The position numbers and the translations under genes were made by a program. 64,000 bases of DNA, taken from contig NC_012865.1 in NCBI RefSeq assembly GCF_000026945.1, positions 620,001 to 684,000 on the forward strand, read 5' to 3'. Position 1 is the stretch's first letter; each line of letters opens with the position of its first letter. This document shows positions 1-64,000 of this stretch, piece by piece. A model generated the notes under the pieces. That model saw only the letters and a program-made list of their open reading frames with translations. It ran no database searches and was not told the origin of the DNA. Origin of the DNA: Candida dubliniensis CD36 (lineage: Eukaryota > Ascomycota > Pichiomycetes > Serinales > Debaryomycetaceae).

Positions 1-2107
1 ATTTTGACCAATGGAATTTAAATACCTAAATCCATTTCAAGTTAGGCATCACACGAGATTTAGATCATCTTCTTCATAATAAAAAGAAACGTAAGGTAAA
101 AATGTTTTTTATGCTGGCATTTTGTTAATTGATATCGTTCAAGTTTCAAGATTGGTTGGTTTGAAATTACGTTTATTTGGGGGCAGCATGGATCAATAAA
201 GTTTAACCGAGAAATTACATGGGGAATAACAAAGTTAAAAGAAAGGGGTTTGTAAATAAAAGCCTTGTTTGTGGCGAAGGTGACGAATGCGGCAAAATCA
301 ACTACAATAGGGGTGATAATTGTGCCCTGAAAAAGTTGGAAAACAATACAGATTAGCCAAAATGAAAATAGCATCATCTTTTCTATTTATCTGATAAAAC
401 AATCTAAATTTGAAGTTGGATTTTTTTAGTGCAATCATTAAGATTTCGTTGGCTATCTGGTACTCGAACATAATTATTTATCACCAATCGTGACGTAACA
501 ATGAAAACACAACAGAAGCTATCAACTCAACAACAAAATAGTATATGGTCGAAATAATACTTTGTAACGAAATGTTTGCCATCTAGACGCAAGATAAAAC
601 AATCCAAATGCCAAGAGAAAAGAAAGTATCAATTTTTTAGTAATTGTTAGTTGGTTGGTGATAAAGTCACACGACAACAAATAAAAATAATCACAAAATC
701 GCAATTATGTTCAACAAATTGAAAGCCGACCTGAATAGCAAACACCAATTTTTGAGACAATAATAACAATGAATTGACTAAAGTTATTGACCCACTCAGA
801 TTTTAATAATACACAGTGGATAGTATTGACAAGGCAAAGTAATGGCAATAGGCAAATATTATTATTCAGAAATAACACCAAACCACGCGTAAAACCAATA
901 ATTATTAACACTATTCGGTGGTTGTTATAATATTAATGAGGCAGTATTGGTCTCCGCCTCTATTTCTTTCTTCGTTTTTAACAATTTTGTGCTCTACATT
1001 TTGTTAAATCGTGGATAACAACAGTACACGTAACTATTGGCCACAGCTTTATTTTGTCTTACGTGTTTTTGATATTTAGAATCACCAAACATTGCTTTTT
1101 GATACAGATGAACCCAAAAGTGTTTTCAAAAACAATCATCCCAATGGTACTAAAACTCCCTTGATCGAAATAGGAAATAAGATTTAGTGGAATCTAGATT
1201 TAGAGCAACACCACAAAGGTAAATGATTAATCCACGTTGAAGTTTATTTTGAACGCGTATTGATGTACTCAATTTTGTTAAACCAAAAGAACACTCGAAC
1301 AAAGTCAAGTGGCTTTAGCGTAAGAGGAAAGTTTTCTTATCAACATAGGGCGAAACTTTTTGGTGGCCAAAAAGTTATGTCTTGTTACAATATTATCTAT
1401 TCTATCTGTAAATCTAACAACGAGTGTTGCCCTTACAAATAGAGATTTTGAATACAAATAATGATGATATTATTTATCAATTCATTGACACTATACAAAA
1501 CTGAGCGTGTACGTTGAATGTCTGTAGGGGTCTCTTTATGGAATACCATGTTCCAATATGTCCAGTCCACATACATTTCAGCTTTTGCAGATCCTAGTTA
1601 TAAATCCAAAAAGAATCATTAAAGAAGGTTTTGCAATCATTTGCTGCAATTAGAATCGGCTACTACGATTCTTGAAATTTAATGTCTCAATTTGTCAAAC
1701 ATTTTTTTTACATCGAACCGGAACAGCAAAAATACTACAAATTAGTACTTCCACCCTAAATCCTTAACAATCACTGGTGTTATTCAAAAATGAACATAAT
1801 AGTATACAATGATGGCACCATGGTAATAGAATCATGAATTTTGGCACAGATATTTCGTGCGATCCACGACGCGACTATCAACAATTTTTTTTTTTACACG
1901 AGGCAAGGTCCAATTCCTTTTTTTTTTTTTTAGTTGTTGTTGTTTTCGTCATTGTTGCCATAATTATTATATAATCAAGACTCCGAATATAACACACTAC
2001 CAAATCATTAGAGTATATTCAATAGTGTATCGTACCAAAACCTATAGAGATATTACCTTCCTTTAAAAGAAACCGTTTGATAACCACAGTTATTATTATC
2101 ATCACAA
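1..2107. other. Gene-free AT-rich region upstream of the four-repeat cysteine protein gene
   Basis: I find no convincing gene here. The short reading frames are AT-rich, hydrophobic and without family resemblance. Two ACGCGT hexamers (885-890 and 1253-1258) match the MluI cell-cycle box consensus, but they lie 0.85-1.2 kb from the next start codon, so a role is only possible. Poly-T/A runs occur near 1885 and 1920. No tRNA or long terminal repeat could be recognised by eye. Confidence 0.6.
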
Positions 2108-5100
2108 ATGTTTAAAGAGTGTATTGGTTGTCTGCAAAAACGTTTGGGTGACGAGCCCGAAGATGATAGATCAAATGTGTTGTGTCCAATATGCAGAATG
2201 ACAAGATATTATAACGCTTACAAAAAATACATAACTTCAAAGTTGAGGTCAAAGTCTAAAGCAAAAAGAACAAGCATCGAACGGAAACTACGAAAATTCA
2301 TGACGAACAAATTCCATATCACAACTAAACTTTATGCATTAAAACAGTTAACTTCGTCTCATAAACTGAAAGAATACTCACAAGTGAAACTTTTTTTGCT
2401 AAGTGATCGTCAGATTAAGTTTATTTTCAATAACAACAAAAATATCTCATCAAGATTATGTCTTCGTGAAATTGAAAGATTGGAATATTCTGATAAGGCA
2501 CAAGAAGAATTACTACAGCTTGAAGAAACAAGTAGTAGCTGCAGATCCTCCGATAATGAAAATAATGATGAAATTGCGGAAGTTCCCAATCGTGCTGGTA
2601 ATTTGGCAGAAGAGCAACCCCTTCCCAACAATCAGAACAGCAAGCAGATTTTCGATACCAATAATAATGGCATTTCTCATAATGTGATAGGGAATGGTAA
2701 TAACGAAGATACTTTAATGAACGATATTGATAACAATGAGAAGTCGCTGCTGCATGTATCTGATGACAGTGAAGTTTCCCAAACACGTACGGGCAATACT
2801 GTTTTGTCCACCGATATTGCAGCAGAGAATTCTAAAAACGGTGCTACTGATTCTGTTATTCTCGATATGCATGAACCTTTGGACTTAGGTTCGAGAAATG
2901 GCTCATGGGAACCAAGTCGTGATGTTTCTCCACCTAACGAGTATGCATTTATCCTCGAAGAACTGCCTTCCACAGTGAAAAGTCCATCCAGTCTTTTGGC
3001 ACCAGACCCAGCCACTGCCGAGAAGCCGATATCACAGGATACCACATTTACTGGTCACGTATACAAATTAAAACCAAGTAAAATTGCAAAACCTTCCCAT
3101 AATGAACGCACAAATGATGCACAATTGCATTTGATGGTGCAGAATTTGCGGAGAAACTTAAGCTCGATTGTTTTTCGTCAAAATCAGTCCCCTAATACTG
3201 ATATGAATGATGCCGCAGTCGACACAACGGCTTCTCCACCTATAACAAACAATTTACCAGAACAGAATAAAACAACAACCCAAGTTGAGCATTCCAGACA
3301 AACTGCATCACCAGAATTAGCTGGTTCAATACCACAATCACATAGTTCAGAAACGTCCACTTTGATAGATAATACGTCACCGGTTACCGACCCAGCAATA
3401 CAAACTACTTTATCACCAACGAAACGATTTGGATGTTGTAAACGACCAAAACCAAGTGATATGCCTCCTGAGTGCTTATCTTTTTCAACATGTCCGCGAT
3501 GCCTTATTAGACATAGACTTCATAGAGATACCTTACAAGCTTTATCAAAAGTCATAAAATTATACGGATTCTATCAAATGCACCGGTACTATAATAAAGA
3601 TAAAGAGTACATCAAACTTGCAATGGAACGTGATCCTTATTTGGAAGAACTTGGTTCTCGAACATTTGATTATTCCATAGAATTGGAGAAATTGAGAGCT
3701 GAAGAAAACAGCAAGATTGAACAATCTCAATCACAACAAAATGCCAGCATAAACCTCAAGTCAGCAACCAATTCGAATAGTCAAAGTTTGACTGATTTAG
3801 AGGTTGTTGAAACTAACAATCAAATTTTTAGAACGCATGATGTACCACAGCAGACTGGAAACTTACTGCAACAGGAAAGTTCTTTCAATAGAGAAAACTC
3901 GGCCCAGGCAGAAAGCTTGCCCATCCAAGAGAATATTGCAAGTCAGGCAAATGTATCTAATCGAGAAAGCTCTCTCGAACAAAATGAAATCCGGAGCGAC
4001 CAACATACTGCTTCTAACGAGAATGCCCTTCCTGTTGAAGACGACTTAGATACTTTGGATAAACATGCAGAAGTTAGTATAAAGCCGGAAGACAATGTTT
4101 TTGAGAATGATACAGGTCATAGCAATGACGATAACCCTGCAACGAGTGACAAAGAAGAAGAAAGTGGTCATGACATCGAGGATAGCAATAACAATGAGAA
4201 TGCTGATACAAACACAAGCACGCATAGAAATAGCTCGCAAGACAATGTGGCCGATCCAAATGAGAATACTCATAATAATGAAAATGATGTCAATGCCAAT
4301 GTTGAAGACAATGCAGGAATTGTTGATGTCCAAAGAAACAGTAATGATAAAAGAGAACACACGGAATCTCAAAATAAAAGTGACAGTATTAGCAAGGTTG
4401 AGTATGGAGATGAAGCTAAGCATATCATTCAGGACAGTTCTACAAATGGAGGTGATAAGCAAAAAGTTACCAATACTGGCAGTGCAAGCACTTCTCCAAA
4501 TGAACCAATAATTCAATTCAATGTCGATGATCTATCGAGAACTTCTTCACTGAATAGTTCGATTCAGGAAATTCCTCAAATTGGAAATCCACCAGTCACC
4601 AGAGCATATTCAGCTCCTATTCAACCAACTTCCTCCTTTGATCCCTCCTCATCACAGCCAACCAATGTATTAAATTCTACTTCTCAAAATATAGACGTCG
4701 ATAAGTTGATAACCACTATAAACAACACAACGATGCCAGAGCGTATTCCAACGCCAAATAATCCCGTCCTGCATGGATTGTTACCTAATCAAGTACAAAG
4801 GTTAAATGATCCAGTGACAACAGGCAGCGTTGCAAGCAAAACTATTTGCTCAATTTGTAAACAAATACGCGAGCCAGATGAGCCATTTCCGGCATCAAAA
4901 TCACCTAGTTGTCCTAAATGTACTTTGAAAGTAGCTTTATTGAAGGGACAAAGTAATACAGTTTTTGGTGTTACCAAACTTTATGCACTCAAGCAAGTCT
5001 ATGAATGGCAGAATTATTCATCATTCCAATTGAGGACTATGTTTTTAGATCAAGATATGTATTTGTCCCAATTCAACACAAGACCATTCAATTTTGTATG

Positions 5101-5497
5101 CGAAATGATTCGATTACTGGGACCGCCATCACCATACCGTCCATTTCAACCCCCTGAGTTCCCACTGTTTCTACAACGAATGAACAGAGTATGTCAAAAA
5201 TGTAACGCTAGCATACTTGATGCTTTCAATGAAATGAAAAACTATTCATGTTGTGCCAAATGTACCTTAGTTGATGGAATTGCCAATGAATATAGTCATG
5301 CATTGCTGAATTCTGTGAAAATCTTGGCTCTCAAACAAGTGCTCGAGGGTAATACTTTAGAAGATAATCAGCTTGTGTTGAAATTTTTATTTGACAAGTT
5401 CTTACAACAATACAAGGGCAAAAAGTTTGATTATGAAATAGAGTTATTAAAGTATAAAACAGGAGATGAAAATTATGATGAATTTCCGTTACACTAA
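2108..5497 (+). CDS. Unrecognised 1129-residue protein with four copies of a CxxC...CxxC plus helical domain
   Basis: I do not recognise this protein. It has four divergent copies of a unit of about 85-125 residues: residues 5-128, 443-530, 914-1005 and 1029-1116. Each unit starts with two cysteine pairs: C5/C8 with C26/C29; C443 or C444 with C462/C465; C914/C917 with C935/C938; C1029/C1032 with C1049/C1052. A predicted helical part follows, with a KLYALKQ-like motif and a closing F-[DN]-[YF]-x2-E-[IL] motif. The spacing between pairs is about 17 residues in every copy. The pairs suggest a structural zinc site (inference). Copies 1 and 2, and copies 2 and 3, are separated by long Asn/Ser/Glu-rich, probably disordered segments; copies 3 and 4 are almost adjacent. 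There is no signal peptide or membrane segment. The ATG at 2108 opens directly into the first CxxC pair, which supports the start. The gene is convergent with the methionine sulfoxide reductase gene. Confidence 0.9.
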   Translation: MFKECIGCLQKRLGDEPEDDRSNVLCPICRMTRYYNAYKKYITSKLRSKSKAKRTSIERKLRKFMTNKFHITTKLYALKQLTSSHKLKEYSQVKLFLLSDRQIKFIFNNNKNISSRLCLREIERLEYSDKAQEELLQLEETSSSCRSSDNENNDEIAEVPNRAGNLAEEQPLPNNQNSKQIFDTNNNGISHNVIGNGNNEDTLMNDIDNNEKSLLHVSDDSEVSQTRTGNTVLSTDIAAENSKNGATDSVILDMHEPLDLGSRNGSWEPSRDVSPPNEYAFILEELPSTVKSPSSLLAPDPATAEKPISQDTTFTGHVYKLKPSKIAKPSHNERTNDAQLHLMVQNLRRNLSSIVFRQNQSPNTDMNDAAVDTTASPPITNNLPEQNKTTTQVEHSRQTASPELAGSIPQSHSSETSTLIDNTSPVTDPAIQTTLSPTKRFGCCKRPKPSDMPPECLSFSTCPRCLIRHRLHRDTLQALSKVIKLYGFYQMHRYYNKDKEYIKLAMERDPYLEELGSRTFDYSIELEKLRAEENSKIEQSQSQQNASINLKSATNSNSQSLTDLEVVETNNQIFRTHDVPQQTGNLLQQESSFNRENSAQAESLPIQENIASQANVSNRESSLEQNEIRSDQHTASNENALPVEDDLDTLDKHAEVSIKPEDNVFENDTGHSNDDNPATSDKEEESGHDIEDSNNNENADTNTSTHRNSSQDNVADPNENTHNNENDVNANVEDNAGIVDVQRNSNDKREHTESQNKSDSISKVEYGDEAKHIIQDSSTNGGDKQKVTNTGSASTSPNEPIIQFNVDDLSRTSSLNSSIQEIPQIGNPPVTRAYSAPIQPTSSFDPSSSQPTNVLNSTSQNIDVDKLITTINNTTMPERIPTPNNPVLHGLLPNQVQRLNDPVTTGSVASKTICSICKQIREPDEPFPASKSPSCPKCTLKVALLKGQSNTVFGVTKLYALKQVYEWQNYSSFQLRTMFLDQDMYLSQFNTRPFNFVCEMIRLLGPPSPYRPFQPPEFPLFLQRMNRVCQKCNASILDAFNEMKNYSCCAKCTLVDGIANEYSHALLNSVKILALKQVLEGNTLEDNQLVLKFLFDKFLQQYKGKKFDYEIELLKYKTGDENYDEFPLH

Positions 5498-5746
5498 AGA
5501 TGAACCAAGCTCATTTAATGTTACACTCCAGATTTTTGTTATTTTGGCTTGTTAAATTTATGTCTATATGTACCACAAATACTATGAACATTGTATTACT
5601 ATTTTATAGTATACGATTGCAAATATGTCAAATATTAAGGTAATGATAGACTTTATGTATTACCTGTAGCTAATTATATTTCAATGAAGCTATTGATCCC
5701 TTTTTTGACAAGATTCCATAATGCCAAATTCTTTTCTTTTATATCA

Positions 5747-6271
5747 TTACAAAGATTGAGCAATTAATTCAGCCAATTTCTGTAAATATTCTTGGTCAAC
5801 TTTATCAAATCCTTCAAGATCCAAACAATCCAAATCAATTACTCCCTTTGTTTGTCCATTTTTCACAATAGGAACCACTATTTCACTTTTAGTCTCTCCA
5901 TCACAAGCAATATGACCTGGAAATTTTTCTACATCAGGTACCAATTGTGTTACTTGTTCTGAAGCAGCAGTTCCACAAACCCCATGACCAAATTTAATCA
6001 ATTGACAAGCAACTTTCCCTTGAAATGGACCCAAAATTAATTCTTTGGGCAAGGTTTGATCATTGCTGTTTTCAATAGTGAGGTAAAAACCCGTCCAATT
6101 GACGTTTATGCTCAATGACTTGTATGCATGCCATATCAATGACGAACAATTGGATAAGTTTGCCACCCAGTTGTCAGTTTCTAATGCCTTATAGGAATCT
6201 AGAACATGTTGGAGGGTTTCTTCCTTGGAGAATTCACCAGATTTGAGATTCGAGTAGTCTGCGTGCACCAT
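5747..6271 (-). CDS. Free methionine-R-sulfoxide reductase (fRMsr, GAF domain; YKL069W-like)
   Basis: This enzyme reduces free methionine-R-sulfoxide to methionine using thioredoxin, protecting the cytosolic methionine pool from oxidation. The 174-residue protein is a single GAF domain, the usual length for the family. The three cysteines used in catalysis by the yeast enzyme are present as C89 (in a GPFQGKVAC context), C99 (GxGVCGTA) and C123 (HIACD); the yeast residues are C91, C101 and C125. The SEIVVPI stretch after C123 is also typical. The ATG at 6271 gives an N terminus of family length. The gene is divergent from the Crt10-like gene, and the shared 784-base region contains a TCACGTGA site that could tie it to sulfur regulation (inference). 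Confidence 0.93.
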   Translation of the reverse strand: MVHADYSNLKSGEFSKEETLQHVLDSYKALETDNWVANLSNCSSLIWHAYKSLSINVNWTGFYLTIENSNDQTLPKELILGPFQGKVACQLIKFGHGVCGTAASEQVTQLVPDVEKFPGHIACDGETKSEIVVPIVKNGQTKGVIDLDCLDLEGFDKVDQEYLQKLAELIAQSL

Positions 6272-7055
6272 TGTTTTGAGTTGGTTTTATTTTATGCTTT
6301 ATAATTCAATTGGATTTAGATAAATATATCTAGAATAGCTAATCACAGCAATTGTTTTTAAGAATGATGAATGATTCAATAAAGTTTCAATTTACAAGAA
6401 TGTCTTTCCCCTTTTTTTTTTTTTTTTTTCGCTCACTCATCCCAATAAAGTGTGGCATCGTTGACATCATTTACATAAACTTAAATAGTACTTTTATCAC
6501 TTTAATTCGTACGGGATAAACTTTGATGGAAGACTAAGAAATATATTCAGAGATGACAACAAAATCTAAAAATAAGAAAAGAGGTGATAACTGTATTTAC
6601 TACATTTGGACTACAGGTTTTTCAATCGTTGACAGATTATCCGGTACCTGCATCAAATTTACACGGTTTAAACACAACCTCTTGGCTACACAATTTCAAT
6701 TATATGGTATCCGTATATAAACATGATAATAACTGGTTTTTTGAGTTTCCATTATATAGTTGAACCCGCTCACTACTCTGCGCTGAAGAATGCAACAATC
6801 ACGTGACTGGTCACACGAGAAGTTTCTTCTGTGTCAACTTCTCCAATTTTCTGTTCTTTTTTTTTACCCGCCTGATTCTATCAAATGTTTTTTGGGCTTC
6901 TTATCTTTTATCATCGAATTTATAAATCAGTTATCAAAACCCTTTATCAACAACGTCTTTTTGAAAAGAATTTGGAACACACACATATTTATTGTATTTC
7001 CTATATATCTTGTTGTCTTATCTGGCTGGATTGTATCATTTCTTTGTAACATCTT
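6272..7055. other. Divergent promoter region between the fRMsr gene and the Crt10-like gene
   Basis: This 784-base region serves two divergent genes. It has a long poly-T run at about 6412-6430, TATATA-like sequence near 6754 and a palindromic TCACGTGA at 6799-6806. An ATG at 6790 opens a 111-codon frame that overlaps the Crt10-like start; I treat it as chance because it is T-rich and hydrophobic. Confidence 0.6.
6799..6806. promoter_or_regulatory. TCACGTGA E-box, candidate Cbf1 site
   Basis: The perfect palindrome TCACGTGA contains the CACGTG core bound by the bHLH factor Cbf1, whose yeast consensus is RTCACRTG. In yeasts Cbf1 governs sulfur-amino-acid genes, and in C. albicans also ribosomal and respiratory genes. 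It sits 528 bases upstream of the fRMsr start and 250 bases upstream of the Crt10-like start. Binding is inferred from the motif only. Confidence 0.45.
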
Positions 7056-9278
7056 ATGGAAGCATTTCAACAATTTCTTCAATCACGAGGGATTCAGCGG
7101 ATCAGAAAACAGCATCGTCGTCTGACGGATACAATCCGAAGCAGAGCTACCAGTGATGGTAATGTCCGTATTAGTACGATAATGAGTAATATTAGAAATG
7201 AAAATGAGGTGCATTTTTCTGATTCCGATGATGAAGTAATAATTGAAGATGAACCATTGGGGATAATTCAAATAAATAATGATATTGATGACGATTTTGA
7301 TAGTTTCTATAATACCAGAAGAGAAAGCTTTGGTGGTGGTGGTGGTGGTAGCAGAAATCAAAATTTCATCATTACTGATCAATGTAATAATGAGATTGAT
7401 AAATCATATGAATATGTTGCGGCACAATCTACTGCTCCCCCATCGATTGAAACTGCAATACCAGATGAACTGTATAAGGATCGATTTGAGTTTAAAATTC
7501 CAAGTCAAGATTTCAAAAATGTCAACTATACTGCTATAGATACTTCAGATTACTCCAAGATTTTGTATAAATCACCTTCAAATAAGTTTGTTAATTCTTT
7601 GAAACTAAAACATTTTGGCATTAAAAAATTATTTGGGGAAGATTTCCGAAAATTTAAGAATAATTTATCAACAATTATTTCCGATGGTACCATGGAGTAT
7701 CTAGTACTAGGATTGAATTCAGAATTGATAGTTTTTGGCTTTGATGGACTAACCAACTTACCATCAAAGCAATTGCTTCGAATAGATACACGACCAATGT
7801 ACACATCAAGTACTGATAGGCTAATCTCTACTTGGCCGTATTTTCCTCATACTATCAATTATATCAAGACTGGAAATTTCAACAACCGCCAAGTTTTAGG
7901 GGTATGCTCTGATGATGGAACGTTATTTATATGGTACACTGAAACAATAATCAAACTAGTGAAAAAATTTGGAAATTCAACAAAACAACAGAGTAATGAC
8001 AATGACCAAGACACAGACAACCCAGTTGCAACGGTCACATTATCTTCTACAGCATCAACGTCAGTGACAACACCTACTATTGTAAAACCAGACTTTAGAA
8101 TCAAAACAGAGGCATCATTATGGGGGTTAGATTTTAAAACTTATAATGGTCACAATATTATAGTAGCATCTGATAACTCACAAAGTGTTGTTCTATTGTA
8201 TTATCATCCAGCCGATGAAAGATTCTATCATATTAAATCTCATCAAATATTACATAATATCCCAGATATTTCTATTGTTTTGTACACCCAGACAGAAGAG
8301 AAGCATACCGTACAAGTGTCATGCGTGTCTATATCCGGGGAAATTATTGTGTTTGAGTTTAATTTTGCAATAGCTTTAGGACCTTTAAATAAAGAGGAAT
8401 TTGAGTATTTCAGAAAGGAACCGTATTATTATGTTGATGCCACAATGGAACAGTTGGAGAATCGAAACGGAATAGATTCCCATGACTTGGCCCTATTGAA
8501 GCTGAAGAAATTTAAACGTGTAAAATTTGCTGAGGCATTATGTATTTCAAGAGTTGTGTTGAGTGAGGACTGCTGGACAGTTAAGCCAATGAACTCTAAA
8601 TGGTTTTTACCCGTGGGGTCTCTCAAGGATGTATTTGGAGATGATAATATTGATGAGTCACGCGAATTGAACCGTATAGGGCAAGAAACACGGATACTCA
8701 ACGTTCTGGGTGGTAAATTCCAATTTTTCCCTAGTAAGACAGTTAATTTTGAGTCTCAATTGGAAGATAATTGTCGCACTAATCCGAGTACTACCACCAA
8801 TTACAAACCAACTACCCTTGACGATGAATACAGAAGAATACATAAAGAGCTAGTGAACGGGTCTAGTGATGAATTCTTATTAGTGTCTACTGCTAAGAAA
8901 TTGTCAATGTTTAGGTTCCCTTCGCTTTTTTGCAATTGTTCAACCCTGAAAGTATTTGATTTAGCAATACCATTTAATGAAGAAAGTAAGTTTACCAATC
9001 GAATATCCATAAGTATGGTGATACCTGAACTTCTGTGCTTAGTTGCTGCAACTCAACAAGGATTAATAACAATTATGAGATTATGTACCTATCAAGGAGT
9101 TTATGGTATGAGACAAGAACATATTTTCCCCAATGCGTTGTCCTTATCATTAGGTTATCATGGGTATAGAACTATTATTGGATTAAGTGTAAGAAAAAGA
9201 ACAGTGGAGAAACCTATATATAATTTATATGTTTCGTATAATGATGGATTAATTATTGGTTATCAAATCTCAATATAA
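7056..9278 (+). CDS. CRT10: Crt10-like WD-type protein
   Basis: The 740-residue protein resembles yeast Crt10, a WD-type protein that represses ribonucleotide reductase genes and links to Rtt101 ubiquitin ligase. An acidic, disordered N-terminal region of about 150 residues holds a run of six glycines. From about residue 165 the chain is predicted to be beta-rich, with WD-like strands such as a VLGVCSDDGTLFIWY segment. A SLWGLDF...IIVASDNSQSVVL segment matches the conserved SAWGL...IAVSxN pattern I associate with this family. It is shorter than yeast Crt10 (about 957 residues). The identification rests on these patterns, so another fungal WD protein is possible. The gene is divergent from the fRMsr gene. 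Confidence 0.65.
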   Translation: MEAFQQFLQSRGIQRIRKQHRRLTDTIRSRATSDGNVRISTIMSNIRNENEVHFSDSDDEVIIEDEPLGIIQINNDIDDDFDSFYNTRRESFGGGGGGSRNQNFIITDQCNNEIDKSYEYVAAQSTAPPSIETAIPDELYKDRFEFKIPSQDFKNVNYTAIDTSDYSKILYKSPSNKFVNSLKLKHFGIKKLFGEDFRKFKNNLSTIISDGTMEYLVLGLNSELIVFGFDGLTNLPSKQLLRIDTRPMYTSSTDRLISTWPYFPHTINYIKTGNFNNRQVLGVCSDDGTLFIWYTETIIKLVKKFGNSTKQQSNDNDQDTDNPVATVTLSSTASTSVTTPTIVKPDFRIKTEASLWGLDFKTYNGHNIIVASDNSQSVVLLYYHPADERFYHIKSHQILHNIPDISIVLYTQTEEKHTVQVSCVSISGEIIVFEFNFAIALGPLNKEEFEYFRKEPYYYVDATMEQLENRNGIDSHDLALLKLKKFKRVKFAEALCISRVVLSEDCWTVKPMNSKWFLPVGSLKDVFGDDNIDESRELNRIGQETRILNVLGGKFQFFPSKTVNFESQLEDNCRTNPSTTTNYKPTTLDDEYRRIHKELVNGSSDEFLLVSTAKKLSMFRFPSLFCNCSTLKVFDLAIPFNEESKFTNRISISMVIPELLCLVAATQQGLITIMRLCTYQGVYGMRQEHIFPNALSLSLGYHGYRTIIGLSVRKRTVEKPIYNLYVSYNDGLIIGYQISI

Positions 9279-9693
9279 ACCTACTACTGGGTGGCTTGCA
9301 ACCAGAACAAAAAACTCAACTATTGGTTATACCAGTGGTTATCTTTGTGTATATGCGTGGGTGTGCGTCTGAAAAAATTTTTTACGCGTTTATCTGAATA
9401 AATTAATAAACAAAGTCACGTTTCGTATATCCTCAGTTTATGTTTTGCGTCACGTTTTTTTTCTCTGTCGCGGTTTCTTCATTTTCCTTGCTAATTCCAT
9501 TCAGCGGAAAAAAGAAAAAAAAAAAAAAAAGAAAGAAAAAAAGAGGGCAAGAAAATAAAAACAAAAACAATACTAGAACCATCTTAACCTTTGTACCACC
9601 CACATCTACACTTCATAATCACCCACGGTTTAACTTTTATTAGAACCAACTCGTGAAATCACATCAATATAGATTAGAATCTAACGACTAATT
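9279..9693. other. MIF2 upstream region
   Basis: This 415-base region lies between two genes read in the same direction. It contains ACGCGT at 9384-9389, a poly-A tract at about 9510-9545 and AC-rich sequence before the MIF2 start. No small gene is supported. Confidence 0.55.
9384..9389. promoter_or_regulatory. ACGCGT MluI cell-cycle box upstream of MIF2
   Basis: ACGCGT is the core recognised by MBF-type Swi6/Mbp1 complexes that drive G1/S genes. It lies 305 bases upstream of the MIF2 ATG. A single hexamer can occur by chance, so function is only a suggestion supported by the gene's role. Confidence 0.35.
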
Positions 9694-11244
9694 ATGTATT
9701 TATCTAATCTTGGTGGTCAATCTAGAAAAACAGGTATCAGACCCAAAACAAATTTGAAAACTGATAAATATGGTATGGAAGATGTGGATGAATTTTTCGA
9801 AGATGATGAAGATGACAGGATGAACAAACTGAAAGGGCAAAAACTGACAATATCATTACCCCGAGCAGAAGAAGTGTCCAAATACAAATCAACCATTAGT
9901 CAACCGTTTAATAATATAGCTCGGAAAATCAATTTCAATCAAGAGGATGATGAAACATTTAATTTACCATCAACTTCAACTTCATCAGCTACAGCAACTA
10001 CATCTTCAGTGTCAAATAAGAAATCACCTGTTACAACTCAACAGTCACCCTTGCGCTCACCATTACCAGAACAAGACTATGATTATAATCAGTTTGATGT
10101 GGAAGAAGATTATGGTGACATAACTGAAGAAGACAGACAACCATCTCCGCCCCCACCTCCATCAGTACCAAAATCAAATACAGAAACAAAATCCAATACC
10201 AAATCATCTAAAGCAGCTTCATCATTTACCAAAAAAATGGCATTGGGTAAAACTAAAAAACTACCGTCAAGTTTTGATTCAGCAAATACAACTAGTGTCA
10301 CCGAATATTTTGATGAAGAAGAAGATGATGACGATGACAGAGATTATGGTGAATCACAACAGGACTCAATTGAAGATTCAATGATGGACTCGACATTTAA
10401 TGATTATTCGCAACCATCAAGTAATATTAAGAGCAAGACGCGAAGAAAAATCATTAAAGAATCGCCATTACCATCACCTCCACCAGATAATCCGAATGGA
10501 TTACGAAGATCCAAACGTACAAGAATCAAACCATTGGCATTTTGGAGAAATGAACGAATCATATATTCCAAGGATTTAGATTATGATGATGAGCAAGATA
10601 CTACGTTAGCAAGAGATATACATAACATTCCATTACAACTGATTAAAGAAGTGGTACATATACCCGACAATGAAACAGTTGATAATTCAAGATCTCCAAA
10701 CTCTACCACAGGTGCTGCTGCTTCTGGTTCCACTAAAAGGAGACTGAATCGGAAACGAACTTATAAACAGAGCTCCGTTGTTGCCCCCACTGATTACGAT
10801 TATGAATCTGATCCTGAAATATCTGGTTCCGAATGGTTTAAAGAAGATAATTTACTGTTGGAAGTTAATGATAATGGGGAATCAAGGGTACGTAAAATTG
10901 CATATAATCATAAAGGTGGGAATTATGTAAAGCCAACTGATGATAATTATCTTGTGGCATCATTGTTTGATGAAGATAAAAGTTTTTTTGCTGGTGGGAT
11001 GTTACAATTACCAGTTGACGGATTTAAGCCACCAGTTACAGTGACTGGTAGTACATATATGTTTAATGTGATGAAAGGATTGATTCAAGTCACATTGAAT
11101 GAAAATATGTTTGTTGTTACTAAAGGTTGTAAAGTCCAAATCCCTGAAGGTAATGAATATTCTTTGAGGAATATTGGTCAAGGAGATGCTTATTTATTCT
11201 TTGTTCAAATTAGGAAACCAGAAGAAATCGATACGAATTGGTAA
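9694..11244 (+). CDS. MIF2: Mif2 / CENP-C, inner kinetochore protein
   Basis: Mif2 binds the CENP-A (Cse4) nucleosome and links it to the outer kinetochore. The 516-residue protein shows two hallmarks. The CENP-C motif lies at residues 271-287 (RRSKRTRIKPLAFWRNE), with the Arg-rich part and Trp284 that contact the nucleosome. A C-terminal cupin dimerisation domain spans about residues 420-512 and ends with the typical VTKGCKVQIPEGNEYSL-like strand pattern. The N-terminal 260 residues are acidic and Ser/Pro-rich and should hold the contacts to outer kinetochore complexes. The length is close to the yeast protein (549 residues). It is convergent with MRT4. A second kinetochore gene, CTF3, lies about 39 kb away. 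Confidence 0.95.
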   Translation: MYLSNLGGQSRKTGIRPKTNLKTDKYGMEDVDEFFEDDEDDRMNKLKGQKLTISLPRAEEVSKYKSTISQPFNNIARKINFNQEDDETFNLPSTSTSSATATTSSVSNKKSPVTTQQSPLRSPLPEQDYDYNQFDVEEDYGDITEEDRQPSPPPPPSVPKSNTETKSNTKSSKAASSFTKKMALGKTKKLPSSFDSANTTSVTEYFDEEEDDDDDRDYGESQQDSIEDSMMDSTFNDYSQPSSNIKSKTRRKIIKESPLPSPPPDNPNGLRRSKRTRIKPLAFWRNERIIYSKDLDYDDEQDTTLARDIHNIPLQLIKEVVHIPDNETVDNSRSPNSTTGAAASGSTKRRLNRKRTYKQSSVVAPTDYDYESDPEISGSEWFKEDNLLLEVNDNGESRVRKIAYNHKGGNYVKPTDDNYLVASLFDEDKSFFAGGMLQLPVDGFKPPVTVTGSTYMFNVMKGLIQVTLNENMFVVTKGCKVQIPEGNEYSLRNIGQGDAYLFFVQIRKPEEIDTNW

Positions 11245-11711
11245 ATAGATGTATATATTTGTCGGGGGGGGGGGTTCAATTATGTGATTTTTAATAAACA
11301 ACAATAGATATATATGATTCTTGAAAGATTGCAAGAAGTACTACATAAGAGAGATTTTTTTTTTTGCAAAGAATAAGAACTATGTTTAGTTCAAGATTTG
11401 ACAGTATTCAATTCTTTGATTTGATCTATTTTCTTTATTGTAATTCTTATATTACATAATACAAAATATATGTTTTTAGTTCAGAAAATTGAAAAATAAA
11501 AATGGGGGGAGGGCGGTGTAGTGTTAAGCTCTAATCATAAAGTTGGTGATTATTCTCTTACTGTTGTACTTGTCGATAATAGACAATATCACAACACTGG
11601 AATCTATAATAGTAGTTTCTTTAAATTAATACTCTTCTGTTTTTAATCTTCCCGTGTAATATAATTCCCTAAATACAACTAACATTCCGTATTGTTGTGT
11701 TCGAATTCTTT
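11245..11711. other. Convergent 3' region between MIF2 and MRT4
   Basis: This is AT-rich sequence with a run of nine G at about 11265 and poly-T at about 11358. No gene or RNA was recognised. It should contain the 3' ends of both transcripts. Confidence 0.55.
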
Positions 11712-12419
11712 TTATACAGTTTGCTGGTTATCATACTTATGCACTTCTCCATCATAGTAATAACCAAGAATAGGAATTTTAAATTCACTGGCAGCAACAC
11801 CAAATTGTTTCAATAACATAGCTTGTCTAGTATCTAAAACATCACCTTTGTTACAAACAACATACGGCTCCTCAAGAACAATTTTACCTGCTTTGATTTT
11901 GGTTGGTACCTTCAATTTGTTTCTCAAAGTCTCTTCCAAAGAATGTGACATTGGAACATCCTCTTCTATTGAAATTTGTCCACCTCGGGAATAAACAATC
12001 CCAGCAGGTATAGTGAAATCTATTGGTGCTCTAGATTTAGCTCTAGAATAATCTTGTTTGGAATATGCTTTGAAATAAGCATCAACAGTTTCTGGTAATT
12101 CATCCGTGAATAATAATCCTGGTAATCCTTCACACAATTTAGATAATTGATGTAAATTGTCCTTATATTCTTCTTCAACGGTTTCACCTAGTGCCTTTTG
12201 TAACACTTTTCTTTTACCCAAAATTAATTTTGATCCAACCCAATCATTTCTAACGTCTTGCAATACAGGGGTTCTAATATCATCAAATTGTAAAACCCAT
12301 ATATATTTATAAGTATCTAATGCAGTTCTAACTTCGTCAAACAAACGAGTCTTATTCTCTTTCCCCTTCTTTTCGGTCTGTGCTAAAGTAACAAGTTTCG
12401 AACGTTTTGATCTAGGCAT
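11712..12419 (-). CDS. MRT4: Mrt4, 60S ribosome assembly factor
   Basis: Mrt4 is the nucleolar and nuclear counterpart of ribosomal stalk protein P0. It occupies the P0 site on pre-60S particles until Yvh1 releases it. The 235-residue length matches yeast Mrt4 (236). The N terminus MPRSKRSKLVTLAQTEKKG and the following RLFDEVRTALDTYKY-like stretch are typical, as is the absence of the acidic C-terminal tail that P0 carries. The start is the ATG at 12419, which gives the conserved MPRSKRSK opening. The 282 bases upstream are pyrimidine/purine-rich, with a GCGATGA sequence (minus strand, near 12540) that resembles part of the PAC element of ribosome biogenesis genes. Confidence 0.95.
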   Translation of the reverse strand: MPRSKRSKLVTLAQTEKKGKENKTRLFDEVRTALDTYKYIWVLQFDDIRTPVLQDVRNDWVGSKLILGKRKVLQKALGETVEEEYKDNLHQLSKLCEGLPGLLFTDELPETVDAYFKAYSKQDYSRAKSRAPIDFTIPAGIVYSRGGQISIEEDVPMSHSLEETLRNKLKVPTKIKAGKIVLEEPYVVCNKGDVLDTRQAMLLKQFGVAASEFKIPILGYYYDGEVHKYDNQQTV

Positions 12420-12701
12420 GATTTAATATGTGTTTGCAATGAACTAAAGGATAAGAAATCAACAAGATATTTTTTTTTTTTTTTTTTAAATTTCCCAACC
12501 TCTTCTCATTTTTTTTTTTCTTCCTTCTTCTTTCATCGCTTCATCATCATCATCATCTCTTCTCTTCTTCATCTTTTTTTTTTGTCTCTTGACACTGATA
12601 TGTAACACAAAACTCAGAATTCGCACAAAAAATGCCTGTATATAGTAATACCCAACTGTGGTTATCCTCAATGCTTAACAACATTTAATGCACTGTTACA
12701 G

Positions 12702-13382
12702 TCATGTTTTCAATCTTCTTAAACTGTCAGAGGAAGAATCTGATGTTGTGAAGGAAGCATTGACTGTTTCTTCAGATACCACTTGAGACACAATAGTTGA
12801 TCTGCTGGGTGAATTAGCTGAAAAGTTTAACAAATGTAGAGCAGGTGAATCTCCACGATAGGTATACTTAAAATCTCTAGTGGTATCTATAGTTGAATTC
12901 AAAGAATAATTGGAACTAGTGATAGATGGGGTTCTTTCAAGAGGAGGAAATTCGAATGTTTCCGGTAGTATTGTCTCAAATTTAGGGTTTCTGGTTAATG
13001 GCTCTGGTATTGGTGCCACTAATGATGATGATGGTGAAGACATCATTATTGACAGCGCTGTTGATGGAGGAAGTTGTACTTGCAATTCTATTTCAGGTAG
13101 TCTATGTGGTTCCCTTTTTAGAACTGAAATTAAACCAACTGAAAATACAACCACAATACACGCATACAAGATAACGGTGCTAACAAAGTTATTTTGATCA
13201 TAAACACCTTCATCAATTGATGTATTGGTAGTTGGCAATGATAATGGTGTGGCCATCTTATTACTTTCTATTTGTGGAGTATATCTTTCTGGGTTTGGTA
13301 TGGTTATTTTTCGAAGTTGTTCAAATACAAAAAGGATACTCAATTGTATCATTTCAAGTATATATGATATTGAAAAAGACAT
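12702..13382 (-). CDS. Small single-pass membrane protein of unknown function
   Basis: I do not recognise this 226-residue protein. I take the first ATG, at 13382; the frame continues five codons further to a TTG but has no earlier ATG. A hydrophobic N-terminal stretch (residues about 3-20) is followed by a Pro/Thr/Asn-rich segment. A clear membrane segment lies at residues about 64-85 (FVSTVILYACIVVVFSVGLI), followed by a Lys/Arg-containing flank and a Ser/Thr/Pro-rich tail of about 130 residues. The positive flank suggests a cytosolic tail. An alternative start is Met43 (MATPLSLPTT). It is divergent from the Zn2Cys6 gene and could be a small regulatory or cell-surface protein, but nothing proves that. 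Confidence 0.6.
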   Translation of the reverse strand: MSFSISYILEMIQLSILFVFEQLRKITIPNPERYTPQIESNKMATPLSLPTTNTSIDEGVYDQNNFVSTVILYACIVVVFSVGLISVLKREPHRLPEIELQVQLPPSTALSIMMSSPSSSLVAPIPEPLTRNPKFETILPETFEFPPLERTPSITSSNYSLNSTIDTTRDFKYTYRGDSPALHLLNFSANSPSRSTIVSQVVSEETVNASFTTSDSSSDSLRRLKT

Positions 13383-13743
13383 TTTATTAAGGGACAATGG
13401 AAGTGATAGTTGTGTGTATATGTGTATGTGTGTAATTAAGCGATAAGAATAGAATTGTTATTTGTTTTGCTTTTGCTTTTGCTTTGTTTTGGTTTAGTGT
13501 TCCTGAGTCCATATTAATTATTTTTCTTCTCATTGTTAAGATTTTTTCTTTCCTTCCTTTATCTTCAAGTTCCCCCAATATCTGTCTGTCAGCCCTTTTT
13601 CATTTTACTATCACCATCACAACGTTGCATTTTTTTTCTTCCCCCCCCCCCATCTCCAACAACCTTCCAACCAACCAACCATCCATCCATCCATCCATTC
13701 CAAAATCACTGTTACTATTCAGATTTCAAACACTGGTCCCCAC
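13383..13743. other. Divergent promoter between the small membrane protein gene and the Zn2Cys6 gene
   Basis: This region holds a (CTTTTG) hexamer tract at about 13461-13486, a C run at about 13641-13650 and a CCAT/CCAACC pyrimidine-rich stretch (13660-13700) just before the Zn2Cys6 gene. No separate gene is supported. Confidence 0.55.
13461..13486. repeat. (CTTTTG)n hexamer tandem repeat
   Basis: This is an imperfect tandem of CTTTTG, the complement of CAAAAG. The same hexamer recurs at 32801-32825 and 51977-51999, each time close upstream of a start codon. Confidence 0.8.
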
Positions 13744-15519
13744 ATGTCACAATCACCATCTTCTCTATCATCTGCCACCTCATCTTCTTCACGGGTCAAT
13801 TCTCCGCTGGATCAACCTCCACCTCCTAGAGTTCGTAAAAGCTATAGTCGGAATGGGTGTCGAGAATGTAAACGAAGAAAAATCCGATGTCCTGAAGAGA
13901 AACCATATTGTTCTACTTGTGTTCGACTAGGTAAACAATGTTCTTATCCATTGGCTGGTGAAAAAGTTCTTCGGATATCAAGACGATTGATTAAAGAGGA
14001 AATTGAAAACATGGGTAAATCGACTCAATTCTTACCGGTACAATACGATATTCCAAGAAGAATCAAACCCCAAACTCAATCACTGATTAAACCATCACCA
14101 TTAAATATTGAAAATTTGATCAATAGTAACGATTTCTTAAGTGATTCTGATTTGAATATTTTAACTGCTGATTTGAATAATTTAGTCTCAGATATAATAG
14201 AAGTGGCCAATATTCCAATCTTGGAAGAAGATTTTCAATTTAATTTTTTAAATGAACCCCTAATAGTTGAACAAATTACGAAAAATGTTCCAATTGATTA
14301 TATTAAATTACCACGCAAACATGAACAATTATATTGGGAAGAATTTTATAATAATTTTGCTCAAATTATAGAACCATTCCAAGCATATGATGCTAAAACA
14401 AAAAAAACTTCAAATCCTGCAAGAGATATAATTTTACAAACAGCAGCTACTGAACCATTCTTGTTGGCAGCAATTTTGGCCGAAGGTGCTAATACTTGTT
14501 ATCTCAAGTATAAACGTCCCGAAGATGAAAGAGCATATGGGGCTTACTTGTCCAAATGTCTAAAATTATTAGAACCTGCGAGACAAACTGATATTAATGC
14601 CAATATTGAAGCAGTTCTTTTAACGTTATTGTTATTAACTGCAGCTACTGCTACATCACAAACTCAAAAATGGCGACCTCATTTAATGGGGGCTAAAAGT
14701 TTACTATTAAAAGCCATAAATCAAAACGTTTCTAAAAAATTTGTATTTTGTAAATTTTGGTTTGTTTCAATTGAAATATTAGCTGGGTTAAGTACCAATT
14801 TAGGTGGAACTTTACAAACCGATGCTGAAATTGATCAATTGGTTACTCCTGGCAATGAATTTGAAGTTGAAGTGTTAAGAGATTTGGGTATTATTAGTGA
14901 TCAAGGGTTCAATATACTAATGGGGTACGATAATACATGTCTTGTTTGTTTCCGAGATTTACTTAAGATTTTGAATAAGAAAAGGTTGAACGTGTACATT
15001 GACACCATGAGCTATGTCAAATTACTCTCAGATTTTTATAATCAAGCAAATATTGTTTATATTGATTCGCGGGGTGTGATTGCTGAAAATGAATTGACAA
15101 GATACGTGTCTGGATTACCAGTTGAAGAATTAAGAATAAATAATGTCAGTTATTGGATTAGTTGGCAAGACATTTCGCATCAATCATATGTATTATCGTC
15201 GTTGATTATGATTTTGACACGATTTTTCGTCATTGATGTTTCTGGGTTAGTTGATAAAATCATACTGTTTATACATTATCTCAGTCAATTTTCTGATGTA
15301 CAACAACATGCTTCTCCATATTTGTTGTTGATGATTCAGTGGCCATTGTTGGTGACTGGGTTAAGTACTACGAAACTCGAACAAAGACATTTATTACTTA
15401 AATACTTCTCCATGGTTGGTCAAATTGGTGCTGCTGCCGCTAATGTTTCTACACAAATTTTACTAAAACATTGGAAGGGAACAATTGATATTGAGAACGA
15501 TGATACATTAATTTACTAA
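13744..15519 (+). CDS. Zn(II)2Cys6 transcription factor
   Basis: This is a fungal binuclear zinc cluster regulator. The DNA-binding domain has six cysteines, C39, C42, C49, C56, C59 and C66, with spacing C-x2-C-x6-C-x6-C-x2-C-x6-C and basic residues KRRK after the second. Residues about 195-520 resemble the Fungal_trans_2 type regulatory region found in Uga3- and Lys14-like factors, including the segment around NPARDIILQTAATEPFLLAAILA. The 591-residue length is normal. A Ser/Pro-rich N terminus precedes the cluster. It is followed at 139 bases by the convergent complex I subunit gene. The target genes cannot be read from the sequence. C. albicans has many such factors, and I do not assign a specific name. 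Confidence 0.93.
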   Translation: MSQSPSSLSSATSSSSRVNSPLDQPPPPRVRKSYSRNGCRECKRRKIRCPEEKPYCSTCVRLGKQCSYPLAGEKVLRISRRLIKEEIENMGKSTQFLPVQYDIPRRIKPQTQSLIKPSPLNIENLINSNDFLSDSDLNILTADLNNLVSDIIEVANIPILEEDFQFNFLNEPLIVEQITKNVPIDYIKLPRKHEQLYWEEFYNNFAQIIEPFQAYDAKTKKTSNPARDIILQTAATEPFLLAAILAEGANTCYLKYKRPEDERAYGAYLSKCLKLLEPARQTDINANIEAVLLTLLLLTAATATSQTQKWRPHLMGAKSLLLKAINQNVSKKFVFCKFWFVSIEILAGLSTNLGGTLQTDAEIDQLVTPGNEFEVEVLRDLGIISDQGFNILMGYDNTCLVCFRDLLKILNKKRLNVYIDTMSYVKLLSDFYNQANIVYIDSRGVIAENELTRYVSGLPVEELRINNVSYWISWQDISHQSYVLSSLIMILTRFFVIDVSGLVDKIILFIHYLSQFSDVQQHASPYLLLMIQWPLLVTGLSTTKLEQRHLLLKYFSMVGQIGAAAANVSTQILLKHWKGTIDIENDDTLIY

Positions 15520-15658
15520 ATACAATTTTGTTCATCAAAATATATGCATGTACTGTTTAACTTTTTATTTATTTTTTGGAATATATATAGATATATACAA
15601 TGTACAAGAATAATCATGTACATCCCTGTTTCTGTAGACGTCCATTATTTATGCAATT

Positions 15659-15982
15659 TTACCAATCACCTGGTACAAGTGGTTCTCTTGCCACTGGGAT
15701 ATTTCTTTGGTATTTAGTACCGCCTGGTCTACATGGTGGAATATATGGATCAGGGTGTTTCCATTCGGCCAATTTAGCTTTAGTTTTGTTAATTGCAGCT
15801 TCTAATTCTTGTTGATTAGAAATATGTTTATTGGCTTCAAATTGTCGTCTGATATTTATGGTGGCATCTCTATAAACATCCCATCTCATTGAATGATCAT
15901 AGGCGGTTCTTAAAGCTTGTCTAAATAATGAAGTGACTCTCTTAGAGTTGGCTTCAGTGAATGGTAATATTGGGGAAGACAT
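15659..15982 (-). CDS. Mitochondrial complex I subunit B22 (NDUFB9-type, LYR family)
   Basis: This is an accessory subunit of NADH:ubiquinone oxidoreductase in the inner mitochondrial membrane. The 107-residue protein has the LYR-family helical layout (VTSLFRQALRTAYDH, then WDVYRDATINIRRQFEANK) and a C-terminal HPDPYIPPCRPGGTKYQRN stretch. The latter matches the HPxPYIxPxxPGGTxYxR signature of NDUFB9. I chose the ATG at 15982. The frame runs 57 codons further upstream, but that part is unlike the family and the internal ATG gives the expected length. A CCAAT sequence on the minus strand at 16068-16072, 86 bases upstream, fits Hap control of respiratory genes. Confidence 0.88.
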   Translation of the reverse strand: MSSPILPFTEANSKRVTSLFRQALRTAYDHSMRWDVYRDATINIRRQFEANKHISNQQELEAAINKTKAKLAEWKHPDPYIPPCRPGGTKYQRNIPVAREPLVPGDW

Positions 15983-16354
15983 TTCTTTGTGTGTGAAGGA
16001 AAGTATGTAAATATCTCTTCTTCGTACTAGTGTGATGAAATTATTGATGAATATTCGAGGTGTTTTAATTGGATGGAAAAGAAAAAAAGAATCAACAAAA
16101 AGAATTGCGACAAGCGATTTATAAATGTCGCAACAACAAAATACAATGTACAAATGTCGTGCATTCTTTGAATATTGTTGTTGTACAGTTCTTAAATCAC
16201 AACTAGCTAGCTATGAGTATTACATTCCAGGGTAAAGCTGTCTTTTTTTTAAAAAAAAAAGCTTATTGATATAATACTATAAAGGTGACATATAAAAGTT
16301 ATGATAATACACATGGTAGAACTGCTTTTCATAAATGAAGGCAACTTCTTCTGC
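15983..16354. other. Region between SAC6 3' end and complex I subunit start
   Basis: It contains the B22 promoter with a CCAAT box on the minus strand (16068-16072), an A/T-run inverted pair at about 16244-16260 and the SAC6 3' side. No tRNA or small gene was recognised. Confidence 0.55.
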
Positions 16355-18298
16355 TTATTTTTCTGAAACAGCCATCAAACTTCCAACAAAAGACAAAATC
16401 AATCTACTTCTGACTTCATTGATATCTTCAGGAACTAACCAAATCAAAGCTCCTAATTTTCTGGCAATAGAAATGGCCAATTTGGCATTGGCATATTTCT
16501 CTTCGTCACTGTTACCAGTGTAAACCAAATCATAATCAACATAACCAGGTTTTAATCCATTAAGCACATCCAATAAGAATACACCATTTGATAATGACGA
16601 ATCACTGAAAGATCTAACATTAGAAGATTTACCTCCCTTGCTAACTTGCTGGTTAGCCCATTTCAAAATATCGGCATCAGAGAGATTATGACCACCTTTG
16701 CCCAATTCAGCCAAGGTATTAACAATGTTACGTCTCATTAATTGCCAAACTAATCCCAATGTCAATAATTTGTTCCCATCCACAATGTCCGACCCTTCAA
16801 TTCCAACAAGAGAGAACCCGTTAGCCTTACCAATTTCAACCCCATAGTTTGTGTTTTCCAATGCCTTGAAACGCGACACTTCTCCATTGACTTTTTTGTT
16901 TACATGTTTCCAAGACACAGATCCTGCAAGAACTTTATCGTATGCTTGTAATAAAACTAACCCATCTTTCAAATCTTCGAAAAGCGAAACAACTGGCGGA
17001 TCAACATCCAACGAATTCAACCACAAGGTGAACACTCTGGCTTCTCTTTCTCCTTCAGCATCAAATTCTTCAATTTCAATATTTTCGTGTTCTTCAATTG
17101 GTTGTAATCCAGGATGAGTGTTGAACAAATGAGCCACAAAGGCCAAGTTTAATTTTGGGTTACCAGAAACCAATGAATTGGGTGTTAAATATTTTCTACA
17201 TCCAATTTTATCGGCATTAGTTAAAACTTGCTCAGCTCTAGTTAATAAATCACTTGTCTTTAATGGGGACAAATCACAATGCTCAGGTTGTAATTGATGT
17301 AATAAGACAGTATAGTTTTCACCATCACTGACATCTTTAGAAAAATTGGTAACTCTTCTTTGTGATCCAGCATTTTTCAAATGATAGTTGAACCAACGCA
17401 ACAAGATTTGTTCTGGGGGTAAACGTAAAAATTGCTCCAAAGTTTCGTCTTCTTCTAATAAACGATACAATTCCGGATGATATTTAATGTCAACTTTAGA
17501 CAATAATCCTCTTCTGATGATTTGCCAAATCAAACCAAGGATTAAATGTTCCTTCCCGTCAATTATATCTTCTGAATGAACATTGACAACAACACATCCA
17601 ATAGCTTTTGCTGAGTTGATGACAATGTTGGCATTCTCTGACATTTGGAAATTGTTTAAAGTCTTTTTAGCTTTAGGTAAATTTAAAACTCTTGTATCAA
17701 TTGTGTCTGGAACAGAATCATTGATCAACTTGGATAATACCAAACCATCTCTACATTCATCAAAAATTTGGAAAGTCTCAGTATCAAATGGTAACCTATC
17801 ACCAATTTCTGGATCACCTGCCAAAACTGAATTGATGTGTCTTGTAAATTCAGTTCTTTCTTCATCATTAATAGTATGAGTGGTCCCTGATGTTTTACCG
17901 CCAAGGAAAGTTTTGTTTTTACTATTGGCAGTTGGAATTGGTGGTGGAGGTTTTTTAAATTTAGGTGAAACAACTGAAGGTGAACTGGCGGAGTTCCCAG
18001 AAATTGTCGATGATGGTGGAGGTGGGGTAGCTGATGAAGAGTCTTCTTTTAATATAGCCATCAATTGCACATAATCATCCAATTCAACATGGCCAGAGGC
18101 ATCAACATCAACTTGTTTTAATGTCTCTCTTGCTTGATCATAAGAGTATTCCCCCTTTTTAGAAACGGCATTAATGACGTCTTTCTTTTCAACCCATCCT
18201 TTATCATCCAAATCAATTGCACGGAAATCTTCAATAATACTGAATAAATCAGATTGATCTAATATTGGATACTTCTTCTGTAATTTTAAAACATTCAT
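16355..18298 (-). CDS. SAC6: Fimbrin Sac6, actin-bundling protein
   Basis: Sac6 cross-links actin filaments in patches and cables and supports endocytosis and polarised growth. The 647-residue protein (yeast 642) has an N-terminal EF-hand-like region (about residues 8-75), a Ser/Pro-rich linker, and two actin-binding domains made of four calponin-homology repeats (about 130-385 and 400-647). Conserved blocks include ECRDGLVLSKLINDSVPDT, HLILGLIWQIIRRGLLS and DGNKLLTLGLVWQLMRRN. The start at 18298 gives MNVLKLQKKYPIL, which matches the yeast N terminus. An upstream Phe-rich extension of the frame is read from poly-A/T sequence and is not protein. Yeast SAC6 has an intron near its start; this frame is continuous and needs none. 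It is divergent from PEP3. Confidence 0.97.
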   Translation of the reverse strand: MNVLKLQKKYPILDQSDLFSIIEDFRAIDLDDKGWVEKKDVINAVSKKGEYSYDQARETLKQVDVDASGHVELDDYVQLMAILKEDSSSATPPPPSSTISGNSASSPSVVSPKFKKPPPPIPTANSKNKTFLGGKTSGTTHTINDEERTEFTRHINSVLAGDPEIGDRLPFDTETFQIFDECRDGLVLSKLINDSVPDTIDTRVLNLPKAKKTLNNFQMSENANIVINSAKAIGCVVVNVHSEDIIDGKEHLILGLIWQIIRRGLLSKVDIKYHPELYRLLEEDETLEQFLRLPPEQILLRWFNYHLKNAGSQRRVTNFSKDVSDGENYTVLLHQLQPEHCDLSPLKTSDLLTRAEQVLTNADKIGCRKYLTPNSLVSGNPKLNLAFVAHLFNTHPGLQPIEEHENIEIEEFDAEGEREARVFTLWLNSLDVDPPVVSLFEDLKDGLVLLQAYDKVLAGSVSWKHVNKKVNGEVSRFKALENTNYGVEIGKANGFSLVGIEGSDIVDGNKLLTLGLVWQLMRRNIVNTLAELGKGGHNLSDADILKWANQQVSKGGKSSNVRSFSDSSLSNGVFLLDVLNGLKPGYVDYDLVYTGNSDEEKYANAKLAISIARKLGALIWLVPEDINEVRSRLILSFVGSLMAVSEK

Positions 18299-18969
18299 AG
18301 TTGCAATAACTTGTAGAATAAATAACCAATTAAAAAAAAAAAAAATCAAGTGTGGTGGAAAAAAAAAAAAAAAAAAAAAAGATGGAAATATAAAGTGAGC
18401 CAAATGGAATTATTCTGGATAAAGCAATGGAAGGAAATATTTAAAGGGGGCAAAGCTCAAATTAGGAGAACAAGGAAAAAAAAAAATGATCACGGGAATC
18501 TCTACAGAGAAAATAAATTGCGAATAGTCTTGTAAAAACCACAACCAGCATTGCCTCGTCTTTGTAATGATATCTACGTTATTAAAAATGAGAGCTGTTT
18601 ATTTGAGATGTCTATTAATAGGCGAATCACCAAGTGTTTGCTTGATGTAAATTTTGCATATTTAGTTAGCTGAACTGTTGGTAGCCGAGTAGGCAATACT
18701 AAGCAAAAAGTTCATTATCTCATTATCAACAATATATGTCATTGATTCAGCTTATTTAACGTTCATCCCTCTAGAGAAACATAAATAAACCAACCTCCAA
18801 TTGTTAATTTAATGTAGACCTCTTGGGGTGTAGAGCAAATTATTGTTTGTGGTATTCCGTTCTTCTTTTCTGGCAACAGACAAAAAAAAAATAAATACAA
18901 CCGAACAACAACTCACACAGCTTACCCATTCCTCTCAACCAAACCCATATACTTCTAAAACTTCTATGA
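18299..18969. other. Divergent promoter between SAC6 and PEP3
   Basis: This 671-base region has a long A tract at 18359-18380 next to SAC6 and AC-rich sequence before PEP3. No separate gene or RNA was recognised. Confidence 0.55.
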
Positions 18970-21402
18970 ATGACATCTAACGGGCATAAAACCAAATCCA
19001 TAAAGTCGGAAACCAATTCCTCGTATACTGTTCATTCTTTGGATCAGCAACAGGCTTCAATATGTGATAATCTACAGCAAGCGAAATTTGAATTAGAACC
19101 AGTGCATTTACAGTTCAGTTTATCAAACAAACTCAATAAACTATTGGTATCAAGTAATATAATGTATATCTTATTGACCAATGTCGTTTATAAGATTGAT
19201 TTGGATAATCCATCACAGGTGGAGAATTATGTGTTGCCTGGCAAAGTGACAAATGCCTGGTTGAATCCAAATGGGAAATCTTTGCTTGTGCAGATTGAGA
19301 AACAGACCTATTATACACTTGAAAAGAAAGTATTTAAATCGTTAAAGTTTAAAAATATAGAAGTTACATCTATTGCATTTTCCAATCACAATATGGTAGT
19401 GGGGACAAGAGACGGGATAATCTATGTTTATGAAAAATCATTAAAACAAGTTTATAAAGTTGATTCTCCAATACAAGGAGTAATGTTTTCTAATGATTAT
19501 TCTCAAATAAATGTTCTAGCAAACAGTTTATATACCTGGGATTGTTTTGACACTACTTATGTTGAATTGCAAAAAGTATTTAAGCAAACAACACCTGTTA
19601 TCAAATCAATTAATCCACCAGGAATATTTACATCAACCCCACAAAACTATGTGTATATATCGTCAGATAAGGAAATAATAACTAATGATGAGGAAATGCA
19701 GTTGGACCGAGTTGATGAAGAGTTTCTGCAAATTGCCCTTACACCACACCATCTTCTTGGTATTGAAGGGAACTCTTTAAAAATATATAACAAACTTAAT
19801 AAACAATTGCAAGAATTAAGCCTTCCTGAGAACAAAATACGAGGGATTGCCGTGGATAATTTATTCAACACATATTGGGTATACACCAAAAACTCCATAT
19901 ATGAGTTTGTGATTGAGAACGAATCGATTCTGGTATGGTATGATTATTATAAGATGGGGAAATATTCAGAGGCATTGAAGTATTTGGATGAAGATGATGA
20001 AGGGAATTTCCCGAAACGTGATTTGGTTTTGATTAAGCAAGGATACGACTATTTACAACGTGGTGGTTTTGGAATAGTTTCCGATGACTTGAGTTTACAA
20101 ATACAGGGGATTCAGATATTGGCAAAACTGACAGAGCCATTTGAAAAAGTTTGTTTGATGTTACTTAATCATAAACAATCTGATGCCTTACTTATTGAGT
20201 ATTTGTTAGCCAAATTGAACAAGAAAAACAAAGTTCGAATGATTGTATTGTCAGCTTGGATTATTGAATTGATGGCAAGAAATAATGACTCTAGGGTTTA
20301 TGATTTCATTAAAAATAATTATAAACTACTTGATCGTCCTACAATGTATCAAATTTTGAATTCTGAAAAGTTGGTTTTCTATGCTGAATTGATTGAAGAT
20401 TACAATTTCATCTTAAAGTATTACATTGATAAGAAGAATTGGACTTTGGCGGTCAAAACTTTAATAAAACTTTACACTAAAGGAGATATTGAACCAGTTT
20501 ATGAAAATGCTAGTATTTTATTGATGAACTACCCGAAAGTTACTGAAACTTGGTTAAAACTCGACTTGGAATATGAGAAGCTTTTACCAGGACTTTTAAA
20601 GCACCAACAGCAAGCAATCCATTTTTTGCAACAAGTCATTATGGATAAACATTATAAGAAAAATAAACAGTTAAACAACGCTTATTTGTGTTTGTTAATT
20701 ACAACGCCTGGTACTGATAAACAAATAATAAAATTTATTAATTTCACATCCAATTTTGATACCAATTTCATTCTTCGGTTATGTATATCACATGAGAAAT
20801 TTCATCCTGCAGTGTTGATTTATATTGAGATTGGGTTATTTGATCAAGCTTTAGAACTTGCCCTCAAGCATGATTTGACTAGTCTTGCTGAATTTATATT
20901 GAACAGGTACGATGAGGATAAACAAGTAGACGCAATTAAACTTGAAGATGCAAATTATAATGTCAAGAGGAAACTTTGGTTAAAATTTGCTAAATATTTA
21001 ATCGATAAACTGGATGATTTGAATGAAACATTGCATCACATCATCAATGTTTCAATGCTCGATTTAAAAGACCTTTTACCATTATTCCCAGAAACGGTAC
21101 TGATTAATAATTTCAAAGACGAGATAGTTGAATCACTCAATGAGTATAATAAACGAATTGTTCATTTGTCATTGGATATGAATAACTCGTCAGAACATTT
21201 GCGGGAAATGAAGAAAAAAGTGATTTATAATAAAAAGAAGACAAACGTGGCCATAATAGAACCAGGAGAACCGTGTCGCAAATGTGGCAAATTATTGGTA
21301 CAAAAGAACTTTGTTTATTTCCCAAATTGTCACCATGCGTTCCACAAAGAGTGTATGAAAAAGAACCAATGTTTATTATGTAATGATTTTTTGAATTTAT
21401 AG
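18970..21402 (+). CDS. PEP3: Pep3/Vps18, class C Vps core subunit of HOPS and CORVET
   Basis: Vps18 is a shared core subunit of the HOPS and CORVET tethering complexes that act in endosome and vacuole fusion. The 810-residue protein starts with a beta-propeller-like region (about 25-310, with VVYKIDLDNPSQVE near the start). An alpha-solenoid with clathrin-repeat character follows (about 320-720). It ends in a RING-H2 finger with C769, C772, C787, H789, H792, C795, C801 and C804. The IIEPGEPCRKCGKLL lead-in to the RING matches yeast Pep3 (ILEPGKSCDECGKFL), which favours Vps18 over Pep5/Vps11. It is shorter than the yeast protein (918), mainly through a compact RING end. I chose the ATG at 18970; another at 18966 is out of frame. 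Confidence 0.92.
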   Translation: MTSNGHKTKSIKSETNSSYTVHSLDQQQASICDNLQQAKFELEPVHLQFSLSNKLNKLLVSSNIMYILLTNVVYKIDLDNPSQVENYVLPGKVTNAWLNPNGKSLLVQIEKQTYYTLEKKVFKSLKFKNIEVTSIAFSNHNMVVGTRDGIIYVYEKSLKQVYKVDSPIQGVMFSNDYSQINVLANSLYTWDCFDTTYVELQKVFKQTTPVIKSINPPGIFTSTPQNYVYISSDKEIITNDEEMQLDRVDEEFLQIALTPHHLLGIEGNSLKIYNKLNKQLQELSLPENKIRGIAVDNLFNTYWVYTKNSIYEFVIENESILVWYDYYKMGKYSEALKYLDEDDEGNFPKRDLVLIKQGYDYLQRGGFGIVSDDLSLQIQGIQILAKLTEPFEKVCLMLLNHKQSDALLIEYLLAKLNKKNKVRMIVLSAWIIELMARNNDSRVYDFIKNNYKLLDRPTMYQILNSEKLVFYAELIEDYNFILKYYIDKKNWTLAVKTLIKLYTKGDIEPVYENASILLMNYPKVTETWLKLDLEYEKLLPGLLKHQQQAIHFLQQVIMDKHYKKNKQLNNAYLCLLITTPGTDKQIIKFINFTSNFDTNFILRLCISHEKFHPAVLIYIEIGLFDQALELALKHDLTSLAEFILNRYDEDKQVDAIKLEDANYNVKRKLWLKFAKYLIDKLDDLNETLHHIINVSMLDLKDLLPLFPETVLINNFKDEIVESLNEYNKRIVHLSLDMNNSSEHLREMKKKVIYNKKKTNVAIIEPGEPCRKCGKLLVQKNFVYFPNCHHAFHKECMKKNQCLLCNDFLNL

Positions 21403-27865
<6,463 letters not shown>

Positions 27866-28025
27866 AAAAGTTAGTTTTCAGATTATAATTGTCGATTGGT
27901 ATGCTAAACTTCTGGTATTGCTGTTTTTTTTTTGTGTTGTTGTTGTTGTTATTCTTTTATAGTCGACATCTTTTAGATTGATTAGATATCTATTAATATT
28001 ACTACGTAAGCAAATGTTCTTTAGT

Positions 28026-29615
28026 CTATTCTCTAGAACAATCTCTACCAAACAAATAAACTTTTATCCAATCAAAACAAACCAAAACTTGGTTTTTGAT
28101 TGATAAACACATCATTATATATGCTGATCTCCAAAATAAAAATGTCAAATTACCACCAGAGGAAAGATTAGACCATGATCCCACAGCTAAATCAGCAACA
28201 GCTTTTTCTGACCCAATATAAGCCAAAGAGCCTCGATAATTATAAACAAATGTAGGTAAAGAATTTTCTAATCGTTGTAATCGATGAACATAAACTTCAC
28301 TAATTGAAGGATCTTGTTTAATTTTGTATCGTAATTTTTCAACTTCTTGTAATTTCTCAAAATATTGAGCTAAATAAATCCCTTGTTGGAATGCTACTTG
28401 GGCAGTGGGAGCATAGTTAGTAAATGTACAATCACCCAAAGCAAAAATATTATTGGATCCCTTTAATTTTAATTGATCATCAACTAATAAACCACGAGAA
28501 CTAGTTTGTTGTTCACTAAATTTGTCCATTATAATCTTGGTGAATCCACGTACAGAATTCCCTGTGGCCCAAATAAGCATTCCATAAGGTACCTTATCAA
28601 TTGATTTATCACTTTTACGCATAACATCAACATGAGTATCATCAACATTAACGATTCTTGAATTGGTAACTAAATTGATATTGGTATCTTTGAATATAGT
28701 GTTGGTGTACTCGACTAATTCAGAACTAAAAGTATGTAAAACCACTGGTTGACTTTCTACTAATGATACTTTCATATCATTAGCAATTTGTGGCATCCAT
28801 TTTTTCAAATCTTGATCAATATAATCTTGAATTTCTCCTGCCGCTTCCACCCCAGTTGGACCACCACCACAAACAACAATATGTAATAATCGTTTACGGT
28901 CAGAATCGCCAATGGGTAACAAATTGGCAGCTTCAATTAAATCGATGATTTTCTTTTTAATTTTTATTGAATCGCGAACTTCTTTTACAAATGTTGAATG
29001 TTCAGCTACTCCAGGAATACCAAAAGTTGATGGTTGAGCACCAACACCGACCACCAAATAATCATAATTCAATTGGGTGGTGATATGTTCCATCTTATGT
29101 TCTTGATGGATTTTTGGATGGTTTGATGATGAATCATCTCCAGAATGTCCAGAATGTACCGTTGTGGATTGTTGAATGGTTAATTTATTATTCACTGGAT
29201 CAATATCAATTGCTTCAGCTTCATAATAATTCACTTCTCCACGACATCTTCTTATCATTGATCTAATTGGTTCAATAATCGATCTCATATCAACCGTACC
29301 AGTGGGGACACTAGGTAATAACGGTGTGAAAAGAAAATAATTTCTTGGAGACACTAATGAAACATTATATAAACTAGTATCAATGTTTTTCAAAAGGGAA
29401 ACAGCCCCCCAACCAGATCCTAAAATGACAATAGACTTTTTCGGTTGTCCATTAGGGAAATATGGTGATTGTTTGATTTGATCAATTGGTTGTGATTCTT
29501 GATATACTTTATAAGCAATAAATGAAGTTCCACCAACCACAGTTAATGCCACACCAGATAACGTGTACTTAAAGAATTTCCGAATAATCGGAAATCGAGG
29601 AACAGTTCTCGACAT
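28026..29615 (-). CDS. YMX6: Alternative (type II) NADH dehydrogenase, mitochondrial
   Basis: This single-chain flavoenzyme oxidises NADH and passes electrons to ubiquinone without pumping protons. The 529-residue protein has a basic N-terminal targeting stretch (MSRTVPRFPIIRKFFK) and a membrane segment at about 18-35. An FAD-binding motif GSGWGA begins at residue 66, and an NADH-binding VCGGGPTGVEAAGE motif and a FALGDC flavin site follow. The C terminus ends in a hydrophobic segment common to the family. The targeting plus membrane anchor resembles external (Nde-type) enzymes. I chose the ATG at 29615 because the 19-codon upstream extension has no family match. The C. albicans gene next to SAP1 is, as I recall, YMX6, which fits. 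It probably works beside complex I, whose B22 subunit is also encoded here. Confidence 0.92.
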   Translation of the reverse strand: MSRTVPRFPIIRKFFKYTLSGVALTVVGGTSFIAYKVYQESQPIDQIKQSPYFPNGQPKKSIVILGSGWGAVSLLKNIDTSLYNVSLVSPRNYFLFTPLLPSVPTGTVDMRSIIEPIRSMIRRCRGEVNYYEAEAIDIDPVNNKLTIQQSTTVHSGHSGDDSSSNHPKIHQEHKMEHITTQLNYDYLVVGVGAQPSTFGIPGVAEHSTFVKEVRDSIKIKKKIIDLIEAANLLPIGDSDRKRLLHIVVCGGGPTGVEAAGEIQDYIDQDLKKWMPQIANDMKVSLVESQPVVLHTFSSELVEYTNTIFKDTNINLVTNSRIVNVDDTHVDVMRKSDKSIDKVPYGMLIWATGNSVRGFTKIIMDKFSEQQTSSRGLLVDDQLKLKGSNNIFALGDCTFTNYAPTAQVAFQQGIYLAQYFEKLQEVEKLRYKIKQDPSISEVYVHRLQRLENSLPTFVYNYRGSLAYIGSEKAVADLAVGSWSNLSSGGNLTFLFWRSAYIMMCLSIKNQVLVCFDWIKVYLFGRDCSRE

Positions 29616-30660
29616 GGGGTTTATTATTGGAAAGGTATTTCTTCTATGAAAGAAAAGAAGTAAGAAAAGCAAAGAAGAATAAAACGGTTTTTTTGTTTAA
29701 TAATCTGTTTTTACACAGATAGGGTGAATATTTTATTATATTTAGATTTTGTGGATTTAGAAACAAGCAGAAGCAGCAAACAAAGAGCAATAATTGGAAT
29801 CCCAAATGTGCCGATCGGATATAACCACAAATCTCTGGCAATGCGCGCTCTGCAGGATCCGGAAAAATCTCGGCAATGCTCTGAGCAAAAAAAAAAAAGA
29901 AAAAAGAAAAAAGAAACCCCCTTCTATTTTTATATCCGAAGCTCTCTTGATCGGATAAAATCACGTTTTGATAAGATTTAATTGGTCTCTCGTTGCTACC
30001 AAATGTTAAGGTAATATCACCAACAACAAGCCCAACAAAATTATGCTAATTGTTAAAACAATATAGTTGACTACGACAGCTTCTTGACGACAACAATATT
30101 CTTGTGAATTTTACGATTTAGAAAAAAAAAAAAAACGTTGTGTCTATAGAAGGTTAAATTTGGTGTGGGATTTGGTGAAAAAGATTTGAACACCAACTTT
30201 TTCCTAATCTAGTAATTAATTAAATGCCACGGGTTTAGAGTTTTGAATCAACACCTGCAAGTAAAGCCCTTCTACCATATTTGTTATTCTTATTAAACTG
30301 GTTTCCATTACCTGAAAAGACAGCTAGGTTGCAATATCACTTGAGAAAATCTCAATTATGTACATGTAACCACAAAACTGAACTGAATAATAAACCTTGA
30401 TGATGGAGACTTTAAAAGATATATATATAAAAACAAAATAAATAAAAAGTATAAATAATAATACCCCAAACAAATAAAAAGTTTTTCTCGATTTCTCTCT
30501 GTGTGTATTGTATAATTTGTTATATTCCTTTTCTTTTTTTTAAAAAAAAAGAAACAAAAATAAAAAATTTGGGAAAAAAGTTAAACAAAAATCTATATAT
30601 AAATAAATTCGTCCTCCCTACCTTCCTTGCTCTGTTACTGTATTCTGTACTAAAACGATC
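29616..30660. other. Region between CSR1 3' end and YMX6 start
   Basis: This is the YMX6 promoter region plus the CSR1 3' side. It contains a near-identical pair of short direct repeats (29829-29853 and 29865-29885), two GATCGGATA copies near 29814 and 29950, and poly-A runs. No gene was recognised; a short frame at 29724-29981 has no ATG or family features that I can support. Confidence 0.55.
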
Positions 30661-32529
30661 TTAATGTCCAATAGTTAATGTATGATCTCTGTCATAAATA
30701 CCACGGTTTCTAACATATGGATCCAATTGAATATAGTTGCTAGAAAGGGCAATATTCAAATCAATTTTATCCTTCAAATATCTATCAGAAACTTGGGGAT
30801 TAGTAGATTCAATCCATTTTCTGGTGGTTTCCAAAAATCTAACGCATAGTTCATCTCTTTCTCTTTTCAATCTAGCATATTCAGCATCCTTTTGTTTTGG
30901 AGGAAATTCATGTTGTGGTTCTGGAATTGGATAATAACCTCTAGTAGTATCTTCACCACCCAAATAATCAGGAATTAAAGTAGGATCAATAAATTTCGAC
31001 AATTCTTTGGCATCTTTAGTAAAATGAATCTTGGAAGCAACTACTGGATCTAACCAATTCTTAATAATATTCCACACAGTAGAAAAGATCCAAGGTGCAT
31101 TATGAATCAAAATAAACCCTAAAGTTTCTGGATAATGAGCTTCAAAAACATCAGCCAAAAATTTGATAGTAGCATAATCAGCATTTTTCAAAGAAAATCC
31201 CGTCAAATCAAAAACAATGGTACAAGTGTCAACCGATTCACTAACTTCTCTAAGAAACAATCTCGTCCATTCAATAGTGACAACAGCATATCTTTGATTT
31301 TGTTCCAATGGAGAATCAGCAGTTAAATGCTTTTTAGCTTGGAACATAAAGATTGGATTATTATTCTTATCTCTACCTTTAATCCAAGATTTTTCGGTAG
31401 TGAAATTCTTGACAAACCCTTTGTTGGTTCCATTAAGATAAGATGGACCATCGGCTTCCATAGCCCAATCATCAGCAGGAAAATCGTTAGATCTCCAATG
31501 TAATGATTTAGAAAGCATTTCAATGGCCTTCTCGGTATCCCATTTTCTTGCTCTAACAAATCTCAACACAAGATTATCTACCAAATCAGTACGTGGGACT
31601 TTCAAAATGGCACGATGTTGCTCTTTAGCATTATATTGACTAAGGGAATTGAGTGGTGTCTGACCAGCATTTACATGAATAGGAAAGTTGATTGTAGCTT
31701 GATGACGACTAATGCCATTACCACCACGAGGTTGCTGATAATATTGTTGTTGCTGTTGCTGTTGTTGTTGTTGTTGCTGGAACTTGTTAGGATGACCAAT
31801 TCTACCACCATAATTACCATTTATTTTGTTATTATTGCCATTCTTAAATATAGTAGCTGGAGTAAAGTCATAATCAGTAATAGTGGTTTCAGCAGTAACA
31901 AAAGTTTCCAAAGAATTAACAGAAGCAGTATCATTGTCATAATAAGCACCACCATTGACATTGCCATTATTGTAATTGACACCACCACCATTAGAAAATC
32001 CACCAGCACCAACAATATTATCGAAACTTGGATCATAATCGTCAGAATACTCATAACTGGATTTGTGGTGATGAGCATAAATAGCATAATATTCATCACT
32101 AGATACATCTACTGGAACATATCTTTCTGAAGAAGATTGGGTTTGAATTTGTATCATTCTTTTGGAGTTGGCTGGTGGAGAACCTTGGGCAGTACCAGTA
32201 CCACCGTTATTCAAAGCCGAAGCAGTGGATTTTTTCGATCCAAAAAGGCCTCTTTTCTTTTTAGAAGCATTACTTTGTGTTGAGTTGATGGAACCCCTAG
32301 TATTGGTTTTGGATAATCCAGCTGTTGGGATAGCTTGTGATTCATCGAAATTAGCAGTTGAAGTGGAGGCAACAAAACATTGTTTGTAAGCCAAATCAGA
32401 ATCAGCAATATCAACAGGATAGCCGTAATACTTTAAAAAGTAGGCCCAAACTTGTTTTAAAACAATTTCTTGGTCACCGTTAAGTGTTTGTATTCTTTGT
32501 AAACGGTATCTTACGTTGTCAGATGCCAT
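30661..32529 (-). CDS. CSR1: Csr1-like Sec14 homologue (CRAL-TRIO phosphatidylinositol transfer protein)
   Basis: Csr1/Sfh2-type proteins exchange phosphatidylinositol and other lipids between membranes. The 622-residue protein opens with QEIVLKQVWAYFLKYYGYPVD, which matches yeast Csr1. A long low-complexity insert follows (about 50-290, including a glutamine run of about twelve and Asn/Gly/Tyr-rich sequence). The CRAL-TRIO N domain has LRFVRARKWDTEKAIEML (about 325-345). The lipid-binding lobe contains PWIFSTVWNIIKNWLDPVVA, almost identical to yeast. The C terminus keeps LDPYVRNRGIYD. Yeast Csr1 has 408 residues; nearly all of the excess lies in the insert. The start is the ATG at 32529. A 2.8-kb non-coding region lies upstream. 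Confidence 0.92.
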   Translation of the reverse strand: MASDNVRYRLQRIQTLNGDQEIVLKQVWAYFLKYYGYPVDIADSDLAYKQCFVASTSTANFDESQAIPTAGLSKTNTRGSINSTQSNASKKKRGLFGSKKSTASALNNGGTGTAQGSPPANSKRMIQIQTQSSSERYVPVDVSSDEYYAIYAHHHKSSYEYSDDYDPSFDNIVGAGGFSNGGGVNYNNGNVNGGAYYDNDTASVNSLETFVTAETTITDYDFTPATIFKNGNNNKINGNYGGRIGHPNKFQQQQQQQQQQQQYYQQPRGGNGISRHQATINFPIHVNAGQTPLNSLSQYNAKEQHRAILKVPRTDLVDNLVLRFVRARKWDTEKAIEMLSKSLHWRSNDFPADDWAMEADGPSYLNGTNKGFVKNFTTEKSWIKGRDKNNNPIFMFQAKKHLTADSPLEQNQRYAVVTIEWTRLFLREVSESVDTCTIVFDLTGFSLKNADYATIKFLADVFEAHYPETLGFILIHNAPWIFSTVWNIIKNWLDPVVASKIHFTKDAKELSKFIDPTLIPDYLGGEDTTRGYYPIPEPQHEFPPKQKDAEYARLKRERDELCVRFLETTRKWIESTNPQVSDRYLKDKIDLNIALSSNYIQLDPYVRNRGIYDRDHTLTIGH

Positions 32530-35363
32530 GGTTGTTGTGGTGTTTAGGGGGATAAATTGAAATCTATATTAGATATGGCGTGTTGCAAGATTGGAAAAAT
32601 TGGAAAAAAAAAAATAGAATCTAATTGTAAATGTGGAACTAAACTCTTATAGTTAGTTGTTAATGTCTTCTATAGCTAATGATTTTTGCTTTCTATCAAA
32701 TAGTTAGATATACCTCAAGAATGAACAACGATTGAAGTTAATGAAAAAGGTGGATAGAATGAACAAATTATGTATGCGATCGTTCAGATTCTCACTAAGA
32801 AAAAGCAAAAGCAAAAGCAAAAGAAAAAAAAATAAAAATCGTGCGTGGTGCGTCTAATGCGTGTACTTCTTTTTGGTTTGTTGTTTGTTGGGGGCCAAAT
32901 TGTTCTGCGTTGCCTTTTTTCTTTTTTTGCAAGATTTATCTATCTTTCTTTTTAGTGTTGTAAAACTTGTCTTTTCTTTTTAATCGAATTGAAATAATTG
33001 GGAATGTTCAAGGTATTAAGTAATATGAATCCAAGAACAACTGTTTAATCAATAAAAAAAAAAAGTAAATGTATCAAGCTCCTATTTCAATCACAAGGAA
33101 ATTTGTAGATCTGGCAATGAATTTTTTGCGATATTGAAAAGTACAAGAAAAATTTCAGTAAAAAATGAAACCAAAAGGAAAAAGTGTGAAAACTTTATGG
33201 GAAAGATTTATAATCAAAATTGAACAAGTAAACTTGGTATGGGTTATAGATATCAAATCAAAATCTGGAATAAACTTGAAATGAAAATCAATTTTATTAT
33301 ATATATAATATAAATTGGGGATTAGGAGGATCAAGGGGGGGGGGATGGAGTTATGGGTTGATGTGATTCCTATTTAATGGAGGAGAAAAGGGGGATACGA
33401 GAAAAAGATTAAAATCTGAAATGAAATAAAATAAAACTAAATTAAAAAAGAGAAAGGAAGAAGGAGGAAATTGGAATGAATATATATATGAATTACAAAA
33501 TAAGTTACAATCACAATGGGGGGGAGGAGGGACTTTTGAACTTATCACATTCGTTTATATTTTAAAATTAGATTTATGTTCAGCTTATTAACTCCAAATC
33601 TAAAACTAACAAACCAAAAACACAACTTAACAAGCAATTTCAAGAAATTCCTTTTCCCACACTCTTAAAATTACTTTTTTTTTTTTTTTTCTTTTTTGGC
33701 TTTTAATTTCAATTGATTTATTAACTCTAAACTTGTTCAAGAAGTAGAATAGATTGGGTATAATACTGTTGACTACTGAACAATAGTGTTGAAAGAAACA
33801 AACTATTTACCTAATACAGCAAAATCTATTTTCTTGATTCACAAACTCATATTAAGTTTATATGCAGTCAAATATTAATGCTGAGTTTTGTTTCTCCACA
33901 TTTCAAAGTAAATCCACACCCTCTAAAATTAATTAACTTTCAATTAATTCTATCAACCATGAATCCCACCTACCAATATTTATAGCAATCACGGCATTTA
34001 TTCAATAACTTTTGATTGATTGCTAAAGATATTTATAAAACGTTCTTTCTTTTGGTTTCTTATTTAGAAGGGTTCGTATTTAAACGTTATCTTATCTTTG
34101 TTTAAGGTTGTAGTTATAATTTCTAACCATTCTCTGAGGCGATGTAATCAGTTCTACCATATTCTGGTGTTCGGTGTTTACTTGTTGCTGGTTCTACCAC
34201 TACTTAAAACGTTTCATGTTTGGGTAGCATTTTTTTGCCCGTGTACTTTTTGTGCTTCTTGCAATTGCTGTACGAAGCGGAGTTATCAATTCCAACAGTC
34301 TAATCAATTCTCCCCCCTCATTCCATCTTACACCAAAAATAAATACTGATGTCATACCTCCCCATATATTTTGTCGCTATCTTAACACACATCTTTCCAG
34401 CCTCTTCTTGATCATATCAATGTATGTGAACAAATGACCTTTGAAATTGTTTCATTCGTATTATAGTGCTGGGTATCTGTCAGGGTTGCATTGAAGTTTT
34501 GTTGGTGGAATGTATAGGTTTCTTTCTACTTTTCAGCTCTCCCCTCCTAACGGTTTAGGTCCGCTTTGATTTTCCCCCACTTTTTAGAAAAATAAACAGC
34601 AAAACAAACACCATTTAGTATTATTTTTTTACAGTTTTTGTCCAATTAGTATCTCAATTTCCACGTTGTGATGGGATTAGCACTGCATTGTACCCAACAT
34701 TTTCTTTTTTAGGCAAGATATATAGATTTGTTGAAAAATAAAAAGTACAATCTGAACAAATTGTATCCTTTGTTTTTGCAGGCTATTCTGTCCTGGTCAA
34801 GCTCTCCCTATTTGGAAATTATTACGAGAGTGAAAAATTATTGTTTGTCCGAGGTGTGTCAATAACTTAAGACGATTTGTTAACTCCTGTGTTTACATAT
34901 GATTACAAACAGAAAAGAAAGAAGATGCTGAATTGACATATAATAGGTAGATATTATTTCAAATTTAGTGTCCTGTCTTCTATACATATATATGATCAAG
35001 AATTAGAGAAAAGAGAAGCGTTAAGTAGTCCAACTAGTTCTATTCAATTACAGTAATCCATAAATTAATGACTACTCCTGTTGCTTGGTATTGAGATTCT
35101 TGTTTTTTTCTTTTCAGTTGCTCTTGAGATTCTGTTGGTTGGGTGGAGTTGTTGTTGGGTTTGTCAATCTTTGTAAAAAAAAAAAAAAAGACCAAACAGA
35201 GCAATATAGCAAACGACCATGTGACTTTGATTTTGTGGACACACTTCCCCACCTCCACAAATTTAGAAGATACTTACAGTACACTTCAAAAACTTTCTTT
35301 ACTATTATTACTTTTGTTGATTTATACTCGACATTTATACACGAAAACTAATTATATAATTAA
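32530..35363. other. Unusually long gene-free region upstream of CSR1
   Basis: This 2.83-kb region separates the CSR1 start from the NUP1-like 3' end. It holds a CAAAAG hexamer tract (32801-32825), several G runs (33337-33344, 33519-33528), TATA-rich stretches and many poly-A/T tracts. Short frames here begin at TTG or lack any family pattern. No tRNA, snoRNA or snRNA consensus could be recognised by eye, but a non-coding transcript cannot be excluded. Confidence 0.55.
32801..32825. repeat. (GCAAAA)n hexamer tandem repeat
   Basis: About four near-perfect copies lie roughly 275 bases upstream of the CSR1 start. It is the same hexamer as at 13461-13486 and 51977-51999. Confidence 0.8.
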
Positions 35364-38300
35364 CTACCTTCTTCTTGATCTAGGTTGAAGAATTCTACGA
35401 GGATTAGGAACTGGTGTCACCACTGGCATGTTCATACCACCGGGGGCAGCAACAGGAGGAGCAGGAGTACCAGTAGCTCCAGGCATACTAGGGGCACCAC
35501 CAAATGTAAATGAATTATTATTAGAAGCGCCACCAAATAGCCCTGGTTGTTGTCCAGGTTGTCCAGGTTGTCCGAAAACATTATTAGGTGCACCCACCCC
35601 ACCACTACTAAAAGGCGTAGATGTACCACTTCTATTCTGTTGACCAAATAGACTAGCTGGATCAGGAGTCGATTCTTTACTACCAGCGAAATTAAACAGT
35701 GGAGGTTTAGTACCAGCTGCACCAAACCCACCAGGAGCAACAGTAGGAGCTGACCCACCAAAGTTGAATGCAGGTGTTGTTGGTCGGCTTCCAAATACAT
35801 TTGTCGTTGGAACACCAGCACCAGTACTAGCACCGCCAAAGACATTACTTGTAGCTGGTGTAGAAGTAGAGCTTGGGTTATTCATTCCACCAAACGCATT
35901 AGTACTTGGTGTTGTGCCAGTCTTATTACCAAATATTCCACTGGTATTACTATTTTGATTAAATGCATTATTTGTACTTTGACCAAACGGACTCTTACCA
36001 CCGAATATCCCACCAGATGAACTGGGTGGTTGTGAAGGTTGTCCAAACCCTCCAAACACAGATGTAGTTGGAGGTTGGGATGCAGCACCAAAATTGAATA
36101 TTGATGGCGGTTTATTACTGACAGTTTGTGATGGTGGAGTCACTCCCGCGGCAAATTTGAAACCACTACCGGTCAGAGATTTAGCAGCATCAGCGCCTGT
36201 TGAAGAAGTGGCTGGAGAATCTGGTTTCTTAGCACTAAAAGAAAATGCTGACGTTGTAAGAGGTGCAGCAGATGTAGATTGTGTAACAGCTGGTGAACTC
36301 GACGTTTCCTTCTTCTCTTTATCATCAGTGGTTCCAATACCACCCAAACTAAATGCCGGTTTTGAAGTACTGCTGCCATTGGCACTTGGAAATGAGAATG
36401 GAGTGGACGGTTTATCTGTTGATGGTGTTACAAAATTAAATTTCTTGGTTGCTGACTCTTCGGCTTTCTTTTCATCTGATTCTGTGCTTGCTTTATTAGT
36501 AATACCAAACTTAAACGGGGTCGTTGTTGTACTTGTTGTTGTTGCAGTTGTGGCTGAAGCAGCATCACTATTTGTTTCTCCCTTAGATTCAACACTACTT
36601 TCAGTAGCCTTAGGAGGTGCCCCAAAAATAAACCCTGTACTGGCAGGTTTTGTTGTTGATGTCAATTTGTCTTCTTCCTTAGAATCACTAGTAGCTTTAT
36701 CATCTTTTTGTCCAAATGTGAAAGGAGTTGTAGTGCCACTTTTAGATTTGCCACCAAACAATGAAGTGGTCTCCTGAGGTTTAGCTTCATCTTTAGTGGT
36801 ATCAGGTTTATCAAACGCAAAAGGTGTACTTGAAGGAGTAGCATCTTTCTTCTCACTACCGTTCGACGAAATTGGTGTAGTCGTTGTATTGTTAGATCCA
36901 AAGGAAAATAATGGTTTAGATGTGGTTGAAGACTCAGCTTTGTCAGTAGCCTTGAAGGTATTACCAAATAGACTTGGCTTAGAATCTGCTGTTGTTTGCT
37001 TTTCGGCAGAATCCAAAGACTTGCCAAAGGTAAAACTTGGCTTGTTTGAAGAAGGTGGTGCACCGAATGTAAATTTTGGTTTTTCGGAATTAGATTCAGG
37101 TTCAGTTGAAGATTTGCCAAATAAAGGTTTTGTCGTCGAAGTTGCATCCTTTGCATCATTAGACTTCGAGTTAGTTATACTAAACAACGAAGGTGTTGTT
37201 GAACCATTTTCCTTATTACCAAAAAGTGAAGGTGTTGCTGGTTTTGAAGTATTTGTAGACCCAAACAGGAAGGATGGTACTGAGGATGGTACTGAAGGTT
37301 TGTCCTCCTTTTCAGAATCAGAAAAGTTTCTTTTCTTTTTAGGAGCTTCTTCTGATGATACATGTTTGGAACCAAATAAACCAGTTTTTGCACTTTGATT
37401 TGGTTCTGTACTTTTCACACTTTCTGGGACAGTTTCTTTGGCCAATTTGGATTTTGCCAATAATTCTTGGTTTTGTTTCCGATCATTAATAATACTCTCA
37501 AAATCATTTTTCTTGATATCAAACTTGAACCCAGATGATGGACCAGTAGTTGGTTTATTTAGTTTAGAATTTTCCACAACATCTGGTTCTTTTAGTTTTA
37601 TTATATCAGCTATAGAACTCGAACTGGTTTTTTCCAAATATTCTGGATCTAGTGTTAATTTTGCATTATTGTTCAACCCAAAGGTTTCACGATCACGACC
37701 AGTTTTATTACCAAAAGTTTTGAAACTTGGTTCCTCATCTTCACGAGGTATTATTTGTGTCATTGATTTGTCTTGTGTTTTTGGGTGAGAATTGAATTTT
37801 GGTTTAGTGATGCTTCCTAAAGCACCATTAAAAGATGATGTTGAGGAAACTGGTTTCTCTTCGTTAACATCATACAAAAACTCTTTCATGGCAAATCCTT
37901 TTCTTTTCGGTTTTTTCTTAGGTCGAGATATTTCACTTCTATCAAATGACGATGGTGGTGATCTTTTTTTGAAATTCAATTTCGTCAGCAAATAATTAAA
38001 ATCATGTGTTTGAGTTGAAATTTCCACTTTATTGGTTCCTGGAATTCGCTTACTAGTAGTTTCATTAGGATTGATCATATACTTTATCCGCTTCTGTAAG
38101 GATTCCGATAATTCAATAGATCGCTTCAACTGTAACAATTGATATCTTTCACGAGGATCTAAATTGATAAATGGAGGACGCACAAGATTTCCATCCTCAT
38201 CTTGATACAATGATCCGAATTCTTTCTGCACTACTAATGCCCCTTCATTATACACAACACTACTTCCATCACTAACTTTGTCGTCATAATCATCATCTTC

Positions 38301-38861
38301 ATTTTCATTAAACCTTGTTGCACCGGTAATAATATCGGAATTGGGTGCAGTTGGTAAATTCACAAATGGTGAGACATCACGACTCATTGAGAAATCTTCA
38401 ACGTCACTAGTTCCAATTGATCTACTATAATTGTCTTTTGTTGTCACTCGAACTTCTAAATCATTATTTAATTCCTCTTCACTGGTTTTCAAATCGTTAC
38501 ATATAATCAGATAAGATCTTAACTTATTCTGTGGTAATGATGACGAGTTAAAAACTGATGATCGTGGTATTCCTGATGCTGGAGGGTGTCCTTGAATGGA
38601 CAAACGTTTTCTTTTATCTGATGATTCAAAATTTGTTAACAATGGTCCATCTAAATCTATATCGTTATCAATTCGCTCAGGTTTTCTTCCACGTGGAGAA
38701 TATGTTGAAGATTGATTGAATATAGAAGAAGCATTTGCCGTTGCAGTAGTTGAAGGTTTGAGTTTCAAAGAACCATTGGATAATTTATTCGATGATTCAG
38801 TTGGGTTTTGATTAAAAGATGTCTCGGTATTAGGACTTAATGATCTTCTTCTATCTGGCAT
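35364..38861 (-). CDS. NUP1: FxFG nucleoporin, Nup1-like
   Basis: This is a nuclear-basket FG nucleoporin that offers docking sites for karyopherins. The 1165-residue protein has a basic Ser-rich N terminus and a conserved-looking helical patch (about 230-275, PPFINLDPRERYQLLQLKRS). Many FxFG and xFG repeats spread over about residues 500-1130, for example FTFG, FKFG, FNFG and LFG units in Ser/Thr/Lys-rich spacers. The end, NPRRILQPRSRRR, is basic and resembles the karyopherin-binding tail of yeast Nup1. A PPLLPILP...RLRLLREK patch of yeast Nup1 is the counterpart I see for the helical patch. Nup60 or another FxFG protein is the alternative. The start is the ATG at 38861. It is divergent from NAM2. 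Confidence 0.8.
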   Translation of the reverse strand: MPDRRRSLSPNTETSFNQNPTESSNKLSNGSLKLKPSTTATANASSIFNQSSTYSPRGRKPERIDNDIDLDGPLLTNFESSDKRKRLSIQGHPPASGIPRSSVFNSSSLPQNKLRSYLIICNDLKTSEEELNNDLEVRVTTKDNYSRSIGTSDVEDFSMSRDVSPFVNLPTAPNSDIITGATRFNENEDDDYDDKVSDGSSVVYNEGALVVQKEFGSLYQDEDGNLVRPPFINLDPRERYQLLQLKRSIELSESLQKRIKYMINPNETTSKRIPGTNKVEISTQTHDFNYLLTKLNFKKRSPPSSFDRSEISRPKKKPKRKGFAMKEFLYDVNEEKPVSSTSSFNGALGSITKPKFNSHPKTQDKSMTQIIPREDEEPSFKTFGNKTGRDRETFGLNNNAKLTLDPEYLEKTSSSSIADIIKLKEPDVVENSKLNKPTTGPSSGFKFDIKKNDFESIINDRKQNQELLAKSKLAKETVPESVKSTEPNQSAKTGLFGSKHVSSEEAPKKKRNFSDSEKEDKPSVPSSVPSFLFGSTNTSKPATPSLFGNKENGSTTPSLFSITNSKSNDAKDATSTTKPLFGKSSTEPESNSEKPKFTFGAPPSSNKPSFTFGKSLDSAEKQTTADSKPSLFGNTFKATDKAESSTTSKPLFSFGSNNTTTTPISSNGSEKKDATPSSTPFAFDKPDTTKDEAKPQETTSLFGGKSKSGTTTPFTFGQKDDKATSDSKEEDKLTSTTKPASTGFIFGAPPKATESSVESKGETNSDAASATTATTTSTTTTPFKFGITNKASTESDEKKAEESATKKFNFVTPSTDKPSTPFSFPSANGSSTSKPAFSLGGIGTTDDKEKKETSSSPAVTQSTSAAPLTTSAFSFSAKKPDSPATSSTGADAAKSLTGSGFKFAAGVTPPSQTVSNKPPSIFNFGAASQPPTTSVFGGFGQPSQPPSSSGGIFGGKSPFGQSTNNAFNQNSNTSGIFGNKTGTTPSTNAFGGMNNPSSTSTPATSNVFGGASTGAGVPTTNVFGSRPTTPAFNFGGSAPTVAPGGFGAAGTKPPLFNFAGSKESTPDPASLFGQQNRSGTSTPFSSGGVGAPNNVFGQPGQPGQQPGLFGGASNNNSFTFGGAPSMPGATGTPAPPVAAPGGMNMPVVTPVPNPRRILQPRSRRR

Positions 38862-39173
38862 TGATTGTTTTTTGGTATTTCTATTACTTCTTGTGGTACA
38901 AGTGATGGATTGAAGATGCGAATAGATGAGATTGATTGATTGATGGTGGTGATGAAGATGATGATCTCTTTCGATGTTTTTTTTTTTTTTTTTTTTTTTT
39001 TTGCTTCCTAGTAAAATTGAGCAACAAGAATATTGCTATTGAAAAGTAGTGTAGGATGGTCAAGTTCAATTTTTTTTTTTTTTCATAGAGATCTTTTTAC
39101 ACCACCCAGAAGTTAGATCTTGGATCAACCACTTTGTAATATAAACCCCCAGTCCGTATTTCTCCGGTTTGGA
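38862..39173. other. Divergent promoter between the NUP1-like gene and NAM2
   Basis: This 312-base region contains a 24-base T run (38978-39002), a second T run (39071-39083) and GATTGATT repeats. No separate gene is supported. Confidence 0.55.
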
Positions 39174-41945
39174 ATGATAAAACACGTTGAAACCATCCAC
39201 CGGGTACGGTATTCAACGGCAACTGTTGCTAAAAAAATTCAATTTTCTAAATTGGATGAAAAATGGAGAGCAAAATGGAAATCACAATCACCCACTGGTT
39301 CACTACATCCAACAAAACATCTAATACCAGAAACAAATGAAAAATTTTACTCATTAGCAATGTTCCCATATCCTTCTGGTGTACTACATATTGGTCATCT
39401 TCGAGTATATACCATCAGTGATGTGGTGGCACGATATAAACGATCCAAAGGATTCAATGTAATCCATCCTATGGGATGGGATGCCTTTGGATTGCCTGCA
39501 GAAAATGCTGCTGTAGAAAGAAATATTAATCCTTCGGAATGGACTGAGACAAATATTGCCAAAATGAAAAACCAAATGGAAACTTTTTTGGCCGATTTTG
39601 ATTGGCAACGTGAAGTTAATACTAGTTCACCAGAGTACTATAAATGGACACAAAAAATATTCTTGATGTTGTTTGAACGAGGATTGGCTTATAGGAAAGC
39701 CGCAGAAATAAATTGGGATCCTGTTGATAATACAGTGCTTGCTAATGAACAAGTAGATGCTGAAGGAAGATCATGGAGAAGTGGAGCCATTGTTGAAAAA
39801 AGAAATTTGGAACAATGGTTTATTGGAATAACCAAATATGCCAAAGAATTAAATTATGATTTGAAAAATTTGCCCGATTGGCCAGAAAAAGTTAAAATAA
39901 TGCAAAAGAATTGGATTGGTGAATCGAATGGGGTCGAAATTAATATTCCAGTGAACTTCCCTGGGTTAGAACATGTAACAGTATTCACTTCTCGTCCAGA
40001 TACATTATTTAGTATGCAATTTGTAGCATTGGCATTGACTCATCCCATTGTGGAAGCAGCATCAAGGGAAGATCAAGAATTAGCGGCATTCGTTGAGTCT
40101 GCAAAATTAATTGATGATCCAACATCGAAAGCAGGCTATATGTTGAAAAATATAAAGGCATCTATTCCAATTGACGTCAATAACAAAATTAAGAAAACCT
40201 ATGATATTCCAGTTTATGCTGCGCCATATGTATTAGGAAACTATGGTCATGGGGCAGTTATGGGTTGTCCTGGACATGATGAAAGAGATTTTGAATTTTG
40301 GAAATTGAATGGATTAAAAGGCGTACCAGCGGTTCAAATTATTGCTCCTAAAAAGCAAAATGCGAAAGACGATTATCCATATACTTTGAAAAAGGGGACA
40401 TTAGAAGATTCATCAGTATTGCCTCATGGATTGAGTGATATTGGAGAATACAAGGGTAAAACAATTGAAAAAGCTACCCAAATGATCACTGATTGTTTAA
40501 AGTCACATTCTTTAGGTAATTATACTACACAATTTAAAATAAGAGATTGGCTTATTAGTAGACAAAGATACTGGGGTGCGCCAATTCCAATTGTTCATTG
40601 TCAAGATTGTGGGCCTGTGGCTGTTCCAGATAAAGATTTACCAGTTGTATTGCCCGATGTTAAGGGGAAACATTTTGGCAAGGGGAACCCATTAGGAAAT
40701 ATTGAAGAATTTGTAAATTGTAAATGTCCTTCTTGTGGTAAAGATGCTAAAAGAGAAACTGATACTATGGATACGTTTATGGATTCGTCATGGTACTTTT
40801 TCCGATACTTGGATTCAAAGAATGAAAATTTACCTATTGGAACTGAGACTAGTAAACAAATGCCTGTGGATTTATATGTTGGAGGTGTTGAACACGCAAT
40901 TTTGCATTTATTGTATTCTAGATTTATTGCTAAATTCCTTAGCGATTGTGGATTATGGGATGGTGAACCTCATCATAAGGAACCTTTCAAGAAACTAGTT
41001 ACTCAAGGAATGGTTCATGGTAAAACATTTAGTGATACTGTAACCGGGAAATTCTTAATACCTGAGGAACTTGATTTCACTGATCCAACTAACCCAGTTA
41101 TCAAAGCTACTGGTAAGGCTCCTGTAGTTACTTTTGAAAAAATGTCAAAATCTAAGCATAATGGTGCTGATCCTGGTGAATTTATTGAAAAATATGGTGC
41201 TGATGTAATTAGAGCCCATTTACTTTTCCTGGCCCCAGTTTCTGATACTCTCAACTGGCAAGAAGAGCAAATTTCCGGTACAGATAGATGGTTGAGACGC
41301 GTGATTCAATTGGGTGATTCTATAACTGAAATACCAAAAAATCAATTCAAAACTGAAAGTTCAGGCTCACTGCAGACTTTCCAAAATGTTAACTTAAACA
41401 AAGTACGTTATGATACTATTGAATTTAATAGTCAAGAACTTGAACTTTATAATTCTGTCCAAGGATACGTTCAATCAATTGCATCCTCCATTGAAGTTAA
41501 GTTTTCACTCAATACCATTGTGTCCGATTTGATGAAAATGACAAATACCATAAGTGAGGCCATTAAAGACACCAAGACTTACAACCAAGATTTGATTTTC
41601 GATAGCTATCAAAAATTATTGATTTGCACGTCTTCTGTTACTCCTGCCACTGCTGAAGAATGTTGGGAAAGATTTGCTCTCAATCAAGGCAAACCAGCAC
41701 CAAATTCAATTTTCCTTGAACAATATCCAACTGATACCCCCATTGAATCTAACTTGACTATGTATAATATATTTATCAATGGTAAACATAGAGGAACAAT
41801 GGAAGCCCCAAAATCATTTGCTAAAGAATCCGAGTCTGAAATTGTTAAACAAATCTCAGGCATTGAGAAATTCAATGATCTCATTGTTGGACCTGTAAAG
41901 AAAGTAATTGCAAAACCTAGTATCATCAGTATAGTTTTCAAATAG
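39174..41945 (+). CDS. NAM2: Mitochondrial leucyl-tRNA synthetase
   Basis: This class I aminoacyl-tRNA synthetase charges mitochondrial tRNA-Leu; the yeast orthologue also helps splice group I introns. The 923-residue protein (yeast 894) starts with a mitochondrial targeting sequence rich in Arg, His, Ser and Thr. The HIGH motif is exact at residues 72-75 and KMSKS at 656-660. The CP1 editing insertion lies between them, with a VFTSRPDTLFSMQF stretch typical of the editing site and the KDAKRETDTMDTFMDSSWYF catalytic block after it. I chose the ATG at 39174. The open frame continues upstream only to a TTG at 39120, and the extra 18 residues are not needed. Confidence 0.96.
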   Translation: MIKHVETIHRVRYSTATVAKKIQFSKLDEKWRAKWKSQSPTGSLHPTKHLIPETNEKFYSLAMFPYPSGVLHIGHLRVYTISDVVARYKRSKGFNVIHPMGWDAFGLPAENAAVERNINPSEWTETNIAKMKNQMETFLADFDWQREVNTSSPEYYKWTQKIFLMLFERGLAYRKAAEINWDPVDNTVLANEQVDAEGRSWRSGAIVEKRNLEQWFIGITKYAKELNYDLKNLPDWPEKVKIMQKNWIGESNGVEINIPVNFPGLEHVTVFTSRPDTLFSMQFVALALTHPIVEAASREDQELAAFVESAKLIDDPTSKAGYMLKNIKASIPIDVNNKIKKTYDIPVYAAPYVLGNYGHGAVMGCPGHDERDFEFWKLNGLKGVPAVQIIAPKKQNAKDDYPYTLKKGTLEDSSVLPHGLSDIGEYKGKTIEKATQMITDCLKSHSLGNYTTQFKIRDWLISRQRYWGAPIPIVHCQDCGPVAVPDKDLPVVLPDVKGKHFGKGNPLGNIEEFVNCKCPSCGKDAKRETDTMDTFMDSSWYFFRYLDSKNENLPIGTETSKQMPVDLYVGGVEHAILHLLYSRFIAKFLSDCGLWDGEPHHKEPFKKLVTQGMVHGKTFSDTVTGKFLIPEELDFTDPTNPVIKATGKAPVVTFEKMSKSKHNGADPGEFIEKYGADVIRAHLLFLAPVSDTLNWQEEQISGTDRWLRRVIQLGDSITEIPKNQFKTESSGSLQTFQNVNLNKVRYDTIEFNSQELELYNSVQGYVQSIASSIEVKFSLNTIVSDLMKMTNTISEAIKDTKTYNQDLIFDSYQKLLICTSSVTPATAEECWERFALNQGKPAPNSIFLEQYPTDTPIESNLTMYNIFINGKHRGTMEAPKSFAKESESEIVKQISGIEKFNDLIVGPVKKVIAKPSIISIVFK

Positions 41946-42060
41946 AAGATGAGGGACTAGATAGATCACTTACTTGTATATAAATCGTAACTTCCACATC
42001 AATTAAATTTTTGTATATATATACACATATCTATATTCTATTTACAAGCATGTAAGAGTA

Positions 42061-44358
42061 TTAATATCCACGTTTCATAACGTAAGTTTTGAAATCCTGT
42101 CTTTTTATTTTCCCATGATGTTTGACTTGAGTCACTTGTGCCACTTTTCTTACTGCTTCAGCCAATTCTAAACTTCCAAGTTTCATAGCGGCATTATTAA
42201 GAACACCTAATTCACGCCAACTCCATGGGAAACGATCAATTGACAGTAATACAACTGCATAAGCATCTTCTAATAAATTCATATTTGTCCAACATTCCAC
42301 CAAATATCCAGCAAATTGGAAATCATCTTGATGTTGTTGCTTTGGTGACAATGATTTAAAACTATTGGATTTTCTAAATTGTCCTCTTTCATGAAGTATT
42401 TCCTGTGCAAATCCATAGTTTTTAAATTTTCCAGCTGCTTTAATAGCAAGATTGTAAAGGTATGAATCACGTGGTGCCTTAAATTGATTATCGTTTATAT
42501 TTTGCTGGAGTTGGTTAAGAATTGGTGATCTTATCACACTAGTATTACTCAGGGTGTTTTGTTGTTCAGTGGCGGTTACCGTCTCAGTTGGCTCATCTTG
42601 CTGTGGCTCGATAATTTCGATTTCTCTAACTTTTGGTATACCATCTTTATTCAAATATGATGCACTGTTGAATCGGTTTTTGAATTCAGTAAAATCATCA
42701 AGTTCAAGAGCAATAGATACATATGAGGCAACCAATGTTTGTTGTCTTAAAAATGATGGATTGTTCATAACTGTATGGGCCCAAATAGCACTTGATTCAG
42801 CTAACACAAATTTTGAGTCTGGAATATGGGAAGATGGTAAAAATGGGAATCCATGTATAGGTTTACTAAAATCAACATCTTGTAAAATATTCTCTCTAAA
42901 CAATTGACCTTTATGATTTAATAATATCAAATATCTTTCCTTTCTTTTATGTGGTGGAACATATTTGGAATAAGATAAAATCAAGTATCTAAATGCCCTG
43001 ACTGTAACTGAGTTTGTTTGAAGCATTTTATAGAAAAGTGCTCTGGTTAATTCAACATCACCATCTCTTGCAGCAATATAAAGCATGTGCTCATATGTTT
43101 GTAAATTTGGAACCCAACCATGATCATAAATTTGGAACAAAAAGTTCCATGCCTGAGTTTTAAACTGTTTCAGTCTTGAGCATCCTTTAGCTAATGTCGA
43201 AAGTAAATTCTGATTCACATTCATACCTTTGTCTTTGAGTTCGTAATACAAATCCAATGCCTTTTCAATCTCTCGATGCATGATACAGGAAACTATAACA
43301 TCAGTATAGACTTTTTCATCTGGTTGGGTTTTTTGAGATAAAAATTTCATTGAATCGAAAGTTTCCAATGCCTTTTGGTGATCCTTTTGGTAAAAAATGT
43401 ATCCTCTGACTATGGATGTATAAATCATTTTCAGTATTTCAATATTTTTCGTTTTCATCAATGCCAAAATTCCATCAATTTTCTCCATATGATTGTTTTT
43501 CACTTGTGCAAGTATCATGGTTTCATAATGATCAATTTTCAAATCTGTTTGTTTCGATATTTCTTGAAAATATTTATCAATCAATTGCATTTGTGTATCG
43601 GAGATTTTATCCCCTAAAGTTAATGAACGGACAAACATATAGTAGATTGGATGGGGTATACTCATTTCTGCTTTATTGTACATATTCTCAATTATAGGAA
43701 TCAAACCTTTCAAATTCTTGGGTGGGATTTTCAGAAAAAACTTGGAGATGGTTCGTTTAGATAAACCAGAAAGACCACCAGCTTGGTCTAATTGTGATAG
43801 CAATAGCTTCCAATTATTTTCTACTTGTTTTTCGGGTAATTTGCTATTACTGCTTTTCTCTGGCACTAAAAGTTCGGATAATAATCCTAAACGTTCTTTG
43901 ATTTCATCGGGGATATCTAACCCAGGGGGTGGTGGTGGTGGGGCTACTTCCACTGACAGTTTTTTAGTTCCGGAAATTTGTCCAAAAATATCATCAGTGG
44001 CTTCTTCTATATCTATGGGAGGTAATTGGGAGGTATCTGGTTTTTCAGCTGACGTTAATGAATCGTTTTCTTGTTCTGGTTTTAAATGTTGGGCGATGAC
44101 TTTAGTGAAACTTCGAAGATCTTTCAATTCTTTTTTAATCTGAGTAGGTAGTTTTTCTGAAACTCCAACAGTTCTTGATGTTTGATTCCGATCGGTTATT
44201 CTAGATTGTTTGATATCTCCACCTTCCTTATTTGATGATCTGGGTTTTAATGGAGGTATTCTTCTCTTTCGCTTATTGGTAAGACTGTTGCTTGGCACAA
44301 ATAAAGACCGTTTAAATACTAGACTCGGTACATTATTGCCTCTTATTAGTCGTATCAT
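42061..44358 (-). CDS. CCM1: Mitochondrial PPR protein, Ccm1-like
   Basis: This pentatricopeptide-repeat protein probably acts in mitochondrial RNA processing. The 765-residue protein begins with a basic targeting sequence (MIRLIRGNNVPSLVFKRSLF) and has a proline run near residue 145. About six to eight PPR-like helical pairs lie at residues 250-480 (for example KVYTDVIVSCIMHREIEKAL and TYEHMLYIAARDGDVELTRA), with further helical repeats towards the C terminus. The RALFYKMLQTNSVTVRAFRYLILSYSKY-like block is a pattern I associate with Ccm1, which is needed for 15S rRNA stability and intron removal in yeast. Other fungal PPR factors are possible. It is convergent with NAM2, another mitochondrial translation gene, and divergent from CMR2. 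Confidence 0.7.
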   Translation of the reverse strand: MIRLIRGNNVPSLVFKRSLFVPSNSLTNKRKRRIPPLKPRSSNKEGGDIKQSRITDRNQTSRTVGVSEKLPTQIKKELKDLRSFTKVIAQHLKPEQENDSLTSAEKPDTSQLPPIDIEEATDDIFGQISGTKKLSVEVAPPPPPPGLDIPDEIKERLGLLSELLVPEKSSNSKLPEKQVENNWKLLLSQLDQAGGLSGLSKRTISKFFLKIPPKNLKGLIPIIENMYNKAEMSIPHPIYYMFVRSLTLGDKISDTQMQLIDKYFQEISKQTDLKIDHYETMILAQVKNNHMEKIDGILALMKTKNIEILKMIYTSIVRGYIFYQKDHQKALETFDSMKFLSQKTQPDEKVYTDVIVSCIMHREIEKALDLYYELKDKGMNVNQNLLSTLAKGCSRLKQFKTQAWNFLFQIYDHGWVPNLQTYEHMLYIAARDGDVELTRALFYKMLQTNSVTVRAFRYLILSYSKYVPPHKRKERYLILLNHKGQLFRENILQDVDFSKPIHGFPFLPSSHIPDSKFVLAESSAIWAHTVMNNPSFLRQQTLVASYVSIALELDDFTEFKNRFNSASYLNKDGIPKVREIEIIEPQQDEPTETVTATEQQNTLSNTSVIRSPILNQLQQNINDNQFKAPRDSYLYNLAIKAAGKFKNYGFAQEILHERGQFRKSNSFKSLSPKQQHQDDFQFAGYLVECWTNMNLLEDAYAVVLLSIDRFPWSWRELGVLNNAAMKLGSLELAEAVRKVAQVTQVKHHGKIKRQDFKTYVMKRGY

Positions 44359-44784
44359 ATTTTTCCCTCCCTAATTTGGTGTAGTATCTAATATGGGTTC
44401 AATAACATCTATAACTAATAATTGAAAATGAAAAATAAGCTAAAAAAAAAAAAAAATTTTTTAGTGTATTGTGATGTGATTATGTAAGCGATGTTATAAT
44501 ATGTTGCTTTTTTTTTTTGGGCTTAAGGACACACACACAGCTAAAACAGCCAACAAGAAGAAAAAATTTGTTCTCCAACTTGTCTTGATTCTATTTAATA
44601 ATTATCAAACTATCCTTCCTCTTTCCAATACAACATCAACTATTCTTAATAGTAATATCACAACTTTGTTTAATATCTTTCGTTAAATCTTTAAACAATT
44701 ATTTAATCTTTATATGGATTATTCAAATTCCTTCTAATCTTTTTTTTTATTTCTTTTTTTTTTTTTTTCATTCTTAATTCTTTA
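44359..44784. other. Divergent promoter between the CCM1-like gene and CMR2
   Basis: This 426-base region contains poly-A (44441-44455) and poly-T runs and an AT-rich 5' leader before CMR2. No separate gene was recognised. Confidence 0.55.
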
Positions 44785-47700
44785 ATGTCCCATTCAAATA
44801 ATAATATCAATTTAAAAGTGCCTGGTAACAGTTTATCAGGGTCAAATATCAATCATGGTTCATCGTCATCAGATCGTCATAACAATAGACACAGATCAGT
44901 ATCAGCTGCAAGTTTAAATCCAACCACAGGAACGTTAATAACTGGTGAAATGAATCAAACCGATCCTTCAACTAATATCACCCCAGATATAGGTGGTACT
45001 TCTGGAGTTGGTGGTGATATTCCCCCAGATATGGCAATATTATTACAAAAATTAGATGAAGATTTTTTAGTGAATAAAGTGATTGATCAATGGACGTTTA
45101 TTAATAGAAGAGAAGAAATTATGCAATCAATCAATCGATTGCACCAGATGCAAAATGAAGATTTGCTCAATTTGGATCCATCTAAATTACAAATGCCTTT
45201 AAATCCACGAATGTCGACTGGAGATTTCCTGAAAATTAGCCCCGATAATTTGATTGATATATTAGCATATAGAGCAAACATATACAAGACGGAATTAGCA
45301 TTTATAGTACTTGATGCAAGAGGTAAAGAAGTTAGTTCTATTAGTTGGGAGAAATTATATTTGAAAGCAGTCAAAGTTGCATATGAGATCCAACATAAAT
45401 TGACCATGAAAAATAGTGATAGTGTTGTTTTGTTATATAAAGATGGAGAAGTTACTGAATTTGTGGTGGCCCTTTTCGGTTGTTTTATGGCAGGAGTTAC
45501 AGCTATTCCAATCCATCAAGACATTTCCCTAACTGAAGTTTTGAATATCATCAATTTAACATCAACGAAATTATTACTTTATTCTGAAACAGTGGCCAAA
45601 GAACTAGATCGGTTGAGTGCCCAGAATCTGAGAATCAATTGGCCATCAAAACTATTACGTTGGCGAACAACAGATTTGGGATCCGCTAGAAAATCCGAAG
45701 TGTCGCATTGGAATGCCAAACAACAAAAATTAAAGAAAGATAATAAAACTTCTAGCGAACAGAATACCAATTTGGCCTATGTTGAGTTTTCACGATCCCC
45801 CGTGGGTGAGTTGAGAGGAATTGCCTTAAGTCATCGAACTATTTTCCATCAAATGCATTGTCTTGATTCAGCTCTTCTGTCATTGCCTAATTCTGGTGGT
45901 GGTCTCCAGAGAAGTTACAAGCAATATCGTGCTGATAAAAAAGTGGTATTGGCTACTTTGGATATTCGGTTTTCCATTGGTATAATATTGGGGGTTTTAT
46001 TCACAGTATATTCTGGTAATGTACATATATGGGCGCCACAGAAAGTTATGGAAATCCAAGGTTTATATGCTAATTTGATTTCTAAATGGAGGGCTTCTTT
46101 GTTATTAGCCGATTATTTTGGGTTGAAACGAGTTACTTATGATTATCAACAATCACCCAGTGCCACAAGATATTTTTCCAAAACCCAAAGAGTGGATTTA
46201 TCATCGGTGAAATGGGCTTTGGTCAATGCTCTTACAATAGATGGGGAATTTATGGAAATTTTAGCAGAAAGATATTTGCGTCCCTTGGGGTGTCAACACC
46301 CAGAAAATGCCATTATTCCAATGTTAACTTTGAGTGAATATGGTGGTATGGTTATTTCTCTTAGAGATTGGATTGGTGGTAAAGAAAAATTGGGTATAAG
46401 CATTACAGATGATGATTCAAATGATTTATCTTCAGTTTTAATTGATAAAGAAGCTCTATCAAGAAATATTGTTAAAATAGTTGAAATCAATCCTTCAGCT
46501 AATGATGACATTGGTCATGATCTTTTGCGTGTAGATGCATTTGGATACCCCTTACCAGATGCAACGTTGGCAGTGGTAAACCCGGAACTGTCAGTTCTTG
46601 CCAATAAAGACGAATTAGGAGAAATCTGGATTGATAGTCCATGTCTTTCTGGGGGGTTTTATGGTTTACGTAAGGAATCAAAACTGATTTTCCATGCCAA
46701 ATGTCGTGGACCAAATGGACAATTGGATATGGATTTTTTAAGAACAGGTTTGTTAGGTTTTACTTTTAATGGGAAAGTTTATGTTCTTGGTTTGTATGAA
46801 GATAGAATCAGACAAAGAGTGAGTTGGATTGATCAAGCATTGTACCAAAAACTACATCGTGAGCTAGTTATAGGTAGTGGTTCCAGGTATCATTATTCTT
46901 CTCATTTACTTGCAACGTTAGCTTCAGAAGTGAAACAAATTTATGATTGTACAATTTTCGATATTTTCATTGGTAATGAATATTTACCAGTAGCTATTGT
47001 TGAAGCTGAAGTTATTCGGAAACAAGTTGCTGACGAAACTGCTGGGGCTGAAGGAGGAAATGCCAAGGCAAATGAATCTGTACATGTTAGTGGAGTGCCA
47101 CTTAATGAACCAGTTTTGAATGCTATTGCTCAAAAATGTTTTGACACATTATACAAAAGACATTTCTTGCGATTATATTGTGTGGTAGTTGTTGATTGTG
47201 ATACACTACCCAAATTATTAAGAAGTGGTGGTAGAGAAATTGCCAATATGTTGTGTAAAAAGAAATTTCTTGAAGGTTCATTGAGAGCTGATTTTGTTAA
47301 ATTTTTCATTAGAAAATCCATTAGTATGATCCCACATGGTGAAGATGTAATTGCAGGGATTTGGTCTCCTTATGTTTCTGAATTGAGATCTAAAGCACTT
47401 GCCAATTTCCCGGATCAATATTCTACCATTGATTATCGGGAAAAATCAATTGACGATAAGACTGGTGCCCCGTTGACTGATTTCAAAACCATTATTGATA
47501 TTTTAAAATTTAGAGTGGCTAAATCTGGTGATTCTATTGCATTTCAAAATGTTGACAACAATTCTAAAAGTAAACCATTGACTTGGAAAAAATTAGAAAG
47601 TCGTGCTTATGCCGTATGTCAATATTTAATTGAAAAAGCCAACATTAAAGCGGGACAATATGTCATATTAATGTATTCATTATCAGAAGAATTTGTTATT

Positions 47701-49575
47701 GCTGTATATGCATGTTTAATGTGTGGAATCATTGCTGTTCCTATGTTACCATTTGATTCCAACAGAATTGGTGAAGATTTCCCGGCATTTGTTGGTGTCA
47801 TTAGAGATTTTGATATTTCTGAAATTTTAGTTAATGATGAAGTAGAGAAATTTTTAAAGAATGGGCCTATAGCTGATTCATTAAAGAAAATAACTCATAA
47901 ACGAGTGAAATCTTTAAAAATTAAAAACACGGTGAAATTAACCAAAGTTTCTAATATGGCATCGTTAAATTCAAAAATTGCTAGTTATCAAGCGGCAGTG
48001 AATTTCCGTGATGAAAACACTACTGCTTTAGTTTGGTTAAATTTCACTTCTGATCATTATAGAGTGGGGGCAACTTTAAGTAATAAAAACATTATTGGAG
48101 TATGCAAAGTATTCAAAGAAACTTGTAATTTAAGTTCTCAATCAGCAATTATCGGTTGTGTTAGACATACTTCTGGGATTGGGTTTTTACAAGCTTGCTT
48201 ATTGGGAGTGTTTTTGGGTACAACTACTTATTTAAGTTCACCAGTCAATTATGCTGAGAATCCATTATCATTTTTTTTGTTACTTGCTAGACATAAAGTG
48301 AAAGATGTATTTGTTACTGAACAAATGCTTAAATATGCGGCAATTAAATTTACCCCCAAGGGATTCAATTTATCAAATTTGAAAAATATGATGATTAGTA
48401 CTGAAAATAGAGTAGAAATTGATTTATTAAGAAAAATTGCTAAAGTGTTTCTGTCGACTAAACTTAGTGCTGCATCAATGTCAACTGTTCATAATCATTA
48501 TTTCAATCCAATGATTTCTACCAGATCATATATGACGGTGGCACCAGTCGATCTTTATTTGGATCCTATTGCTCTTAGACAAGGGTATGTATCCGTAGTG
48601 AATCAAGCAGAAGTTCCTAATGCCTTACATATTCAAGATTCAGGAATGGTTCCTGTTTGTACCGAAATTGCCATTGTTAATCCAGAAACAAGAAAAATCT
48701 GTAAAGAAGGAGAATTTGGAGAAATTTGGGTATGCTCTGAAGCCAATCTTACTGCTTTCACTAATGGACCAAAGGGACCAGTTGATCATTTTGCTCAAAC
48801 TCAATTTAGAGGAATTATTGCTGATGGGAATCCTGATGTTACATATTTAAGAACTGGAGATTTAGGATTTTTGCATAATGTTTCAATCACCAAAAATAAA
48901 ACTGGTGGTGTTACCGGTCCCGGTGCCAGTGGTGAGGTTGATCCAGAAATAACAACTTTCCAACCACTTTTCGTTTTAGGTAAAATTGCTGATACGTTTG
49001 AAGTTATGGGATTACATCATTTCCCAATTGATATTGAAAATACTATTGAATCGTGTCATTCAGATATTTATCGAAATGGATCATGTATATTCAAATGTGG
49101 TGATTATACCATTGTTGTTTGTGAATCTAAACGGACAAAATATTTTGCATCATTGGTACCATTAATTATTAATACTATTTTAAGTAAACATCATTTAGTG
49201 ATTGATATTGTTGCCTTTATTAAAAAGGGGGAATTCCCGATATCAAGATTAGGTACTAAACAAAGAGCTAGAATAGTTGATGCATGGGTTCAAGGAGTTA
49301 TTCCTATTAGTGCATCATATGGAGTTAATTATGGGGAAAATAGTATGATTAAATTAATCGAAGAAATTGATATTGTTACTAGAGATGATCCAATTACTGG
49401 ATTAAAAAATCCGGCATTATCATATTATGATGATAATGATGATCAAAATGGTGATGTTTTCAGTGAAAATAGAGAAACATTAAAACTTAATGATGATGAA
49501 CATTATGCATCAATTGGACAAAAAGCTGAATTTTCTTTAGGTAATTATAGTAATAGTATAGTTTCCGAAGATTAA
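44785..49575 (+). CDS. CMR2: Cmr2 / DIP2 homologue with two degenerate acyl-AMP ligase-like domains
   Basis: This is the homologue of yeast YOR093C (Cmr2), the fungal Disco-interacting protein 2, which controls a subset of diacylglycerols. The 1596-residue protein has a disordered N terminus, a short DMAP-binding-like segment near residues 75-125, and two AMP-binding-type domains (about 150-850 and 900-1540). The ATP-binding loop of ordinary adenylating enzymes (a TSGTTGxPKG-type sequence) is replaced by EFSRSPVGELRG in the first domain and NFTSDHYRVGATL in the second. The RTGD motif is RTGLLGF in the first domain and intact RTGDLGF in the second. Length and layout match the family (yeast 1648). 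It is convergent with CTF3 at 84 bases. Confidence 0.92.
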   Translation: MSHSNNNINLKVPGNSLSGSNINHGSSSSDRHNNRHRSVSAASLNPTTGTLITGEMNQTDPSTNITPDIGGTSGVGGDIPPDMAILLQKLDEDFLVNKVIDQWTFINRREEIMQSINRLHQMQNEDLLNLDPSKLQMPLNPRMSTGDFLKISPDNLIDILAYRANIYKTELAFIVLDARGKEVSSISWEKLYLKAVKVAYEIQHKLTMKNSDSVVLLYKDGEVTEFVVALFGCFMAGVTAIPIHQDISLTEVLNIINLTSTKLLLYSETVAKELDRLSAQNLRINWPSKLLRWRTTDLGSARKSEVSHWNAKQQKLKKDNKTSSEQNTNLAYVEFSRSPVGELRGIALSHRTIFHQMHCLDSALLSLPNSGGGLQRSYKQYRADKKVVLATLDIRFSIGIILGVLFTVYSGNVHIWAPQKVMEIQGLYANLISKWRASLLLADYFGLKRVTYDYQQSPSATRYFSKTQRVDLSSVKWALVNALTIDGEFMEILAERYLRPLGCQHPENAIIPMLTLSEYGGMVISLRDWIGGKEKLGISITDDDSNDLSSVLIDKEALSRNIVKIVEINPSANDDIGHDLLRVDAFGYPLPDATLAVVNPELSVLANKDELGEIWIDSPCLSGGFYGLRKESKLIFHAKCRGPNGQLDMDFLRTGLLGFTFNGKVYVLGLYEDRIRQRVSWIDQALYQKLHRELVIGSGSRYHYSSHLLATLASEVKQIYDCTIFDIFIGNEYLPVAIVEAEVIRKQVADETAGAEGGNAKANESVHVSGVPLNEPVLNAIAQKCFDTLYKRHFLRLYCVVVVDCDTLPKLLRSGGREIANMLCKKKFLEGSLRADFVKFFIRKSISMIPHGEDVIAGIWSPYVSELRSKALANFPDQYSTIDYREKSIDDKTGAPLTDFKTIIDILKFRVAKSGDSIAFQNVDNNSKSKPLTWKKLESRAYAVCQYLIEKANIKAGQYVILMYSLSEEFVIAVYACLMCGIIAVPMLPFDSNRIGEDFPAFVGVIRDFDISEILVNDEVEKFLKNGPIADSLKKITHKRVKSLKIKNTVKLTKVSNMASLNSKIASYQAAVNFRDENTTALVWLNFTSDHYRVGATLSNKNIIGVCKVFKETCNLSSQSAIIGCVRHTSGIGFLQACLLGVFLGTTTYLSSPVNYAENPLSFFLLLARHKVKDVFVTEQMLKYAAIKFTPKGFNLSNLKNMMISTENRVEIDLLRKIAKVFLSTKLSAASMSTVHNHYFNPMISTRSYMTVAPVDLYLDPIALRQGYVSVVNQAEVPNALHIQDSGMVPVCTEIAIVNPETRKICKEGEFGEIWVCSEANLTAFTNGPKGPVDHFAQTQFRGIIADGNPDVTYLRTGDLGFLHNVSITKNKTGGVTGPGASGEVDPEITTFQPLFVLGKIADTFEVMGLHHFPIDIENTIESCHSDIYRNGSCIFKCGDYTIVVCESKRTKYFASLVPLIINTILSKHHLVIDIVAFIKKGEFPISRLGTKQRARIVDAWVQGVIPISASYGVNYGENSMIKLIEEIDIVTRDDPITGLKNPALSYYDDNDDQNGDVFSENRETLKLNDDEHYASIGQKAEFSLGNYSNSIVSED

Positions 49576-49659
49576 GGAAACTTTATTAATAGTATTTATT
49601 ATAGATAATTTTTATGTTTATGTTTATTTAGCGTCTATTCGTTTTTTTTTTGGTACATT

Positions 49660-51765
49660 TCATTGATGTTTTCTTTTATCAGCTAAACTTTTCAAAGAAT
49701 TAAATAATAAATCAGTAATACCATTAAAGTGTTTAATTTCCAAATTTTCAAGTATAGAAATTTTCAATTCATCAAATGATAATGGTAACCAAATTTTTTC
49801 GTTATCATTTCTTAATCTTAATAAACTTTCTTTTGATATAGGACCTTCATGTCTAGTATTTATACTATCTTTAGTATTATCTTCAATATCCCAAATGATT
49901 TTTGTCACTATATAAGAAAAAGCTGGATTATAAAACAATTCACCAATTGATGAAGGTGAAGATAAATAAGAACAATCAAAAGTATGTAATGAAGTTAATT
50001 TAGTTATAAAATTAGGATGGAAAAAAAACCCTTTATTTGAAGTATTATTACCATCATCAATATTTAAAAATCGTTGTTTCCATAAGAAATTAATTGTATC
50101 CATAATATAAGAATTTTGTAAATTTCGATAATTGATTGAATCTTGATAATTATGAGTTTTACAATTAAATATATGTTGAGTAATATTTGATACCACAATT
50201 GGGTCACAACTTAATAAACATGAATAAGTTAATGATCTGGGGATAATTATTGTTTTAGAATTCAATTGTTGGAATAATGAAGGTGATAAATTTATTAAGA
50301 ATTCAATAATTTGATTCACTAATTGTTCTTGATTATATTTACAATATTTAATAAATTCATATAATTTAGGAAGTAATTGATTAATTCTTGAAATAATGTC
50401 ATTAAGTTTTTCAAATATTCCTAAATTTAATAAATAAAGAATATTTCCCACATATTCATCACATGATTGGTAATTGAAATTACTATTATCTTGGTATAAT
50501 CCATTATTTGTATCATAAATTTGTTTTAAAATTAAAGTATGGTGATGTATCATTTGTAATAATCTCTCAAGGTCAACATTATATAGATATTTTATTAATT
50601 TATATCGATACTTAAATTGTTGACAAAATTTCATAACCAGAATATTTATATCAAGAATGAAATTTTCAATCAGGGGTAAAATAATAGTACCATCACTAAT
50701 TTCATATAAATGGGATATTTGTTGTAAAAAAAATTGTAATTCTTTTTCCAGATTGATAAAAGTTGTTAAAATGGCACCTATATATTTATCAACTTTATTA
50801 ATAAATCGATTATTCCCTGTTTGAAATAATATTGTAAGTAATTTTGCCTCATTATCGTTATCAAATGCATTTCGTACTAATTTATAGGGATTAATTTTAT
50901 TTATTTGATCTAATATTTCAATATTATGAATTATTGTATCAGGTTTGCTAATAATACTAGTTTTCTGTCTCTTGTTGTTGGTGGTGGTAATATGGGCTAG
51001 CTCATCATTATCTTTCCATCGATATACTTGATATAGATTACATTTCAATTTATTCAATAATGGGAAATTTTCTGGAGAATATATTATATAATCCAAATCC
51101 GGATTAAAATTTCTAAAATATGCCAATAATTCTTGTAAATAAATATCTAGAGGGAATTTATTATATAAATTCACCACTGATTGTATATGATTTGATTTAA
51201 GTATATTGATAGTATGATAAATTTCTTGATTATAAAAAGTAATCAATTGATTATGGTTTGATAACATTGAATTTAATAATATTATTATTAATTGAGATAT
51301 TGGACCTCTTGAAAATTCATAATCTAATGATTTTATAAGTAATGTTAAAACAATACTACCTGATTTACATAAATTATTTTCGAAAAATTGGAAATAATTA
51401 ATGATCCATTGAATTAATTTTAATTGTAAAGGAATATTTAATTGTTTAGATTTGAGTTTCCGATCACCTTTAAAATAAACTCGACTAACTCCAATTATAC
51501 TAATTATTTTGAAAAATATATCAATTGATAAATCATCATTAGGAATTAAACATTGATCAAGTAATTTTGTTTTATCAGTTACTTTTAGGGTGGGTTTAAT
51601 GATTTTATCAAGAATAATCATAATTAATGGTTCAGATATTCCATTCTTTGTTAAATTTTCAAGTAGATTTAATGTTGTCTCATTTTCAAGACTATCATTA
51701 TTATCATTTGTCTTGTCTTTATTCAATCTCCCTAATAGGTTTATTATTTCTTCATTAGATGACAT
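49660..51765 (-). CDS. CTF3: Ctf3 / CENP-I (Mis6 family), inner kinetochore protein
   Basis: Ctf3 is a HEAT-repeat subunit of the constitutive centromere-associated network (CENP-H/I/K branch). The 701-residue protein is helical throughout and AT-rich in codon use. The N-terminal part carries the Mis6/CENP-I pattern: LLDQCLIPNDDL, then a short IISIIG, then LQLKLIQWIINYFQFFEN, LTLLIKSLDYEFSRGPIS and VVNLYNKFPLD...LLAYFRNFNPDLDY. The length is near yeast Ctf3 (733). Later parts diverge. The start is the ATG at 51765 (MSSNEEIINLLGRLNKD). It is divergent from APA2 over 235 bases. With MIF2 this is the second inner kinetochore gene in the window. Confidence 0.83.
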   Translation of the reverse strand: MSSNEEIINLLGRLNKDKTNDNNDSLENETTLNLLENLTKNGISEPLIMIILDKIIKPTLKVTDKTKLLDQCLIPNDDLSIDIFFKIISIIGVSRVYFKGDRKLKSKQLNIPLQLKLIQWIINYFQFFENNLCKSGSIVLTLLIKSLDYEFSRGPISQLIIILLNSMLSNHNQLITFYNQEIYHTINILKSNHIQSVVNLYNKFPLDIYLQELLAYFRNFNPDLDYIIYSPENFPLLNKLKCNLYQVYRWKDNDELAHITTTNNKRQKTSIISKPDTIIHNIEILDQINKINPYKLVRNAFDNDNEAKLLTILFQTGNNRFINKVDKYIGAILTTFINLEKELQFFLQQISHLYEISDGTIILPLIENFILDINILVMKFCQQFKYRYKLIKYLYNVDLERLLQMIHHHTLILKQIYDTNNGLYQDNSNFNYQSCDEYVGNILYLLNLGIFEKLNDIISRINQLLPKLYEFIKYCKYNQEQLVNQIIEFLINLSPSLFQQLNSKTIIIPRSLTYSCLLSCDPIVVSNITQHIFNCKTHNYQDSINYRNLQNSYIMDTINFLWKQRFLNIDDGNNTSNKGFFFHPNFITKLTSLHTFDCSYLSSPSSIGELFYNPAFSYIVTKIIWDIEDNTKDSINTRHEGPISKESLLRLRNDNEKIWLPLSFDELKISILENLEIKHFNGITDLLFNSLKSLADKRKHQ

Positions 51766-51976
51766 TTCTGAATGAATTGGTTAAATGATTATTACTTGTT
51801 TTGGGTTTGTTGATACTTTTAATCTTGTTTGTGGTTTTTTTTTTTTGCGGCGATTTCATCATTTGAAGAAAAATAATTTTGACATCACCAAACTTGAACT
51901 TAAAAAAAAAAAGCGTTGGGAAGAAATTCTTTAATATTTTTTTTTTTTTTTGCAATTTTCAATTTCTTTAATTCAA

Positions 51977-51999
51977 AGCAAAAGCAAAAGCAAAAGCAA
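51977..51999. repeat. (GCAAAA)n hexamer tandem repeat in the APA2 5' leader
   Basis: About four copies of the hexamer lie directly before the APA2 ATG at 52001. The open frame continues through the repeat to an upstream TTG (51950) but has no ATG there. Confidence 0.8.
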
Positions 52000-52000
52000 T

Positions 52001-53044
52001 ATGACATCTAAATATCAATTATCAAATGATTTTTATGAAAAATTATCCATCAAATATGATTCTGCTGTTAAAGGAGGACATATTTTATTCAATGGAGATT
52101 CAGCAATTAATGAAATTGAAAAAATTGTCATCACTGATGAAAATGATAAAGAAAATACTACTATTGATGTTCAATTGACATTATTAAAATCATTAATTCA
52201 TCGTCCAGAAATTGGTACTACTACCAAGAATGAAAATGATTTGAATCCATTTCTTAAACCTGAACCAGAATTAACTATTATTGATGATTATAATAATACT
52301 AATGAATTTAAAATTGTTTTTAATAAATTCCCAGTAGTTCCTCGACATTTCATGTTAGTTACTAAAGAATTTAAATCACAAAATACTCCATTATCACCAA
52401 ATGAATTAATGGCTACTTATCAAATATTACAAGCATTAAAGAATCAACCTCCAAATCAAGATCAAGATTGGTTTGCATTTTATAATTGTGGACCAGAAAG
52501 TGGAGCATCTCAACCACATAAACACATTCAATTTATGACCTTACCATCACGTGAACAATTCAAACCATATGCTGAAACTCTTTTCCAAGAAGAAAAAGAA
52601 GAAGAAGATGATGATGGCGACGACCAAGAACAACAACAACAACAACAAGTAAAGAAATCAGAACCAAAACAAAATAAACATTTACCATTTGCTCATTTTT
52701 TTGTCCCCATTACTAATGAAGTAGTTACTGATGAAAGTGAAGAAGAATTGGCACATTTATTTAGTTCAATTTTACAGAAAACATTAACTGAATTAAGAGA
52801 AACTAATCAAACCCATATTTCTTATAATTTTATTATGACATTAAATTATATGTTAATGATTCCAAGATCTAAAGGGAAATATGAAAATAAATTAGGAATT
52901 AATTCATGTGGATTTCAAGGATTAATTTTATGTAAAAATCAAGAATTATTTGAATTTGTTAAATCAATAGGACCATTAGAAATTTTAAAACAAGTTGGTT
53001 TACCTAATAGTAGTAATAAAAGTACTACTGAATATGATTATTAA
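52001..53044 (+). CDS. APA2: Diadenosine tetraphosphate phosphorylase (Apa1/Apa2 family)
   Basis: The enzyme cleaves Ap4A with phosphate to ADP and ATP, clearing dinucleoside polyphosphates. The 347-residue protein has the family core FNKFPVVPRHFMLVTKEF (about 107-124) and the FAFYNCGPESGASQPHKHIQ block with the HxHxQ site at H173, H175 and Q177. The nucleotidyl transfer passes through a histidine of this triad in the yeast enzyme. An acidic and polyglutamine insertion (about 200-220) is not in the yeast proteins (321-325 residues). The GFQGLILCKNQELFEFVKSIGPLEILKQVGLP end is typical. I chose the ATG at 52001. Confidence 0.93.
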   Translation: MTSKYQLSNDFYEKLSIKYDSAVKGGHILFNGDSAINEIEKIVITDENDKENTTIDVQLTLLKSLIHRPEIGTTTKNENDLNPFLKPEPELTIIDDYNNTNEFKIVFNKFPVVPRHFMLVTKEFKSQNTPLSPNELMATYQILQALKNQPPNQDQDWFAFYNCGPESGASQPHKHIQFMTLPSREQFKPYAETLFQEEKEEEDDDGDDQEQQQQQQVKKSEPKQNKHLPFAHFFVPITNEVVTDESEEELAHLFSSILQKTLTELRETNQTHISYNFIMTLNYMLMIPRSKGKYENKLGINSCGFQGLILCKNQELFEFVKSIGPLEILKQVGLPNSSNKSTTEYDY

Positions 53045-53149
53045 AAGTTAACTAATAGAGAGTTGGTGTGTGTATGTGTGTGTGTGTATAGAAGTAATGT
53101 GAGTAGACTGTACACTATACTTCCATAATAGGAAGTCTACCATTTGTAG

Positions 53150-53154
53150 CCAAT
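53150..53154 (+). promoter_or_regulatory. CCAAT box upstream of QCR7
   Basis: CCAAT in an AGCCAATAAAA context lies 197 bases upstream of the QCR7 ATG. Hap2/3/5 complexes bind CCAAT in respiratory promoters, which fits this gene. Binding is inferred. Confidence 0.45.
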
Positions 53155-53230
53155 AAAATCCACCAGAAAAATTAATTTGTCATTCTCATTCATTCACTCC
53201 AAAAATTTTTTTTTTTTTCATTCAAAATAC

Positions 53231-53283
53231 AAACTGTTCAAACAAACTGTTCAAACTGTTCAAACTGTTTAAACTGTTTAAAA
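53231..53283. repeat. Tandem AAACTGTTC/AAACTGTTT repeat
   Basis: Five imperfect 9-11-base copies lie in tandem between the CCAAT box and the QCR7 start, probably in the 5' leader. Confidence 0.8.
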
Positions 53284-53350
53284 TCAATATATTTAGTTAA
53301 CAAAACACCTCCTCTCCCCCCCCCCTCCTCCCTCCTTCACCTCATCAACC

Positions 53351-53737
53351 ATGGTTCAATCTATCACATCTGTTGTTAAGGCAGCTAATTTTATTTTATC
53401 AAGACCAACATTATCAAAAATCATTACTCCACTTGCTAAACAATTCACTGCTTATGCTGGTTATAGAGAAATGGGATTAAAATTTAATGATTTACTTCTT
53501 GAAGAAACTCCAATTATGCAAACTGCTATTAAAAGATTACCATCTGAATTAAGTTATTCAAGAAATTTTAGAATTCTTACTGCTCATCAATTAGCTTTAT
53601 CTCATCAAATTTTACCACCTGAAAAAGCAGTTAAACCTGAAGAAGATGATAATTATTTAATTCCTTATATTTTACAAGCTGAAAAGGAAGCTTTTGAAAA
53701 AGCTGAATTAGATAATATTGAAGTTGTTAAAGCATAA
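53351..53737 (+). CDS. QCR7: Ubiquinol-cytochrome c reductase subunit 7 (complex III)
   Basis: Qcr7 is the small matrix-facing subunit (14-kDa type) of the cytochrome bc1 complex that contacts cytochrome b. The 128-residue protein matches yeast Qcr7 (127). Hallmarks are the GYREMGLKFNDLLLEETPIMQTAIKRLP-like block, the RNFRILTAHQLALSHQILP segment and the acidic DDNYLIPYILQAEKE end. It is encoded without an intron and has a strong ATG context (ACCATGG). It is convergent with DIC1. Confidence 0.97.
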   Translation: MVQSITSVVKAANFILSRPTLSKIITPLAKQFTAYAGYREMGLKFNDLLLEETPIMQTAIKRLPSELSYSRNFRILTAHQLALSHQILPPEKAVKPEEDDNYLIPYILQAEKEAFEKAELDNIEVVKA

Positions 53738-54005
53738 AGGAAAAGAGATAAATTTTGATAATACATATTCTTATAAGTTATAAATTTATAAATTTATGAA
53801 TTTATAATTTGCTTGTTATTGTTTTTTTGTATTTACGTTAAATATATAATAAACAATTTATAAAGTAAACATAAACATAAACATAAACATAAACATAAAC
53901 AAACAACCACTTATTATTTTTTAGTCTGAATTCTATTAAATATCTCTATTAAAATAACATTATACTTAAACAAATCTAAATATATCACTTTTTTAGTCTA
54001 CATAA

Positions 54006-54042
<37 letters not shown>

Positions 54043-54059
54043 TTTGTCCTTATCCCGAT
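53738..54059. other. Convergent 3' region between QCR7 and DIC1
   Basis: It contains a (AAACAT)n tract (53867-53905) and a perfect (TA)n run (54009-54039). No gene was recognised. Confidence 0.6.
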
Positions 54060-55108
54060 TTAACTTGATTGATTCATTCCTAATTTAAATTTTCTTAATT
54101 GTTCTAATACCAAAAATGTTACAATTGTATGAGGACCCAATCTAATAAATGAAGGTAACCAACCTCTAAACATAAATCCAATACCTTCATGTTTCACAGC
54201 ATTTTTTAATATCAGAATTGCATTACCACCACCATTACTAGTAGAAGTTGTTTTACTATTCATGATTCTAGTTTTAACAACATCAGCTGGTGAACAAACT
54301 GTTGTGGCCACTAATCCAGCAATTAAAGAAGCACTAAAATGAGTTGATTTTTTTGAAGGATCCAAATGAATTTGATCAACTAATATTGATTTAGCTATAT
54401 CATAAGTAACAACTTGAGAAGCTGTCATTAATATTCCTCTTATTAAATTAGGAGTTAATCCTCTAAATAATGAATTTATTCCTTCTTGTTGACAAATTTT
54501 ATAAATACCATCAAAAGCATTACGATAATTTCTTCTTTGATTAATTGGTAATGTTGAATCATTTTGCATTCTAATATTAACTACATCAGAAGGATTACCA
54601 ATTAATCCTCCTAATGCTCCAGAAATCATTGACATGGGTAATAATATTGCTGTTGATGGTTTTTCCATAATACCATTATTATTATTATCATTGTGAAAGG
54701 TTTTTGATTTCATTTCCATATATTGTTCTTTTAAAAATTCATAAACTCCAAATCTAGTAGTTGAATAAGTTGCTTGACGTAATAATGAAGCAGTTAATCC
54801 TGAATATATTTTGAAAAAACCTTCTTTAGTAATAATTTGATAAATCATTGATAATAATGATTGACCAGGTTTTGTTGCTGTTTGTAATCGAACTTTAGCT
54901 AAATCTAATGGATGAGTTACTAAACATGCTGCCATACTTGCTGCTCCTCCATACCAAAATCTAAAAAAAAAAAAAAAAAAAAATCAATAAAGGAAGATTT
55001 CAATTAGGTTAGTAAATAACAATAATTGGGTTTATTATATTAAAGAATGAAATGATACAAGAAGAAATACACATACGGATATTGTATTTTAGTTTGAGGT
55101 TTTGACAT
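54060..55108 (-). CDS. DIC1: Mitochondrial dicarboxylate carrier Dic1 (two exons)
   Basis: Dic1 exchanges malate or succinate for phosphate across the inner mitochondrial membrane. The gene has two exons on the minus strand: 55077-55108 (32 bases) and 54060-54960 (901 bases), giving 310 residues (yeast 298). Splicing joins MSKPQTKIQYP to FWYGGAASMAACLVTHPLDLAKVRL, which restores the YPxWYGGAA opening of yeast Dic1; the second exon alone would start inside the first membrane helix. Three carrier signatures are present: THPLDLAKVR, NPSDVVNIR and SPADVVKTR. The intron has textbook signals. The promoter is rich in CCG/CGG triplets. Confidence 0.95.
54961..55076 (-). other. DIC1: DIC1 spliceosomal intron (116 bases)
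   Basis: On the minus strand the intron starts GTATGT (55076-55071), has the exact branch site TACTAAC at 55014-55008, then a T tract, and ends TAG (54963-54961). The total length is 116 bases. It interrupts codon 11 after the second base, and joining gives a continuous frame with a conserved carrier N terminus. Confidence 0.95.
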
Positions 55109-56730
55109 CTTTGTTAGGTTTATGTTAAGGAAAACCTTGGGGAATGTAGTAGTAATACTTCTGGTTGTGGTAGTGGTTGTGGTGTATTAATACACTCTTT
55201 ATAAATCTTCGGATGAAAGATTATACATCGCAAAGATTTTCATTATAAATTTTTTTTTTATTTTTTTTATTTCTTTGGGCCCCCCCCTCCGAAGCTGAAA
55301 TGAAGGCGCGGCGCATTGTATGATTGTTTGATTTCCGGCCTGTTACGGCGCTTACTGTCTCTGTCTCTGCTACCGGAACCAAAAAAAAAATATATATATA
55401 TATAATGAGAGGACTGGTATTTTTCCGATCTTCTCCGGTTTACGATATACTCCGATGTGATTTAACAATGAACAAACAACCACCATTAGCGTAGCACCCC
55501 AGAAGAAGAAAAGAGTGTTTATATCAATCCAAATGGTTGTTGTAACTACAAGAAAGAGATAGATATATATAACTAATATTAAATAATAAACTGATTGAAA
55601 CGGTTCATAATACGTAAAAATAAAGGGGCGAGGGGGCGTGCCTGTTTCTTTTTTTTTTTTTCAATTAATTTTCAAAGGTTATTTGGGTGCAAATATTTTT
55701 TTTTTTTCTTCTTTTCTTTCCCAACCCAACATAAACATAAACATTACATAACATAACTATTATTATTGTTGATATCAATTTATAGCAAATTTACGTTATA
55801 CCCTAGTTATTATTATTATTATTGATTCTTATTATTGATTCTTATATTTTTGCCTCATTTTGTCGATAGGATATTTAATTCTTGATATCACTGATAAACC
55901 ATTGAATTAGAAATAAACTTTGTTACTTTTTAACCTATAATAATAATAATAATACCAATACTAATAATAATACTAATAATAATGGGTATTGGCCAATAGA
56001 ACATACAATAATGAAAGATCAAAAATAAAAGACCCCCCCCCGATGAAAGAGCAGAATAAACAAAACCTCTCCATCATTTTATTACTGTTATTGTTGTTGT
56101 TATTAATACATAATAAATAATAGATTTAATCTTTAATCTTTAATTGTCTATTTTTTTCTTTTTTTTTTGGATAAGATAATTAAAAGTATTAGTAGACATA
56201 GATTATGTTTGATTAAATGATGGAAAATTTTAAAAACTAGCCAAAAGTCAAAAAATTGTATTCGATTAACTTATTATATATATATAACTGAAATAACTGA
56301 TATAAGTAATACAATTGTCAAAATAAGTTATGAAGAATAAAAAGGGAAAGGGAAAGGGAAAGGGAAAGGGAAAAGGAAAGGGATAGCAAAAATTTAATAT
56401 ACTATTACTATTGTAATTATTATTACTAAATACTATTAATATTACTAAATAAAATACACATACAAGATCAAAAATAAAATTCAATTTTTTTTTTTTTTTT
56501 TTTTTTTTTGTTTTTTGTTTTTTTTTTTTTTTTTTTTGGTTAAAGTTTTAGCTATCAAAAAGTGAATTAGAATAAGAATCAGAATCAAAATCAGAATAAG
56601 AATCAAAATCAAAATCAAAAGATCAAGAGAATTTGTAATAAACTCTTTCTTGCAAACATCAAATGTTTTATTTTTTTTTTTATTTTTTTATTTTTTGTTT
56701 TTTTTTTTGATAATTGTAATCCTATTCCAT
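55109..56730. other. Gene-free region between the KH gene 3' end and DIC1 start
   Basis: This 1.62-kb region is the DIC1 promoter and the KH gene 3' side. The 55285-55465 part is comparatively GC-rich with several CCGG/CGG triplets. The rest contains TAATAA microsatellites, a (GGGAAA)n tract (56340-56384) and several T runs of more than 20 bases (56485-56540, 56670-56710). No gene was recognised. Confidence 0.6.
56340..56384. repeat. (GGGAAA)n tandem repeat
   Basis: About seven near-perfect copies of GGGAAA lie in the 3' side of the KH gene. A 72-codon frame reads through it as alternating Pro-Phe on the minus strand and is not a gene. Confidence 0.85.
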
Positions 56731-57778
56731 TTATTCTTTTTTTGATAATTCTTCATTTCTTCTTCTTTCTTCTTCTCTTTTAAAATTTTGATAAATCATT
56801 TGTTTAGCTTTTTCTACTGAATGAGATGATCCTGTAATAGTGAAAATTCGTTCATTTTCACCTTCAATAATTTCACTAATAGCAATCATAGCTCCACTAA
56901 CTTTTCTAACTCCATCAATACGACTACCTCTTTTCCCTATTAATGCTCCAACTATATCATTAGGAAAAGATATAGTATCTATAGTTTTACCAGCTCCAGA
57001 ACCACCACCAACACCACTACCAGCACCAACACCAGTACTATTATTGTTGTGGTTGTGGTTGTGGTTATGACTATGACTATAGGTATTCCCACGAGGAACA
57101 TAATAAGTAGTACCAACAATTGAAGAAAAATCTTCAATAAGACATCTTGAAATTATTCTTAAACTATCATATAAATCATCAACTGTACCTTGTAATTCAA
57201 CTAATCTTTCATTTGAACCAGGTAAAAATGATTTAGAAGCAATCATTGATATATTATAATTATTTTGTAATTGTTGAATTCTAATTCCTTTAAATCCAAT
57301 TAATGTCCCCATTTGAGAATTTGGTATTAATAATCTTAAAATTGTTGTATCATTAGTATTTGGTGTAGAAGATAATTGTTTAAGTGGGAAATAATTATAA
57401 TTTTCAATATTACCATTAATTAATGCTTGAGCAAAATAACTTAATGCTTTAGCACAATCATCTAATTTACCCAGTACAGTTAAAATTCTTTCATGACTAC
57501 CAGGAATTAATCGAGAAATCCCAGCTTTAGTGGAAGTTTCATTTCTAATTGAATCAATCACTTGTCCATTAGTACCAATAAGACATCCTGCTTCTTTAGC
57601 AGATACTAATACTCGATAATTGATTAAAGCATCAATATTGGATTTATCTTGTAATGAAGGTAATGTTGAAGATTGATCAATAGTAGATGTTGATGTTGAT
57701 GTAGTTCCAGCTGCAGTTTCAGCTGCTGTTGCAGTTGCTCCTACTGATGATGATGATGATTGTTGTTGTTCATGTTCA

Positions 57779-57809
<31 letters not shown>

Positions 57810-57864
57810 CAGGTTTAGGTTCATTTTCTGAAGTGAAATTGGTATCAAATAATGATTCAGTCAT
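56731..57864 (-). CDS. Three-KH-domain RNA-binding protein (Pbp2/Rnc1/Hek2 family)
   Basis: This PCBP/hnRNP K-type protein should bind pyrimidine-rich mRNA sequences and control stability, localisation or translation. The 377-residue protein has a Gln-rich N terminus and three KH domains at about residues 82-150, 173-245 and 295-365. All three GxxG loops are intact: GTNG, GFKG and GKRG. The second domain has MIASKSFLPGSNERLVELQG, and the third ends in a charged helix rich in Glu and Arg. The pattern is closest to S. pombe Rnc1 and yeast Pbp2, with Hek2/Khd1 as a related alternative; I therefore give no symbol. A (His-Asn) and Gly-rich spacer separates KH2 and KH3. Confidence 0.88.
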
Positions 57865-58164
57865 GGTGGAGAGAAGAAAGAGGGGGGGGAGGTGGTGGTG
57901 GTGATGTGAGAGTGTGTGTGGGTAGTTATGTGTGTGTGGTTTAATTAAATTGATGATTTAATTAAAAGTATGAAGATGAATGATTGGTAGATCAATTGAT
58001 GTGAAGGAAAGGAAGTGAGGAGAGGGTGTGTGAGTGTGTGAGTGTGTGTGTGTGAGTGTGTGTGGGTGGGTGGATGGGTGATATGATGTATGTTGTGTTG
58101 AGATAAATTGAATGTGGAATATAAATCAAAACTCAATTAGAAGAAGAAGTAAAGAAGAGGATAA

Positions 58165-58195
<31 letters not shown>

Positions 58196-58715
58196 CATTA
58201 TAGAATTTCACGATGGGGGGGATACGGAAGGCAGGCAATCAAGCAGGGAGGAAAGGAGAAAGAGAAAGAAAGAGAAAGGGCCAAAAGAGAAAAAAAAAGA
58301 ATTGTACCATAATACACTACCCTCTCTAAAAGTTTGTGATATAAAATCGTAAATCATCACTTTTTCAGTTTGCCATAATATTTCATTTCATCCATTTTGG
58401 TTGCAAGTTATTCAATTCATTAACAAACAGAGTTAACAAACAGAGTTAACAAATATACTTATTATTACTAAATATATTGTCCCTGTGTAAAACATATGAA
58501 ACATACGAAATTCATGAAAAAACTAAAATCAATAACTCAAACAACTCAAATAACTCAAATAAACAAATAAACAAATAAACAAAGTAAGTAAAGTAAGTAA
58601 AGTAAGTAAAGTAGCTAACTAACTAGTATACAATACTAAAAAAAAAAAAAAAAATGAATGGACGACAACTAACTAACCTTATATATCAACACATAGGATT
58701 ATGAATATGAAAAAT
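57865..58715. other. Upstream region of the KH gene and 3' side of the next gene
   Basis: This 851-base region has a GT/GTGTGA-rich tract (58026-58075, purine/GT strand), a 27-base T run (58168-58195), AGAGAA repeats, tandem AACAAACAGAGTT (58420-58452) and AAGTAAGT repeats (58580-58612). No gene was recognised. Confidence 0.55.
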
Positions 58716-58906
58716 CTAAAATCTTCCAATATAATCTTGAGCACTAATTGTAGCAACACAACTACCTCTTCTAATTGGATGATATTCATTTACTGCTGCT
58801 GGTTGTTGTGGTGGTGGTGATGATGATGAAGATATTATATGATTATATTGTCCACCAATACCAATACCATTGCTACTATTAGTACTAACACTACTACGAG
58901 TTGGAC

Positions 58907-58942
<36 letters not shown>

Positions 58943-60083
58943 TAATATTCTTTTCTTGTTCTTCTTCAACTTCTTCATGATTTATAATATCAGCAAATGA
59001 AAAAAAATCAATAATATTAGTATTTGAATCATTATCTTCAATTATTTGATTATGATTATGAATATTATTATGATTATTATTATTTTTACTTTGAGAATAA
59101 CGGGTTTGACCAGCATAACTCATCAGTCTTTTCGCAAGTAATGGAGGTGGCAGAGGAGTAAAAGTAGTATTTGTAGTATTTGTGGTAGTGCTATTATTAA
59201 ATCCATTGGTTGACATTGATGAATGCATTTTTCTATTATGATGATCCAATGTTGATATTAAAGTTTGTGATATAATACTTCTAGCTCGAGGACGAATAAA
59301 TGTAGTTGTAGTAGAAGGTGGTTGTGGTGGTTGTGGTGATTGTTGTTGTTGTTGTTGTTGTAGTATTTCATCAACTTTTGCTTCCTTTTGTTGATCATTC
59401 TTTTGGTGATTTATTTGATCAATATTTTCATTTTCATATTCATATTCATTTTCAATTTCAATTTCTTTATCATTTTCATCACAATAACAATTCAATTTCA
59501 CTTGATCTAATGGGATATTATTAGATAATATTTCTGTTGCTGTATCTAAAATAGGTGAAGTATAATTTTCTAAATTATAATGTGATGGAGTTTCAAGATT
59601 ATTTATTAATGGATAATGATAATTATGTTTGGAACAAGTTCGTTCAAATATATCTGCTTCAGAAAAACTATGACCTGTAGATGAACAAGTTGAAGGAGGA
59701 TTTGAATAAGTAAGATTGGTTCCACCACTACCACCACCACCACCAACAACAACACCATTGGGGGGAGGAGGAGGAGGAGTAAAAGTTAATTTACTTAATG
59801 ATTTCTTAATAGATTTATGTAATTTATCATTCCGATGATTGTTATTGTTGGAAGTATTGTTATGGTGATGACGTTGATGGTTATGGTTATGGTTATGGCC
59901 ATGATTATGATTATGATTATGATTATGCAGTGACAGTGACAGTGACAGTGACAGTGGTAGTGGTAGTGGTTGCAGTTGTACTGGCAGTGACAGCAGATAT
60001 GTAGTTGTTGATATTGGATCTTCTAATGATGAAGACAGATTACTATAGAAATTGAATTGAGCACTACTACTCGGCTGAGACAT
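58716..60083 (-). CDS. Low-complexity protein of unknown function (His/Asn/Ser/Gln-rich)
   Basis: I do not recognise this 455-residue protein. It has a Leu/Ser/Pro repeat region (30-52) that becomes a serine run under the CUG-Ser code. A His-Asn repeat (53-85), Gly-rich and Pro-rich stretches, a Gln run (about 243-250) and an Asn run of twelve (about 382-393) follow. Non-repetitive patches exist: residues about 130-195, RARSIISQTLISTLDHHNRKM near 267-287, and the C terminus YHPIRRGSCVATISAQDYIGRF. These patches, the ATG at 60083 and the uninterrupted length argue for a real gene. The C-terminal patch could be a short binding motif. There is no signal peptide or clear domain. It could be a transcription or signalling adaptor, but that is a guess. 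Confidence 0.7.
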
Positions 60084-60755
60084 TGTGTTTTCTGTTTTGT
60101 ATTGTTTTGTTTTGTTTTGTAGTGAAGTTAAATTAAATTAAATCTGATTTTGAATGAAGAAAAGCCTTTATGAAACAATTAAAAGTGAAAAAAGTGAAAA
60201 GTAAATGAAGATATAGGAATATATTTTTAAGGAAAGGAAAGGGGAGGGGGGAAAGGTAAATAAATAAATACAGATATATTTTGTTTAATTGCTTTTTCGT
60301 CTTTTCCTTCTGGGGTGTATAGGGAGATTAATAAAAAACAAAAAAAAAAATTGAAGGAGGAGAAGGAGTAGGAGTAAATGAAATAATCTCTCTCTTAAGG
60401 TAAACTTTTTAGGAAATTCAAATTAAAATTCAAATTCAAAGTCAATGATAAAAGGATATTATTTATTGAATTTAATAGTAAATCTCTTTCTTTAGTGAAA
60501 TGATATTGGGATTGAGATTGAGATTGGGATTGGCGGAGGAGAAAATGATATTATATATATTTTTTACAGCCCTCTTTCTTCTTCTTCTATTGAATAAATT
60601 GTAGGATAAGTTGTTCAAAAGACTATTATAGTAAATGTGATAATAATAAGATGAATCAAAAACTTATTTGGTATTAATTGTTCAGAATAAGAATGGAATA
60701 AGAATGAAATGGAGAAGTTGATGATGATGATGATGGTTAATATAGGATATATAGG

Positions 60756-60786
<31 letters not shown>

Positions 60787-61302
60787 CAATGTTGGGTGAG
60801 AAAAATAAATAAATAAAAAAAGATAACGAGAGATTTTTCCTTCTTAAACAATTGGCAGTAGAAGCAAACCACAAACCACAAACACAAAAAGTTAAGTACC
60901 TTGGATTGGGTCACACACTACACACTTACACACTTGGAATTATTATGAAACAATTAATCAACAAACCAAACAAACCAAACAAGCAACAAACCAAACAAGT
61001 AAAATTTTGTGGATGACCAAAAAAATATTTTTCAACTTCTTCAACTTCTTCTTACTACTTCTTACTACTTCTTACTTCTTACTTCTTACTTTCTAACACT
61101 TTGCTTTCTTTTTCTCTAATACTTTCCATCTATTTAAATTAAACCATCACTCTCTTCCTCCTACTCCTACTCCTTCTCCTTCTCCTTCTTCCCCTTTTTT
61201 TTTTTTTTTTTTTTATTTTTTGACAAATCAATAACAGAGATATATGGTAATTAGTTATATATAACTACCAATTCTGCAAAGAATAACTTTGCAAAAAATA
61301 TA

Positions 61303-61343
<41 letters not shown>

Positions 61344-62719
61344 GTCAACACCAACCAACCAACCAACCCCTCCCCAGAAAATTATGGTGTGAAACATCAC
61401 TAAAAAGAATGTTAAAATGTCTCACTTTTACTTATAACCCCTAAAGTAAGATTTCATCATCATCATCAAGAGTTGTTTTATTTTTTTTTTTTAACCCTTT
61501 TTTGTGATAACTTGTAATTGCTAGGTTGATATATATATATACATGTGTATGTGTGTATCTACCAAGTGCCAAATGTAGTGTGATGATGATGATGATGATG
61601 ATTGTTGGTTGGTTGGTTAGAAATCATGTAATCATTTAGCTTGGGGAAAGGAAACCAACCTCCTCCTCCTCCCCCCCATCAAATGTGATCTTAATTAAAC
61701 TCTTTAATCTACTAAAACAACAACAACAACAATAATAACTAAATCATGTTATAATTTTTTTACATTTAAAGACCTAAAAGGAAGGAATCTCTAGAATCTC
61801 CAAATAACTATAAATGAGAAAACCACCCCATTTTTTTTTTTTTTTTTTTTATTTTTTTTTTTTTTTTGGGGGGTTATTTTCGATTCTATTTGCCAATTTA
61901 GTAATTAGATAATAGATTATACATAAACATGACGATGATGATGATGTGAATTGCTCTAAAAGTGGAGTTCAATAACCGGATAAGAGATTAGACTAATACA
62001 GCAAACATCCACTAAATAAAGAGAAAGAAAAAAAAAAGCAAAAAAGCAAAAGTGGTCCATAAAGTCATGAATTTTCCATTTCCATTTCCATTTCCATTAC
62101 TTACATAGAAGAATAATAGCAACAAGTGATGCCATGGAAATAGTAGAAACAAAACGTTCTAACTAACCTAACCAAGGAAATCAAGGGGGGGGGAAGTGGA
62201 TCAAACTATCAAACAATAACTTTACATAGATAGATAGATAGATAGATAATAATAATGTTATTGTCATGCTTTCTTTCTTTCTTTCTTTCTTTTTTTGTTT
62301 TGAAAAATTAAAGACAAAAATCAACAGATAGACAGACAGACAGACTGACAGATCTGATGATGATAATATATATATTTTTTTTGGTCACTTTATAATTTAT
62401 AATTTATGCAAGTTTGCCACCACGCCTCATGCTCATTCGTCGTCCCGCCCTATGTCTTTCCCTACCCCCCTACCTACCTACCTACATCGTCCGCCTCCCG
62501 CCTCTTTCCTCTTACCTCTTACCTTGCGAAGAATTTTTTTTTCTTCCTCATTTCCCCGACAGAGAAGGGGGGTCCGGGATCACCCCAATCATGTAACAAA
62601 CTGTTTGCTGTTTAGGAGCAAAAAATTTCAATTATTCATTTCAAAATGGAAGGGGTAGGGGGAAGGTAAAACATCCAAAAAAAAAAAAGCCTTGTTTAGA
62701 GCAATAAATAGAACAACAG

Positions 62720-62763
62720 GAAGAAGAAGAAGAAGAAGAAGAAGAAGAAGAAGAAGAAGAAGG
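62720..62763. repeat. (GAA)n microsatellite
   Basis: About fourteen perfect GAA units. Confidence 0.95.
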
Positions 62764-63008
62764 TATTATCAAATAATCAATATTAAGATAAGGAAAAAAA
62801 AACAAAAAAAAAAACAAAAAAAAGGAATTTTAACTGCAAAAAAAAAAAAAAAAGTAGTAGAAGAAAGAAGAAAGAAGAAGAAAGAAGAAGAAGATAATGA
62901 CAAAGATAGATAGGATAGGATAGGATGGGTTAAGAGTATTTCTTTTTCATTCTTTGGTTTATAAATGATGAATTTCATATTAATAATAATTGGACCCAAC
63001 CCATCATT

Positions 63009-63009
63009 C

Positions 63010-63062
<53 letters not shown>
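63009..63062. repeat. (TTA)n microsatellite
   Basis: About eighteen perfect TTA units, followed by ATAATAATAA, which can fold back on the repeat. Confidence 0.95.
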
Positions 63063-63065
<3 letters not shown>

Positions 63066-63131
63066 ATAATAATTCTTTTAAGAAATGTTAGACAATATAT
63101 GACGACGACAACGAACATTTTTTCTTGGGAT

Positions 63132-63167
63132 TGGGTCTTTGGGTCTTTGGGTCTTTGGGTCTTTGGG
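63132..63167. repeat. (GGGTCTTT)n tandem repeat
   Basis: Four to five perfect octamer copies, unlike the shorter microsatellites around it. Confidence 0.9.
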
Positions 63168-64000
63168 CTTAGGCCTGGGCTTGGTGGGTGAAGAAGAAGA
63201 AGAAGAAGGGGGTGGTCCAAAAAAAAAAAAATAAACCCTTTCTTCACTTCTGGTTGTAGTAGTAGTAGTAGTAGTAGTACTAGTAGTACTAGTAGTAGTA
63301 GTACTACTACTACTCTCTGTATTATATCTCTATTTCAAAATACCCATATCCAAATATCAAAAATTAATGGGAAAATTAATTAATGGGAAAATATGAAGAT
63401 CATAATACTAAATTACTACTTATCATTTACAAGGATAGAGATAAGATAATTAAATATTTTTTATATATCTTTTACTAATAACTTCATCATCATCATCTTT
63501 TTCATCTTAATAAATATTGATAAAGATAAATGATATCCTACGACGACGACGACGTGTGTGTAGAGGAGGAGGATATCTAACACCATCTTGAATCTTCTTT
63601 CTCTTTTCTCCTTTGTAGTTTTTGTTATCGCTTATTATCTTGTTAATATTAATCATAATTATATTAATTTTGATGGTTAGTGTAGAAAGAATAGAGCCAC
63701 ACACACACACACACAAACATATTTAACACAATTGATAATGATAATGATAATGATAATGATAATGATAAGAAAGAAAGAAAGAAAATACCAATCACCATCA
63801 CCACCATCAGTTGATCCACACTTAATGAAAATGGACACCTAATATACTTATTTGTTTGTTTCTATATATATATATATAGATAGATAGATATATATGTTTT
63901 TATCTACTACTACACAGTATTTATGTTTATATAAAGATAAGATAAGATAAGATACGATATATATTTGAACAATAGATGTCAAAGCAATTCTAATTTTTCA

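What the first reader, a model, noticed from the sequence alone, without database searches (positions are those of the whole stretch)
2108..5497. Undescribed four-copy CxxC-x17-CxxC domain with a KLYALKQ helical motif
Seen directly: residues 5-128, 443-530, 914-1005 and 1029-1116 share two Cys pairs about 17 residues apart, then a KLYALKQ-like motif, then F-[DN]-[YF]-x2-E-[IL]. I know no named domain with this layout. Copy 2 has a weakened first pair (F441 stands where a Cys is expected, and C443 is shifted). Copies 3 and 4 are tandem, while copies 1 and 2 are isolated by disordered acidic Asn-rich linkers. Inference: a zinc-stabilised helical module used several times as a scaffold or nucleic-acid binder.
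Basis: partly seen in the sequence, partly recalled or inferred. Interest (0 to 1): 0.75.

Follow-up and report, generated by a model that had tools for sequence, protein, structure and literature searches.

The report
Four-copy yeast zinc-and-helix domain protein
A yeast gene encodes a protein with four copies of a small module that looks like a zinc finger joined to a bundle of helices and matches no family in the catalogues searched; one copy of the same module sits at the front of another protein found in related yeasts, so this looks like a young, expanded family of probable gene regulators.

Summary
ORF 2108-5497 (1129 aa, CTG read as Ser) carries four related ~90-aa modules. A profile built from a different gene family hits all four (copy 1 in two weak pieces); shuffled sequence scores lower. 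The motifs are looser than stated, and copy 1 has a ~26-residue insertion. Pfam, NCBIfam and PDB sequences give no match. AlphaFold models of copies 1 and 3 are confident (pLDDT 88-89, pTM 0.80-0.82) and share one layout: Cys knuckle, second Cys pair at a helix start, then helices. Foldseek finds no significant PDB match. New fact: a fifth, single copy starts a 597-aa protein in the same genome; 94 relatives were found, those with species names being CTG-clade yeasts. The four-copy gene, seen only in this species and one relative, is most likely a fast-evolving duplicate. Best reading: treble-clef-like zinc module, ancestrally basic and probably nucleic-acid binding, here a multivalent regulator or scaffold. 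Zinc and function are inferred. Whether the module equals the published Wor3 DNA-binding family could not be checked by sequence; gene position argues against it.

The parts
2108..5497 (+). ORF of 1129 aa (four-module protein); CTG read as Ser
   Evidence: 3 of 1129 residues differ from P0003
2108..2491 (+). Module copy 1, residues 1-128, Cys 5/8/26/29, about 26 extra residues, KLYALKQ at 74-80
   Evidence: profile hit in two pieces; AF2 of residues 1-139 pLDDT 88.3, pTM 0.82; 81% identical to P0004 over 1-139
2525..3412 (+). Linker A, residues 140-435, acidic, low in hydrophobic residues
   Evidence: net charge -22, 53% identical to P0004; disorder itself not predicted
3422..3697 (+). Module copy 2, residues 439-530; first Cys pair altered to F441-G-C443-C444, second pair C462/C465
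   Evidence: profile hit 21.8 bits; P0004 keeps CRHC there
3713..4822 (+). Linker B, residues 536-905, acidic, Asn/Ser/Gln-rich
   Evidence: net charge -38, 49% identical to P0004
4838..5122 (+). Module copy 3, residues 911-1005, Cys 914/917/935/938
   Evidence: profile hit 14.8 bits; AF2 of residues 905-1010 pLDDT 88.8, pTM 0.80
5186..5455 (+). Module copy 4, residues 1027-1116, Cys 1029/1032/1049/1052 (x16 spacing, extra C1048)
   Evidence: profile hit 18.5 bits; sister of copy 3 in the tree, 91/87; not modelled

Best explanation
The protein is a fast-evolving duplicate of a single-copy protein of CTG-clade yeasts. The N-terminal module of that protein (first CxxC knuckle, second CxxC at the start of a helix, then a helical bundle with KLYALKQ: a treble-clef-like zinc finger with a helical tail) was multiplied within the gene to four copies before this species and its close relative split. 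Proposed working: each intact module holds one zinc ion, and long acidic linkers let the protein hold several partners at once. In the single-copy protein the zinc part is very basic and highly conserved, which fits binding to nucleic acid, probably DNA; here copy 1 keeps a basic face, while copies 2-4 carry less charge and may have moved to protein contacts. So it is most likely a multivalent nuclear regulator or scaffold. Shown: the repeats, their kinship to the single-copy family, the pairing of copies between two species, confident helical models. Inferred: direction of the gene duplication, zinc, nuclear location, nucleic-acid binding, multivalency.
For: Kinship: the single-copy domain finds its own gene and copies 2, 3 and 4 of this gene at E 8.1e-8 to 3.7e-7 and nothing else at E<=1 in this genome; a copy-3 query finds copies 2 and 4 and the single-copy gene; profiles. 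Both proteins begin with the module (first Cys at residue 5 and 6). Order: each copy pairs with its counterpart in P0004 (copies 1, 2, 4 at 98-100/95-99; copy 3 at 88/69), copies 3 and 4 are sisters at 91/87. Narrow range of the four-copy form: only P0003 and P0004. Fast change: 59.8% identity to P0004 against 84.8% for the single-copy protein between this genome and C. albicans. Structure. Charge: modules +15, +5, +5, +3, linkers -22 and -38, first 45 residues of the single-copy protein +10. Conservation: 84 of 94 relatives have C-x2-C-x17-C-x2-C-R within the first 120 residues, and 93 of 94 have the Y-[GA]-[LMF]-[KR]-Q motif.
Against: No binding or metal data. Copy 1, the presumed founder by position, matches the family profile only in two weak pieces, and its profile does not match copy 4 (3%); copy 4 against the single-copy profile gives only 45%. 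The late F-[NSD]-[YF]-x2-E part is present in only 29 of 94 relatives, so the module's far end is not constant. The branch that parts the eight copies from the single-copy domains has 89/81 support, below the tool's mark, so the copies may not form one group. Basic charge is weak in copies 3 and 4. The two AF2 runs used almost the same rows (8 copies and 13 of the 94 single-copy domains), so they are not independent. Copy 2 lacks a Cys in this species yet the protein persists.
Confidence: 0.5

Rival explanations
1. Protein-protein scaffold only: the modules are zinc-pinned helical bundles that bind partner proteins and never touch nucleic acid, in the single-copy protein as well.
For: The bulk of each module is helical; copies 3 and 4 have little net charge (+5, +3); no nucleic-acid-binding family was matched.
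Against: The zinc part of the single-copy domain is extremely basic and nearly unchanged among the rows shown (RRCRRCKRKR...KTCAKCRIIER).
Confidence: 0.3
2. The module is the Wor3 DNA-binding domain already described in Candida albicans, so the domain is known.
For: [quoted passage not shown] the title of Lohse et al. 2013 speaks of a previously undescribed family (reference list of PMC3895265). That the family is confined to a small set of fungi is recalled; our module also has a narrow range.
Against: Only two genes of this genome show the module at E<=1 with two single-module queries. The window gene lies beside a GAF-domain gene that fits orf19.5553, a methionine-R-sulfoxide reductase (the matching is inference), not orf19.467. 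The 80 kb around the other gene show no MAP-kinase or HSF signature in a pattern search, while CEK2 is orf19.460 and should lie near orf19.467. No sequence comparison was possible: the paper is not held and the genome search for the locus did not complete.
Confidence: 0.08
3. A diverged SWIB-like chromatin module: the KLYALKQ half is a remnant of the SWIB fold of SWI/SNF subunits.
For: Profiles of the module hit the SWIB domain of SMARCD (1uhr_A) at E 0.17 and 0.68 over 38-39 positions.
Against: E-values at chance level; no SWIB in Pfam scans up to E 1; SWIB chains are not among the listed fold matches, which does not exclude it.
Confidence: 0.05
4. Decaying gene: the four-copy protein is a duplicate under weak constraint, and copy 2's lost Cys is a sign of that.
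For: 59.8% identity to P0004, copy 2 altered in this species.
Against: The frame is open over 1129 aa in the window, in P0003 and in P0004 (1134 aa); modules are 63-81% identical while linkers are 49-53%; the four Cys of copies 1, 3 and 4 are kept in both species.
Confidence: 0.07

Closest known systems
Unnamed single-copy CTG-clade protein family (P0005 in this genome; P0006-P0099; C. albicans member named 'hypothetical protein MGE_01554')
   Same: One N-terminal module of the same kind, same Cys spacing, LYGLKQ-like motif, similar position near residue 6
   Different: One module instead of four, much more basic zinc part, a separate conserved C-terminal region, Gln-rich stretch in this genome's member
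GATA-type (class IV) zinc fingers
   Same: CX2C-X17-20-CX2C spacing (abstracts in the listing); second Cys pair at a helix start in our models (the GATA structure is recalled)
   Different: No GATA profile among Pfam matches up to E 1; longer helical tail; hallmark residues between the pairs (recalled) not seen
SWIB domain (SMARCD, 1uhr)
   Same: Weak likeness over the KLYALKQ half, E 0.17 and 0.68
   Different: Not significant, no Cys part, no Pfam support
Wor3 DNA-binding domain (Lohse et al. 2013, not read)
   Same: Lineage-restricted DNA-binding family of Candida (recalled)
   Different: Different genes by neighbourhood; sequence not compared

Membership tests
Single-copy CTG-clade module family | C-x2-C-x16-17-C-x2-C followed by an L-x-LKQ-like motif | tested here: met
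   Copies 1, 3 and 4; copy 2 has KLYGFYQ and lacks the first Cys in this species but not in P0004
Single-copy CTG-clade module family | Significant match of the family profile | tested here: met
   Copies 2-4 at 14.8-21.8 bits; copy 1 only in two pieces of 9.3 and 6.7 bits; best of 1000 shuffles 4.4
Single-copy CTG-clade module family | Conserved C-terminal region of the single-copy protein | not tested
   No separate test; the genome search with the whole protein aligned residues 437-575 only
GATA zinc finger | CX2C-X17-20-CX2C spacing | tested here: met
   x17 in copies 1 and 3; copy 4 has x16, copy 2 is broken here
GATA zinc finger | Match to the GATA profile | tested here: not met
   Not listed by Pfam up to E 1 for the whole protein, P0004, P0005 or 21 modules
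GATA zinc finger | GATA fold | tested here: inconclusive
   Not among the listed fold matches; small zinc folds are easily missed
SWIB domain | Significant sequence match | tested here: not met
   E 0.17 and 0.68 against 1uhr_A; no Pfam match
SWIB domain | SWIB fold | tested here: inconclusive
   Not listed
Wor3 DNA-binding domain | Sequence similarity to the Wor3 domain | not testable with these tools
   Paper not held; genome search for the locus not answered (and its repeats)
Wor3 DNA-binding domain | One of the two module genes is the orf19.467 counterpart | tested here: inconclusive
   Neighbourhood argues against both genes, by pattern search and inference
Zinc-binding domain in general | Four Cys meeting at one metal | not testable with these tools

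The most novel reading that the evidence does not exclude
Probability: 0.27. Interest if true: 0.72.

Novelty: new variant of a known kind. Interest (0 to 1): 0.45.

Why it matters
None of the libraries searched here (Pfam, NCBIfam, PDB sequences, PDB folds) describes this module, yet its Cys part and LKQ motif are kept in most of 94 relatives from CTG-clade yeasts, among them human-associated Candida species, at the front of a protein with a very basic zinc part. If it binds DNA it would be a lineage-restricted DNA-binding class. The four-copy gene offers a young, testable case of domain multiplication, in which one copy lost a presumed zinc ligand in one species and kept it in the other.

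Tried and rejected
Known domains: Pfam and NCBIfam on the whole protein, Pfam on P0004 and the paralog, on nine other family members and on 21 single modules. Matches were weak (best E for a module 0.001, Asn_synthase in 6 of 21), differed from member to member, or lay on the Gln-rich stretch (TFIIA, E 4.3e-6, below its cut-off). PDB sequences: none for the whole protein; SWIB at E 0.17 and 0.68 for the profiles, taken as chance.

Range: two protein searches with the window protein returned only P0003 and P0004 (of 7988 and 544 candidates scored). They need shared 5-residue words and a similar length, so shorter or diverged relatives can be missed. One degenerate pattern in prokaryote contigs gave 24 stretches, none confirmed.

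Second Cys site: 62 of 94 single-copy proteins have a further CxxC-x16-CxxC-like site in mid-protein. 60 of these against the N-terminal module gave 1.3% probability (E 0.04 for one comparison), so it is not counted as another copy.

Literature: 'KLYALKQ' 0 papers; orf19.5554, 5555, 5556 0 occurrences; orf19.2071-2074 and 2076 0 occurrences, orf19.2077 in 3 papers; orf19.1439-1443 0 occurrences, orf19.1438 in 2 papers, not read; 'Wor3 domain/family/DNA-binding/-like' 0 papers; four sequence fragments, 8 papers, none about yeast proteins by title. The orf19 numbers tried for our two genes are guesses from neighbourhood and recall, so these searches do not show that the genes are absent from print. 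Papers seen as found passages only: PMC12333994, PMC7793994, PMC4889668, PMC8955749, PMC4777133, PMC5072224, PMC4419840, PMC13170222, PMC2951378, PMC2745568, PMC2607300, PMC3895265; PMC2447501 gave no passage. GATA spacing comes from abstracts in the listing. Lohse et al. 2013 was not read; its content is recalled.

Gene numbers: I first recalled the gene beside the paralog as DFG5 (orf19.2075, note), later as neighbours of CLB2 (orf19.1446); neither was confirmed.
Full report
What is there. The window lies in a 14.6-Mb genome of 8 contigs (G000:C7:620001-684000). Gene content (CRT10, Mif2/CENP-C, Vps18, two aspartyl proteases) and relatives point to a CTG-clade Candida close to C. albicans, perhaps C. 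dubliniensis (inference; no call names it). ORF 2108-5497 encodes 1129 aa; reading CTG as Ser changes 11 residues. P0003 differs at 3 of 1129 residues. P0004 (1134 aa, 294 member sequences, no name given; probably C. albicans, inference) is 58% identical by BLASTP and 59.8% over aligned residues of the table-12 protein.

Are the repeats real? Yes. A profile from 85 of 94 single-copy relatives (nine whose start lacks the first CxxC were dropped) hits the window protein at 3-32 and 49-104 (copy 1, in two pieces), 439-515, 914-987 and 1027-1106, with 9.3, 6.7, 21.8, 14.8 and 18.5 bits; the best of 1000 shuffles scored 4.4. In P0004 the same places score 13.3, 2.7, 35.2, 13.8 and 9.8 bits, so the second half of copy 1 is below the shuffle maximum there. 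A further hit in P0004's linker scored -1.5 and is not counted. Profile-profile comparison gives 93-96% for copies 2-3, 2-4 and 3-4, 74% and 80% for copy 1 with 2 and 3, and 3% for copy 1 with 4; against the single-copy family copies 1, 2, 3 and 4 give 90, 96, 93 and 45%. Invariant in an alignment of 21 modules are the second Cys of the first pair, an Asp, both Cys of the second pair, the Gln of LKQ and a late Glu.

Where it comes from. The whole protein found a second locus in the genome, on G000:C3 (E 1.1e-4). Its 597-aa ORF begins with one very basic copy of the module. That domain alone finds its own gene and copies 2, 3 and 4 of the window gene at E 8.1e-8 to 3.7e-7, and nothing else at E<=1; copy 1 was not listed. 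A copy-3 query finds copies 3, 4 and 2 and the C3 gene, and nothing else. A protein search with the first 110 residues of the C3 protein returned 94 of 152 candidates; those with species names are yeasts that I know as CTG-clade (Candida, Lodderomyces, Scheffersomyces, Spathaspora, Metschnikowia, Clavispora and others), most of the others carry no name. Of the 94, 84 have the exact C-x2-C-x17-C-x2-C-R near the start and 93 the Y-[GA]-[LMF]-[KR]-Q motif, but only 29 keep the late F-[NSD]-[YF]-x2-E part, so the far end of the module varies. The four-copy protein was found only as P0003 and P0004, within the limits of a word-based search.

In a tree of 8 copies and 13 single-copy domains each copy pairs with its counterpart in P0004 (copies 1, 2 and 4 well supported, copy 3 at 88/69), and copies 3 and 4 are sisters (91/87). 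So the four copies predate that split, and the tandem pair is probably the latest duplication. The branch that parts copies from single-copy domains has 89/81, below the tool's mark. The simplest account is a duplicate of the single-copy gene whose module then multiplied; the direction is inferred from the wide range of the single-copy form. The single-copy protein is 84.8% identical between this genome and C. albicans (P0007), the four-copy protein 59.8% to P0004: it changes fast, in linkers (49-53% identical) more than in modules (63-81%).

Copy 2. P0004 reads C439-R-H-C442; the window reads F441-G-C443-C444. The first ligand is lost and a Cys appears two places on; P0003 shows the same. C443 might stand in, or the site may be dead; this cannot be told here. 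Two further Cys differ (window C145 is S in P0004; P0004 C938 is S934 in the window), both outside the CxxC pairs.

How it may work. Modules carry +15, +5, +5 and +3, linkers -22 and -38. The single-copy domain has +10 in its first 45 residues, and its zinc part is nearly unchanged among the rows shown, as expected of a nucleic-acid-binding surface. Copy 1 keeps basic residues; copies 3 and 4 largely do not. I favour an ancestral DNA- or RNA-binding module that became a multivalent regulator or scaffold here. My odds: kinship about 0.9, zinc about 0.85, nucleic-acid binding about 0.5, the whole account 0.5.

Known or not. No Pfam, NCBIfam or PDB-sequence family matches. GATA fingers share the spacing but no profile match. 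Wor3 is the most serious candidate from print: a regulator proposed as a member of a different DNA-binding family (title of the 2013 paper). Against it: the gene beside our ORF has a GAF domain, which fits orf19.5553, listed as a methionine-R-sulfoxide reductase (that yeast enzyme being a GAF protein is recalled), so the window gene is near orf19.5553, not orf19.467. The paralog lies between a glycosyl hydrolase 76 gene and a lysophospholipase gene, with ENTH-domain and cyclin genes beyond; its 80 kb show no MAP-kinase or HSF signature (pattern search), while CEK2 is orf19.460. The sequence of Wor3 could not be compared.

Verdict. A real domain, absent from the libraries searched, repeated four times, with a single-copy relative family. 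New variant of a known kind (zinc-pinned modules), interest 0.45; higher if DNA binding is shown.

Noticed in passing
P0036, P0044, P0060 and others of the single-copy family (e.g. P0044 residue 304): 62 of 94 single-copy proteins have a second CxxC-x16-CxxC-like site in mid-protein (CELC...YRLC..CY.DPY), absent from this genome's member and the Candida rows shown; weak likeness to the N-terminal module.
   Followed up: partly
L002:121-1914 (-), G000:C3:241322-243115: The single-copy protein has a long Gln/His-rich stretch and a conserved C-terminal region of about 250 residues without a Pfam match above its cut-off.
   Followed up: partly
window 23284-24537 and 26690-27865 (+): Two similar secreted-type aspartyl protease genes lie in tandem (Pfam Asp).
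   Followed up: no
window 49660-51765 (-): 701-aa ORF with no Pfam match at E<=0.001.
   Followed up: no
window 12702-13382 (-): 226-aa ORF with no Pfam match at E<=0.001.
   Followed up: no
P0013 (Lodderomyces beijingensis): A source names this family member 'Restriction of telome...' (cut in the listing), but no RTC4 domain was found by Pfam.
   Followed up: partly
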